A model generated the notes under the pieces. That model did no database searches, was not told the DNA's origin, and saw only the letters and a list, made by a program, of their open reading frames with translations. A stretch of 45,580 nt of DNA, taken from Acidobacteriota bacterium (GTDB lineage Bacteria > Acidobacteriota > Terriglobia > Bryobacterales > Bryobacteraceae). Of this stretch, positions 1 to 45,580 are shown in pieces. The translations under genes were made by a program, and so were the position numbers. Location of the stretch: positions 1-45,580 of the forward strand of contig JAFKEE010000065.1 in the NCBI GenBank assembly GCA_017307505.1, read 5' to 3'. The stretch's first letter is position 1, and every line of letters starts with the position of its first letter.

Positions 1-481
1 CCGCCTCTTTGCCTGTTCCGGTTTCGCCCAGCAGCAGCACGGTCGTGCGCCGGTCGGCCACAATGCGGATCATTTCCACGATCTTGCGCATCGTGTCGCT
101 CTCGCCGATCAGCCAGCGCCGCCAGCCCGCCCAGGGATCACCTCCGGCGCGCGCCGGAGTCTGCGCCTGGCCGCTGCGTCCGAAAACATGGATATTGCAG
201 CCCTGCCACTGTTCGTGTTCCGCAATCAGTTCGTGAGGATCGTAAATGGAGATTTGGATGGACCGCGCAAGATTCAGGAGCTGGCCCCGCAGCCTGGACT
301 CCGTCCAGTCCAGATACGGCCAGTGGATGAGGAATTGCGAGCCGTCTTCCCGCACTGCCGTATTGACGGCATCCTCCAGCCGCTGGAACCGCTGGATCGT
401 GTCTCCAGGCTGAACCATACGCAACATGTCATCGGTGGCGTGGGCGAGCTCGTCGATCACGCAATACATCTTCCCAGTCAT
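1..481 (-). CDS. Sigma-54-dependent transcriptional activator, FleQ/NtrC-type, 3'-truncated by window edge
   Basis: This gene encodes an enhancer-binding protein that would use ATP hydrolysis to open sigma-54 promoters. The first 160 residues are visible. Residues from about 122 onward (LIGESDTMRKIVEMIR) begin the AAA+ domain, and the Walker A motif GETGTGKEA lies at the window edge. The first ~110 residues do not show a clear phosphorylatable receiver: I see no typical DD pair, so it resembles the divergent N-terminal domain of FleQ/FlrA more than an NtrC receiver. The start is ATG at 481, preceded by AGGAG about 10 bases upstream. It lies divergent to fliS and next to a large flagellar cluster, so a flagellar master-regulator role is likely but inferred. 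The remaining AAA+ domain and the Fis-type DNA-binding domain lie outside the window. Confidence 0.88.
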   Translation of the reverse strand, partial: MTGKMYCVIDELAHATDDMLRMVQPGDTIQRFQRLEDAVNTAVREDGSQFLIHWPYLDWTESRLRGQLLNLARSIQISIYDPHELIAEHEQWQGCNIHVFGRSGQAQTPARAGGDPWAGWRRWLIGESDTMRKIVEMIRIVADRRTTVLLLGETGTGKEA

Positions 482-576
482 TGAGCCTGTGCTCCTGTGA
501 ATTTCCGAGTAATCTCCGGCGCCGAGGGAACAAAAGCCCTCAAACGGAGGCCGGGATCGTCGACAAAGCATACGCA

Positions 577-1041
577 GTGAGAAACTTCGTCGGAACCGAT
601 AGCGAATACATCGAGAGCAGAGTGCTCTCCGCGACACCAGCGGGCCTCATCGAGATCCTGTACGAGAAGGCGCTGGAGCACATGGCCTCCGCGCAGTTCC
701 ACCTTCGCGCTGGCGAAGTGGTGGAACGCGGGCAGGCGATCTCCAAAGTGCAGGCGATCATCAACGAACTGAACCACGCGCTCGACGCCAAAAAAGGCGG
801 CGAGATCGCTGTGAATCTGCAGCGGCTCTACGAGTATTCCATCGTGAAACTGACCGAGGCTCACCGTTTCGGCAGCGAGGCCGGCCTGGTGGAGGTAGAG
901 CGAATCCTCCAGAACATGCTGGACGGCTGGCGGGAAGCCACCCGGCCCATCGAAAGCACCCACAACTACGACAGCTTCACGGCCGATCATATGATGCTGC
1001 AACCGGAAGCGTCCCCGGCCCTCCGTTCGTGGACCCTGTAG
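577..1041 (+). CDS. fliS: Flagellin export chaperone FliS
   Basis: FliS binds the C-terminal helix of flagellin in the cytoplasm, keeping it monomeric for export. The protein is mostly helical; the segment YIESRVLSATPAGLIEILYE is the classic FliS helix-1 signature (tasPaeLi..LYe), followed by an amphipathic stretch with INELNHALDAKKGGEIAVNL and LYEYSIVKLTEA, all typical of the family. With GTG at 577 the product is 154 residues; an in-frame TTG at 481 would add 32 unconserved residues and abut the divergent activator start. No clear ribosome-binding site decides between them. Its 3' end overlaps the convergent flgJ by 65 bp. No flagellin gene is seen in the window. Confidence 0.85.
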   Translation: MRNFVGTDSEYIESRVLSATPAGLIEILYEKALEHMASAQFHLRAGEVVERGQAISKVQAIINELNHALDAKKGGEIAVNLQRLYEYSIVKLTEAHRFGSEAGLVEVERILQNMLDGWREATRPIESTHNYDSFTADHMMLQPEASPALRSWTL

Positions 1042-1354
1042 CAGTGGAGGGCGCTGCCTCCAGTCCACGCATCACCATGGCCGTCAGGCCAAACCCGCCC
1101 CGGGTAGCAATTGCCTGGGCGAGATGCTCCTGAGCCATCTCCATCATCGAACCCGACGCGGAATCCGACTCGCCCAGTCCTGAGTTCTGGGCGGAGTCGG
1201 AAACCTCTTTTAAAATCTGTCCAATGAGCAGCGATTCGAACTGCTGGGCCGCGTCGCGGACCTTCTTCGGGTCATCTGCTTTGCGCGGACCTTCCAGCGT
1301 GGAACCCGCTTCTGCCAGTGCGCTCGTGTTGAGGCCAGGTGAACTAATGTTCAT
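977..1354 (-). CDS. flgJ: Flagellar rod-binding protein FlgJ, N-terminal domain only
   Basis: This 125-residue protein matches the rod-binding (rod cap) domain of FlgJ, which assists rod assembly in the periplasm: KVRDAAQQFESLLIGQILKEV and the C-terminal MMEMAQEHLAQAIATRGGFGLT are the hallmark segments. The muramidase domain found in gamma-proteobacterial FlgJ is missing, as in many other phyla, so another enzyme would have to open the peptidoglycan. The start is ATG at 1354, one base after the flgI stop codon (1356-1358), which indicates translational coupling with flgI; an in-frame TTG at 1369 would overlap flgI. Its last 65 bases overlap convergent fliS. Confidence 0.88.
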   Translation of the reverse strand: MNISSPGLNTSALAEAGSTLEGPRKADDPKKVRDAAQQFESLLIGQILKEVSDSAQNSGLGESDSASGSMMEMAQEHLAQAIATRGGFGLTAMVMRGLEAAPSTATGSTNGGPGTLPVAASYDRP

Positions 1355-1355
1355 A

Positions 1356-2456
1356 TTAAATGACCTCAATCTCCGCTTCTAAGGCGCCAGCGGACTGCAG
1401 GCTCTGCAAGATTGCGATGATGTCGCGCGCCGTGGAACCGATGGCGCTGAGCGACTTCACCAGTTCTTCCACCGTGGCTCCATCCTTCAGGACCAGGTTG
1501 CGGGCTTTCTCTTCCTTCACCCCGACGCCTACCTGAGGCACAACTTGTGTCTGCCCCTGGGAGAAAGGAGCCGGCTGGCTCACTTCCATGGTCGTCTCAA
1601 TCTGGATTGAGAGATTGCCGTGCATGATCGCCACCGGACTCACCTTCACCTGCTTGCCCATGATGATGGTGCCGGTGCGCTCGTTGATCACCACTTTCGA
1701 GACGGTATCGGTATCCACCTGAATCGACTCGAGTTGAGCAATGAAACCGACGGGATTGGAGGTGAACGCGGCTGGAATTTTGACGCGCACCAGAGCCGCA
1801 TTCTCAGAGACCGCCACGGCCTCCGGGCCAAACTTCTTATTGATGGCTTCCGTCATGCGGTTGGCGCTGCTGAAGTCGCCGCGATGCAGCTGGAGCTTGA
1901 CCTCGGACGTCGGCGCCACCGAGGGAGGGGCCCGCTCGACGGTGGCTCCGTTGGGGACCCGGCCGACTGTCGGATGGTTGGTGGTCTGCTTCGTGGCTCC
2001 GCCACCTGCGACAAAGCCGCCGGTCACCACCGGACCCTGGCCTACCGCATAAGGCTGGCCGTCCGCACTGCGAAGATTCGTAAGGAGTAACAGGCCGCCC
2101 TGCAGGTTCGAGGCGTCGCCGATCGCGGCCACCGTGATGTCCAGTTTGGTGCCGGGCTGCGCGAAAGCCGGCAGCGTAGCGGTCACCATGACGGAGGCGG
2201 TGTTGTTGACTCGGATGAGGGTGGGGGAGATCTGCACACCCATCTTCTGCAGCATGTTGGTGAGCGTCTGGGTGGTGAAGACCGTCTGGCGGCGGTCGCC
2301 GGTCTGATTCAATCCAACAACAACCCCGTAGCCGATGAGTTGGTTCTCACGGACGCCTTCGATTGACGCAAAGTCCTTGATTCGCGTCCCTGCCAACGTA
2401 GGATTGGCCAGGGCAGCGAACAGGCAGGCTCCGAGGCACAGCAGCCTTCTGCTCAT
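1356..2456 (-). CDS. flgI: Flagellar P-ring protein FlgI
   Basis: FlgI polymerises in the peptidoglycan layer into the P ring that acts as a bushing for the rod. The 366-residue length is normal. The N terminus (MSRRLLCLGACLFAALANPTLA) is a Sec signal peptide, followed by the diagnostic TRIKDFASIEGVRENQLIGYG and GLNQTGD. The C terminus KDGATVEELVKSLSAIGSTARDI is also characteristic. A GGAGG ribosome-binding site lies about 5 bases upstream of the ATG. It is transcribed together with flgJ and separated from upstream flgH by 145 bp, in which a possible sigma-28 promoter lies. P and L rings indicate a diderm envelope. Confidence 0.96.
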   Translation of the reverse strand: MSRRLLCLGACLFAALANPTLAGTRIKDFASIEGVRENQLIGYGVVVGLNQTGDRRQTVFTTQTLTNMLQKMGVQISPTLIRVNNTASVMVTATLPAFAQPGTKLDITVAAIGDASNLQGGLLLLTNLRSADGQPYAVGQGPVVTGGFVAGGGATKQTTNHPTVGRVPNGATVERAPPSVAPTSEVKLQLHRGDFSSANRMTEAINKKFGPEAVAVSENAALVRVKIPAAFTSNPVGFIAQLESIQVDTDTVSKVVINERTGTIIMGKQVKVSPVAIMHGNLSIQIETTMEVSQPAPFSQGQTQVVPQVGVGVKEEKARNLVLKDGATVEELVKSLSAIGSTARDIIAILQSLQSAGALEAEIEVI

Positions 2457-2532
2457 TCATCCTCCAAACTGCATCCATCGACTACAAGTACCCCCAGTCC
2501 ATGACCAAAGACTATTCGGGTGTACAAGTGGT

Positions 2533-2560
2533 ATATCGACGGGAGGGACGATGGCTGTAG
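2533..2560 (-). promoter_or_regulatory. Possible sigma-28 (FliA) promoter for flgI-flgJ
   Basis: Read on the minus strand, CTACA (2560-2556) is followed by exactly 15 bases and GTCGATAT (2540-2533). The enterobacterial sigma-28 consensus is CTAAA-N15-GCCGATAA, so the match is 4/5 and 6/8 with correct spacing. It lies about 75 bases upstream of the flgI start in the only gap inside the rod/ring gene run. It is a weak call made by eye. Confidence 0.3.
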
Positions 2561-2601
2561 ATCCCGATGTGAGTTTTTGGAAAATTTGAGCTATCCTTCG
2601 G

Positions 2602-3294
2602 CTAAAAAGGAAGGAGCCCCAACAAGAGCCGGTAGACGAAGTTCGGCCGGCGGATCACATCATTCACCACGCCTTTTCCGTTCACTTTTATGTCCAGTAA
2701 TCCCAATCTGCTGGAATCGATCGTATTTCCTGTACTGATGTCGTAGGGCCGCGCCACGCCACGCAAGGTCACCACCTGCGTCTCCGAATTGACGGTGATC
2801 GTCTTCGAGCCTTCGACGATCATATTGCCGTTGGGCAGCACTTCACTCACGCGTGCGCTCAGGGTGGCTCGCAGGGAGTTTTCCCGGCTGGTCGCGCCGT
2901 CCCCATTCAGGCTATGATCGGCGCTGGCCTGCGCCAGGCCGGAGAGTGCCGGGGTGCTGATTCCAGCGACCGAACTCACGCCCGCCTTCACCGCGGAACT
3001 GCGTGAGGTCTTGGTCGTGCCCTTTGCCACAGCCGACGCGTCTTCCTGCACGACAATCGTAAGAATGTCACCGGCGCGCGAAGCACGCAGGTCGCTGCCG
3101 TTGTCGAGCAGGCGTGCCGTGGGCGTCCACAACGAGCCCGGCTGAGTTTCCATAGACCGCTGAGAACGCTGAACTTCTTCGCGATACCGGTCGATCTCGG
3201 AGACCGTCGGCTCGCCAGACTTCTTCTTATCTTTGGCGGGCGCACCCGCGGCGAACAACGCCAGCGCCAGGCCCCAGGCCACAGCGGTTCTCAT
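2602..3294 (-). CDS. flgH: Flagellar L-ring protein FlgH, apparently without lipobox cysteine
   Basis: FlgH forms the outer-membrane L ring. The family signature is clear: SLWTPTARLLDNGSDLRASRAGDILTIVVQE near residues 54-84, GNMIVEGSKTITVNSETQVV, and the C-terminal region ending VVNDVIRRPNFVYRLLLGLLPF. The protein has 230 residues, the usual length. The N terminus MRTAVAWGLALALFAAGAPA is a signal peptide, but no cysteine is present at the cleavage site or anywhere in the protein, whereas characterised FlgH proteins are lipoproteins. The start overlaps the flgA stop (ATGA), so the two are translationally coupled. Confidence 0.94.
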   Translation of the reverse strand: MRTAVAWGLALALFAAGAPAKDKKKSGEPTVSEIDRYREEVQRSQRSMETQPGSLWTPTARLLDNGSDLRASRAGDILTIVVQEDASAVAKGTTKTSRSSAVKAGVSSVAGISTPALSGLAQASADHSLNGDGATSRENSLRATLSARVSEVLPNGNMIVEGSKTITVNSETQVVTLRGVARPYDISTGNTIDSSRLGLLDIKVNGKGVVNDVIRRPNFVYRLLLGLLPF

Positions 3295-4208
3295 CGATTC
3301 AGTCCTTTCGTGCCTACCGGCATCAGGCCGGGCATCACCACAGCTTTGTTCCCGCTCACGAGCTTCGCCTGCAGCACCTTGCCGCTATCCGCGTTCCGCA
3401 GCAGGATGCGCTCCCCGATGCGTGCTGGAGCCTCGGCCACCGCCTGAGTCCGCAGCACGCTCCGCCCGAAGCGCGCTTCCACTTCCACCACGTCGCCCTT
3501 CTTCACATCGGGGTCGGCCACCACATCGGTCTCGCTCAAGACCGTGCCGGCCCGCAGGCTGCGGCGTGCTGTCCGTCCCACAAAGTCGGCGGCCGTCAGC
3601 GCTCTCAGGCGCATATAGGGAAATCCCTTAGTTTTTTCTTGACTAATTTGTTCCAACTGAATGGGCTCGCCGGCCTTTAAATCGGAAACGACGGTCACTT
3701 TAGATGAAGCAATACTTAGAATTACTTTGGCCCAGATCTTCGCTCTCTGATTCTGCGAGTACTGCACGTAGCCGAACCATATAGAAGGTTGGCTCTGCAT
3801 CACCAGGCTTGGCTCCCGGAGCCCGTTCCGGGGAAAGACCACTTTGCCCAACGGCACGTTGAAGCGGCTCAGTTCCAGCACCTTCAATTCGGTTTCCGGC
3901 TCGAGGCTGTCACGCATCGCATCTGTCGCTTCTTTTTCAGTGACTTGCCGGGTGGCCCACTCGAAACAGCCGTCCTGCGCGGCCGGATTCCCGGCCCCAT
4001 GCGCCCTGGCCCAGCGCACCAGTTCCCCGGCGCTGACGGTCCGGCGGACGCCTGGTTGGGGCGCAGCGCCGAAGACGGTCTCGTTGGAGATTTCCGGTGC
4101 CGCTTGAAGATAACTCCGGAGATGCCGCATTTCGATGCGGTCGCCATCCACAATGACGCAGCTCTCCGGAGCGCCCAACACCACACTAAGAAGAAGCGCG
4201 GTGATCAT
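3291..4208 (-). CDS. flgA: Flagella basal-body P-ring formation chaperone FlgA
   Basis: FlgA is a periplasmic chaperone for P-ring assembly. A short signal sequence starts the 305-residue protein. The C-terminal half carries the SAF domain and FlgA signature: VTVVSDLKAGEPIQLEQI, DFVGRTARRSLRAGTVLSETDV and VKKGDVVEVEARFG. The N-terminal half (about residues 15-165) is poorly conserved but contains two cysteines (17 and 81) that could form a disulfide. It overlaps flgG upstream (ATGA at 4205-4208) and flgH downstream by four bases each, so the flgF-G-A-H genes form a tightly coupled operon. The segment around 3640-3730 is visibly more A+T rich than its surroundings. Confidence 0.92.
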   Translation of the reverse strand: MITALLLSVVLGAPESCVIVDGDRIEMRHLRSYLQAAPEISNETVFGAAPQPGVRRTVSAGELVRWARAHGAGNPAAQDGCFEWATRQVTEKEATDAMRDSLEPETELKVLELSRFNVPLGKVVFPRNGLREPSLVMQSQPSIWFGYVQYSQNQRAKIWAKVILSIASSKVTVVSDLKAGEPIQLEQISQEKTKGFPYMRLRALTAADFVGRTARRSLRAGTVLSETDVVADPDVKKGDVVEVEARFGRSVLRTQAVAEAPARIGERILLRNADSGKVLQAKLVSGNKAVVMPGLMPVGTKGLNR

Positions 4209-4999
4209 CGGCCTGAAAGATTGTTGACCTGCTGGTACATCTCATCGGCGGCCTTGACCACCTTGGAATTGGCTTCGTACGCTCGCTGGCTCACGATCAG
4301 GTTGATGAACTCCTCCACCACACTGACGTTCGACTGCTCGGTATAGCCCTGCAACAGCGCGCCAAGTCCTTCCTGGCCACCGGGTTGCCCCACCTGCGGG
4401 TCGCCCGAGGCATCCGTCGGCTTATACAGGTTCTTGCCGAGCCCGTCCAGACCGGCCGGATTCGCAAACAGGGCCAACTGTATCTGTCCGGCGATCTGCG
4501 CGGCGGTCTGATTCGGCTGTTTGTAGCTCACCGTGCCATCCGGAGCGATGGTGATCGACTGAGCATCGGAAGGAATGGTGACCTGCGGTTCCAGCGGATC
4601 TCCATCAGAAGTAACGAGATTGCCGTCGCGGTCGGTATGGAACGAACCGGCGCGGGTGTAGGCCAGTTCGCCGTTCGCCTGCCGGACCTGGAAGAAGCCC
4701 CGGCCCTGGATCACGACATCCAGGGGATTCTCGGTAGCGGCGAAGTTGCCCTGGGTAAAGAGGATTTCGTTGGAAGAAGCGCGGGTGCCGAGGCCGAGTT
4801 GAAGACCGGTTGGAATCGCGGTCTGCTGGCTGGCCGAAGCGCCCGGCTGGATCATGCTCTGGTAGAGAAGGTCCTGAAACTGCGCGCGCCGCGTCTTGTA
4901 TCCGGCCGTATTGGCGTTCGCCAGGTTGTGCGCGATGTTATCCACGTTGAGCTGTTGGGCGGTCATGCCGCTGGCAGCGCTGAATAGTGCTCGGATCAT
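4205..4999 (-). CDS. flgG: Flagellar distal rod protein FlgG
   Basis: FlgG polymerises into the distal rod. The 264-residue product begins MIRALFSAASGMTAQQLNVD with NIAHNLANANTAGYKTRRAQF, the flagellar rod/hook N-terminal motif, and ends with the conserved C-terminal FINLIVSQRAYEANSKVVKAADEMYQQVNNL. The middle segment NPLDVVIQGRGFFQVRQANG is typical of FlgG. A strong GGAGGAG ribosome-binding site lies just upstream of the ATG at 4999, twelve bases after the flgF stop. Length and order (flgF then flgG) match the usual arrangement. Confidence 0.96.
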   Translation of the reverse strand: MIRALFSAASGMTAQQLNVDNIAHNLANANTAGYKTRRAQFQDLLYQSMIQPGASASQQTAIPTGLQLGLGTRASSNEILFTQGNFAATENPLDVVIQGRGFFQVRQANGELAYTRAGSFHTDRDGNLVTSDGDPLEPQVTIPSDAQSITIAPDGTVSYKQPNQTAAQIAGQIQLALFANPAGLDGLGKNLYKPTDASGDPQVGQPGGQEGLGALLQGYTEQSNVSVVEEFINLIVSQRAYEANSKVVKAADEMYQQVNNLSGR

Positions 5000-5011
5000 T
5001 CGTCTCCTCCT

Positions 5012-5752
5012 CTAATTCCCTACCCGGCCGACCTCTTCAATCGCCCGCTTGCCCATGTCGGCGCCCATCGTGATGGCCCGCTGCAGGAACTCGGCCTGCC
5101 GCATCAGCGAAACCAGCCGCACGGCCGATTCCGCCGGAGCCACGTTGGACGCCTCGATCTTGCCCTGGTGCACGTCCGCATCCGTGGCCGGCAGTGGCTT
5201 GCCGCTGGCTTCGTTCGCCTTGAAGTAGGAGTAACCCGTCTTCTCCAGCGCGTCCGGCTTATCGAACTGGACCACCGCCAACTGCCCCACGGCCTGCCCG
5301 CCCTGCCGCACCTGACCGTTGGTGCTCACTTCGAAGGCCTGCGACGCCACCAGAGTGATGCCCTTGCCGCTGGCGTCCACCATCGGGTAACCGTCGGCAT
5401 TGGTCAATTGACCGTCCTTGCCGATCTTCATGTGGCCGTCGCGCGAATATAGCGGACCGGTGGGGGACTTTACTGTAAAGAATCCCTGACCAGAGATGGC
5501 GACATCCTGGGGATTCCCGGTCAATTCCAAAGTGCCCTGTTGAAAGTTTGTCCACCGGCCTTTGATATCGGGCAGCGCCGACATTACGCCGCCCGTCATG
5601 GATTCGGCCGCATCGCTGGCATACGTACTGTACAGCTCGTTATCCGCCTTGAAGCCGCTGGTGGCTGCGTTCGCCAGGTTATTGGCCAACACATCCAGCG
5701 CCTCCAACCGGCCGCGCAGTCCGCTGGCCGCCATTACCGAGAGCTTATCCAT
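5012..5752 (-). CDS. flgF: Flagellar proximal rod protein FlgF
   Basis: This is a 246-residue rod protein: MDKLSVMAASGLRGRLEALD plus VLANNLANAATSGFKADNEL is the N-terminal rod/hook domain, NPQDVAISGQGFFTVKSPTG the central signature, and EASNVAPAESAVRLVSLMRQ the C-terminal domain. The position before flgG and the MDKL start fit FlgF. The reading frame stays open upstream to about 6001, but that extension has no similarity and crosses the divergent promoter region, so ATG at 5752 is preferred. No Shine-Dalgarno sequence is visible; if the sigma-54-like site at 5768-5783 is used, the mRNA would be nearly leaderless. Confidence 0.92.
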   Translation of the reverse strand: MDKLSVMAASGLRGRLEALDVLANNLANAATSGFKADNELYSTYASDAAESMTGGVMSALPDIKGRWTNFQQGTLELTGNPQDVAISGQGFFTVKSPTGPLYSRDGHMKIGKDGQLTNADGYPMVDASGKGITLVASQAFEVSTNGQVRQGGQAVGQLAVVQFDKPDALEKTGYSYFKANEASGKPLPATDADVHQGKIEASNVAPAESAVRLVSLMRQAEFLQRAITMGADMGKRAIEEVGRVGN

Positions 5753-5767
5753 GACGCAACCGGGTAC

Positions 5768-5783
5768 TGCACGGCGCATGCCA
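5768..5783 (-). promoter_or_regulatory. Possible sigma-54 promoter for the flgF operon
   Basis: Minus-strand sequence TGGCATGCGCCGTGCA has the invariant GG-N10-GC spacing of -24/-12 promoters (consensus TGGCAC-N5-TTGCA), with the flanking T and A also matching. The -12 GC lies about 17 bases upstream of the flgF ATG. A sigma-54 activator gene is present at the left edge, which supports use of such promoters here. The call rests on one short match. Confidence 0.35.
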
Positions 5784-5865
5784 AACGCGGGGGTGCACTT
5801 TTTCCTCAAATCCGCGCCAATTCCTTCGACAACAGGACCAGATCGATAAGCACCCCTTAATGTCG

Positions 5866-5889
5866 ACGGCAGAATTCTGCCGTTGCCGT
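5866..5889. promoter_or_regulatory. Palindromic operator candidate in the flgF/fliK divergent gap
   Basis: An 18-bp perfect palindrome ACGGCAGAATTCTGCCGT (5866-5883) is followed directly by a third TGCCGT half-site (5884-5889). It sits centrally between the divergent flgF and fliK starts and roughly 85-115 bp upstream of each sigma-54-like site, a usual distance for an activator binding site. The binding protein is unknown; the FleQ-like activator is the obvious candidate. Confidence 0.45.
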
Positions 5890-5945
5890 CGGTTCTCTGA
5901 CGCTCATCCTGCCCGGATCCGCCATTTTTCAAGGGTTTTTTGAGA

Positions 5946-5961
5946 TGGCGCGCAAAGTGCA
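5946..5961 (+). promoter_or_regulatory. Possible sigma-54 promoter for the fliK-flhB operon
   Basis: TGGCGCGCAAAGTGCA contains GG-N10-GC with correct -24/-12 spacing and the same GTGCA -12 element as the opposite-strand candidate at 5768-5783. Predicted initiation would be near 5972, only a few bases before the ATG at 5976. A site this short can occur by chance. Confidence 0.33.
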
Positions 5962-5975
5962 ATTCATGGACGGGA

Positions 5976-7667
5976 ATGAACTGCAACCTGGCCGCCGGCA
6001 TCTTCGATACGCAGGCAGTGTCGCCCGCCGCGGCAAGAGTTGTACCCGCCGGTCAAACCCGTTCGGAGCACGGCTCCTTTTCCGCGATCCTCGGTGACCA
6101 GCATCCCGCTGAATCTGTTGCGGATGCGCCCGCCGCCACGAACCGGCCGCGGACCCCTGGCACAGACGCCAAACCCAACCCGGCCCGCTCGCTGCGGATC
6201 CCCGAAAACTCCTTACCGGCCAGCCGCTACACCCAAACGGGCAGCCGCCTCGATTCGAGCCGATCGTTCAAGGACGAAACAGTACAGATTCAAGCCCGCG
6301 GCGCGCAGGCCGGTCATCCGGCCAAGACGGAATCCCGCGCATCCCGAGCCTTTCGCCAGGACCAGACTGCAAACCGGGCCGGCAGGACCGACGAAGCGGA
6401 GCAGCCGGACGCGGATTCCGAAAACGCCGGCGACACCTTATTAATGCAGGCGGCCCTTGTTCCGGTCGTCCCGGTTCCGGTGGAAGCACCGGCGCCGTCT
6501 CTCGATTTCGCCTGGGGCCAGCAGTTCCAGGAGCCCGGCGCCTCAAGCCAACAGAACCCGGCCCTAGCGGCCGCGGCGTCCAACAACGAAAGTCAGGCCA
6601 TTGAAGAAATCTCCACTCCACAAACTGTGGAACCGTCGTCTCCATTCCAGTTCGCCGCTGCACAGCAGGCGGCGGGGTCCGATACACAGCCCGCGGCATC
6701 CCAGTTGGCGCAAGTTGCGCTGACGGATCGTCATCTGTCCGAGCCCGCGGGCGCAGCAGCCTCCAACCGGGCTGCCCGGGTAACAAACCCGGAATCCACG
6801 CAGGCACCGCAGCACACCGCCCTGAAAGGCGTGTTGACCGTGCGCACCGCCGAAGAGTCCGCCCCCCAGGCCGCCACACCCCCGCCGGCGCCAGACAGGG
6901 CCATGTCCCTGCTGAAGACCGCCGACGCCGAAGCCCTCACGCGGCGCGCCGCTGAGCCGGCCGCCATGCAGGCGCAATCGGCTGCCATCCCGGAAGCTCA
7001 GGCGCAGACCGTGCCCGCGCCCACGGAATCGATCAACCCGGTCACCACCCTGAAATCCGCTGAATCCGCTCCCACCGACCGTCACCCGGAGGAGCGCACG
7101 AAGGAACCCGTGCAGCAAAAGTCATTCCAGTCCATGGTCTCCTCCGCCGAGGGGACGCGCACTCAGAACGCGGAACCCGCAGTGAAACAGGAAGCAGTCA
7201 GGCCCGCACCGGGCGTCGAAATGACGCGCCGCATCGAGGCGGTGCAGACGGCGCAGTCAGCGGTCCGCGGCTCAGTCCACGCCATCACGATTCCCATCGG
7301 TCAGGAATCGAATCCGGTCGCGACGTTGCGGCTGGTGCAGCAATCTTCCGGGATCGAAATCACGGTCAAGACTCCGGACGCCGCCCTCAGCCAGACGATG
7401 CAGGCCAACCTGCCGCAGCTGTTGCGCGGTCTGGAAGACTCCGGCTTTAAGGCCGACTTCCAGCCCCAACCCGCCGCTCATCTCGAAACAGCCTCGGCCC
7501 CGGTGCGGACTGCGTCGACGGACAACCGTCAGGCCAGTTCGTTCGACCAGGGAAGCACCCAGCAGGATGGTCCCGCCCACGGGCAGGGCCGCGAAAAACG
7601 GCAGCCGTCGCACCAGTGGCGCGAATGGCTGCAGCACGGCCGGAAACAGAACAAGGAGGGAAACTGA
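5976..7667 (+). CDS. fliK: Flagellar hook-length control protein FliK
   Basis: FliK measures hook length and switches export specificity from hook to filament proteins. Most of the 563 residues are a low-complexity, Ala/Pro/Gln/Glu-rich disordered region typical of the molecular-ruler part. Near the C terminus, about residues 435-495, is a compact conserved domain: HAITIPIGQESNPVATLRLV, SGIEITVKTPDAALSQTMQA and LPQLLRGLEDSGFKADF, matching the Flg_hook domain. The extreme C terminus is again charged and disordered. ATG at 5976 (MNCNLAAG) is preferred; an alternative in-frame ATG-like start at 5940 would overlap the promoter candidate. Position directly before flgD and flgE supports the assignment. 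Confidence 0.85.
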   Translation: MNCNLAAGIFDTQAVSPAAARVVPAGQTRSEHGSFSAILGDQHPAESVADAPAATNRPRTPGTDAKPNPARSLRIPENSLPASRYTQTGSRLDSSRSFKDETVQIQARGAQAGHPAKTESRASRAFRQDQTANRAGRTDEAEQPDADSENAGDTLLMQAALVPVVPVPVEAPAPSLDFAWGQQFQEPGASSQQNPALAAAASNNESQAIEEISTPQTVEPSSPFQFAAAQQAAGSDTQPAASQLAQVALTDRHLSEPAGAAASNRAARVTNPESTQAPQHTALKGVLTVRTAEESAPQAATPPPAPDRAMSLLKTADAEALTRRAAEPAAMQAQSAAIPEAQAQTVPAPTESINPVTTLKSAESAPTDRHPEERTKEPVQQKSFQSMVSSAEGTRTQNAEPAVKQEAVRPAPGVEMTRRIEAVQTAQSAVRGSVHAITIPIGQESNPVATLRLVQQSSGIEITVKTPDAALSQTMQANLPQLLRGLEDSGFKADFQPQPAAHLETASAPVRTASTDNRQASSFDQGSTQQDGPAHGQGREKRQPSHQWREWLQHGRKQNKEGN

Positions 7668-7669
7668 TT

Positions 7670-7972
7670 ATGCAGGTCAACAATTCCTACTCAGCGCAAA
7701 CGGGCGCCGACAGCACGTCAACCTCATCCAAGTCGACGTCGGGCACGGGAAACCTCGCCAACGAAAACGTATTTCTGCAACTCCTGGTGGCGCAGATCAA
7801 GAACCAGAACCCTCTTGAACCCCAGGACAGCTCGGCCTTCATGGGCCAGTTAGCCCAGTTCAGCCAGCTCGAGCAGTTGACCCAGATCAACAACCAGCTC
7901 ACCCAGCTGAACGCAACCGCGTCGGCCACCGACACCTACACCGGCAGCGACTCCACGAAGACAGGAAATTGA
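7670..7972 (+). CDS. flgD: Flagellar hook capping protein FlgD, short form
   Basis: FlgD caps the growing hook and promotes FlgE polymerisation. The 100-residue product contains the N-terminal conserved domain: NENVFLQLLVAQIKNQNPLE followed by PQDSSAFMGQLAQFSQLEQL. The C-terminal Ig-like/Tudor hybrid domain of the ~220-residue enterobacterial protein is missing. The start ATG at 7670 has a strong AAGGAGG about 10 bases upstream and lies two bases after the fliK stop. The C-terminal tail is Thr/Ser rich. Confidence 0.93.
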   Translation: MQVNNSYSAQTGADSTSTSSKSTSGTGNLANENVFLQLLVAQIKNQNPLEPQDSSAFMGQLAQFSQLEQLTQINNQLTQLNATASATDTYTGSDSTKTGN

Positions 7973-7981
7973 GGACGACCC

Positions 7982-9232
7982 ATGCTCAACATGTTCAACA
8001 CCGCGCTTACGGCGCTCAACGCTAACAACACGGCCATCGATGTGACCGGGCACAACCTGGCCAACCTCAACACCAGCGGCTACAAGGCCGGCACGGTGTC
8101 CTTCGAGGAGATGGTCACCCAGACGCTGGGCATGAACTCCGCCACCACGGCCAACGGCAACGGCATCGGCGCCCCCATCACCACGCGCCAGTACAGCCAG
8201 GGCTCCGTGCAGGTCACCGGTGGGCTGCTCGACGCCGCCATTTCGGGCAACGGCTTCTTCACGGTGCAGGCCTCCGACGGCAACACCTACTACACGCGCG
8301 CCGGCAACTTCAAGATCGATTCCTCCGGCAACCTCACCACCGCCACCGGTGAGAACATCCAGGGCTGGATGGCCACCAACGGCGTGGCCACACCCGGCGG
8401 CGTGCCCACCAACATCACCATCCCGCCCGGCTCCGCCAACGCGCCCGTGCCGTCGACCTTCTTCGGCCTGAACCTGAACCTGAATGCCCTGGGCACCGTG
8501 GGCGCCGCCAACGGCAGCTTCACCGCGCCAGTGCAGGTGGTGGATTCGCTGGGCGCCAGCCACACGGTGACCGCCACGTTCACCAAGACCTCGGCCAACA
8601 ACTGGTCCTACGACCTCACCATCGACGGCGGCGAAGTCACCGGCGGCACCGCCGGCACGCCCAGCTCGCTGAGCAAAGGCACACTGACCTTCGATACCGC
8701 CGGCAAGCTCACTGCCCCGACGGCCAATGTCGCGGTCACGATTCCCGCCTTCACCAACGGCGCCGGCGGCCAGACGGTCAACTGGCAGCTCTTCGATACG
8801 GCCGGCAATCCGGAACTGACGCAGTACGGCCAGGCCTCCGCGGTCAATTCGAACTCGGGCGACGGCTCCACGGCCGCGCAGCTCACGCAGGTCGTGATGG
8901 CCGATGGCGGCAAGGTGATGGCGAAGTACTCGAACGGCAGCAGCCGTCTGGTGGCGGTGATCGCGCTGGCCAGCATCCAGAATCCCGATTCGCTGGTCGC
9001 CGTCGGCAACAACAACTACGCCACGACGCCCGCCTCCGGCCCGGTCAGTTACGGCGAAGCCGGAACCGGCACGCGCGGCGGCATCACTGCCAGCGCGCTG
9101 GAAAGTTCCAATGTGGACATGGCCCGCGAACTGACGAACATCATCATCTACCAGCGCAGCTACCAGGCGAACGCCCGTGTGGTCACAGCCGGTGATGAAC
9201 TCAGCCAGGAAATCCTGAGCCTGAAGAGGTAA
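7982..9232 (+). CDS. flgE: Flagellar hook protein FlgE
   Basis: FlgE polymerises into the hook. The 416-residue sequence has the N-terminal flagellar domain (MLNMFNTALTALNANNTAID, VTGHNLANLNTSGYKAGTVS), a hook core with GLLDAAISGNGFFTVQASDG and YYTRAGNFKIDSSGNLTTAT, a variable middle rich in Gly/Ala/Thr, and the C-terminal domain SSNVDMARELTNIIIYQRSY with QANARVV. GAGGA lies 7 bases before the ATG. Length matches the family. It follows flgD by nine bases. Confidence 0.96.
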   Translation: MLNMFNTALTALNANNTAIDVTGHNLANLNTSGYKAGTVSFEEMVTQTLGMNSATTANGNGIGAPITTRQYSQGSVQVTGGLLDAAISGNGFFTVQASDGNTYYTRAGNFKIDSSGNLTTATGENIQGWMATNGVATPGGVPTNITIPPGSANAPVPSTFFGLNLNLNALGTVGAANGSFTAPVQVVDSLGASHTVTATFTKTSANNWSYDLTIDGGEVTGGTAGTPSSLSKGTLTFDTAGKLTAPTANVAVTIPAFTNGAGGQTVNWQLFDTAGNPELTQYGQASAVNSNSGDGSTAAQLTQVVMADGGKVMAKYSNGSSRLVAVIALASIQNPDSLVAVGNNNYATTPASGPVSYGEAGTGTRGGITASALESSNVDMARELTNIIIYQRSYQANARVVTAGDELSQEILSLKR

Positions 9233-9235
9233 GCC

Positions 9236-9508
9236 ATGGCAGCCCGGGAAAACGAAAAGCAGGCACCGGCCCATCTCATGCGTTCACTTTCCATCGAAGT
9301 GGAAGCCACCGCGCCCCATCGCGATATGAGTCTGCGCGAGATCGCTGCTCTTCGCCCCGGCTCCGTGCTCCGCCTCACCAGCGGTCCACGCAACTCCATC
9401 GAACTGCGCTCCGGAGGCCGCCGGCTGGCCTCCGCCGAGCTCGCCCAAAGCGGCGGAAAGTTCGCCGTCCGCATCGTCAACAACACCAACAACCGGGGCA
9501 AACGCTAA
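9236..9508 (+). CDS. fliN: Flagellar motor switch protein FliN (SpoA domain), short form
   Basis: FliN forms part of the C ring that switches rotation and docks export substrates. The 90-residue protein is almost only the SpoA domain: SIEVEATAPHRDMSLREIAA, LRPGSVLRL and LASAELAQSGGKFAVRIV fit the family pattern (v.velG...l.lrell.L..Gsvi.L). The extended N terminus of longer FliN proteins is missing. AGAGG precedes the start at 9236, just three bases after flgE. Its location between flgE and fliO, without fliM nearby, is unusual, so FliM would be encoded elsewhere. Confidence 0.8.
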   Translation: MAARENEKQAPAHLMRSLSIEVEATAPHRDMSLREIAALRPGSVLRLTSGPRNSIELRSGGRRLASAELAQSGGKFAVRIVNNTNNRGKR

Positions 9509-9511
9509 ACT

Positions 9512-9787
9512 ATGGATCTCTCCATCCGGCTCTTCCTCGCCCTGCTCGTCATCGCCGCGCTCTATCTGACCTTGAAACTGCTGCGCGGCCGCGGCGCCAT
9601 CAGCATGCCGGACCTCTCCCTGGGGTCTCCCAAACGCAGGCGTATGGAAGTGCTCGAACGTCTTATGATCTCCGCCCAACAGGGCATCTGCATTGTGCGC
9701 ATCGACGAACAGCAATACCTTCTTTCCTTTAGTCCGGGCAGCAGCAATCTCCAGCCTTATGCCGGTCAGCCGCGGGAGCAACGCTAA
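9512..9787 (+). CDS. fliO: Flagellar biosynthesis protein FliO
   Basis: FliO helps assemble the FliP ring of the flagellar export gate. The 91-residue protein has one N-terminal transmembrane helix (about residues 4-24, IRLFLALLVIAALYLTLKLL), a basic juxtamembrane stretch (PKRRRMEVLERLMISAQQGI) and a short cytoplasmic beta-rich domain (VRIDEQQYLLSFSPG). Sequence similarity among FliO proteins is low; the call rests on topology, size and position immediately before fliP. Its TAA overlaps the fliP ATG by one base. Confidence 0.8.
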   Translation: MDLSIRLFLALLVIAALYLTLKLLRGRGAISMPDLSLGSPKRRRMEVLERLMISAQQGICIVRIDEQQYLLSFSPGSSNLQPYAGQPREQR

Positions 9788-10527
9788 TGCGGAACCTCTT
9801 CCGCGCCCTGCCGTGGTTTCTCGTCGCCCAGGCCTGCGTCGCGGCTCCGGCCGCGCCGGTTCTCTCCCCCTTTGGCGTGAACGCCTCCGGCGGAGCCACG
9901 CTGAGCACGCCCATGCAGATCGTCATCATGCTGACGCTGATGACCCTGCTGCCCGCGCTCATCATGTCCGTCACGCCCTTCCTGCGCGTCGTGGTTGTCC
10001 TGCACTTCCTGCGCCAGGCGCTGGGCACGCAGTCGACTCCGTCGAACCAGATTATTATCGGACTCTCGCTCTTCCTCGCCCTGCTGGTCATGCAGCCTGT
10101 CGCGGTCCAGATGTACAAGGACGGCTGGCAGCCGCTGGAAGAGGGCCGTCTCACCACCAGCCAGGCCATGGACGCCGGCTCGGTGCCGTTGAAACAGTTT
10201 CTTGTGAAGTTCGTCCGGGAAGCCGACGTCCGGCTCTTTCTGGACGCCACTCACTCCGCCAGCCCGCGCAATCCGCAGGACGTCGAGCTCCGCATTCTCA
10301 TCCCGGCCTACATCCTCTCTGAGCTCAAAGCGGCGTTCCAGATTGGCGCGGTCCTCTTTCTGCCCTTCCTGGTGATCGACCTGCTTGTCTCTTCGGTGAC
10401 GCTCTCACTAGGCATGGTGCAACTGCCGCCCGTGATGATTTCAGCCCCCTTCAAGCTGCTGCTCTTTGTCTTGGTCGATGGCTGGAGCCTCGTGATCGGC
10501 TCCCTGCTCAAAAGTCTTCAGGTCTAA
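9787..10527 (+). CDS. fliP: Flagellar type III export gate protein FliP
   Basis: FliP, with FliQ and FliR, forms the inner-membrane export gate. The 246-residue protein has a signal peptide followed by the highly conserved MQIVIMLTLMTLLPALIMSV, TPFLRVVVVLHFLRQALGTQ and PSNQIIIGLSLFLALLVMQP, and a C-terminal IPAYILSELKAAFQIGAVLF plus LPPVMISAPFKLLLFVLVDG. These are definitive for FliP. Gene order fliO-fliP-fliQ-fliR-flhB is the standard export operon. Confidence 0.97.
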   Translation: MRNLFRALPWFLVAQACVAAPAAPVLSPFGVNASGGATLSTPMQIVIMLTLMTLLPALIMSVTPFLRVVVVLHFLRQALGTQSTPSNQIIIGLSLFLALLVMQPVAVQMYKDGWQPLEEGRLTTSQAMDAGSVPLKQFLVKFVREADVRLFLDATHSASPRNPQDVELRILIPAYILSELKAAFQIGAVLFLPFLVIDLLVSSVTLSLGMVQLPPVMISAPFKLLLFVLVDGWSLVIGSLLKSLQV

Positions 10528-10530
10528 AAC

Positions 10531-10800
10531 ATGACGCCAGAATCCGTAGTGAATATCATCCGTGAAGCCCTGCTGCTCGCCCTGCTGCTGGGCGCGCCCC
10601 TGCTGCTGGTTGGCTTTGTCGTGGGCGCCGCGGTGAGCCTCTTCCAGGTCGCCACCTCTATTCAGGACAACGCCGTCGGCACCGTGCCGCGTCTCGCCGC
10701 CATCCTGGGTACCTTTCTCGCCATCCTGCCCTGGATGCTCAGCCGCATGATCACCTACGCCGCGTCCATCTTCGGAGACCTCGGCAAGTATGCCCGCTGA
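10531..10800 (+). CDS. fliQ: Flagellar type III export gate protein FliQ
   Basis: This 89-residue, two-helix membrane protein begins MTPESVVNIIREALLLALLL and continues VGFVVGAAVSLFQVATSIQD, the FliQ signature, with a second helix AAILGTFLAILPWMLSRMIT. Length is exactly that of the family. It starts three bases after fliP and overlaps fliR by eleven bases. Confidence 0.96.
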   Translation: MTPESVVNIIREALLLALLLGAPLLLVGFVVGAAVSLFQVATSIQDNAVGTVPRLAAILGTFLAILPWMLSRMITYAASIFGDLGKYAR

Positions 10801-11569
10801 GTTCGCCATCGGCACTTCGACCTTGCTCAGTTTCCTGGCCGTCCTTGTGCGCGTCAGCGGCATCTTTGCGTTCCTCTCGCTGCCAGGGCTCAAGGAAGGG
10901 CCCGAGCCGATCAAGGCGTTCTTCGCGCTCAGTTTCACCCTGGCCCTGATGCCCATGTGGCCCGCCATGCCGCCCGGCTCCCTCAACACCGGCGTCTACT
11001 TCGGCTGGATCGCCTCGGAAGCAGCCTTTGGTATCGCCGTCGGTCTCTGCCTGGCCGTTGTGATGGAGGTGTTCCTGCTCACCGCCCAGGTACTCAGCCT
11101 GCAGTCGGGTCTCAGCTACGCTTCCTCCGTCGATCCCAATTCGCTCGCCGATTCCGGTGCCCTCACCCTCACCGCCAACCTCACCGCCGGACTGTTGCTC
11201 TTTGCCACCGGGCTGCACCGCCAGATCATCATGGCGCTGGCCCGCAGCCTGGAGCTTTTGCCGCCCGGCAGTTTTGTCATTCAGCGCGCCACCCTGCTGG
11301 ATCTGCTGCAATACTCCGGAGCCATCTTTTCCACCGGCCTGCGGCTCGCCCTGCCGGTCATGGCATTCCTCTTTATGCTGGACATGGCGCTGTCTCTGCT
11401 GGGCCGCATCAATCCCGGACTGCAGCTCTTCAGCCTGTCGTTCCCGGCCAAGATCTTTCTGACGCTGTTCATCTACTCCCAGGTGCTGGTGCTCTTCCCG
11501 CGCGTCTTCGAACGCCTCGCCAACAGCTGCATGACCCACATCTACCGTCTGCTGCCTGGCGGCATGTGA
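10790..11569 (+). CDS. fliR: Flagellar type III export gate protein FliR
   Basis: This 259-residue polytopic membrane protein is FliR: VRVSGIFAFLSLPGLKEGPE, AFFALSFTLALMPMWPAMPP, VFLLTAQVLSLQSGLSYASS with VDPN, and PVMAFLFMLDMALSLLGRIN PGLQLFSLSFPAKI are family landmarks. About six transmembrane helices can be seen. It overlaps the fliQ 3' end, and flhB follows after twelve bases. Confidence 0.95.
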   Translation: MPAEFAIGTSTLLSFLAVLVRVSGIFAFLSLPGLKEGPEPIKAFFALSFTLALMPMWPAMPPGSLNTGVYFGWIASEAAFGIAVGLCLAVVMEVFLLTAQVLSLQSGLSYASSVDPNSLADSGALTLTANLTAGLLLFATGLHRQIIMALARSLELLPPGSFVIQRATLLDLLQYSGAIFSTGLRLALPVMAFLFMLDMALSLLGRINPGLQLFSLSFPAKIFLTLFIYSQVLVLFPRVFERLANSCMTHIYRLLPGGM

Positions 11570-11581
11570 TTCCGGTGACCC

Positions 11582-12640
11582 ATGGCGGATAAGTCACAGC
11601 AAACTGAGAAACCCACACAGCGGCGCAAGCTGAAGGCCCGGGAAGAGGGCCAGTGGGTCAGTTCCCGCGACTTCATCAGCAGCGTGCAGTTCGTGGCCTT
11701 CCTGATGATGACCGGCGCGTACGGAGCCGTCTGGTTCCGCGAATGCCGCGAAGCCCTGGCCCAACACCTGTCCGGTGTCGCCCAGCAGTCGATCACCATC
11801 GAGACCGTCCAGAACATCTTCATCTTCCTGATGGCCCGCAACGTGAAACCGCTGCTGGTGATGGGCGGCGCAATGGTGCTGGCCACGGTCGGCTTTCACA
11901 TGGCCTCCACCGGCATGGGCTTCAGCTTCAAGCGCCTCACGCCGAGCGCCAGCAAGTTCAATCCGGTCAAGAAGCTCAAGGATACGTACTCACAGTCCTT
12001 CATGTCGGCGCTGAGCGCGCTGGCTCTGCTGGTGGTTTTCATGGGCGCCCTCTACTGGCTGATCGATACGCGCCTTCAGTCCGTCATCCTGCTTTCCATG
12101 ACCGATTTCGAGGCCGGCCTCGGCTCGGTCGCCAAAATGTCGCTCGACCTGCTGTGGAAAGGCGCCTCCATCCTCTTCGTGATGGGGGTGATTGATTTCG
12201 CCCGCCAATTCAAGCGCCATATGCAGTCCTTGAAGATGAGCAAGCAGGAAATAAAGGACGAAATGAAGGAAACGGACGGCAATCCGCTCATCAAAATGCG
12301 CATCCGCCGGTTGCAGCGGGAACTGCGCCGCAATCGCATGATGAAGGATGTCGAAACCGCTACCGCCGTGGTGGTCAACCCTACCCACTACGCCGTCGCC
12401 CTGCTCTACGATCACGGCAAGTCGTCGGCACCGCGAGTCGTCGCCAAAGGCCGCGGCTTTATGGCCTTGAAGATCAAGGAGATCGCCCGGCAGCATGGTG
12501 TGCCTATCGTGGAGAATCCACCCCTGGCGCGCACCATCTACAAGGCTGTGAAAATCAGCCAGGAAATTCCGCCCGCGCTCTACCGTGCCGTGGCCGAAGT
12601 GCTCGCCTATGTGCATCGCATGCGAAATTCGATGTACTGA
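11582..12640 (+). CDS. flhB: Flagellar export switch protein FlhB
   Basis: FlhB controls substrate switching in flagellar export. The 352-residue protein starts with the conserved QQTEKPTQRRKLKAREEGQW, has four transmembrane helices, and a cytoplasmic C-terminal domain with the autocleavage motif NPTH at residues 266-269 (VVNPTHYAVALLYD), then APRVVAKGRGFMALKIKEIA and PIVENPPLARTIYKAVKISQ. All expected elements are intact. It is the last gene of the tightly spaced fliK-flhB run; a 72-bp gap follows. FlhA, usually next, is missing here. Confidence 0.96.
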   Translation: MADKSQQTEKPTQRRKLKAREEGQWVSSRDFISSVQFVAFLMMTGAYGAVWFRECREALAQHLSGVAQQSITIETVQNIFIFLMARNVKPLLVMGGAMVLATVGFHMASTGMGFSFKRLTPSASKFNPVKKLKDTYSQSFMSALSALALLVVFMGALYWLIDTRLQSVILLSMTDFEAGLGSVAKMSLDLLWKGASILFVMGVIDFARQFKRHMQSLKMSKQEIKDEMKETDGNPLIKMRIRRLQRELRRNRMMKDVETATAVVVNPTHYAVALLYDHGKSSAPRVVAKGRGFMALKIKEIARQHGVPIVENPPLARTIYKAVKISQEIPPALYRAVAEVLAYVHRMRNSMY

Positions 12641-12712
12641 GGACGGCCCCGTCGAGATTCGCTCAATTCTTCCCTTCCGCCTGCGATAGAGAAATGAATC
12701 GAAAAACAAAGC

Positions 12713-13120
12713 ATGTCTTTATCGGCACTCATTGTCATGGATGAATTCGCGGACCGCCACGTGGTGGAAACCTCGCTCCGCGCCAATCCCTCCGTCGTGC
12801 GGCAGTCGTTCACGGCCGGCGGACCTGACGCAGCCCAAAACCTTTTGGCCCGGGAACGTTTCGACATGGTTTTTGTCGATCTCGACATCGAAGGCGGCCC
12901 ACAACTGGTTTCCGAACTGCGCAGGAACGCCCGCTACAGCGCCCTGCCGTTCGTGGGCGTGTCCTATAACGCCGACGAGGAGCTGGTGGAGCAGCTCCTC
13001 TCGAGCGGTCTGGACGCTTTTATGTCAAAGCCTCTCCGGCGCGACGTGGTCCGGGCGGAGATCGAAGAGATTGCCGGGCTCCGGTCTGGACAATCCGCCG
13101 TGCAAACCCGGCCTGTTTAG
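12713..13120 (+). CDS. Stand-alone receiver-domain protein (CheY-like)
   Basis: The 135-residue protein has the CheY fold pattern. The phospho-acceptor aspartate is present in MVFVDLDIEGG (about residue 59), the switch Thr is Ser (FVGVSYNAD), and the conserved Lys is in DAFMSKPL. The acidic pair after strand 1 is altered: LIVMDEFADR, giving one Asp plus Glu rather than DD. It may therefore be phosphorylated with altered kinetics or act as a phosphate sink or pseudo-receiver. It lies between flhB and motA, so an output on the motor is plausible, but no chemotaxis genes are visible in the window. No output domain is attached. Confidence 0.75.
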   Translation: MSLSALIVMDEFADRHVVETSLRANPSVVRQSFTAGGPDAAQNLLARERFDMVFVDLDIEGGPQLVSELRRNARYSALPFVGVSYNADEELVEQLLSSGLDAFMSKPLRRDVVRAEIEEIAGLRSGQSAVQTRPV

Positions 13121-13144
13121 CAAAGAGGGGGAGGAGTCAATCGC

Positions 13145-14002
13145 ATGTTGGTTATTGCTGGAGTCCTGGTCGTCATTGGTGCGATCGTCGGCGGCTATCT
13201 GCTGGAGAAGGGCAACCTGCTGGTGCTCATGCAGCCCGCCGAACTGCTCATTATTGGAGGAGCCGCGCTGGGTACGCTGCTCATTGCCAATCCGCCGCAC
13301 ATCATGATGAGCATCCTGAAAGGCCTGCCAGGCACTATCAAAGGGAGCAAGTTCGGCAAGGCTTACTTCACGGAAACGTTGAAGATGCTCTACGACCTGT
13401 TCGTCTACATCCGCAAAGTCGGCCCGGCCGCGGCGGAAGCCGACGTCGAGGATCCCAAGAGCAGTTCGGTCTTCTCGCAGTTTCCCAAGCTGCTGGCGGA
13501 TCATCACGCGCTCGATTTCGTCTGCGACACGCTGCGCACTTACTCCAGCGGCACCGTCGGCCACTTCGACATCGACCAGATGATGGAATCCGACATGGAA
13601 GTCCAGCAGCACGAGCGCGAGGTCCCTGTGGCTTCCCTTTCCACCGTCGCCGACAGCCTGCCCGGCCTGGGCATTGTCGCCGCCGTGCTGGGTGTCGTCA
13701 TCACCATGGGCGCGCTGGGCGGACCGCCGGAGGAGGTCGGCCATAAGGTCGCCGCCGCGCTGGTCGGCACATTCCTGGGGATTCTCCTGTGCTATGGCTT
13801 CGTCGGACCCCTGGCCGCCAACATGGCCAAGATCAACGAGTCCGAGGCTCACTATTATCAGGTGCTGCGCAAAGGCATCGCCGCCTTCACCAAGGGCATT
13901 GCTCCGCTCATCGCCGTGGAATCGGCGCGCCGGGCCATTCCTGCGCACGTCCGCCCCACCTATAAGGAAATGGACCAGGCCTGCCGCAAGTCCGCCGGCT
14001 AA
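13145..14002 (+). CDS. motA: Flagellar motor stator protein MotA
   Basis: MotA and MotB form the ion-conducting stator that powers rotation. The 285-residue protein begins MLVIAGVLVVIGAIVGGYLL EKGN, with four predicted membrane helices; ALLIIGGAALGTLLIAN, SLSTVADSLPGLGIVAAVLG VVITMGALGGP and VGTFLGILLCYGFVGPLAAN are MotA/ExbB signatures. Residues of the cytoplasmic loop (VESDMEVQQHERE region) are present. A GGGGAGGAG ribosome-binding site precedes the ATG. It is the long, MotA-type form rather than PomA-type, suggesting proton coupling, but this cannot be settled by eye. Confidence 0.93.
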   Translation: MLVIAGVLVVIGAIVGGYLLEKGNLLVLMQPAELLIIGGAALGTLLIANPPHIMMSILKGLPGTIKGSKFGKAYFTETLKMLYDLFVYIRKVGPAAAEADVEDPKSSSVFSQFPKLLADHHALDFVCDTLRTYSSGTVGHFDIDQMMESDMEVQQHEREVPVASLSTVADSLPGLGIVAAVLGVVITMGALGGPPEEVGHKVAAALVGTFLGILLCYGFVGPLAANMAKINESEAHYYQVLRKGIAAFTKGIAPLIAVESARRAIPAHVRPTYKEMDQACRKSAG

Positions 14003-14014
14003 GGAAGCGACTTC

Positions 14015-14848
14015 ATGGCAGCCGATTCCCAACAACCCATCATTGTCGTCAAGAAGATCAGCCACGGCGGCCACCATGGAGGAGCCTGGAAGGTCGCCTA
14101 CGCCGACTTCGTCACGGCTATGATGGCCCTCTTCATCGTCCTCTGGCTTCTCAATTCCAACCAGAAGATCCAGAAGGCCGTCGGCGGCTACTTCAACGAC
14201 CCCAAAGGCCAGGGCAAGATGGTGGGCAGCACCAAATCAGCCAGCGGCGAGGGCATGTCCATCCGCAAGGAAGAGATGTCCGAGTTGAAGCAGCGCATCG
14301 AAGCCGCCATGAAGAAGGAGATCAAGGATTTCGACAAGCTGCGCGAGTTTGTCGAGATCACCATCACCGAGGAAGGTCTGCGTGTAGAACTGATGGAGTC
14401 CGCCAAGAGCACGTTCTTCGAACGCGGCCGCCCCGAACCTACCGCCGATGGCAAGGAAGTTATCGAGATGCTGGCCGCCCAGCTGGCCCATCTGAAGAAT
14501 AAGCTCGTCATCGAAGGCCATACCGACGCCAAGGCGTTCGGCACCCCCGAAGGGTACAGCAACTGGGAGCTTTCCGCCGACCGCGCCAACGCAGCACGAC
14601 GCCTGATGGTCACGCACGGCGTGGAGAATCACCAGATCGCCCAGGTGCGCGGCTTTGCGGATCAACGCCTGCGCAAGAAGGACGATCCGGAAGCTGACTC
14701 GAATCGCCGCGTCTCGGTCATCGTTCGCTTTGAAGACGATCCGGGGACGGATGAAAAGGCCGGATCCGAGCAAGGTCACGGCCAGGGTAAGGCCGAGCCC
14801 AAGGCCGAGGGCAAGTCTGAACCCAAGGCCGAGGGCAGCCACCACTAA
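14015..14848 (+). CDS. motB: Flagellar motor stator protein MotB
   Basis: The 277-residue protein has a short cytoplasmic N terminus with the MotB pattern GGHHGGAWKVAYADFVTAMM, a single transmembrane helix containing the essential ion-carrying aspartate (Asp31), a plug/linker, and a C-terminal OmpA-like peptidoglycan-binding domain (about residues 120-245: LVIEGHTDAK, WELSADRANAARRLM, NRRVSVIVRF). The last 30 residues are a charged, degenerate repeat (AEPKAEGKSEPKAEG) ending in Ser-His-His. AAGGAAG precedes the ATG. Its stop overlaps the stop of the convergent downstream gene. Confidence 0.95.
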   Translation: MAADSQQPIIVVKKISHGGHHGGAWKVAYADFVTAMMALFIVLWLLNSNQKIQKAVGGYFNDPKGQGKMVGSTKSASGEGMSIRKEEMSELKQRIEAAMKKEIKDFDKLREFVEITITEEGLRVELMESAKSTFFERGRPEPTADGKEVIEMLAAQLAHLKNKLVIEGHTDAKAFGTPEGYSNWELSADRANAARRLMVTHGVENHQIAQVRGFADQRLRKKDDPEADSNRRVSVIVRFEDDPGTDEKAGSEQGHGQGKAEPKAEGKSEPKAEGSHH

Positions 14849-15534
14849 CTGACGAGCGTATCGGCCGCGGGCGCGTTGGCCATCTGCATCATCTGCTGGA
14901 CCGACGAAACCGTGACATCCGGCGTCCGCAGCGTGGCCGCCGCGTCAAAATCCATCTTCTGCCCGTTCGGCGTCTGCACCGTGATGGATTTGTTGATGTA
15001 GTTGCCGCCCGGATACCAGACCAGCTCTTCCCAGTACGACACCTTCACATTGGCAGGATCCACGCCGGCCTTGGTCAACGCGCTATTCAACGCCGCGCGG
15101 GTCTCCGGGCCGAGCGTGGAAGGTACCGACGGTTTCACCCGCGTCATGTTCCACTGCGCCGCCGGGCTGGGGTCCAGTTCGGTGTTGTCCAGGCTATAGG
15201 TAATCGCCACCGCGGAGCCGTCGTCTGCCGTGGCCGTGCTGCCGGCCGCCGAACCGCTGGCCGGGCTGGTCGCCGTCGTGGTGTCAGAAATCTGACTCCC
15301 CGCCGTGGAACTTGACGCTTCATTCTTCGATGCCAGGGCGACAGCCAGAAAGGGAGTCATTCCCGGAGTCGTCGTCTCGGCCGAGGCGTCCGCGGCCGTC
15401 TGCTCGCTGGTCGACTGTAACTCGTCGCTAAAGCTGCCTTTGAGGCTGTTTTCCAGCGCGCTGTTTAATCCTTTGCCCTGGCCCATGGCCGAGAGCAGTT
15501 CACCCAGAGACTGGCCTGCACGATCGATTCTCAT
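14845..15534 (-). CDS. Hypothetical protein convergent with motB
   Basis: I do not recognise this 229-residue protein. The N-terminal third (MRIDRAGQSLGELLSAMGQG) is followed by a Ser/Thr/Ala-rich linker (about residues 55-110), and a more structured C-terminal half with WEELVWYPGGNYINKSITVQ and TPNGQKMDFDAAATLRTPDV, ending TVSSVQQMMQMANAPAADTL. There is no signal peptide or membrane helix. ATG at 15534 has a weak GGACAG upstream; the frame stays open to 15756 but that would cross the divergent phosphatase start. It abuts the flagellar cluster, so a motility link is possible. The Ala/Thr/Ser linker and size resemble flagellar accessory proteins, but no function is claimed. Confidence 0.7.
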   Translation of the reverse strand: MRIDRAGQSLGELLSAMGQGKGLNSALENSLKGSFSDELQSTSEQTAADASAETTTPGMTPFLAVALASKNEASSSTAGSQISDTTTATSPASGSAAGSTATADDGSAVAITYSLDNTELDPSPAAQWNMTRVKPSVPSTLGPETRAALNSALTKAGVDPANVKVSYWEELVWYPGGNYINKSITVQTPNGQKMDFDAAATLRTPDVTVSSVQQMMQMANAPAADTLVS

Positions 15535-15619
15535 AGCTGTCCAGCCTGAATACTTGCACGGCTTAGTCCAAACTCGACGGGCGAGAATCACTACTCTAAA
15601 GAGAGGAGTTCTTACCATC

Positions 15620-16714
15620 GTGCGCATTCTTCGTACCTCTCTGGCCCTCGCCTTGGCCTTCTCCGCCCTCGTCTCTGCCGGTGAAAAAAAGGCAAAGAAC
15701 ATTGTCCTCTTCCTCGGCGACGCGGGCGGCATCCCCACACTGCATGCCGGTTCCATCCAGGCCTACGGCAAGCCCAACGCCCTCTTTATTCAGCGGATGC
15801 CCAACATCGGCCTGTCCGACACTTCAGCCGCCAACAATTGGGTAACGGATTCGGCCGCCGGCATGACCGCCATTGTCACCGGCCAGAAGACGAACAACGG
15901 TGTCATCTCGGAAGCAGCGCCTGCCGCGGGCCAGACCAGCGGCGCCGCCCTGAAGACCATCCTCGAATACGCCGAAGAGCACGGCCTCTCCACCGGAGTC
16001 GTTTCCAATAGCGCCATGGCCGACGCCACGCCCGCCGCCTGCTATGCGCACGCCCCCAGCCGCAAAATGCTCGGCGAGATCTTTGCCCAGGTGTGGAAGC
16101 CGCGTTTCGGCGACGGGGTCGACATCGTGTTCGGACCCGGCCGCAAAGCCATCACCACGGCCACCACCGCTTTGGGCTTGAATATGGAGACCGAACTCAA
16201 GAATAAGGGCTACTTCTACGGCTCCGCGCTGAAGGACGTGCCGGCCGGCACCAAACGCGCGGTGGTCCTCACCGACGACGCCGACTTTGACGTCACCTCG
16301 GCCACCAACGCCGCCATCGAGATCCTGTCGAAGAATCCCAAGGGCTTCTTCCTCATGGTCGAATCCGACCTGCACACCGACAAGATCGACCGCGGCCTGG
16401 CCCGCATTCCCGTCGTCGACAAACTGGTGGAAAGCACGGCCACGAAGCTGCAGTCGAACACCCTGGTCCTCTTTACCGCCGACCATTCCTTCGACCTGCG
16501 CACTGTCGGTCTCGCCAAGGGCACGCCCTACTTCACGCCCGGCGCTGACGGCAAGCCGGTCTCCAACAAGGGTGTCGTGATCCAGGGGAAGCACTCCGGC
16601 GAGCAGGTCCTGGTGGCCGCCACCGGACCCGGCTCCAGCCGTGTGAAGGGCTTCCTTGTGAACACCGACCTTTTCGACATCATGATGGCTGCCTACGGCT
16701 GGAAGGCCGATTAG
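15620..16714 (+). CDS. Alkaline phosphatase, PhoA superfamily, exported
   Basis: This gene encodes a secreted phosphomonoesterase. The start is GTG at 15620 with AGGAG about 11 bases upstream, giving a signal peptide (VRILRTSLALALAFSALVSA) and a 364-residue precursor. Catalytic landmarks are KNIVLFLGDAGG (metal-binding Asp34), NWVTDSAAGMTAIVTGQKT (Asp77 and nucleophile Ser78), GFFLMVESDLHTDKIDRG, VLFTADHSFDLR (Asp-His metal ligands), and GKHSGEQVLVAATGPGS (His ligand). The usual segment MVEGGRIDHAGH is MVESDLHTDKIDRG here, so one metal-ligand region deviates from the E. coli-type enzyme and substrate or metal preference may differ. It is divergent from the hypothetical gene on the other side. 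Confidence 0.87.
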   Translation: MRILRTSLALALAFSALVSAGEKKAKNIVLFLGDAGGIPTLHAGSIQAYGKPNALFIQRMPNIGLSDTSAANNWVTDSAAGMTAIVTGQKTNNGVISEAAPAAGQTSGAALKTILEYAEEHGLSTGVVSNSAMADATPAACYAHAPSRKMLGEIFAQVWKPRFGDGVDIVFGPGRKAITTATTALGLNMETELKNKGYFYGSALKDVPAGTKRAVVLTDDADFDVTSATNAAIEILSKNPKGFFLMVESDLHTDKIDRGLARIPVVDKLVESTATKLQSNTLVLFTADHSFDLRTVGLAKGTPYFTPGADGKPVSNKGVVIQGKHSGEQVLVAATGPGSSRVKGFLVNTDLFDIMMAAYGWKAD

Positions 16715-16729
16715 GCACCCGGATTCTGC

Positions 16730-16761
16730 GGCGAGGACAGGCCCGCGGGTCTGTCCTCGCC
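16730..16761. terminator. Bidirectional hairpin terminator candidate between convergent genes
   Basis: GGCGAGGACAG (16730-16740) and CTGTCCTCGCC (16751-16761) form a perfect 11-bp stem with a 10-base G+C-rich loop. It lies 16 bases after the phosphatase stop and 26 bases after the convergent gene's stop. No U-tract follows in either direction. Confidence 0.65.
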
Positions 16762-16786
16762 ATTGCCTCATCCGGAGACGACCGTC

Positions 16787-17314
16787 TCAAGGCGTGGCAG
16801 TTGGCGCCACCGCCGCCCAGGGCAGCCCGAACGGATTGTCCGAGCTCATACGGGTACCCGGAGGAAAGACATAGATGTGGTTGACGTTCACATACAGAGC
16901 GGCAACCCCACCCGTTACCTCCGGCGGAATGATGACATCGCTACCGGTTGCCAGCGTGACACACCCCTCATTCACTTCAATCGTGCCGTCCGGCTTGTAC
17001 TCCGCGATCGCCACACCATAACTGGAAGCCGATGTCTGCGGTTGCTCCAGGCAGTAATCCTGTTCCCCCAGATAGGTCTTCAGCTGCGCCAGATTCTCGG
17101 TTGAATCCGCGATGGCCACCACGGTCAGCCAGTCCTGGCTCCCCAGATCGCTATAGGCTGGGATGTCCAGCCCGCCCTTGGTCAGCACATTGCACCGGTC
17201 GGTGCCGAAGAGCTGGATGTGCTCGGTCACAATCGATGGCTTGGTGCTCTGGCTGCCATCCTTTTCTCTAAAATCGATGGTGACGGTCGTCCCTTTATCA
17301 ATCCTTGCGCCCAT
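16787..17314 (-). CDS. Hypothetical 175-residue protein divergent from the YcaO gene
   Basis: I do not recognise this protein. It starts at ATG 17314 with AGAGG just upstream, and has no signal peptide or membrane helix. It looks beta-rich (VTIDFREKD, DWLTVVAIADS, GVAIAEYKPDGTIEV, VAALYVNVNHIYVFPPG) with three cysteines (41, 88 and 118) and many Ser/Thr, and ends PWAAVAPTATP. It shares a 99-bp divergent promoter region with the YcaO gene, so it could be the substrate, partner or a co-regulated protein of that enzyme; this is inference from position alone. It is larger than normal RiPP precursors and shows no Gly-Gly or other leader cleavage motif. Confidence 0.72.
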   Translation of the reverse strand: MGARIDKGTTVTIDFREKDGSQSTKPSIVTEHIQLFGTDRCNVLTKGGLDIPAYSDLGSQDWLTVVAIADSTENLAQLKTYLGEQDYCLEQPQTSASSYGVAIAEYKPDGTIEVNEGCVTLATGSDVIIPPEVTGGVAALYVNVNHIYVFPPGTRMSSDNPFGLPWAAVAPTATP

Positions 17315-17413
17315 GAACCTCTTCCTCCCTTTGCCTTACTCTTCTGTGGCAGACAACCGGGCAAGCAAGCCCAGCCCCACCCATTGCGTCGATCGTGAAG
17401 ATCAAACGGATCC

Positions 17414-19114
17414 ATGCCAGGCACCTTCTACAGCCCCGCGCCCCTGACTGGACTCGCCCGCGCTTTTGGCGACGAAGTCACGGCCTGGTGGACCGAAGCA
17501 CCCCGTGACGCTGTCCTGTGCCTTTGCCAGGGCCTGCACGATTACGGGTTTCTGCTGCCGGGTCTGCCGCAGCCGTCGATCCTTCTCCTCTTCCTGACTG
17601 ATTGCGTCGTCCTGGCCCGCTTTCAGGACTCACGCTCCTGTGGCCAATGTCTCCTGCACTGGCTCTCGATTACCCAGTTTCATCGGCAGTCGGCGCCGGA
17701 AACTCCACCCTCGGAAGTAGCTCCTTTGATGGGAGCCCTGCTCCGGCGCTCCCTCGAGGCCGCCGAGCCTCCGGCGGGCACTGTGACCGTGCACCACTAC
17801 CACTCAGGCAAGATCTCCCGCCACTTCGTGTATCCGCGCAGGAACTGCCAGGCGTGCGCGTCCAGCCAGTTCTCCGGTGATCTTCCCTTGCAGGCCCATT
17901 GCAGCCCGGTTACCGGCATTGTCGACCGTGTCGAGGTGAGCGCCGCATCCTCCGCCGGAGCCTTTCGTGCCCATGCCGTCTGGAACAGTCCCCTGCCTGT
18001 CAACCGGGCCCGGCCGCCGCTGCGCCGGCAGGCCTCTTACGGACGCGGACGCACCGCCGCGGAAGCCGTCGACGGAGCCATCGGTGAAGCCTTGGAACGC
18101 TACAGTCTCATCTATCGCGGGGACGAGCCCCTCATCCGCGCCAGGGCCTCTGACCTCGACATCCTCCACCCTGATTCCATCCAGCTTTACAGTGCCGCCC
18201 AGTATGCCCGGCGCGCCCACTGGAATGCCCTGCCCGATGAGATCTTCCACATCCCGGATCCGTTCGATCCCGGCCGTCCGCTGGACTGGCTCGAAGCCCG
18301 CGATCTCCATAGCGGACCGTCCCGTTACGTCCCCGCCGCCTGCTGCCTCATGTGGTATCAGTTCCAACCCGGCGAGCCGCGATTCGCCAGCGCCGACACT
18401 ATCGGCTGCGGCAGCGGCCGCACCGTCGACGACGCCCTCGCCCACGCTCTGCTGGAATGGATCGAACGCGACGCCATGTCGCTCTGGTGGTACAACCGCG
18501 CCCGCCGCCCGGCCGTCCGCCTGGAGTCGTTCGAGGATCCGCAGCTCCTGGCCGCCGCCGAGTCCCTGCGCGCCATCGGACGCCGTCTCTACCTGCTCGA
18601 CTGCACAACGGACTTCGGCATCCCCGTCTACGTCTCCGTAGCCCCGCGTCTCGACGGCTCAGAGATCCTCTTCGCGTCCGCCGCCCACCCCTCGCCCCGC
18701 GTCGCCGCCTGGAAGGCCGCCAGTGAAGCGGCGCAGGTCTGGACCACGGCCCAGACCACAGGCCGCCTGCCGGACTCCCTGCGGCCCTGGCTGCTGCAGG
18801 AAACGCTCTCCTCGCAGCCCTACCTCGAGCACCACGGTGAAATCGACGCCCCACCCGAGCCGCCGCCCCTCACCACGACGGAACAAATCGCCTTGATTCT
18901 GGAAAGGCTGCGGGCCGCGGGGCTCAGCGCCTATTCTGTCGATCACAGCCGCCCGGACGTCGTCCTTCACACCGCGCGCGCCATCGTACCCGGCCTCCGC
19001 CACATCTGGAACCGACGCGCTTCCGGCCGTCTCTACGACATCCCGCCGCGTCTGGGCTGGCTGCCAGGACCGTTGACCGAGGACGAGCTGAACCCCATCT
19101 GCTGCATGATCTGA
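17414..19114 (+). CDS. YcaO-type cyclodehydratase with partial E1-like N-terminal domain (TOMM-like)
   Basis: YcaO enzymes use ATP to activate peptide amides, making azolines, thioamides or amidines. Residues about 190-566 are the YcaO domain with its three ATP-site motifs: ASYGRGRTAAEAVDGAIGEA LERY (about 207-230), TIGCGSGRTVDDALAHALLE WIERDA (about 329-353) and AAHPSPRVAAWKAASEAAQV. Residues 1-190 match the C-terminal part of the Ocin-ThiF/E1-like partner of TOMM cyclodehydratases, with a tetracysteine zinc site: CGQC (76-79) and CQAC (145-148). The leader-binding winged-helix (RRE) region that normally starts the E1-like protein is not visible. The C terminus is ELNPICCMI, not the proline-rich PxPxP tail of azoline-forming enzymes. 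Its last 82 bases overlap the convergent kinase gene. Confidence 0.88.
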   Translation: MPGTFYSPAPLTGLARAFGDEVTAWWTEAPRDAVLCLCQGLHDYGFLLPGLPQPSILLLFLTDCVVLARFQDSRSCGQCLLHWLSITQFHRQSAPETPPSEVAPLMGALLRRSLEAAEPPAGTVTVHHYHSGKISRHFVYPRRNCQACASSQFSGDLPLQAHCSPVTGIVDRVEVSAASSAGAFRAHAVWNSPLPVNRARPPLRRQASYGRGRTAAEAVDGAIGEALERYSLIYRGDEPLIRARASDLDILHPDSIQLYSAAQYARRAHWNALPDEIFHIPDPFDPGRPLDWLEARDLHSGPSRYVPAACCLMWYQFQPGEPRFASADTIGCGSGRTVDDALAHALLEWIERDAMSLWWYNRARRPAVRLESFEDPQLLAAAESLRAIGRRLYLLDCTTDFGIPVYVSVAPRLDGSEILFASAAHPSPRVAAWKAASEAAQVWTTAQTTGRLPDSLRPWLLQETLSSQPYLEHHGEIDAPPEPPPLTTTEQIALILERLRAAGLSAYSVDHSRPDVVLHTARAIVPGLRHIWNRRASGRLYDIPPRLGWLPGPLTEDELNPICCMI

Positions 19115-21261
19115 TCGTCGAAGTGCAGCCTCCGCAACAGCGCCACAAACCGCGCGTCGCCATGCAGCGGCTTCAGCACGGGACTCGTCGCAATCGACAG
19201 CAGCGTCGTGTCCCGCCGTTGATACGCCCGGTCCAGCCATGCCATCGCCTGGTCCGCTTCGCCTAACTGTGCGTAGACACCCGCAATCAGCAACCCGTCC
19301 ACGGAGCTCGTCTTCGAAATCTGCTCCAGGCGGGCCAGCAGCCGTCGCGCCTCGTCTTTGCGCCCGCGGAACGCCTCCAGCGAAGCCCGTTCCGCCATCA
19401 CGGTCACGGCCGGATACTGCAGTTTCTCGGTGAAATCCAACTCCTCCTGCGCCTCCGCATAGCGCCCCTGGTGCTTCAGCAGCCGCGCATTCAAATACCG
19501 CGTCAAGCCGAAGTTCGGAAAGGTCACCAGTTGCTCGCGCAGGTGTTCCTCCATCAGGTCCAGCCGCCCCGACGTCCAGTAGAGGAACGCCAGCTCGCTC
19601 CACACCATCGGCTCCTTCTGCCGGCTCAGCGTCAGCGCCAGGCGGTCGTGCGTCTCCGCATCCCGATACCGGCCCCGCTTCCGCAGATGCACGCCAAACC
19701 AATAGTGGAGCTGCCAGTCGTTCCCATCCAATTCCACCGCGCGCTGGAACGACTTTTCGGCCTTCGGCCACTCCTCCAGATCCAATGACTGTACCCACCC
19801 GAGGGCGCCATAGGCCCGGCTCGAATCGCTGTCCAGCCGGATCGCCTCCGCGGCCGCCCGCCGCGCCTCTTTCGTCGCGACCGCCGAAGGCAACGACGCC
19901 GCGTTGGCCGCGGTCGCGTAGGCATAGGACAGATCCGCCCAGGCCTGCGCCCACTTCGGATCCAGCTCCGTCGCCCTGCGGAATCCCTCCACCGCCTCGA
20001 TGTGCCCCTGCTTCGTCTGCGTACTCTGCTTCACCCGCGCCACATCGGCGGCCAGCAACGCTTCCGGCGCCGGTTGATGCGGACGCCGGATCACCCACAC
20101 CGCGACGGCCAGCAGGATCATCGCCGCCAGAGCCAGCGCCGACCAGCGGCGCGCGGGCGTCCAGGCAAACCGGCCTTCCATCCGCCGCACCACCGCCACC
20201 GCACTGGTTGGACGCCCGGCCGGATCCCGGGTCAGGCACGCCTGCACCGCCTCATTCCAGCGCCGCGGCACGCCCTGCATCGGCGGGGCATCCTGCGTCA
20301 TCCGCAGCCACGCCGTCTCCGTCGCGGTCGTGCCCTGGAACGGAGTCTGCCCGGTGAGCATCTCGTACAGCACAATCCCAAACGAGTAGATGTCCGCCGG
20401 TGGCCCCACGGGCGCCCCGCCCACCTGCTCCGGAGCCATGTACATCGGCGTGCCTTCCATCGCACCCCGTTCCATCCGCCCCGAATCCCATTCACTCACC
20501 GCAGTGTCCGATTCCGGCCGCGCCGCCGCCGCCAGGCCGAAGTCCATCACCACGGCGCGTTCGCCGCCGTCCAGGTTCCGGGCCAGCACCACATTGCCGC
20601 TCTTGAAATCCCGATGGACGACACCCGCCGCATGCGCCGCATCCAGAGCCTCCGCGAGTTGCCGGGCGACTGCCAAAGCGTGCTCCGGCTTCAGCGCCCC
20701 GTCCCGGCGCAGCCGCTCCGCCAGATTCTCGCCCTCCAGCAACTCCATGGAGAGGAACACGACGGAGCGCCGCTGTCCGTCCAGTTCCACCTCGTGCCGG
20801 AACAGATCGTAGACCCGCGCAACATGCGCATGGGTCACCCGTCGCGAAAGCTGGATCTCCTGCTTGAACCGCGCCAGGATCTCTTCACTGCGCACCAGCA
20901 GCGGCCGGATCGTCTTCAGCGCGACCTGGCCGCCCAACTCCAGGTCCGACGCGGCATAGACCTCGCCCATGCCGCCTTCCGCCAGGAACCGCTCAATCCG
21001 GAACCGGCCGGCCACGGTCTCGCCCGGCAGAAAGGTCCGCATCCCGGAGGCTACAATCTCGGCCGCACGCTTCATGGAAAGGACGGGGCCCGCCAGAACC
21101 GAGGCCGCGGCATCGTGATGCGCCAGCAGTTGCAGCAGCGAGAGCTCCATCGAGGGATCGCCGGCGCAGGCGCCATCCACAAAGGCCACTCGCTGCGTGT
21201 CGTCCAGCTCCATGGCCTGCTCGAACAGCTCCTTGAGCGCCGCCCAGCGTTCCGCGCTCAT
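19033..21261 (-). CDS. Membrane-anchored Ser/Thr protein kinase with C-terminal TPR region
   Basis: The 742-residue protein has a short N-terminal helical region, then a Hanks-type kinase domain at about residues 80-330: glycine loop FLAEGGMGEVYAA, VALKTI lysine, catalytic loop VVHRDFKSGN (Asp218; Phe replaces the common Leu), DFG, and MYMAPEQVGG. One transmembrane helix (about 372-390, WSALALAAMILLAVAVWVI) separates it from a periplasmic TPR array (YAYATAANAASLPSAVATKE, SFQRAVELDGNDWQLHYWFG and similar units). It starts inside the stop codon of the ECF sigma gene (ATGA overlap), so kinase and sigma are produced together and probably form one signalling unit. The final 27 residues are disordered and overlap the YcaO gene on the other strand. 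Confidence 0.93.
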   Translation of the reverse strand: MSAERWAALKELFEQAMELDDTQRVAFVDGACAGDPSMELSLLQLLAHHDAAASVLAGPVLSMKRAAEIVASGMRTFLPGETVAGRFRIERFLAEGGMGEVYAASDLELGGQVALKTIRPLLVRSEEILARFKQEIQLSRRVTHAHVARVYDLFRHEVELDGQRRSVVFLSMELLEGENLAERLRRDGALKPEHALAVARQLAEALDAAHAAGVVHRDFKSGNVVLARNLDGGERAVVMDFGLAAAARPESDTAVSEWDSGRMERGAMEGTPMYMAPEQVGGAPVGPPADIYSFGIVLYEMLTGQTPFQGTTATETAWLRMTQDAPPMQGVPRRWNEAVQACLTRDPAGRPTSAVAVVRRMEGRFAWTPARRWSALALAAMILLAVAVWVIRRPHQPAPEALLAADVARVKQSTQTKQGHIEAVEGFRRATELDPKWAQAWADLSYAYATAANAASLPSAVATKEARRAAAEAIRLDSDSSRAYGALGWVQSLDLEEWPKAEKSFQRAVELDGNDWQLHYWFGVHLRKRGRYRDAETHDRLALTLSRQKEPMVWSELAFLYWTSGRLDLMEEHLREQLVTFPNFGLTRYLNARLLKHQGRYAEAQEELDFTEKLQYPAVTVMAERASLEAFRGRKDEARRLLARLEQISKTSSVDGLLIAGVYAQLGEADQAMAWLDRAYQRRDTTLLSIATSPVLKPLHGDARFVALLRRLHFDDQIMQQMGFSSSSVNGPGSQPRRGGMS

Positions 21262-21827
21262 GAGGACGCCAGCTCTTTGCGCAGCCACGCGCGAGCCATG
21301 CTCCAGTCCCGCTTCACCGTGCGCACCGAAAGGCCCAACGCCCCGGCGATCTCTTCCAGGTCGAAACCGGCGAAGTAGCGCATCACCACTACCTGCGCCT
21401 GCCGCTCGTCCAGCGCCTCCAGCTTCGTCAGCAGCCGGTCGATCTCGATCACCACGTCGGGCTTCTCACTCGTCACCAGATGCCAATCCTGGATCTCGGC
21501 CGCCACCCCGCCGCCGCCCCGTTTCAACGAGCGGTATTGCCGCGCATGATCCACCAGAATCTGCCGCATCACCTGCGAGGCCACGGCGAAGAAATGCCCG
21601 CGGTTTTGCATCGACCAGTCGCCGTTGCCCGCCAGCTTGACGAACGCTTCGTGCACCAGCGCCGTCGGCTGCAGCGTGTGGTCCAGCCGCTCGTGCTGCA
21701 TCTGTTTCGAGGCAATTCGTTTCAATTCCGGATAAACGGCGGCCGCCAGGCGGGTGCGCGCCGCCACATCCCCTTGCCGCATGCTCTGCAGCAGGAAAGT
21801 GATCTGGTCCTCAGGCGTTTCACCCAT
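21258..21827 (-). CDS. ECF-type RNA polymerase sigma factor (Sig-70_X6 type)
   Basis: The 189-residue protein has sigma region 2 (LYPELKRIASKQMQHE-like segment, with TLQPTALVHEAFVKLAG and FFAVASQVMRQILVDHARQ) and region 4 with a helix-turn-helix (DERQAQVVVMRYFAGFDLEE IAGALGLSVRTVKRDWSMAR AWL). This pattern is that of the acidobacterial/planctomycete Sig-70_X6 ECF family, whose members are commonly encoded next to Ser/Thr kinases instead of anti-sigma factors. Here the downstream gene is such a kinase, overlapping by four bases, so activation by phosphorylation is likely (known for ECF/kinase pairs such as EcfP/PknT). No anti-sigma gene is visible. It is divergent from the M23 peptidase. Confidence 0.93.
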   Translation of the reverse strand: MGETPEDQITFLLQSMRQGDVAARTRLAAAVYPELKRIASKQMQHERLDHTLQPTALVHEAFVKLAGNGDWSMQNRGHFFAVASQVMRQILVDHARQYRSLKRGGGGVAAEIQDWHLVTSEKPDVVIEIDRLLTKLEALDERQAQVVVMRYFAGFDLEEIAGALGLSVRTVKRDWSMARAWLRKELASS

Positions 21828-21912
21828 TGCGTCTAACCGGTGCGGATCTTCATTTTAACGCACCACGGCAGGGGTCCCGGCGCTTCCCGCATTCTCGGTA
21901 CCATGTCTGAGA

Positions 21913-22779
21913 ATGCCCTCCGCGCCGTCTTCCTTCCTCCTGCCGCTGCTGGTACTCCTTCCTTCCCTCGCTCCGGCTCAAGCGCCTCTCTCGGTCAAGC
22001 AGGGCGAGGTCCTTCGCTTCTCCTCCACCGCGGCCTTTGCCCATGTGCTGGATCGCAGGTTTCCGATTTACGATGGCACCGCACTCATCCCCAGTGCCGT
22101 GATCGACAAACCTGGCGATTACCCGCTCGAATTGCTCTCGAAGGACGGCAAAATCCTGGAAACCCGCACCCTCACCGTCCTGGATGCCCACTACCTCACC
22201 CAGAACGTCGCCCTCTCCAAGGAGGTCGTCGAGCTCAAGCCTTCCCCGGGTGAGATGGAAACCGTCAATGCTCTCAAGAAACTCGAAACACCAGTCAAAC
22301 ACTGGAGTGAGCCCTTCCTTGCCCCCGTCCCCGGCTGCATCAACTCCCCCTTCGGCGTCCAGCGCTATCAGAACGGCAAACCCACCGGGAACTACCATGC
22401 GGGAGTCGACCAGCGCGGTCCCACCGGCAAACCTATTGCCGCCGCTGCCGCCGGCACGGTGCGCATGGTGCGTTCCTACAACATCCACGGCAACGTGGTT
22501 GGCGTCGACCACGGCCAGGGCGTCGTCTCCATCTACCTGCACATGTCGAAGATCGCGGCCCATGAAGGCGACGAGGTGAAAGCCGGAGACACCCTCGGCT
22601 ACGTCGGGATGACCGGCCGGGCCAACGGTCCGCACCTTCATTGGAGCCTTTACGTCCACTCCATCGCGGTGAATCCTACGAAGTGGGCCCCTTTAACGGC
22701 CTGCGCCGCCGCCTCTCCAGCGAAGAAACAGCCTTTGCGGAAGCGTCCGGCGCCCGGCACGAAACGCAGGCAAGGCTGA
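21913..22779 (+). CDS. Secreted M23-family metallopeptidase (LytM-type)
   Basis: The 288-residue protein begins with a signal peptide (MPSAPSSFLLPLLVLLPSLA PAQA), followed by an about 110-residue beta-rich domain and a C-terminal peptidase M23 domain. The zinc-site residues are intact: His162 and Asp166 in NYHAGVDQRG, and His241/His243 in GPHLHWSLY; VGVDHGQGVVSIYLHMSKIA supplies the other histidine at about 210. Such enzymes cleave peptidoglycan cross-bridges in the periplasm. The tail is basic (KKQPLRKRPAPGTKRRQG). A convincing ribosome-binding site is not seen. It is divergent from the ECF sigma gene by 85 bp. Confidence 0.92.
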   Translation: MPSAPSSFLLPLLVLLPSLAPAQAPLSVKQGEVLRFSSTAAFAHVLDRRFPIYDGTALIPSAVIDKPGDYPLELLSKDGKILETRTLTVLDAHYLTQNVALSKEVVELKPSPGEMETVNALKKLETPVKHWSEPFLAPVPGCINSPFGVQRYQNGKPTGNYHAGVDQRGPTGKPIAAAAAGTVRMVRSYNIHGNVVGVDHGQGVVSIYLHMSKIAAHEGDEVKAGDTLGYVGMTGRANGPHLHWSLYVHSIAVNPTKWAPLTACAAASPAKKQPLRKRPAPGTKRRQG

Positions 22780-22840
22780 CGGCGCGGAGATCGCCCGTGG
22801 CCTTCCCCCGCAACCCCGTACCGCTATACTGTCATTCAAT

Positions 22841-25093
22841 ATGGCTTACCGGGATGCATGGATCGTGGCGGCTTTTCTCTGTACTTTGGCCTCGGCCCAG
22901 ACGCTGAGTCCCTCTGACGCCTACAAATCAGGGCACTCCGCCCACGGCGCCGCCTTCGACAGCGGACCCCGCCAGAAGCCCTGGCCCATGGCCGGAATCG
23001 GCACGGCGCATTTCCCCATCACCACGAAAAACCCCGAGGTCCAGAAGTGGTTCGACCAGGGCAATGCCCTGCTCCACTCCTTCTGGTTCTATGAAGCCGA
23101 ACGCTCCTTCCGCTGGTGCCTCAAGCTCGAACCCGATAACGCCATGGCTTACTGGGGTCTTGCTGTCGCCAACGCCGACCGCCGCGCTGGAGGCGGCAAC
23201 CGTCCCGCCGACTTCATCCGCGAAGCCGCCAAGCGCAAGAACTCAGTCACCGAGCGCGAGCGCCTCTACATCGAAGCCTGGGAAGCCATCCTCATCCCCG
23301 ACCCCGTCCACACCGCCCCGGACGCCAAAGCCGACGACGACGGAGCCTACCAGGCCCAGCGCGCCGCCCACATCAGGAAGCTCGAAACCCTGGCCGTGAA
23401 GTATCCCGACGACATGGAAGCCCGCGCCTACCTCGCCCTCGCCACCCTCGGCGACGCCCGCTACGCCACCGAAATGGTGATCCGCGAGGTCCTCGCCCGC
23501 CAGCCCATGCATCCCGGAGCTCATCACTACCGCATCCACAACTGGGACTATCACGAGCCCGCCCAGGCCCTGCCAAGCTGCCGCGCCTACACCGACGCCG
23601 TCCCCGGAATCGGCCACGCCCAACACATGCCCGGCCACATCTACAGCATCGTCGGCATGTGGGACGAAGCCGCCATCTCGATGGACTCCGCCACCCGCGT
23701 CGAAAAGCAGTACATGCGCGACAGCCTCACGTTCCCCTTCAACAACTGGAACTACGGCCACAACCGCAACTACCTCTCCTACATCCAGGAACAGATGGGC
23801 ATGGCCGAAGCGGCCCTCTTCGGAGCCCGCCAGTTGATCGACGCCCCTCTCGATCCCAACGACAACAACGAGATCCCCAACAGCAGCCACTCCTATGGCC
23901 TGCAGGCCGCCGCCCGAGTCCTCACCAAATTCGAACGCTGGGACGAACTGCTCGATCCCAAGCTCATCCCCTGGCGCGACATTCCGCGCGAGAAGGCATC
24001 CAAGGCCTACTTCGAAGCCCGCGCCTACCTGGGCAAGGGCAAGATCGACGAGGCCGAGAAGAAACTGGCCGAGCTCCCGCCCCTCCGCAAAGAGTTCGAG
24101 AAGGACAACTTCCGCCTGCGTATCTTCGACACCCACGTCCTCGAACTACGCGCCCGCATCGCCATCGCCAGGGGCGAAACCATCTTCGGACTCGGCCTCC
24201 TCGCCGACGCCGCCGAACGCGAGTTCGCCCTCCAGCGCGAGTACGCCGACCCGCCCTTCTATCCCGAAGCCCTCTACAACTCGCTCGGCGAGGCCTATCT
24301 GGCCGCCAAAAGCCCCCTTCTCGCCGCCCAGGCGTTTGAGAAGGACCTCACCCTCGTCGCCAACGACATCTTCGCCCTCTCCGGCCTCGTGCGCGCCTAC
24401 TCCGCCCTCGGCAACACCGCCAAAGCCCAGGACGCCATGGCCCGCCTGCTCTTCCAGACCCGTCACGCCGACGCCGGACTCAGGATCCTGGAACAGGCCA
24501 AGGCCACCGGCATCACTGCCGTACCGCGCGACTCTTCCCCCGCACCCCAGCGCGAATACACCCGGACTCCCCTGGAATCCTACGGCCCCGCCAAGTGGGA
24601 GCCTTACCCCGCGCCCCGCCTCACCGTCAAAGACGCCTCCGGCAAGCCCGTCTCCCTCGATCAGTTCAAAGGCAAGAATGTCATCCTGGTCTACTACCTC
24701 GGCCAGGAGTGCCCGCACTGCATGAAGCAGCTCAGCGACCTCGGCAAGAAGAAGGACGATTGGGAAGGCCTCGAAACGGTCGTCCTCGCCGTCAGCAGCG
24801 CCGAACCCTCAAAAAACAAAGGCGGCCTCAAGGAATATGGCGAACTTGCCGTCCGCCTCCTCTCCGATTCCAACCACGAAAACGCCCGCCGTTTTCATTC
24901 CTATGACGATTTCGAGGACATGGAGCTCCATTCCACCCTCTTAATCGATAAAAAAGGCCGCGTATACTGGGGCCGCCTGGGCGGCGATCCCTTCTCCGAC
25001 ATGGCTTTTCTGGAGAAACAGCTCGGCCGCATGAACGAACTCGTCGAAGCCGAGGCGAAGAAACCAGCCACCCAAATGGCCGGCCAAAATTAA
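22841..25093 (+). CDS. Exported TPR-repeat protein with C-terminal thioredoxin-like (AhpC/TSA) domain
   Basis: The 750-residue protein begins with a signal peptide (MAYRDAWIVAAFLCTLASA). A long helical region follows with TPR-type units (FWFYEAERSFRWCLKLEPDN AMAYWGLAVANA, QAMHPGAHHYRIHNW-like, and ALYNSLGEAYLAAKSPLLAA QAFEKDL). From about residue 590 a thioredoxin fold appears: LTVKDASGKPVSLDQFKGKN VILVYYLGQECPHCMKQL, with a CPHC active site (Cys624, Cys627), ending in a cis-Pro-like region STLLIDKKGRVYWGRLGGDP. It may act as a periplasmic disulfide or peroxide-handling enzyme with a TPR docking surface. A TATACT box lies just 11 bases upstream of the ATG, so the mRNA may have a very short leader. 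Confidence 0.87.
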   Translation: MAYRDAWIVAAFLCTLASAQTLSPSDAYKSGHSAHGAAFDSGPRQKPWPMAGIGTAHFPITTKNPEVQKWFDQGNALLHSFWFYEAERSFRWCLKLEPDNAMAYWGLAVANADRRAGGGNRPADFIREAAKRKNSVTERERLYIEAWEAILIPDPVHTAPDAKADDDGAYQAQRAAHIRKLETLAVKYPDDMEARAYLALATLGDARYATEMVIREVLARQPMHPGAHHYRIHNWDYHEPAQALPSCRAYTDAVPGIGHAQHMPGHIYSIVGMWDEAAISMDSATRVEKQYMRDSLTFPFNNWNYGHNRNYLSYIQEQMGMAEAALFGARQLIDAPLDPNDNNEIPNSSHSYGLQAAARVLTKFERWDELLDPKLIPWRDIPREKASKAYFEARAYLGKGKIDEAEKKLAELPPLRKEFEKDNFRLRIFDTHVLELRARIAIARGETIFGLGLLADAAEREFALQREYADPPFYPEALYNSLGEAYLAAKSPLLAAQAFEKDLTLVANDIFALSGLVRAYSALGNTAKAQDAMARLLFQTRHADAGLRILEQAKATGITAVPRDSSPAPQREYTRTPLESYGPAKWEPYPAPRLTVKDASGKPVSLDQFKGKNVILVYYLGQECPHCMKQLSDLGKKKDDWEGLETVVLAVSSAEPSKNKGGLKEYGELAVRLLSDSNHENARRFHSYDDFEDMELHSTLLIDKKGRVYWGRLGGDPFSDMAFLEKQLGRMNELVEAEAKKPATQMAGQN

Positions 25094-25173
25094 AAATCAG
25101 CCAGAATCCAGCCAACCCCTGCCCGCCTCCGGTGCTAAGTGCTGACTGTGCCTGGAGAACCCCGGGCAAAACC

Positions 25174-25215
25174 CTACTCTTCCTGTGTGAATTGGCCGAT
25201 AAACGGGAAGAGTAG
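25174..25215 (+). promoter_or_regulatory. Sigma-28-like promoter inside a perfect 10-bp inverted repeat
   Basis: CTACTCTTCC (25174-25183) and GGAAGAGTAG (25206-25215) form a perfect inverted repeat with a 22-base centre. The centre contains GCCGATAA (25195-25202), an exact match to the sigma-28 -10 consensus; CTACT (25174-25178) lies 16 bases upstream, a partial -35 match. The right arm also carries GGAAGAG, which could serve as ribosome-binding site for ATG at 25224. Dual use as promoter, operator or RNA hairpin is possible. Confidence 0.4.
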
Positions 25216-25223
25216 AGACGTTG

Positions 25224-25448
25224 ATGATTCCGCCCCCCGAGCATCCCTGTTGGACCCAACTGGTCACCGGCGCCCGGAATCTGCGTTCCAACAACCTCTC
25301 GTTCAACATGCTCCTGTTTACCATCCGGCTCCGCTACAGGAACGACCCTTCGGCGGAAAACTTGCGGGAACTGTGCCAGCACGCCCGTCAATTCTGCCTG
25401 AAGTTCGAGACTTTGCTCACCTCGGAGTTGGCCGCCCTGGGGAATTGA
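25224..25448 (+). CDS. Small hypothetical protein, first gene of a signalling unit
   Basis: I do not recognise this 74-residue protein. It begins MIPPPEHPCWTQLVTGARNL and is otherwise probably all helical (NLSFNMLLFTIRLRYRNDPS, NLRELCQHARQFCLKFETLL). There is no membrane helix or signal peptide, and it has three cysteines. GGAAGAG lies about 11 bases before ATG 25224 (an in-frame TTG lies at 25221). The gene precedes a DUF6976-like gene by nine bases and a hybrid histidine kinase after that, which suggests one operon. It could be a small adaptor, but nothing in the sequence proves it. Confidence 0.65.
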   Translation: MIPPPEHPCWTQLVTGARNLRSNNLSFNMLLFTIRLRYRNDPSAENLRELCQHARQFCLKFETLLTSELAALGN

Positions 25449-25457
25449 GGAAATCAG

Positions 25458-26429
25458 ATGCTCAGATCCATTGAAGAGGTATCGCAGGAAATCAGACACG
25501 GCACTCCGCTGCTGCTGGCCGGCAACGAGAAAGCCCTGCGCTCCCTGCCCCGCGGCAACTGGATCGCCGGCACAACCGCCTACTTCATGGACCGCAAAGG
25601 CGGAGTCTGCTCCCGGGATCGCATCTTCGCCACTCCTTTACCCGCCTGTGTATCGGCCGCCCGCGTCCGCACCTACTCCGAGAACACTCTGCCCCATGTG
25701 CTGGACGATGCCCCTGAGAATGGCTACACCACGCTCATCCTGCCGGCCGGTAGTCCGGTGCATACCGCCTATGCCCGCGGCGCCGCCCAATTCCCAGGGA
25801 TGTTTGTGAAACCGGTCGCCGGCTGGGTCTCGGGCTCCTCGTTGGACGGCAGCCGGAAGCTCAGCCCGAAAGTCCTCGATGGAACCACCGGAGTCTGCTC
25901 GCGCGGACAGGCTGTCGCCATGCATGTCGAACTCCCACCGGGCAAACTGGCCGAGCTCGAAATTGTCAACGTGTTCCGCCCCGGCAGCGGCCCCGGACTG
26001 CACTTCCCCCAAACCGGCTTCGAGACCAGTACCTGTCTCGTCGACGGCTCGGCCGTGCCCTTCGCCCAGTACCTCGACAGCACCCAGAGCGACATGCGGC
26101 TGCCTCTCACCGCCGACTATAACGGCGCCATCGTCAACGTCAGCATTCAATCGGTCGACACCCGGACCGGAGTGGTCAAGTTCTTCGGCCCTGTTTTCGA
26201 AGGGGTGGAGTACCGGCTGGCGGCGCCCCTGCCCGGTTACGGCAGCGCCTTCGACGGCTTGATCGAGGATCGCGGTGAAACCGCCTTCGCCTGTAATTGT
26301 GTTCTGAACTACCTCTACTGCCATCTGGAAGGCCGCGCCGCCGGCACCATTACGGGCCCCGTTACCTATGGCGAAATCGCCAACCTGTTGTTGAACCAGA
26401 CGCTGGTACGACTCTTTATCCGAGGCTGA
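25458..26429 (+). CDS. Conserved hypothetical protein, possibly DUF6976 family
   Basis: The 323-residue protein opens with SIEEVSQEIRHGTPLLLAGN and EKALRSLPRGNWIAGTTAYF, and looks cytoplasmic with alternating beta and loop regions. Cysteines occur at GGVCSRDRIF and near the C terminus in FACNCVLNYLYC. I believe it resembles the DUF6976 family, whose function is unknown, but could not run a search. GAGG lies about 9 bases upstream of ATG 25458. It is followed after only eight bases by the hybrid histidine kinase, so the two are probably made together, and it may sense or transmit a signal for that kinase. Confidence 0.78.
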   Translation: MLRSIEEVSQEIRHGTPLLLAGNEKALRSLPRGNWIAGTTAYFMDRKGGVCSRDRIFATPLPACVSAARVRTYSENTLPHVLDDAPENGYTTLILPAGSPVHTAYARGAAQFPGMFVKPVAGWVSGSSLDGSRKLSPKVLDGTTGVCSRGQAVAMHVELPPGKLAELEIVNVFRPGSGPGLHFPQTGFETSTCLVDGSAVPFAQYLDSTQSDMRLPLTADYNGAIVNVSIQSVDTRTGVVKFFGPVFEGVEYRLAAPLPGYGSAFDGLIEDRGETAFACNCVLNYLYCHLEGRAAGTITGPVTYGEIANLLLNQTLVRLFIRG

Positions 26430-26437
26430 CGCCCCTG

Positions 26438-29251
26438 ATGCCGCACGCTGACAATACAATGAACCACACTGAAGCCGCCGAGCAGACCCGGGAAGAGGCC
26501 TGGGTCCATCAGTTGCTGCGCCTGGGCGCGTCCGATACCGCCTGGCAGCAGGAATCCGTCGAGGCTGCGGCCGTGGGCTTCGCCCTCATCAGCCTCGACA
26601 CCCTCAGGTTCCTCCGCACCAATCGCCAGATGTCAGTCCTCACCGGTCACACGCCCGAAGAACTGGCCAGCCTCGCCCCGCGCAGCCTGATCCACCCGCT
26701 GGACGCCGACGCCGCCTTCGCCCAGCACGAGAGACTGCTCTCGGGCGAAATCAGCGAGTTCACCACGGAGCGCCGCTGGGTCCGCAAGGACGGCCAGGTG
26801 ATGTGGGTCTACGCCAAGGCCTCGATGGCCGTGGACTCCGCGGGTCGCCCCAATCACCTCATCCTGATTGCCGAAGACATCACCCCGCTCAAACTCCTGC
26901 GCGAGGAACTGCTGGCCAATCGCGAACAACTCCGGCTGATCCAGGCTGCCACCGGAGTCGCGACCTGGGAGATCGATGTCGACCGCAAGGAGTTCCGGAT
27001 GTCGCCGGAAATGATGCGCCTCTGCGGCCAGACAGCCACCACGCTCTCCTTTGAGCAGACCCTGGATTTCATTCCGTTCGACGACCGCATGACTGTGACC
27101 GAAGGAGTCAGCGCGGCCATCCGGGAGGGGCGCAACTCCAGCTATGAGCACCGCGTCCTGCTGCCCGGCGCAGCCCACCGCTGGCTCAGTTGCCACTGCC
27201 ACGTCGTCCCTTGCTCCACCGGCTCCGGCCGCCGCATCATGGGCGTGTCTCTCGACATTACGGCGCAGAAGGAAGCCCAACTGCGCATTGAGAGCAGCGA
27301 GCACCGCCTGCGCCGCCTCATCGACCGTATGCCCGCCGGCGCTGTTCACTTCGAGTCGGGCGTCCTGCAGTTGAACCGCGCCGCCAAACGTCTGCTGGGC
27401 CACGATCCCGAAGATCTGGAGGCGGTTGCCCAGGCTTTTGCCGCGGCCGAGCAGGCAGTGCCGCTCGACGAAAGCAACCCGGGCGAAGAGCCGCCCTCCA
27501 TCGCCTCCATCAAGCGCCGGGACGGCACCTGCCGCATCGTCGAGTTCAGCGGCTACTCCGACGACGATATCCAGGTCTGGCTGCTCCACGACATCACCGC
27601 CCTGCGCCAGGTGCAGCAGGAACTCGAGAAAGCCAAGGAAGCCTCGGAAGCGGCCAGCCGCGCGAAAAGCGAGTTCCTGGCCAACATGAGCCACGAAATC
27701 CGCACCCCGATGAATGGCGTCATCGGCATGACGGAACTGCTCTACTCCTCAGACCTCCAGCCCGAACAGCGCGAGTACGTCAACATCGTCAAACGCTCCG
27801 CCGATTCGCTGCTCACCCTCATCAACGACATCCTGGACTTCTCCAAGATCGAGGCCGGCAAGCTCGATCTCGATTCCATCGACTTCGCTCTCGGCGAAAC
27901 GATCCATGATGCCCTGCAGCCGCTGGCGCTGCGCGCCGACGAGAAGGGCCTCGAACTGCTCTGCCACATGGCGCCCGGTGTCCCGGAGTTCGTCCAGGGC
28001 GACCCCACCCGCCTGCGCCAGTTGCTCACCAACCTGGTCGGCAACGCCATCAAGTTCACACCCACCGGCGAAGTCGCCGTTTCTGTCACGGTCGAAACGC
28101 GGAGTTCCGGCTACTGGGACCTCCACTTCCAGGTCAAGGACACCGGCATCGGCGTCCCGCTCGACAAACAGCAGGCTATCTTCTCCGCCTTCAGCCAGGC
28201 CGACGCGTCCACCACCCGCAAGTACGGCGGCACCGGACTCGGCCTTTCCATCTGCGCGCGCCTGGTGCAGATGATGCAGGGCCGGCTGTGGCTCGAGAGC
28301 GAACCCGGCCGCGGCAGCACCTTCCACTTCACGGCCCGCTACCATCAGCCTGCCGACAATGCCCCCGGCCACAGCACCAGGAACCCGGTCTGCCTGCGCG
28401 GCAAACGCGTGCTGGTGGTCGATGACAACGCCACCAACCGCCAGATCCTGCACGAGACGCTTTCCGGCTGGGGTATGCTGCCGGAGATGGCCTGCGGCGT
28501 CGATAGCGCCATGGGTATCCTCCAGCCGGCCCAGCCGCTTCAGCCGCCTCTCTCCCTCGTCATCACCGACTGCCACATGCCGGGCCAGGACGGCTTCACC
28601 CTGCTCGACAACATCAAATCCACACCGCGGCTGAAACACCTGCCCGTGGTCATGCTCACCTCCGGCTATCAGAAGGATCGCCGGCGCGGCCCCGCCTCCG
28701 GACTCTCCGCCCTGCTCACCAAACCCGCGCCGAACCACGCGCTGCTCGATGCACTTCTAGATGCGATCTGCGCCACCCGGACGCCGGCTGCCGCCGAGGC
28801 CGGCCCATCTCAGCCTCAGTTGCCGGTCCGCCGCCTCCGCATTCTGCTGGCCGAGGACAATCCCATCAACCAGCGCGTCGGCACCGCTCTCTTTGGCCGC
28901 CTGGGCCACTCGGTGGAGGTTGTCGACGATGGTCTCCAGGCCGTGGCCCGCGTCCATGCAGAGGAGTTCGACGTCGTCTTCATGGATATCGAAATGCCCG
29001 AAATGGATGGCTGGGCCGCCTCGAAGTCCATCCGCCGCTGGGAAAATGGCAGCGGCCGCCGCATCCCCATCGTGGCCATGACCGCCCATGCCATGGCAGG
29101 CTACCGCGAGCAGTGCCTCGCCGCCGGCATGGATGCGTACGTCTCGAAACCGGTCAGCCTGGAATCGCTGGCCCGCGCGCTCGACGAGGTGGTCGCCCGT
29201 CCCGCACGGCCCGCCTCTACCGCCCCAGTTGTCCCATCCGGGTCAGAATGA
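26438..29251 (+). CDS. Hybrid sensor histidine kinase with PAS domains and two receivers
   Basis: The 937-residue protein has no membrane helix, so it senses a cytoplasmic signal. Order of domains: PAS about 30-155 ([39 protein letters not shown]), a second PAS about 165-285 ([20 protein letters not shown]), a third, degenerate PAS about 295-395, a HisKA domain with phospho-accepting His419 ([15 protein letters not shown]), an HATPase with LVGNAIKFT (N box), DTGIGVP and GGTGLGLSI (G boxes), then two receivers with Asp711 ([17 protein letters not shown]) and Asp850 ([18 protein letters not shown]). All key residues are present, so it is probably active. No Hpt domain is attached, so a separate phosphotransfer protein is expected. 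Start ATG 26438 is preferred over ATG 26459. The last 35 bases overlap convergent mtgA. Confidence 0.94.
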
Positions 29252-29912
29252 TCGCGGAATAACGATCCATCCGCGCCGGCACCCGCCGCAGCGGACTCGG
29301 CAGAATCGCGGCCAGCCGCGCCCCCTGCTCGCGCCCGATCCGCGCAGCCGTCGTGTGGTAGTGATACTGCGCCGCCGCCTCGGCCCCAAACACCCCCGGA
29401 CCCCACTCGATCACGTTCAAATACAGCTCCAGAATCCGCTTCTTCCCCAGAATGAGTTCGGCCAGGGGCGTAATCGTGAACTCCAGCCCCTTCCGGATCG
29501 CCGACCCCGACGTCGTGAAAAACAGGTTCTTGACCAGCTGCTGCGAGATCGTGGACGCCCCACGGATCCGCTTGTCCTCCATCCCATCCTCCACCGCCAC
29601 CCGGATCTGCTCCCAGTCGAACCCGTGATGCTGGTAGAAGTGGCCATCCTCGGCCGCAATCACCGCCCATTGGAAGTTCGACGAGATCCGCTCCAAAGGC
29701 ACAAAGGTGTACCGCTTCTGGTACTTGCCTTTCTTGAACCACGACTGCACGCGCCGCTGCACATGCACGCCAGTAAATGGAGGATCGATCAGGCGCAACC
29801 CGGCCAGGGCCACCACGATGAACCCGTAATAGGCCAGAACGGCATACAGAAACCAGACCAGGATGCGCCGGAAGCTGAACCGGCCGCCGCGAACTCGAGG
29901 GACTTTCCGCAC
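29217..29912 (-). CDS. mtgA: Monofunctional biosynthetic peptidoglycan glycosyltransferase MtgA
   Basis: MtgA polymerises lipid II into glycan strands at the membrane. The 231-residue protein has an N-terminal transmembrane helix (ILVWFLYAVLAYYGFIVVAL) and the GT51 domain: catalytic Glu in VIAAEDGHFYQHHGFDW, then IRGASTISQQLVKNLFFTTS, KGLEFTITPLAELILGKKRI, LELYLNVIEWGPGVFGAEAA. These are the family signatures and the length is normal. The start appears to be GTG at 29912. Transcription converges on the histidine kinase, with a 35-bp overlap of coding ends. Confidence 0.95.
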   Translation of the reverse strand: MRKVPRVRGGRFSFRRILVWFLYAVLAYYGFIVVALAGLRLIDPPFTGVHVQRRVQSWFKKGKYQKRYTFVPLERISSNFQWAVIAAEDGHFYQHHGFDWEQIRVAVEDGMEDKRIRGASTISQQLVKNLFFTTSGSAIRKGLEFTITPLAELILGKKRILELYLNVIEWGPGVFGAEAAAQYHYHTTAARIGREQGARLAAILPSPLRRVPARMDRYSAIILTRMGQLGR

Positions 29913-29968
29913 CGCTACCCAGGATAGGCGCTAAGCCCCCACCACGGAAACCCACCCGCCCACCGCGA

Positions 29969-30000
29969 AGCTGACAGCTGAAAGCTGAAAGCTGACAGCT
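29969..30000. repeat. 7-bp tandem repeat (AGCTGAM)
   Basis: The segment consists of four 7-base units, AGCTGAC, AGCTGAA, AGCTGAA, AGCTGAC, followed by AGCT and a run of T. The units are near self-complementary. It lies between mtgA and nfnB, upstream of both genes. Confidence 0.85.
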
Positions 30001-30055
30001 TTTTGTTCGCACTCGGCATAACAGACTTTGGCATCTGGATTGCTAAAATTCTTCC

Positions 30056-31477
30056 ATGGCCGCGCCGCCTCTGAAATACAAACCCAATCCAAAGGCTCCC
30101 AGACAGGCCTTACCCCTTCTGGATGCACACGTTAGGGCCCATTCCGCGGACGAGGTAGCGTTGGGCTTCACGCCCGAACAGGTGAGTGTAGAGGCGCAGA
30201 GATGCCTGCAGTGCGCCAAACCCACCTGCGTCGAAGCCTGCCCGCTCCACATCGACATCAAGCGCTTCATCGCCCGCCTGGCCGAAGGCGAGTTCCAGTC
30301 CGCCCACGATGTCATCAGTGAACAGAGCCCCTTCCCGGGTGTCTGCGGACGCGTCTGCCAGCACGAACTCTTCTGCGAGGACGCCTGCATCGTCGGCCGC
30401 AAATGGGACCCCGTTGCCATCGGCAGCCTCGAACGTTTCGCCGCCGATCACGCCCGCCTGCGCATGAAGGAGCTCGCCGCCAGTTACCCCAAGCCCACCG
30501 GACCCAAAGTCGCCCTCGTCGGCAGCGGCCCCGCCTCCCTCATCGCCGCCTACGACCTCGTCCGCTGGAACTACCAGGTAACCATCTTCGAGGCCCTCCA
30601 CAAGCTCGGCGGCGTCCTCGCCTACGGCATCCCCAACTTCCGCCTCCCCCGCGAGATCCTCCGCGAAGAGATCGCCCGCCTCCAGAACATGGGCGTCGAG
30701 TTTGTCGTCGACTTCATCGCCGGTAAAACGGCCACCCTCAAGGAACTCATGGAGGAGGGCTACCAGGCCATCTTCATCGGCACCGGAGCCGGCCTGCCCC
30801 ACATGATGGGCATTCCGGGCGAAAACCTGGTCGGCGTCTACACGGCGAACGAATTCCTCACGCGCATCAACCTGATGGAGGCGTTCAAATTCCCCGATGC
30901 CCCCACGCCCGTTCGCATCGGCAAGCGCACCATCGTCGTCGGAGGCGGCAACTCCGCCATGGACGCCGCCCGTTGGGCCAACCGCATGGGCAGCGAGACC
31001 ACCATCCTCTACCGCCGCGGACGGGTGGAACTCAAGGCCCGACTCGAAGAGATTGAACACGCCGAGGAAGAAGGCATCAAGTTCGAATTCCTGGCCGCCC
31101 CCGTTGCCCTGTATGGTGACGAGAACGGTTACGTGAAGGAGATCGAGTGCATTCGCATGGAACTCGGTGAGCCCGACGAAAGCGGCCGCCGCGCTCCGGT
31201 GCCCATCGAAGCCAGCCGCCACCGGATCCCTGTCGACACCGTGGTCGCCGCCATCGGCCAGGCGCCCAATCCCACCCTGCAGAAGGTGACACCCCAGCTC
31301 ATCACCCGCCGCGGCCGCATCCTTATCGACGAGCAGGGCGAGACCTCCATGCCCCGTGTCTATGCGGGCGGAGACGTCGTCCGTGGCGGTTCCACCGTCA
31401 TCCTCGCCATGAAGGACGGCCGGGCGGCCGCCAAAGCCATTCACGACACCCTCAGCAGCACTCCGGAGGTGCAATGA
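30056..31477 (+). CDS. nfnB: NADH-dependent ferredoxin:NADP+ oxidoreductase large subunit NfnB (GltD-like)
   Basis: The 473-residue protein is a GltD-type flavoprotein. Eight N-terminal cysteines in two groups (50, 53, 58, 62 in CLQCAKPTCVEACPL; 97, 101, 107, 111 in CGRVCQHELFCEDACIVG) fit two [4Fe-4S] clusters. FAD- and NADPH-binding Rossmann motifs follow: KVALVGSGPASLIAAYDLV and RTIVVGGGNSAMDAARWANR, and the FAD-closing motif PRVYAGGDVVRGGSTVILAM. Being directly coupled (ATGA) to a DHODH-like small subunit identifies it as the NfnB-like part of an electron-bifurcating transhydrogenase rather than glutamate synthase, as no gltB lies nearby. A TAAAAT box 7 bases before the ATG and lack of a ribosome-binding site suggest a leaderless mRNA. 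Confidence 0.9.
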   Translation: MAAPPLKYKPNPKAPRQALPLLDAHVRAHSADEVALGFTPEQVSVEAQRCLQCAKPTCVEACPLHIDIKRFIARLAEGEFQSAHDVISEQSPFPGVCGRVCQHELFCEDACIVGRKWDPVAIGSLERFAADHARLRMKELAASYPKPTGPKVALVGSGPASLIAAYDLVRWNYQVTIFEALHKLGGVLAYGIPNFRLPREILREEIARLQNMGVEFVVDFIAGKTATLKELMEEGYQAIFIGTGAGLPHMMGIPGENLVGVYTANEFLTRINLMEAFKFPDAPTPVRIGKRTIVVGGGNSAMDAARWANRMGSETTILYRRGRVELKARLEEIEHAEEEGIKFEFLAAPVALYGDENGYVKEIECIRMELGEPDESGRRAPVPIEASRHRIPVDTVVAAIGQAPNPTLQKVTPQLITRRGRILIDEQGETSMPRVYAGGDVVRGGSTVILAMKDGRAAAKAIHDTLSSTPEVQ

Positions 31478-32313
31478 TGAATCGCGTCCTCGCCAAACGG
31501 GAACTGGCCCCCCTCGTCACCCTGCTCGAAGTGGAAGCGCCCCGCATCCAGCGACGCTGGAAAGCGGGCCAGTTCATCATCATCCGGCCGCTCGAATCCA
31601 GCGAGCGCATCCCCCTGACCATCGTCGACTCCGACCCCGTGCGCCAGTCCATCACCATGGTGATCCAGGCCATCGGCAAGACCACTCGTGAAGCCGTCTC
31701 GCTCGAGCCCCAAGCCCTCATGTGCGACCTCGTCGGCCCGTTGGGCGAACCCGCCACCATGACCACCGGCAAGAACGTGGTCTGCATGGCCGGAGGCGTC
31801 GGCGTGGCCGAACTTCTCCCCGTGGCGAAAGCCTTTCATGAAGCAGGCAACCGCGTAGTGGCCCTCTGCGGAGCGCGATCCGATAACTACCGCATCCTCG
31901 ACACCGAGTTGCAAGCCGCCGTGGATGAACTCCATTGGGCGACCGACGACGGCACCTACGGCTTCCACGGCAATGTGGTTCAGTTGCTGCAGAGCCTGGC
32001 CGGACCGGACACGTTCCAGGAAGGCCATGTCATCGGCCCGATCCCGATGATGAAGGCGGCCGCTGAAGCCACGCGAGGCTGGAACATGAAGCTGCACGCC
32101 AGCCTGAATCCGGTCATGATCGACGGCACCGGCATGTGTGGCGGCTGCCGCGTCACGGTGGGCAACGAGGTGAAATTCGCCTGTGTCGACGGCCCCGAGT
32201 TCGACGCCCATCTGGTGGATTTCGACGAACTCACCCGCCGCAATCGCGCGTATCGCGAAATGGAGCAGGAAGCACTCGCCCACAAGTGCCGCGTAGGCCT
32301 GGACGTCCGCTAG
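31474..32313 (+). CDS. nfnA: NADH-dependent ferredoxin:NADP+ oxidoreductase small subunit NfnA
   Basis: The 279-residue protein belongs to the ferredoxin reductase-like family of the dihydroorotate dehydrogenase PyrK/NfnA type: FAD-binding KAGQFIIIRPLESSERIPLT, NAD-binding MAGGVGVAELLPVAKAFHEA, and a C-terminal [2Fe-2S] site with Asp217 and Cys222, Cys225 and Cys237 (DGTGMCGGCRV and FACVDGPEFDAHLVD). With NfnB it would couple NADPH, NADH and ferredoxin redox reactions by flavin-based bifurcation. It could also be the SudB-type subunit of a sulfide dehydrogenase, which has the same architecture. Start ATG 31474 overlaps the nfnB stop codon. Confidence 0.9.
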   Translation: MMNRVLAKRELAPLVTLLEVEAPRIQRRWKAGQFIIIRPLESSERIPLTIVDSDPVRQSITMVIQAIGKTTREAVSLEPQALMCDLVGPLGEPATMTTGKNVVCMAGGVGVAELLPVAKAFHEAGNRVVALCGARSDNYRILDTELQAAVDELHWATDDGTYGFHGNVVQLLQSLAGPDTFQEGHVIGPIPMMKAAAEATRGWNMKLHASLNPVMIDGTGMCGGCRVTVGNEVKFACVDGPEFDAHLVDFDELTRRNRAYREMEQEALAHKCRVGLDVR

Positions 32314-32331
32314 CCCCGGGAACGCCTAAGG

Positions 32332-32449
32332 GACGATCATCCTCGTCGGAGACGTTCATCCGCGTCGGGGACGTTCATCCTCTGTCCCGAAACGCAAACT
32401 GCTCTGAGCCTCAACCAACTCAGCAGGTGGACAGAGTGTGAACGTCCCC
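32332..32449. repeat. Three 19-bp tandem repeats plus an inverted copy
   Basis: Units of exactly 19 bases begin at 32332, 32351 and 32370 (GACGATCATCCTCGTCGGA, GACGTTCATCCGCGTCGGG, GACGTTCATCCTCTGTCCC). An inverted copy at 32429-32449 pairs with 32367-32387 at 19 of 21 positions, across a 41-base spacer. It fills the gap between nfnA and the convergent acetamidase gene. It looks like a dispersed intergenic repeat and could also terminate both transcripts. Confidence 0.8.
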
Positions 32450-32477
32450 CACCGCCGCGCCCCACCGCGAGTCCCCC

Positions 32478-33743
32478 TTACTTCAACCCCGCCAGCGACT
32501 CCTTACTCACCTTAGCCACGATATGCACCAGCGGATCCACCACCTCCGCGATGTCATACCGCACGGAAGTCCCCAGCACAATCGCGGACTCATTCGGGCT
32601 CAGCTTGTAATCCCGTTCCAGCCACCGGGCCAACTCCGTCGTCGCCTGCTGCAGCGCCTCCGGCAATGAATTCGCAATCCCCGAAGCCATCAGCCACTCG
32701 GCGTCCTCCATCCGCGGAGCCTGAGTCCCCTGCCCTCGAATCAGATTGACCGTGAACTCAATGTCCATCGAGGTCTCCAGCGCATCCCCGTTCAATTCCC
32801 CGTCCCCCTGCGCCGCGTGCCCATCCCCGACAAACAGCAGCGCTCCGGGCACATTCACTGGCAGATACACCGTGACGCCCTCGCGCAGCCCGTTATAGTC
32901 CATATTTCCGCCAAACGACCCCGGATACCCCGTCCGGAACGCCTGATTTGCCGGAGGAGCCACCGCCACACACCCCAACATCGGCCGCAGCTTCACTTTG
33001 AAGTTCTTCAAACGCTCCGTCGGCTTCGCCAGCATCCCGACACCCGCCGCGCGATCCAGTTTCCACGACGAGTCGAAGTTGTCATCGTACTTCGCACCGC
33101 GCAGATACCCGGGCGTCAGGGCACTGGACACGATAGTGTCTCCACTCCCGGCCGTATCCCGGTTCAACCGGATCCTGTTGAACTTCACCACCAGGGTATC
33201 GCCAGGCATCGCGCCTTCCACATAGAACGGCCCGGTCTGCGGATTCCCGCCCAGAGACCGCCGCACACCCTTCGGATCCGTCCCGCCGGCATCCACCGCC
33301 CAGGTGCTCACCGAATCGCCGGGCTGCAGCCGCATCACCGGTTCAATCGCACCGGAGAAAACCCGGTGGAACTTCACCGGCTCAAAGGTCCGCGTCACCG
33401 GCCCCCGATCCTCCAGCTTCACCCGCCGGGCCTTCCAGCCAAATTGATCGGCCCCCTGGGTGATGGTCCCGCTCATTTCGTCGCCGGTCACCCGGCCTTC
33501 CAGCACGCCAAACGGTTTGCCATTGGGCCGCATTGCGGTGATCTTGACTGAGTCACTTTCTGACGTTCCTTCGAGCTTCAACTCATTCAGGGTGCCGGTG
33601 ACCTTCGATGCCTCGGATTTAAGTTCCACCCGCGCGGGCGCAAACTCTTCTCCAAACCGCACCAGCGCAAACTGCCAGGTGCCTGTCAGATCAGCGGAAA
33701 AAGCCAGGGTGGGCAACAGGAACAGCGGGAGCATCCATTTCAT
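32478..33743 (-). CDS. Exported acetamidase/formamidase-family protein with extra N-terminal beta domain
   Basis: Acetamidase/formamidase (FmdA/AmdA) proteins hydrolyse short-chain amides. Residues about 120-421 fit this family: AIEPVMRLQPGDSVSTWAVD, TGPFYVEGAMPGDTLVVKFN, LRPMLGCVAVAPP, SFGGNMDYNGLREGVTVYLP VNVPGALLFVGDGHAAQGDG ELNGDALE. Unlike normal cytoplasmic formamidase, it begins with a signal peptide (MKWMLPLFLLPTLAFSA) and a roughly 95-residue beta-rich domain (LTGTWQFALVRFGEEF to MSGTITQGADQFGWKARRVK) resembling a lipocalin-like barrel. ATG 33743 (421 residues) is preferred because AAAGG lies at proper distance; ATG 33755 would add four residues. The activity on formamide or acetamide is not proven. 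Confidence 0.88.
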   Translation of the reverse strand: MKWMLPLFLLPTLAFSADLTGTWQFALVRFGEEFAPARVELKSEASKVTGTLNELKLEGTSESDSVKITAMRPNGKPFGVLEGRVTGDEMSGTITQGADQFGWKARRVKLEDRGPVTRTFEPVKFHRVFSGAIEPVMRLQPGDSVSTWAVDAGGTDPKGVRRSLGGNPQTGPFYVEGAMPGDTLVVKFNRIRLNRDTAGSGDTIVSSALTPGYLRGAKYDDNFDSSWKLDRAAGVGMLAKPTERLKNFKVKLRPMLGCVAVAPPANQAFRTGYPGSFGGNMDYNGLREGVTVYLPVNVPGALLFVGDGHAAQGDGELNGDALETSMDIEFTVNLIRGQGTQAPRMEDAEWLMASGIANSLPEALQQATTELARWLERDYKLSPNESAIVLGTSVRYDIAEVVDPLVHIVAKVSKESLAGLK

Positions 33744-34126
33744 GGGAGGATTCATCCTTTCACAGGCAGCCCGGGCATCCGGCCGGGCACCCACAGTCAA
33801 CTGAGTTGAATACTACCGCGCTCTGTCCGCCGTTACAGCCCGGGCATCAACAAAAGGGCTACCTTGACCGCTCCATACCCCTTACCTGCCTGAAATCACA
33901 GCCTGGATACTCTTGTTAATTCTCCCGGATTCTGGCCGGTTTCCCCCCATTCTCCCGGCCGATTCGCATTGCGGCGTTGTTCCAGGGGGTCCGTCGGCCT
34001 GTCAGAAATTGTGGGAACACCAGCGCAGTAGAGGTCCCACCAACCGACCGGACACGTTTCAGCAGCGAGGAGACCGGCACTTCGATCGGTCCGCGCGTGA
34101 AACCTTCAATACAAGGAAAGAAGACT
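33744..34126. other. Divergent intergenic region without a recognised gene
   Basis: About 380 bases separate the acetamidase gene from the plus-strand repeat protein. I see a short direct repeat ATTCTCCCGG (once near 33920, once near 33950) and an A+T-richer stretch around 33905-33920 (TTGTTAATT) that could hold promoters. No convincing coding region, sigma-54 or sigma-28 site was found. Confidence 0.5.
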
Positions 34127-35536
34127 TTGAACAGAGCAATGTGGTACCCCATGCTATTCCTGCCGGCACTCCTAGTGCCGTCCTTCGCGCAGACGTTCTC
34201 ACCGGGCACGGCAGCGAGTTACGCGCGCCACACCGTCATCGCCGCCTCCGGCGGCACGGCGCCCGCCGGAGGAACCTATCATCCGCTGTCCTTTCTGAAC
34301 GCAACTTTGAATGCCAGCGGCGAAGTCGCCTTCGATGCGTTCCTCACCGGCCCACCGCCCTCGGCAGCCGCGTTTGCGCGCAACAGGAACACAACGTCGG
34401 TGGTTGCGTTAGGAATCAATCCGGATCCCGCCGGCCCCAGCTTCGGCTTCGTCACGAACTCGGTGATCACCCGCAACGGTAATGTCGTCTTTGACTCCAA
34501 CTTCAGTGACGTCTACCGGAATGACGGCAAAACAATCGTTCCGCTCCTGCGGCTCGGAGATCCCGCGCCGGACGGCGGCACGGTGGCTTCCCGGGGGCAG
34601 GAGCGCATCGTCAACAAACACGGCGCCATTGGCTTTGTGGCCACCATCAGCGGCGCGCCAACCAGTGAAGCCATTCTGCGGATAGATGGCACTCACGCCG
34701 TGACGATTGCTCGGGATGATGTGGCCCCGCCCACCGGTGGAAAGTTCACAGCCCTGCTAAGCATGGACATGAACGACCTCGGGCAGGTGGCGTTCAAATC
34801 GGAGATGACCGGGGGTTCCGCGGATCAGGGGATCTTCCGCGGGGACGGCGGTCTTCTGACCCCAGTATTCGTTGCCAATCAAAACGCGCCAGGAGGCGGA
34901 ACGTTCCAGGACTTTGGCGTCCCTGCCATCAACTCGCATGGTCAGGTCGTCACGATCGGCCTGCTGAACAACAGCACCAGTGCAGCGGGACTGTTCCTGG
35001 GTGACGGACAGGACACGGTAGCGATTGCGCTCGAAGGGCAACCGGCCCCGAAGGGCGGCAACTACCGCATATTCACTGGCACCACGAGACTCAACGATCA
35101 CGGCGAGGTTGCCTTCCAATCACGCCTCACTGGCGCCTTCTCCGGCATGTTCCGCGGAAACGGCAAACACACAACCGCCGTCGCCCTCGCCGGCTCGACG
35201 GCGCCGGGTACCTCAGGCATCTTTGAGTCGTTCGGCGACGTCTTTGAGTTCGGAGCGGACGGCCGCGTTACGTTCATCGCCAGGCTGGCCATCGGCGTCG
35301 GAGGCGTGGACTCCACCAACAACACCGGCATGTGGACCGGCACGTCGGAGGACGATCTGCATCTGGTGGTGCGCACGGGCGACGTCGTCGAAGGAAGCCA
35401 GCTGACGGACCTTCGCTTTGCCGGCACCGGAGCCGGCGGTCAGACGTACGCGATGAACGAAAACAGCATCCTCTGGCGCGCGAGCTTCGGCCCGGTCAAC
35501 GCGCTGGTCCTCTCTCAAATACCCGGCCGCCGCTGA
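34127..35536 (+). CDS. Secreted repeat protein with about seven beta-propeller-like units
   Basis: The 469-residue precursor starts at TTG 34127, which has AAGGA about 9 bases upstream; ATG 34139 is the alternative. A signal peptide (MLFLPALLVPSFAQ) is followed by imperfect repeats of about 60 residues with the pattern Asn-x-x-Gly-x-Val-Ala-Phe: LNASGEVAFDAFLTG, NKHGAIGFVATISG, NDLGQVAFKSEMTG, NSHGQVVTIGLLN, NDHGEVAFQSRLTG, GADGRVTFIARLA. Each unit ends with a GxFRGDG...APxGG-type segment. Proteins of this kind occur in planctomycete and acidobacterial genomes with unknown function, likely secreted or surface exposed and forming a propeller. No anchoring motif is seen at the C terminus. Confidence 0.8.
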   Translation: MNRAMWYPMLFLPALLVPSFAQTFSPGTAASYARHTVIAASGGTAPAGGTYHPLSFLNATLNASGEVAFDAFLTGPPPSAAAFARNRNTTSVVALGINPDPAGPSFGFVTNSVITRNGNVVFDSNFSDVYRNDGKTIVPLLRLGDPAPDGGTVASRGQERIVNKHGAIGFVATISGAPTSEAILRIDGTHAVTIARDDVAPPTGGKFTALLSMDMNDLGQVAFKSEMTGGSADQGIFRGDGGLLTPVFVANQNAPGGGTFQDFGVPAINSHGQVVTIGLLNNSTSAAGLFLGDGQDTVAIALEGQPAPKGGNYRIFTGTTRLNDHGEVAFQSRLTGAFSGMFRGNGKHTTAVALAGSTAPGTSGIFESFGDVFEFGADGRVTFIARLAIGVGGVDSTNNTGMWTGTSEDDLHLVVRTGDVVEGSQLTDLRFAGTGAGGQTYAMNENSILWRASFGPVNALVLSQIPGRR

Positions 35537-35574
35537 ACCGCCAGGAACACAGACCGCAAGGAAAGCCAGTAGTC

Positions 35575-35603
35575 GAGGAGTGAGCCACGGCGGCTCGCTC
35601 CTC
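35575..35603. terminator. Strong hairpin between convergent genes
   Basis: GAGGAGTGAGCC (35575-35586) pairs with GGCTCGCTCCTC (35592-35603) over 12 bp with one G-U pair and a five-base loop. It lies about 40 bases after the repeat-protein stop. No U-tract follows, so it may act as a transcript end or as a bidirectional barrier before the convergent anmK gene. Confidence 0.6.
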
Positions 35604-35736
35604 CCTGCTCATCAGCGTTCACTTGGGAACCAGCACACACCCGCCGCCTGGCAGCGCCCATCGCCTGTGGGTGGGATTCATCCTGCAAGGGCTTCAGTCC
35701 CTCCTTCTGCCCGCAAGCAGGAGCCCGCCCGGGAAC

Positions 35737-36927
35737 CTACGCCCGGCAAACCTTCCCCAGCACCGCCGCCCGCTTCGCCCCCGTCGCCGAAGGCAGATTC
35801 GAGGGCCGCCCCTTCAGCGTCTCTGAAGCCAGCACCGCGAACGCAACAGCCTCTTTCGCATCCGCATCGATCCCATGCACCTCACTCCGCGAAACCTCCG
35901 ACTCCGGTAGTTCCGCCCGCAGGAACCGCATCAGCGTCTTGTTATGAACCCCGCCTCCGCTGACAATCACTTCAGCAGGCGGATTCTCTTCCCCTTCGGC
36001 AAATCGCGCAATCCCCTCCGCCACAGCCGCGGCGGTGAAATACGTGGCCGTCGCCACCGTATCCTCCGTGCTCAGCCCGCGGCCAATGAGAGCCTTCACA
36101 AACTCCGCGCCATACTGCTCCCGGCCCGCGGTCTTCGGAGGCCGCTGCGAAAAATACTCATCGGTCAGCAGCTCCGCAACAATCTCGGGATGCACCAGCC
36201 CCTCCGCCGCAATCGCCCCATCCCGATCAAACATCAGCTTGCCCTTGGTGTAGTGCGCCACCAACTGATCCACCACCATATTGCCCGGACCCGTATCGAA
36301 CGCCACCACTTCCTCGGGACCCAGCCCCGCCGGCAGCCAGGTGATATTCGCGATCCCGCCGATATTCAGTGCGACCCGGGTCAGATCGTCGTCGTGGAAT
36401 AACAGGTAGTCGACATACGGCACCAGCGGAGCGCCCTTGCCACCCGCCGCCATATCCGCCGGCCGGAAGTCGGACACCACCGTCCGCCCCGTGCGCGCCG
36501 CCAGCACATTCCCATCCCCGATCTGCAGCGTGCAGGCAATCTTCTTTCCCAGGTACTCCACCGCCGTGCCTTCGTGGTAAATCGTCTGCCCGTGACAGCC
36601 GATCACCTCAACATCCTCCGGCGCGATCTTCCCCTTCTTACACGCCTGCGCAAACGCAGCCGCATACAACTCAGGCAGCAGGAAGTTCAGGCGCGCAATC
36701 TCCCGCGTATGCGTATCGCAATTCGAAACGTTCAGCAGCGCGGCCCGCACGTCGGAAGGATAGGGCGTGGAATGAAAGGCCAGCATCTCGACACCCGCCT
36801 TCGCCCGCCGCACGATGGCCACATCGATCCCGTCCAGCGACGTGCCCGACATGATCCCGGCACAGACCGGCTCTGCCCCATTCTTCTTCGCGACCAGTTC
36901 CGGCTTGCCGTTTCGATGCTCTTTCAT
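35737..36927 (-). CDS. anmK: Anhydro-N-acetylmuramic acid kinase AnmK
   Basis: AnmK phosphorylates 1,6-anhydro-MurNAc during cell-wall recycling. The 396-residue protein has CAGIMSGTSLDGIDVAIVRR, the family signature, then VIGCHGQTIYHEG, RTVVSDFRPADMAAGGKGAP LVPYVDYLLF, ALNIGGIANITWLP, AFDTGPGNMVVDQL and VSGGGVHNKTLMRFL, all expected. GGAGAGAGG lies just before ATG 36927. An open frame continues upstream to 37077, but that part is made of the dispersed repeat and is not coding. Recycling of the anhydro product would need lytic transglycosylases elsewhere. Confidence 0.96.
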   Translation of the reverse strand: MKEHRNGKPELVAKKNGAEPVCAGIMSGTSLDGIDVAIVRRAKAGVEMLAFHSTPYPSDVRAALLNVSNCDTHTREIARLNFLLPELYAAAFAQACKKGKIAPEDVEVIGCHGQTIYHEGTAVEYLGKKIACTLQIGDGNVLAARTGRTVVSDFRPADMAAGGKGAPLVPYVDYLLFHDDDLTRVALNIGGIANITWLPAGLGPEEVVAFDTGPGNMVVDQLVAHYTKGKLMFDRDGAIAAEGLVHPEIVAELLTDEYFSQRPPKTAGREQYGAEFVKALIGRGLSTEDTVATATYFTAAAVAEGIARFAEGEENPPAEVIVSGGGVHNKTLMRFLRAELPESEVSRSEVHGIDADAKEAVAFAVLASETLKGRPSNLPSATGAKRAAVLGKVCRA

Positions 36928-37008
36928 GACCTCTCTCCTGATTCCGCCGCAACCAATCCAAGGCAGCCACTCAACGAACCACGACCGTAAGGCAGTGGCC
37001 CCCATCGC

Positions 37009-37131
37009 CTGCGAACCGCGACTGGAAAGGAGCGGGCCGCGGACCCTGCCCGCCGCCAAAGCGGTGAAAGCCGCCAAAGCGGTGGAAGCCGCCCACCCGA
37101 GCCCCAGTCCCGGAGCGCCAGCGACGGGCTA
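37009..37131. repeat. Dispersed repeat, copy A, between anmK and mutS
   Basis: Copy A (37009-37131) and copy B (39931-40063) lie in the same orientation on each side of mutS. A 30-base segment is identical at the left end, containing GCGAACCGCGACTGGAAAGG, and the right end shares CAGCGACGGGCTA plus partly conserved sequence. A weaker related segment CGAACCACGACCGTAAGG begins near 36975. No coding function is apparent. Confidence 0.82.
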
Positions 37132-37158
37132 AGCAAGTCCCCTCCCTGGAGTCCAGCG

Positions 37159-39765
37159 CTACCCCTTCAGCTCTTCCTTCAACTCCGCCAGCAGTTGCAG
37201 CGCCTCAATCGGCTTTAGATTATCAATGTCCAGCCCGCGAATCCGTTCGGCGATCTGATACCCCACCGGTTCGAACAGCTGAATCTGGAACCCCGGCTCC
37301 GGCTTGCTCCTCCGCTTCGGCCCCTCCAACTGCTCACTCACCTTGTGTTCCGTCTTCTCGTGCAGCGACAGAATCTCCCGAGCCCGTTCAATCACCGCCA
37401 TCGGCAGCGCCGCCAACCGCGCCACCTCAATGCCATAGCTCTTGTCCGCACTACCCGGCTCCACCTTGCGCAGGAAGATCACCTGGTCGCCCACTTCCTT
37501 CACGGAGACATGCAAATTCCGGATCCCATCCAGCTTGTCCGCCAGCTCCGTCAGCTCGTGGTAATGCGTCGCGAACAACGTGTAAGCACCGATCCGCTCA
37601 TGGATATGCTCAATCACGGCCCAGGCCAGCGAAAGCCCGTCATACGTCGCCGTCCCTCGCCCGATCTCATCCAGCACGATCAGCGAATTCGCCGTGGCGG
37701 TATTCAGAATCACCGCCGTCTCGGTCATCTCCACCATGAACGTACTGCGCCCGCGAGCCAGATTGTCCGACGCTCCAATGCGCGTAAACACCCGGTCCAC
37801 CAAAGGCAGCACTGCCTCCGTAGCCGGCACAAACGAACCCATCTGCGCCATCACCGCAATCAGCGCCGCCTGGCGCAGGTACGTCGACTTGCCGCCCATA
37901 TTCGGACCCGTGATAATCGCGATCCGGCTCTTCTCCTGGTCGAGATACAGATCATTCGGAATGAACCGCTGCGCGTCCTTCTCCGTCAATCTCTCGATGA
38001 CGGGATGCCGCCCGCCCGCAATCCTCAGCTCGCCCGACTCCGCCGAAAACTTCGGCCGCGTATACCGGTGATCCAGCGACGCCTGCGCCAGCGAGCAATA
38101 GAAATCGATCTCCGCCACCGCCGCTGCCGTAGCCCGGATCCGCCCCGACTGCGCCGCCGCCTCGGCCCGCACCTCCGCGAAAATTGCCCGCTCCAGCTCG
38201 TTCGCCTTGTCCTCCGCATCGAGGACCTTCGACTCCAGCTCCTTCAGCTCCGGAGTCGTAAACCGCTCAGCATTCACCAGCGTCTGCTTGCGCTCGTAAT
38301 CCGCCGGAGCCAGGTGCTTGTTCGCATTCGAGATCTCGATATAGAACCCGAACACGTTGTTGAACCGCACCTTCAGCGACCCGATGCCGGTCCGCTCCCG
38401 CTCCCGCAGCTCAATCGCGGCGATGATCTGCCGCGAATTCCTGGCCAGGTTTCGCAACTCATCCAGCTCCGCGTTGTACCCCGGCCGCACGACCCCGCCG
38501 TCGTTCAAAGTCACAGGCGGCTCGTCCGCAATCGCCGCCAGAATCTTGTCCCGCACCTCGGCCACGTCATCCAACTGCTCGCGCACCGCGCACAGCAGCG
38601 GCGTCGTCGTCTTCTCCAGCAAGGGCCGCAGCAGCGGGATCCGCGCCAGCGTCCGCCCCAGCCCCAGCGCATCCCGCGGGTTCGCCGTCCCCACCGCGAT
38701 GCGCGACAGCAGCCGCTCCACGTCGAGCATCCCGCCCATCACGTCGCGCAGCTTCGCCCGCTCCACCGTAGCCGACCGCAGCCACTCCACCGCATCCAGC
38801 CGCGCTTCAATCTCCGCCCGGTCCAACGACGGCCGCAGCAGGCGCCGCTGCAGCAGCCGCCCGCCCATGCCCGTCTGTGTCAGATCGAGAACACTCAGCA
38901 GCGTGGAATCCCGCTTGGCATCCAGATCGGCCGAGAACATCGGCTCGACCAGTTCCAGGTTCCGCACGGTCACCGCATCCAGCAGCATGGCCCCGGCCCG
39001 GTCGAAGTACGCCGGACGGTCCAGGTGATCCAAAGCCGACTTCTGCGTCTCCCGCAGATACGCCAGAATCGCGCCCGCCGCCGACACAGCCAGCCGTTTA
39101 TCAGCCAGCCCGACGCCATCCAAAACCAGCAATTGGAAATGATCCTTGAGGCTCTGTTCCGCGTAGTCGGTCGTGAACGTCCAGGCATCCACCGGAGTCT
39201 TCACCCACCGGCCGTCGGGAGCCTTCCCCGACCCCTCCGGCACCAGCAACTCCCGAACCTTCAACTGCTCCAGCGACGCGCCGGCATCCGCCTGATCCAG
39301 CTCGGTAGCGCGAAACTCGCCGGTAGAGATATCGACATAGGCGAGCCCGGCCCGGTCGCCTTTATACGCGAGTGCGGCCAGGAAGTTGTTTTCGTGGGAC
39401 CGCAGCAGCGAAGCCTCGGTGACAGTGCCCGGGGTGACAATGCGCGTAATCTCGCGCCGCACAATCTTCTTGGTCTGCCGTGGATCCTCCATCTGGTCGC
39501 AGATGGCCACGCGGTAGCCCTTCTGAATCAGGCGCGCGATGTAATTCTCAGCGGCATGGGCAGGCACGCCGCACATCGGCACCGGCTCGCCCTTTTCCTT
39601 GTTGCGGGACGTGAGTGTAATCTCGAGCTCTTTGGCGGCGGTAACGGCATCGTCAAAGAACAGCTCATAGAAATCGCCCAGCCGAAAGAACATCAGGGCA
39701 TTGGGAGCCTGTTGTTTCGCGGCGTGGTATTGCCGCATCAGCGGCGTCGTCGGTTCACCGGCCAC
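37159..39765 (-). CDS. mutS: DNA mismatch repair protein MutS
   Basis: MutS recognises mismatches and starts repair. The 868-residue product has the mismatch-binding domain with the Phe-x-Glu motif (FFRLGDFYELFFDDA), connector and lever/clamp domains (NVFGFYIEISNANKHLAPAD), and the ABC ATPase: Walker A GPNMGGKSTYLRQAAL, signature region GASDNLARGRSTFMVEMTET, Walker B SLIVLDEIGRGTATYDGLSL, and ATHYHEL. Length fits MutS1. GTG at 39765 is used here (TTG at 39789 is an alternative adding eight residues). A mutL gene is not in the window. It is flanked by direct repeats of about 125 bp. Confidence 0.97.
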   Translation of the reverse strand: MAGEPTTPLMRQYHAAKQQAPNALMFFRLGDFYELFFDDAVTAAKELEITLTSRNKEKGEPVPMCGVPAHAAENYIARLIQKGYRVAICDQMEDPRQTKKIVRREITRIVTPGTVTEASLLRSHENNFLAALAYKGDRAGLAYVDISTGEFRATELDQADAGASLEQLKVRELLVPEGSGKAPDGRWVKTPVDAWTFTTDYAEQSLKDHFQLLVLDGVGLADKRLAVSAAGAILAYLRETQKSALDHLDRPAYFDRAGAMLLDAVTVRNLELVEPMFSADLDAKRDSTLLSVLDLTQTGMGGRLLQRRLLRPSLDRAEIEARLDAVEWLRSATVERAKLRDVMGGMLDVERLLSRIAVGTANPRDALGLGRTLARIPLLRPLLEKTTTPLLCAVREQLDDVAEVRDKILAAIADEPPVTLNDGGVVRPGYNAELDELRNLARNSRQIIAAIELRERERTGIGSLKVRFNNVFGFYIEISNANKHLAPADYERKQTLVNAERFTTPELKELESKVLDAEDKANELERAIFAEVRAEAAAQSGRIRATAAAVAEIDFYCSLAQASLDHRYTRPKFSAESGELRIAGGRHPVIERLTEKDAQRFIPNDLYLDQEKSRIAIITGPNMGGKSTYLRQAALIAVMAQMGSFVPATEAVLPLVDRVFTRIGASDNLARGRSTFMVEMTETAVILNTATANSLIVLDEIGRGTATYDGLSLAWAVIEHIHERIGAYTLFATHYHELTELADKLDGIRNLHVSVKEVGDQVIFLRKVEPGSADKSYGIEVARLAALPMAVIERAREILSLHEKTEHKVSEQLEGPKRRSKPEPGFQIQLFEPVGYQIAERIRGLDIDNLKPIEALQLLAELKEELKG

Positions 39766-40344
39766 TATAGCCCCAACCCCCGGAAGCAATGCATACCCTC
39801 ACCATCAAACCGCAAAACCCCATCCCAATCCAACCCCGCCCCAATCCAAGGCACCAATCCGAACCCAAGCGCGCGCGCGGATTGCCCGAGCAACTCCACC
39901 CCAGCCCGCCCGAAACGCGTCCCCCACCCGCTGCGAACCGCGACTGGAAAGGAGCGGGCCAAGGCCCCCCAGCGCGCCTTCAATGGAGTCCGCCAAGCCC
40001 CTGCTACGCGCCAAAACGGTCGAACCCGCCCCACCCCCAGCCCCGAAGCGCAGCGACGGGCTACCGGCGCGTCTCCACCAGATTGTTTCAAACCGCACTA
40101 CGAACCGCGCACGTGAGTAAGCGGGCGCCCGTTCCCCGGCGCCTTCCCCGAAGCCCCCATACCCCCGCGGCCCGCAAAACCGAAGAAAGGCCCCTCGAGA
40201 GCGGCCCCAAAGGCAAGGCGGCCACCCTGGTCCGCGGCCAACCCCCTGGTCGACCACCCGGAGCCGCTTCGTCACCCCACGAACCTGACTTTCAACGGAG
40301 CAGCCACGGCCCCCCGCGGGTCCAAAGGAGGGCCCTCGATCAGA
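39766..40344. repeat. Intergenic region with dispersed repeat copy B
   Basis: About 580 bases without a convincing gene lie between mutS and a secreted-protein gene. Copy B of the dispersed repeat spans 39931-40063; a more diverged segment CGAACCGCGCACGTGAGTAA starts near 40097. The composition is C-rich and low in complexity around 39800-39900. The frames that stay open here consist of such repeat sequence and lack family features. Confidence 0.7.
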
Positions 40345-40887
40345 TCAGCGGCCAATGGGCGGATCAGCAGCCACGTTCAGAGTGACTGTATTTGACCGAA
40401 CACACAACTTGGTCACAGGATCAACCCGCTCCAGCCGGATGCGATAGGCGCCCGGAGCGCGCAAGTCGACAATCGTGCTGACAAGGAAGAAGTCTTTGCC
40501 CGATTCCCCCGGAGCAATGTGAACAAAATGGCCGCTACCACCGACAATTAAGCGTTGCCGCCCATCCGCATCCCTGTACCCCATTTCACCTCGGCTAAAT
40601 GCCCGGCCAACTGGGGTCAGCGGCGCCGGCTTCCCCTCCCGATCCAGCACGTCAACCGCATAGACTGGGGGGCCCCTGCGGACGCTCCACAAAGAAATTG
40701 GCTCATCCGAAATATTGGTGAGCCGGATGTGAAGCCACACCTCCGCCCCGGGCTTCCAGGTCGCCGACCTCAGTTCAATCGCCATCTGAAACGAAGCTCG
40801 GGGTCCTTCCACTGCCGCCTCCTGGGCATCCAAACACACGGAACCCAGGAACAGCAGCGACGCGAGCGCAGAAATACGGAAACCCAT
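40345..40887 (-). CDS. Small secreted protein of unknown function
   Basis: The 180-residue precursor has a signal peptide (MGFRISALASLLFLGSVCLD AQ, with cleavage likely after AQ or nearby) followed by a beta-sandwich-like domain: ATWKPGAEVWLHIRLTNISD, PISLWSVRRGPPVYAVDVLD and GAYRIRLERVDPVTKLCVRS. The pattern resembles Ig-like domains that support secreted or periplasmic proteins, but no specific family is recognised. AGGAGGG lies only two bases before ATG 40887, too close for a standard ribosome-binding site, so another start is possible although the frame runs upstream over the terminator of glutamate dehydrogenase. Confidence 0.68.
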   Translation of the reverse strand: MGFRISALASLLFLGSVCLDAQEAAVEGPRASFQMAIELRSATWKPGAEVWLHIRLTNISDEPISLWSVRRGPPVYAVDVLDREGKPAPLTPVGRAFSRGEMGYRDADGRQRLIVGGSGHFVHIAPGESGKDFFLVSTIVDLRAPGAYRIRLERVDPVTKLCVRSNTVTLNVAADPPIGR

Positions 40888-40940
40888 ACCCTCCTGGACA
40901 CCAACCAGCGCGAATCCACACCACAAATCCCCGGAAACAG

Positions 40941-40972
40941 AAAAGGGGGCCTCCGGTCCACCGGAAGCCCCC
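40941..40972 (-). terminator. Rho-independent terminator of glutamate dehydrogenase gene
   Basis: On the minus strand, a 12-bp stem with one mismatch (arms 40961-40972 and 40945-40956) has a four-base loop and is followed by TTTT (40944-40941). It lies 16 bases beyond the glutamate dehydrogenase stop codon and before the next minus-strand gene. Confidence 0.88.
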
Positions 40973-40987
40973 CCACGCAAACCCAAT

Positions 40988-42277
40988 CTACGCGTAAATC
41001 CCGCGCAGCTTGATCGCGAACGCCACCCGGTCCAGAGCCAGCATGTACGCCGCGGCCCGGTTGTGCACCTTGTGGCGCTCCCCGTAATCCACGACATCCT
41101 TGAAGGAGTTCACCATAATCTCCTCCAGCCGCCCATTGACCAGTTGCTCATTCCAGAAGAAACCCTGCCTGTCCTGCACCCACTCGAAATAGGAGACCGT
41201 CACGCCGCCGGCATTCGCCAGAATATCCGGGATCACAAAGATGCCCTTCTCTTCCAGAATCTTGTCGGCCACCGCGGTCGTCGGCCCGTTGGCACCCTCA
41301 CACAGGATCTTGGCCCGGATCTTCGACGCGTTCCTCGAGTGAATCACGTTCTCCTTCGCCGCCGGAACCAGTACGTCGCAATCCAGGAACATCGCCTCGT
41401 GCTTGTCGATCGCCTCGGCTTCGGGATACCCGACAATCGTCCCCGTCGACTGCTTATACTTCATCAGCGCTTCCGGATCGATCCCGTTCGAGTTGTACAG
41501 CGCGCCGTCCCACTCGATAATCGAGATCACCTTCATCCCGGCCTTGTGCATCAGCTTCGCGGCCTTCCCGCCGACATTGCCGAAGCCCTGCACCACCACC
41601 TTCGTCTGCGCCGGATCCATATGGAACTTCCGCAGCGCCTGCAGCGTGACAAACAGGCAGCCGCGTCCCGTCGCTTCCACCCGGCCCCGCGAGCCGCCCA
41701 GGTTCAGGGGCTTGCCGGTCACCACGGCGGTGACAGTCGTGCGCTTGTGCATGGAATAGGTGTCCATGATCCAAGCCATCGTCTGCTCATTCGTATTCAT
41801 ATCGGGCGCCGGCACGTCGCGCTCCGGCCCGATGATGTCGATCAACTCAGCGGTGTAGCGCCGCGTGATCCGCTCCAGCTCATTCTGCGACAGCACGGCG
41901 GGATCACAAATGACGCCGCCCTTTCCGCCGCCAAAAGGAATGTTCACCACGGCGCACTTCCACGTCATCCAGGACGCCAGCGCCTTCACCTCGTCCAGAG
42001 TCACATCCGGAGCGAAGCGGATCCCACCTTTGGCCGGCCCGCGGGCCAGCGAATGCTGAACACGATATCCAGTAAAAACTTCTAATCGGCCGTCATCCAA
42101 TTGGACGGGAATGTGGACGGTCATCTCCAGGGTCGGCGTGCGCAGGACCTTCCGGAGACCATCGTCCAAGCCGAGCAACATGGCGGCTTCGTTGAAGCGG
42201 GCCTCGGCAGCAAGCCAGGGGTTGAACTCCCGGTCGAGAGCGGCATCGCTGTCAGGCTTCGTGGCTTCGAGGATCAT
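40988..42277 (-). CDS. Glutamate dehydrogenase (Glu/Leu/Phe/Val dehydrogenase family)
   Basis: The enzyme interconverts glutamate with 2-oxoglutarate and ammonia. The 429-residue protein has the catalytic part ([60 protein letters not shown]), an NAD(P)-binding Rossmann fold ([20 protein letters not shown]) and C-terminal [20 protein letters not shown], with [18 protein letters not shown]. The size fits the hexameric class of about 420 residues. GGAGGTGAT lies just upstream of ATG 42277, an excellent ribosome-binding site. Cofactor preference cannot be told by eye. Confidence 0.95.
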
Positions 42278-42391
42278 TGATGATCACCTCCGCCCCCATT
42301 ATGCCCTAGCGCTCAATCAGTTACTACCGCCCCACCCGCCGCCATGGACAAAAAACTCCCCCTGCGTACAGAAACAGCACCTCCGTAAGGT

Positions 42392-42422
42392 GGGTGTTAT
42401 TCTGGATCCCCGGCAAACACCC
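42392..42422 (-). terminator. Possible hairpin after the kinase-CsgG operon
   Basis: GGGTGTT (42392-42398) and AACACCC (42416-42422) form a 7-bp stem about 15 bases beyond the kinase stop codon on the minus strand. A 17-base loop and no U-tract make the call weak. Confidence 0.35.
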
Positions 42423-42437
42423 CTACCGCCCGCCGGA

Positions 42438-44243
42438 CTACCGCCCCAGGAACGTCTCCAGCTTCGTGACTTCGCGCTCGCCCAGGTCGAGATACTTCTT
42501 CCCGCCCGCCAGGTCGCCGCGCTTCATCGCGGACTCGCACTCGTCCAGGTAGAACTCCATCCGCTGCGACGCCGTGTTGATGTCGCCCCGCAGCCCCAAC
42601 CCCTGCCGGGCCTGCTCCTGCTTCAGCCGCTCCAGGCTGCTCTTCACGGAATTGGCGCGCGTCCCCAACAGCATCAACTGCTCCCGCAGGTCCCGCAATG
42701 CCCCGGCCGAGGCCTCGGCCGCCTGGTTCGCCGCATTCGACACGGGAGGCTGTTGGACCACCGGCGGAGCGGTCACCACCGGATTCTGCGCCGCGCTCGA
42801 AGGCGGATTCGCGGCTTCCATCGGCCCGCCTCCGTAGCCCGGCCGCCGCCCGCCAGGCTCCGCAGCCACCCGTCCGCCACCCGCAGGCGCCGCCGGCCCA
42901 TTCGACTTTCCAGCGGTACCCGCCGGCTGGCTCACAGGAGCCTGTCCAGCCGTCTGGTTCACGGGCGACTGGCCCGCCGGTTCGCTCACCGGGGTGGCCG
43001 CCGGTGCCCCACCCGCCTGGTCCACCCTCGGAGTCTGCGGCGTGCTCGTGCCTGCGCCCGGCGCCTCCTGCCCCGACGACAGATTCTGCTGGCCGCCGCC
43101 CGCCTGCGCCCGGAACAGCTTCGGAATTTGGATCGCGCCCACAACCAGCACGGCCACCGTCACCAGCGAGCCGATCGCGATATACAGCCCTCGATTCCCG
43201 AGCGGCTTCGCAGCCGGCACGCCCGCCGCAGGCGCGTAAGCCGGTGCCGGATGCTCGGGCGCCGGCGCCGAAATCGGCGACTGCATAAACGCCGAGGACG
43301 AAAGCGGCTGCACCGGCGGAGGAACCGTCTGCGGGGGCATCACCGGAGGCTGAGCCGCCGGCGCGGCCGTCACTGGCGCGGCCGCCACGGCGGGCCGCGT
43401 CACCGTAGCCCCCGAGATCGGCCCACCCAGCACGGACTCCATCGCCCGCAGCATCGCCGCGGCCGATTGGAATCGCCGCTCCCGGTCCTTCTCGATCGCC
43501 GTCAGGATGATATCGTTCAAAGCCTGCGGCACATTCGGATCCACCTGAATCGGCGGCACGGGCATCTCTTTCAGGTGCGCCACCATCAGCGAGTAGTCGC
43601 TGTCGCCCCGGAACGGCCTCCGCCCCGTCACAATCTCATAGAGCGAGATCCCCAGCGCATAGATGTCCGCCCGGTGGTCGAGATCCGTCGCGCCCTCGAT
43701 CTGCTCGGGCGACATGTAGGGCAGCGATCCCACGGTGAACCCGGTCTTCGTCAGCGACTGGTCCTGCTTCAGCTTGGCAATGCCGAAATCCAGCAGCTTG
43801 ATGACGCCTTCGGTCGTCACCATGATGTTCGCCGGCTTCAGATCCCGGTGGATCACGCCTTCCCCATGGGCGTACGCCAGCGCGCTCAGGACCTGGACCA
43901 TCAGCTCCGCGGCCTTCTGCGGCGGCGCCGGACCCACCTTCAGCAGCCGCTCCAGAGTCGTCCCTTCGACGTACTCCATCACCATCAGCACCTGGTTATC
44001 CACACGCAAAGCGGTGTGCAGGCCCGCGATGTTCCGGTGCGTCAGGCGTGCCTGGACCTTGATCTCCCGCAGAAACCGGTCCGCCTGGTCCTGCTCCTCG
44101 CCGGCATTCATCAGCAGGACCTTCAGGGCCTCGGTCCGCTCCGTCAGCAGGTTGCGAACTTTGTATACCTTGCCCATCCCGCCGGCGCCCAGGATGGAAA
44201 TAATCTCGTAGTCGCCGATGCGTGAACCAATCGCGTAATCCAT
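42438..44243 (-). CDS. Membrane-anchored Ser/Thr protein kinase
   Basis: The 601-residue protein has a complete Hanks-type kinase domain at about residues 12-270: ILGAGGMGKVYKV, Lys41, VIHRDLKPANIMV (Asp134), LLDFGIAKL (Asp152), and GSLPYMSPEQIEG. A proline/alanine-rich juxtamembrane linker (about 280-350) leads to one transmembrane helix (353-373) and a low-complexity Pro/Gly/Ala/Gln linker, ending in a helical C-terminal domain of about 110 residues (AGALRDLREQLMLLGTRANS, VKSSLERLKQEQARQGLGLR, CESAMKRGDLAGGKKYLDLG). That extracytoplasmic part could sense envelope signals. It lies eight bases after the CsgG-like gene, so they form one operon. Confidence 0.94.
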   Translation of the reverse strand: MDYAIGSRIGDYEIISILGAGGMGKVYKVRNLLTERTEALKVLLMNAGEEQDQADRFLREIKVQARLTHRNIAGLHTALRVDNQVLMVMEYVEGTTLERLLKVGPAPPQKAAELMVQVLSALAYAHGEGVIHRDLKPANIMVTTEGVIKLLDFGIAKLKQDQSLTKTGFTVGSLPYMSPEQIEGATDLDHRADIYALGISLYEIVTGRRPFRGDSDYSLMVAHLKEMPVPPIQVDPNVPQALNDIILTAIEKDRERRFQSAAAMLRAMESVLGGPISGATVTRPAVAAAPVTAAPAAQPPVMPPQTVPPPVQPLSSSAFMQSPISAPAPEHPAPAYAPAAGVPAAKPLGNRGLYIAIGSLVTVAVLVVGAIQIPKLFRAQAGGGQQNLSSGQEAPGAGTSTPQTPRVDQAGGAPAATPVSEPAGQSPVNQTAGQAPVSQPAGTAGKSNGPAAPAGGGRVAAEPGGRRPGYGGGPMEAANPPSSAAQNPVVTAPPVVQQPPVSNAANQAAEASAGALRDLREQLMLLGTRANSVKSSLERLKQEQARQGLGLRGDINTASQRMEFYLDECESAMKRGDLAGGKKYLDLGEREVTKLETFLGR

Positions 44244-44251
44244 CCCGGGCC

Positions 44252-45235
44252 TCAGTTCGAAGTCTTCACGGCATCGCCCACTTTCAGAGGCGATGTACCC
44301 GCATAGGTGCCGACAGCCGCCAGATCGTCCACATCGGTGATGGTCACCCAGCCGACGGTCTCTTCCACCCGCCGGATTACCTTGCCCGTAGCCGGATCCT
44401 TGATCTCGCGAGTCACCTTCACCACCTGGAACTTATCGCCGAGCGCCACGCCCGCCTTCTTGCCCACGTTCAGCGTGATGGTATTCCCGCTGACGTCCGC
44501 CACCAGGCCTTCAATCACCCGGGCATGCGCGGGAATCGCCGAGGCATTGCCTTGCAGCTGGGTCGCGGTCGATGCCACCGCCTGCGCGGTCGCCTCACCC
44601 AGGATCGAATTCGCGAACTGCGAGCTGCCAATACTGTATCCAGCGCCCGCCGCCGAACTGTAGCTGCCGCCGGAGCCCAGCAGCGACGCGCCAGACCGCT
44701 TCGACTCTCCCTTGCCCGTGAACGCCGCGTAGATCTGGGCCGTCTCGGTCCCGATGATGCGCGCGCTGATGGCGACCACCGCCTTCGCTTCCTTCTTCCC
44801 TACGCCGCCCAGGCCGTAGCGGGAAGCCATGCCGCCAAACGCCCCGCCGCCGACATTTGTCTCTTTGTCATCGCGCCCAAACTGCGTGATGCTGCCCATG
44901 ATGATCGCGTCCACGCCAAGCAGTTTGCCGATCTTGGCCGCGGCCGCCGCATCCGCGCGATCGCTATTCGAAAGGTTCTGCTCGGCCATCACCTTGTCCA
45001 GGGTCTTGCGTTCATAGACCGTATACACGCCGCCCTGCACCAGTTTCTCCACCAGCAGATCCGCAATACCTTTGCCGATATCGACGTTGCCGCCGAAGAT
45101 TGCCGAGATTCCGCCCTGCACTGTTCCGTAATCAAAATCGAGAACAGCGACCTTTTTCTTAGGCGGGGCCGATTGTGCGAGGCAGCTGAATGCCACTGCT
45201 CCAGCCAACACCGTCCGCAAAATCAACTTGTTCAT
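44252..45235 (-). CDS. CsgG/HfaB-family secreted protein
   Basis: The 327-residue precursor has a signal peptide (MNKLILRTVLAGAVAFSCLA QSA) and the CsgG-like core: KKKVAVLDFDYGTVQGG, IADLLVEKLVQGGVYTVYER KTLDKVMAEQNLS, AAKIGKLLGVDAIIMGSITQ, ISARIIGTETAQIYAAFTGK and a C-terminal beta region (VSGNTITLNVGKKAGVALGD KFQVVKV). CsgG proteins are outer-membrane lipoprotein pores; the only cysteine in the signal region is in AFSCLAQ, which is a poor lipobox. It may thus be a periplasmic member. GGAGGG lies 8 bases before the ATG. Being the first gene before a membrane kinase suggests that the kinase controls or senses it. Confidence 0.85.
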   Translation of the reverse strand: MNKLILRTVLAGAVAFSCLAQSAPPKKKVAVLDFDYGTVQGGISAIFGGNVDIGKGIADLLVEKLVQGGVYTVYERKTLDKVMAEQNLSNSDRADAAAAAKIGKLLGVDAIIMGSITQFGRDDKETNVGGGAFGGMASRYGLGGVGKKEAKAVVAISARIIGTETAQIYAAFTGKGESKRSGASLLGSGGSYSSAAGAGYSIGSSQFANSILGEATAQAVASTATQLQGNASAIPAHARVIEGLVADVSGNTITLNVGKKAGVALGDKFQVVKVTREIKDPATGKVIRRVEETVGWVTITDVDDLAAVGTYAGTSPLKVGDAVKTSN

Positions 45236-45350
45236 GACACGCCCTCCGTGTACCCCAGTATATGGCGTTCAAGCGAGTTTCCGTCCGCCACTATTTGGAA
45301 GGCAAAGACAATGCGAAGCCAGCCCGGCAGGAATCGACCACCAACCCTTG

Positions 45351-45580
45351 CCCGGAGTCCCCCAACTCTCCCTCCAGCATTACCCTGGGCGCAGCCCAGG
45401 GCCCGCCGCAACAACCCAAACTCTCCCAGCCAAACCTCTAAAACCCACAACCAACCCAATCCCGGAATCCCCCACCTCTCCCTCCAGCATTCCCCTGGCA
45501 TTGCCCAGGGCCCGCCGCAACAATCCAAACTCTCCCAGCCAAACCCCTAAAACCCGCAACCATTCCACTCCCGGAATCCC
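45351..45580. repeat. Tandem repeat of about 110 bp running off the right edge
   Basis: Unit 1 is 45351-45460 (110 bases), unit 2 is 45461-45569 (109 bases), and a third starts at 45570. The units are about 90 percent identical by eye and begin with CCCGGARTCCCCCA. Each includes a hairpin (CCCTGGGC-GCA-GCCCAGGG in unit 1; CCCTGG/CCAGGG arms in unit 2). The function is unknown. Confidence 0.85.

Follow-up and report, generated by a model that had tools for sequence, protein, structure and literature searches.

TOMM-type YcaO enzymes are regarded as makers of peptide antibiotics that need a leader-binding RRE. The window analysed here, a stretch of 45,580 nucleotides from an Acidobacteriota genome (G000), encodes a YcaO protein initially annotated as stand-alone, with neither an RRE nor a normal precursor and with a divergent 175-residue protein as its sole partner. 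This raises the question of what such an enzyme acts on and which genes it works with. The features of the locus were as follows.

16787 to 17314, minus strand: 175-aa uncharacterised protein, divergent from YcaO, candidate substrate (ORF)
17315 to 17413, no strand: divergent intergenic region of 99 bp shared by the 175-aa gene and YcaO (sequence)
17414 to 19114, plus strand: YcaO protein of 566 aa with a short N terminus, a remnant E1-like half and a YcaO domain (ORF, Pfam, TIGR03604)
17639 to 17650, plus strand: CGQC, first zinc pair of the E1-like half, residues 76-79 (sequence)
17846 to 17857, plus strand: CQAC, second zinc pair of the E1-like half, residues 145-148 (sequence)
18041 to 19000, plus strand: YcaO ATP-dependent catalytic domain, residues 210-529 (Pfam YcaO, 247.9 bits)
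19091 to 19111, plus strand: C-terminal tail NPICCMI, where a PxPxP-like tail is expected (sequence)
19033 to 21288, minus strand: Ser/Thr protein kinase with a hydrophobic stretch and TPR repeats (Pfam Pkinase and TPR, ORF, sequence)
21258 to 21827, minus strand: ECF sigma factor with an ATGA overlap with the kinase gene (TIGR02999, 206 bits, cut-off 126.15)

The conserved block extended from 16787 to 21827 and comprised the 175-aa gene, YcaO, the TPR-containing kinase and the sigma factor. The description of a stand-alone YcaO therefore had to be abandoned, and with it that of a sole partner, as the kinase and sigma factor are conserved together with the pair. The kinase gene lies tail to tail with YcaO, overlaps its 3' end by 82 bp and probably starts at the ATG at 21261. 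The divergent genes are separated by 99 bp, a gap of 72 bp follows the 175-aa gene and one of 85 bp precedes the sigma gene. These gaps are too small to hold a precursor gene, in agreement with the annotated lack of a short precursor beside YcaO. An M23 peptidase gene (21913 to 22779, plus strand) starts 85 bp past the sigma gene. It was left out of the cassette because its place is taken by an ORF with corresponding start and length in genomes G005 and G006, whereas G210 has none there. The earlier statement that no protease lies near holds for the cassette itself and fails for this flanking gene. The other window neighbours identified by Pfam were an alkaline phosphatase, MotA and MotB. A pattern scan of the locus gave no sigma-70-like promoter and no terminators above the level of shuffled sequence. 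No common promoter motif was demonstrated, which counts against the kinase- and sigma-controlled cassette proposed below. A defence system was considered and rejected: PADLOC gave no match for the YcaO, the 175-aa protein or the sigma factor, and its matches to the kinase were confined to the kinase domain and were read as cross-hits.

The cassette is kept in two genomes of the same genus (G005 and G006) and in G210, from another family, where the YcaO is 48% identical with the same tail. Among 32 YcaO loci examined, 15 had such a kinase 0-94 bp away, tail to tail in all 15, and 12 of these 15 had a sigma factor within 6 kb. A SagB-like gene was found within 2.5 kb of YcaO in 11 of the 32 loci with no overlap with the 15 kinase-linked loci; at one of these (L103) a kinase was present 3.4 kb away. 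The chance of kinase linkage is approximately 0.6% per locus, calculated from the 30 kinases in the 9.39 Mb of G000 only. No such kinase was found in the flanks (approximately 1.5 kb) of ten YcaO loci elsewhere in the phylum. YcaO and kinase distance matrices correlated with r values of 0.92 (15 loci), 0.71 (13) and 0.74 (12), uncorrected for the species tree, and equally high values were reached in 0, 0 and 1 of 10,000 permutations, respectively. In a tree of 33 kinases a branch with 100/100 support held 14 of the 15 linked kinases and one other; the kinase of L107 fell outside it. A co-inherited cassette of four genes is well supported. As a Ser/Thr kinase and an ECF sigma factor are inherited with it, the YcaO is probably part of a regulated cassette and not a lone gene. 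The window kinase was rejected as a member of TIGR03903 (TOMM system kinase/cyclase fusion), scoring 131.4 bits against a cut-off of 705.75 and matching the kinase part only.

The YcaO protein was then compared with its relatives. The tetracysteine site of the initial annotation is present, and its four cysteines are invariant across the 4-member YcaO clade. With both CxxC pairs in place, the E1-like docking domain model TIGR03882 scored 16.3 bits (cut-off 36.9). In nine relatives the match to this model begins 23-25 residues ahead of the first CxxC. Approximately 50 residues precede the E1-like domain in the window YcaO compared with 140-200 in relatives, and the reading frame extends just 5 codons further upstream. 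An RRE comprises 80-90 residues, so none fits the N terminus. The annotated lack of an RRE at the N terminus was upheld on length and alignment. No PqqD-type domain was matched anywhere in G000, where the TIGR03882 cut-off was exceeded by the third YcaO only.

The YcaO motifs first described were recovered, EALERYS and EWIERD among them. The closest solved relatives were LynD, MusD and TruD, aligned from about residue 161 onward at 230-239 bits. The TIGR03604 score was 216.1 bits, about 3 bits short of the cut-off of 219.25, which a linked relative (L104) clears at 229.8 bits. Against G006, dN/dS was 0.098 for residues 161-566 and 0.308 for residues 1-160; the catalytic half is strongly constrained. 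The absence of a PxPxP tail was also borne out, with NPICCMI identical in G005, G006 and G210 and replaced by NPIPCMI in G1093. A DNA pattern for NPICCMI was unmatched in viral contigs and a genome-contig search with the YcaO query returned no relative. Single-sequence AlphaFold models had a mean pLDDT of 38.0 for YcaO and 39.8 for the 175-aa protein. The clade-specific ADTIG (4 of 4 members, with D[ST]NG in 14 of the remaining 28 alignment rows) and the NPICCMI tail could indicate a degenerate YcaO that no longer serves catalysis and is retained for a role in ATP-dependent binding or regulation. This is highly improbable given the low dN/dS of the catalytic half and the two retained motifs.

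The similarity to LynD, TruD and MusD, cyanobactin-type fused cyclodehydratases, lies in the YcaO half and in the two CxxC pairs before it. The window YcaO differs from them in having no room for an RRE, an E1-like half below cut-off and the NPICCMI tail, and its locus in having a linked kinase and sigma factor and no leader-bearing precursor seen. An ordinary TOMM cyclodehydratase acting on a short precursor encoded elsewhere in the genome, with kinase and sigma factor merely regulating it, is suggested by this similarity and by the near miss to TIGR03604. Clusters of ordinary appearance, with Cys-rich ORFs (L115, L116) or NHLP-like ORFs (L049), also occur in other genomes from this family or order. 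Such an enzyme is nonetheless very unlikely here, as no known site would be available to bind a leader peptide, the E1 half scores under its cut-off and no SagB-like gene is near. None was found within 2.5 kb of the window YcaO, consistent with the annotated lack of an adjoining dehydrogenase, and G000 has a single SagB-family match above cut-off, which lies on a different contig. YcaO-TfuA thioamidation pairs have the ATP-dependent YcaO in common with the window cassette, which has no TfuA. As first noted, TfuA was not visible, with no Pfam match to it among nine proteins encoded between 13145 and 22779; a separate YcaO-TfuA pair is present on contig C67 of G000.

The 175-aa protein had no match in Pfam, NCBIfam or PHROG, none to RRE or E1 families and none in plasmids or phages. 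Homologues of 92, 75 and 60% identity adjoin YcaO in G006 and G005 (two copies in G005), and G210 has two distant copies. The gene thus accompanies YcaO in all four genomes with this YcaO clade (G000, G005, G006 and G210), and the two were not found to be separated. Together with the lack of room for an RRE, this makes a YcaO that may act on a protein-sized partner a fair reading of the sequences. In 11 of the 13 loci with upstream sequence, YcaO had a small, uncharacterised protein in divergent orientation, which differed between lineages; the exceptions were L107, with a divergent PEP-CTERM protein, and L111, with no divergent partner. Profile comparison of the small proteins across lineages gave scores no better than reversed controls, and a by-eye alignment at a Ser/Cys-rich strand was rejected on this basis. 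Two further candidate relatives of the 175-aa protein were discarded as chance: L052, the sole place found by its alignment (an FGTDRCN stretch in a sugar-transferase-like ORF), and L057 (G407, E 0.005).

A kinase- and sigma-controlled modification cassette with the 175-aa protein as YcaO substrate is proposed, at about even probability. The substrate role is favoured by the doubled copies in G005 and G210, an internal repeat in G1020, and a gene adjoining the small gene for a GT41 glycosyltransferase (L045, L105) or a subtilase (L109). It is also favoured by the single non-YcaO kinase on the kinase branch (G000:C51), which is again accompanied by a small protein and a GT41 enzyme. Counted against it are a tail that is not Ser/Thr/Cys-rich (5 of the last 40 residues), family cysteines that are not all conserved (one G210 copy has zero) and a slow rate of change unlike that of a usual precursor core (dN 0.064). 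The dN values of the kinase, sigma factor and catalytic YcaO were 0.058, 0.052 and 0.057. The 175-aa gene is under purifying selection with a dN/dS of 0.055. It was not retained as the most constrained cassette member, as its dN is ordinary and the ratio is low because of a high dS (1.165 compared with 0.54-0.58 for the other cassette genes).

RRE-less YcaO enzymes normally have separate partner proteins. The 175-aa protein could therefore be an adaptor replacing the lost RRE and E1 half and delivering to YcaO a peptide or protein from a gene elsewhere. The lack of RRE room, the degenerate E1 half, the absence of a PqqD-type match in G000 and the restriction of above-cut-off TIGR03882 matches to the third YcaO agree with this. 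It is fairly unlikely, however, as the protein matches no RRE or E1 family. In addition, the linked YcaOs L101 and L045 keep a longer N terminus with TIGR03882 above cut-off and also have a small divergent protein, which is thus not restricted to lost N termini. Folded proteins are known targets of some YcaO enzymes, as in McrA thioamidation and the S12 accessory role. A cellular target such as the kinase, the sigma factor or a housekeeping protein, with the small protein as regulator or protector, would fit these, the below-cut-off matches of the window YcaO to TIGR03266 and NF040716, and the purifying selection on the small gene. It is an unlikely reading, since no similarity was detected between the small proteins of different linked lineages, in which kinase and sigma factor can still be recognised, the pattern expected of a diversifying substrate, and GT41 or subtilase genes adjoin the small gene in three loci.

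With the 175-aa protein as substrate, the kinase, receptor-like in its order of kinase domain, hydrophobic stretch and TPR part, would sense a signal, probably at the membrane. It may then activate the co-encoded sigma factor, probably by phosphorylating the region 2.2 Thr (QPTA), and the sigma factor would turn on the divergent pair. The YcaO, which appears to have lost its RRE and most of its E1-like docking half, would bind the small protein directly and use ATP to activate a backbone amide. The most likely chemistry would be an azoline closed on Ser, Thr or Cys. As no dehydrogenase is linked, the ring would remain unoxidised.

Region 2.2 of the window sigma factor reads LQPTALVHEA. All 12 linked sigma factors have Q[PA][TS][AD] here, Asp being kept in 2 of the 12, and the motif resembles QTTA of ECF43 (PMC13147305). 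Q[PA]TA is not special to YcaO-linked sigma factors, as it is also found in sigma factor L114, which is not beside a linked YcaO, and in the C51 sigma factor. The kinase-sigma pair is likewise not special to YcaO, since 14 of the 15 strong sigma factors of G000 sit by a kinase (Hanks-type pairing). The same paper describes the kinase-activated ECF43 pairs EcfK/PknS and EcfP/PknT, of which the EcfK unit controls a T6SS (PMC13147305). They share with the window a kinase gene adjoining an ECF sigma gene and a Thr motif in region 2.2; the window sigma factor belongs to TIGR02999, and its proposed target is the YcaO pair in place of a T6SS. A Thr-to-Ala variant of EcfK at the region 2.2 site is still functional (PMC13147305), which counts against phospho-Thr control. 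In Burkholderia, Acidovorax and Delftia, TOMM clusters combine NHLP-Burk precursors with a large Ser/Thr kinase (PMC2887384). The similarity lies in a Ser/Thr kinase gene accompanying TOMM-type genes. In contrast to the clusters so described, the window kinase has TPR repeats, lies tail to tail, is paired with an ECF sigma factor and scores below the TIGR03903 cut-off, and no NHLP-like precursor adjoins it.

The cassette may tentatively be placed, at somewhat less than even probability, in a signal-gated family of protein-modification systems. In these a co-inherited sensor kinase and sigma factor would control a YcaO that needs no leader peptide and acts on a protein of 90-240 residues particular to the lineage; GT41 would replace or join the enzyme in sister systems. 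If so, they would yield not a secreted peptide but a cytosolic protein whose backbone carries a heterocycle. The YcaO and the 175-aa protein form a defined pair in which the substrate role can be simply tested. A YcaO branch that lacks room for an RRE, is co-inherited with a receptor-like kinase and a sigma factor and has partners of protein size suggests that protein backbones are modified in a regulated way.

The YcaO gene of the window belongs to a four-gene block (16787-21827), and its kinase and sigma factor neighbours are members of the same unit. The genes of the block, and the gene beyond it, are as follows.

16787-17314, minus strand: small-protein gene, an open reading frame of 175 codons divergent from YcaO
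17414-19114, plus strand: YcaO gene, open reading frame
19033-21288, minus strand: Ser/Thr kinase with TPR repeats, overlapping the 3' end of YcaO by 82 bp
21258-21827, minus strand: ECF sigma factor (TIGR02999, 206 bits against a cut-off of 126)
21913-22779, divergent from the sigma factor gene and starting 85 bp beyond it: M23 peptidase gene

The sigma factor stop and kinase start overlap as ATGA. As read from the sequence, a hydrophobic stretch separates the kinase part from the TPR part. In the same genus, G006 kept the block order, with 81% identity for YcaO and 92% for the small protein. G005 also contained the block, with a YcaO of 66% identity and two tandem small genes (75 and 60%). 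YcaO and the small gene were both missing from six of the nine same-genus genomes, some of the six being incomplete. The M23 gene was present in G005 and G006, judged by position and opening residues, and was left out of the cassette because it was absent at the locus of G210, a genome of another family. Directly ahead of the YcaO start (17391-17403) is an inverted repeat with arms of only GATC. At the corresponding place, G006 and G005 have inverted repeats with 6-bp arms. These repeats could be an operator or could be due to chance.

A 12-row YcaO alignment was searched against 237 genomes of the window's family and matched at 29 places in 26 genomes (E<=1e-50). Thirty-two loci were compared with their flanks: 28 of these 29, the G210 locus and three from a related family. 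A kinase was located 0-94 bp from YcaO in 15 of the 32, tail to tail in every case, and by their taxonomic labels these linked loci cover 11 genera. A sigma factor was within 6 kb in 12 of the 15; the contig of linked locus L107 ends inside the kinase. The genome of the window encodes 30 kinases (E<=1e-20), and by a rough binomial for this genome only, approximately 0.6% of genes are expected to have a kinase stop within 1 kb of their own. The linkage is thus far above chance, even allowing for shared descent. Ten additional YcaO loci, belonging to other families in the phylum, showed no such kinase in their flanks of approximately 1.5 kb.

The YcaO and kinase distance matrices of the 15 loci correlated with r 0.92, falling to 0.71 without L038 and L039 and 0.74 when G210 was also removed. 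These values were reached by 0, 0 and 1 per 10,000 permutations, respectively. Part of this correlation could come from shared species history. Two groupings found in both trees argue for more than that: L040, the second G005 locus, groups with G1020 and apart from the first G005 locus, and G210 groups with the window despite belonging to another family. The eight-member group containing the window was identical in both trees. The kinase tree comprised the 15 linked kinases and 18 of the 29 other kinases of the window's genome. One branch (100/100 support) holds 14 linked kinases and one other, from contig C51 of that genome; the L107 kinase lies outside it.

The G210 locus was matched at E 5e-7 when an alignment of four small proteins was searched against 399 genomes of the class. 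Its small gene is doubled, its divergent YcaO is 48% identical and likewise ends in NPICCMI, and the arrangement of the kinase and sigma factor that come next is that of the window. Among 300 genomes drawn from its family only G210 had a YcaO of this type (E<=1e-60). Transfer of the entire block would be a likely origin of this copy.

The YcaO domain covers residues 210-529 of the window protein (Pfam), and the zinc pairs are CGQC (residues 76-79) and CQAC (residues 145-148). TIGR03604 scored 216.1 bits, slightly below its cut-off of 219.25, and the E1-like docking model TIGR03882 scored 16.3 bits against 36.9. The nearest solved structures were LynD, MusD and TruD, aligning only from approximately residue 161. 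In nine relatives the first CxxC pair comes 23-25 residues after the start of the TIGR03882 match. Carrying over this offset gave approximately 50 residues ahead of the E1-like region in the window, compared to 46 in G009, 62 in G210, 114-117 in L040 and L104, and 148, 165, 167 and 197 in G1093, G041, G011 and G070, respectively. The frame is open for five further codons only upstream of the start. No PqqD-type domain was matched in the window's genome. Judged from its predicted length, the N terminus has no room for an RRE (leader-binding domain). Between the window and G006, dN/dS was 0.308 for residues 1-160 and 0.098 for the remainder. No CxxC pair was found in the YcaO of linked loci L107, L109 (395 aa) and L111 (410 aa). 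The chemistry would most likely be azoline formation given the relation to LynD and TruD, and the ring would stay unoxidised as no dehydrogenase is linked.

Sequence upstream of YcaO was available for 13 linked loci, and 11 encode a divergent uncharacterised small protein. These include L104, where a Y1-type (IS200-like) transposase gene (L104:7154-7729) now separates the small gene from YcaO. The divergent gene of L107 encodes a PEP-CTERM protein and L111 has no divergent partner. The small proteins range from 90 to 243 aa, with approximately 300 aa and an internal repeat in L104. The small proteins of all 11 loci gave no Pfam match above cut-off, and relatedness among them was demonstrable only within the window-G210 group and between the paired proteins of G005 and G1020. 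The window small protein evolves as slowly as its neighbours (dN against G006 0.064, compared to 0.058 for the kinase, 0.052 for the sigma factor and 0.057 for catalytic YcaO). Its dN/dS of 0.055 is the lowest of the cassette because its dS is high. The small protein would likeliest be the YcaO substrate, since it almost always adjoins YcaO, is doubled in three loci, varies with YcaO lineage and lies beside another tailoring-type gene in three loci. The main rival reading is an adaptor, which would replace the lost RRE/E1 half and bring YcaO its target.

Eleven of the 32 loci had a SagB-like gene within 2.5 kb of YcaO, with no overlap with the kinase-linked set; in one of these (L103) a kinase lies approximately 3.4 kb from YcaO. 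L115 and L116 are ordinary-looking TOMM clusters of the window's family, with precursor-like ORFs containing CCCCTPCCSCC stretches (L115:10533-10922 and L116:7787-8245) near YcaO and SagB-like genes; L115 also carries a ThiF gene. At L049:5477-8129 two near-identical ORFs ending CCCCA, which we take to be NHLP-like precursors, lie in an inverted arrangement beside a LynD-like YcaO. The window's genome encodes two further YcaO proteins. One (contig C67, L047:9282-12021) is 413 aa and is followed by a TfuA-like protein (PF07812), likely a thioamidation pair. The other (contig C1, L048:8884-11017) is 617 aa, has an E1-like half above the TIGR03882 cut-off and comes after a 96-aa protein whose tail is rich in Lys and Ala; inspection by eye showed neither kinase nor SagB alongside.

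A kinase with TOMM genes is not new as such, as the Figure 2 legend of PMC2887384 places a large Ser/Thr kinase beside them in Burkholderia, Acidovorax and Delftia. Among the titles and abstract openings listed by a literature search, with subscription papers mostly outside it, none described a YcaO tied to a kinase-sigma pair or to partners of protein size. Signalling by a receptor-like kinase together with its sigma factor is already known: in PMC13147305, PknS phosphorylates EcfK, ECF43 factors have a QTTA motif at the site of acidic residues in other ECF factors, and a Thr-to-Ala variant of EcfK is functional nonetheless. Each of the 12 sigma factors that accompany a linked YcaO has the motif Q[PA][TS][AD] at that site. 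It is a property of a wider sigma group, since the L114 and C51 sigma factors carry it too. The window sigma factor, assigned by TIGR02999, is likened to ECF43 by a comparable motif. The kinase-sigma pair would most likely control the YcaO gene and the small gene divergent from it.

At the C51 locus (L135:6991-12573), which has no YcaO, the kinase of the YcaO-linked branch is accompanied by its sigma factor, then by a 67-aa protein and a 676-aa TPR-GT41 protein, the GT41 domain being of the O-GlcNAc-transferase type. This is a possible sister modification system. In YcaO-linked L045 and L105 a GT41 gene comes right after the small gene, and in L109 a subtilase gene adjoins it. From these four loci, at least some kinases of the 100/100 branch are accompanied by a small protein and an enzyme able to modify proteins.
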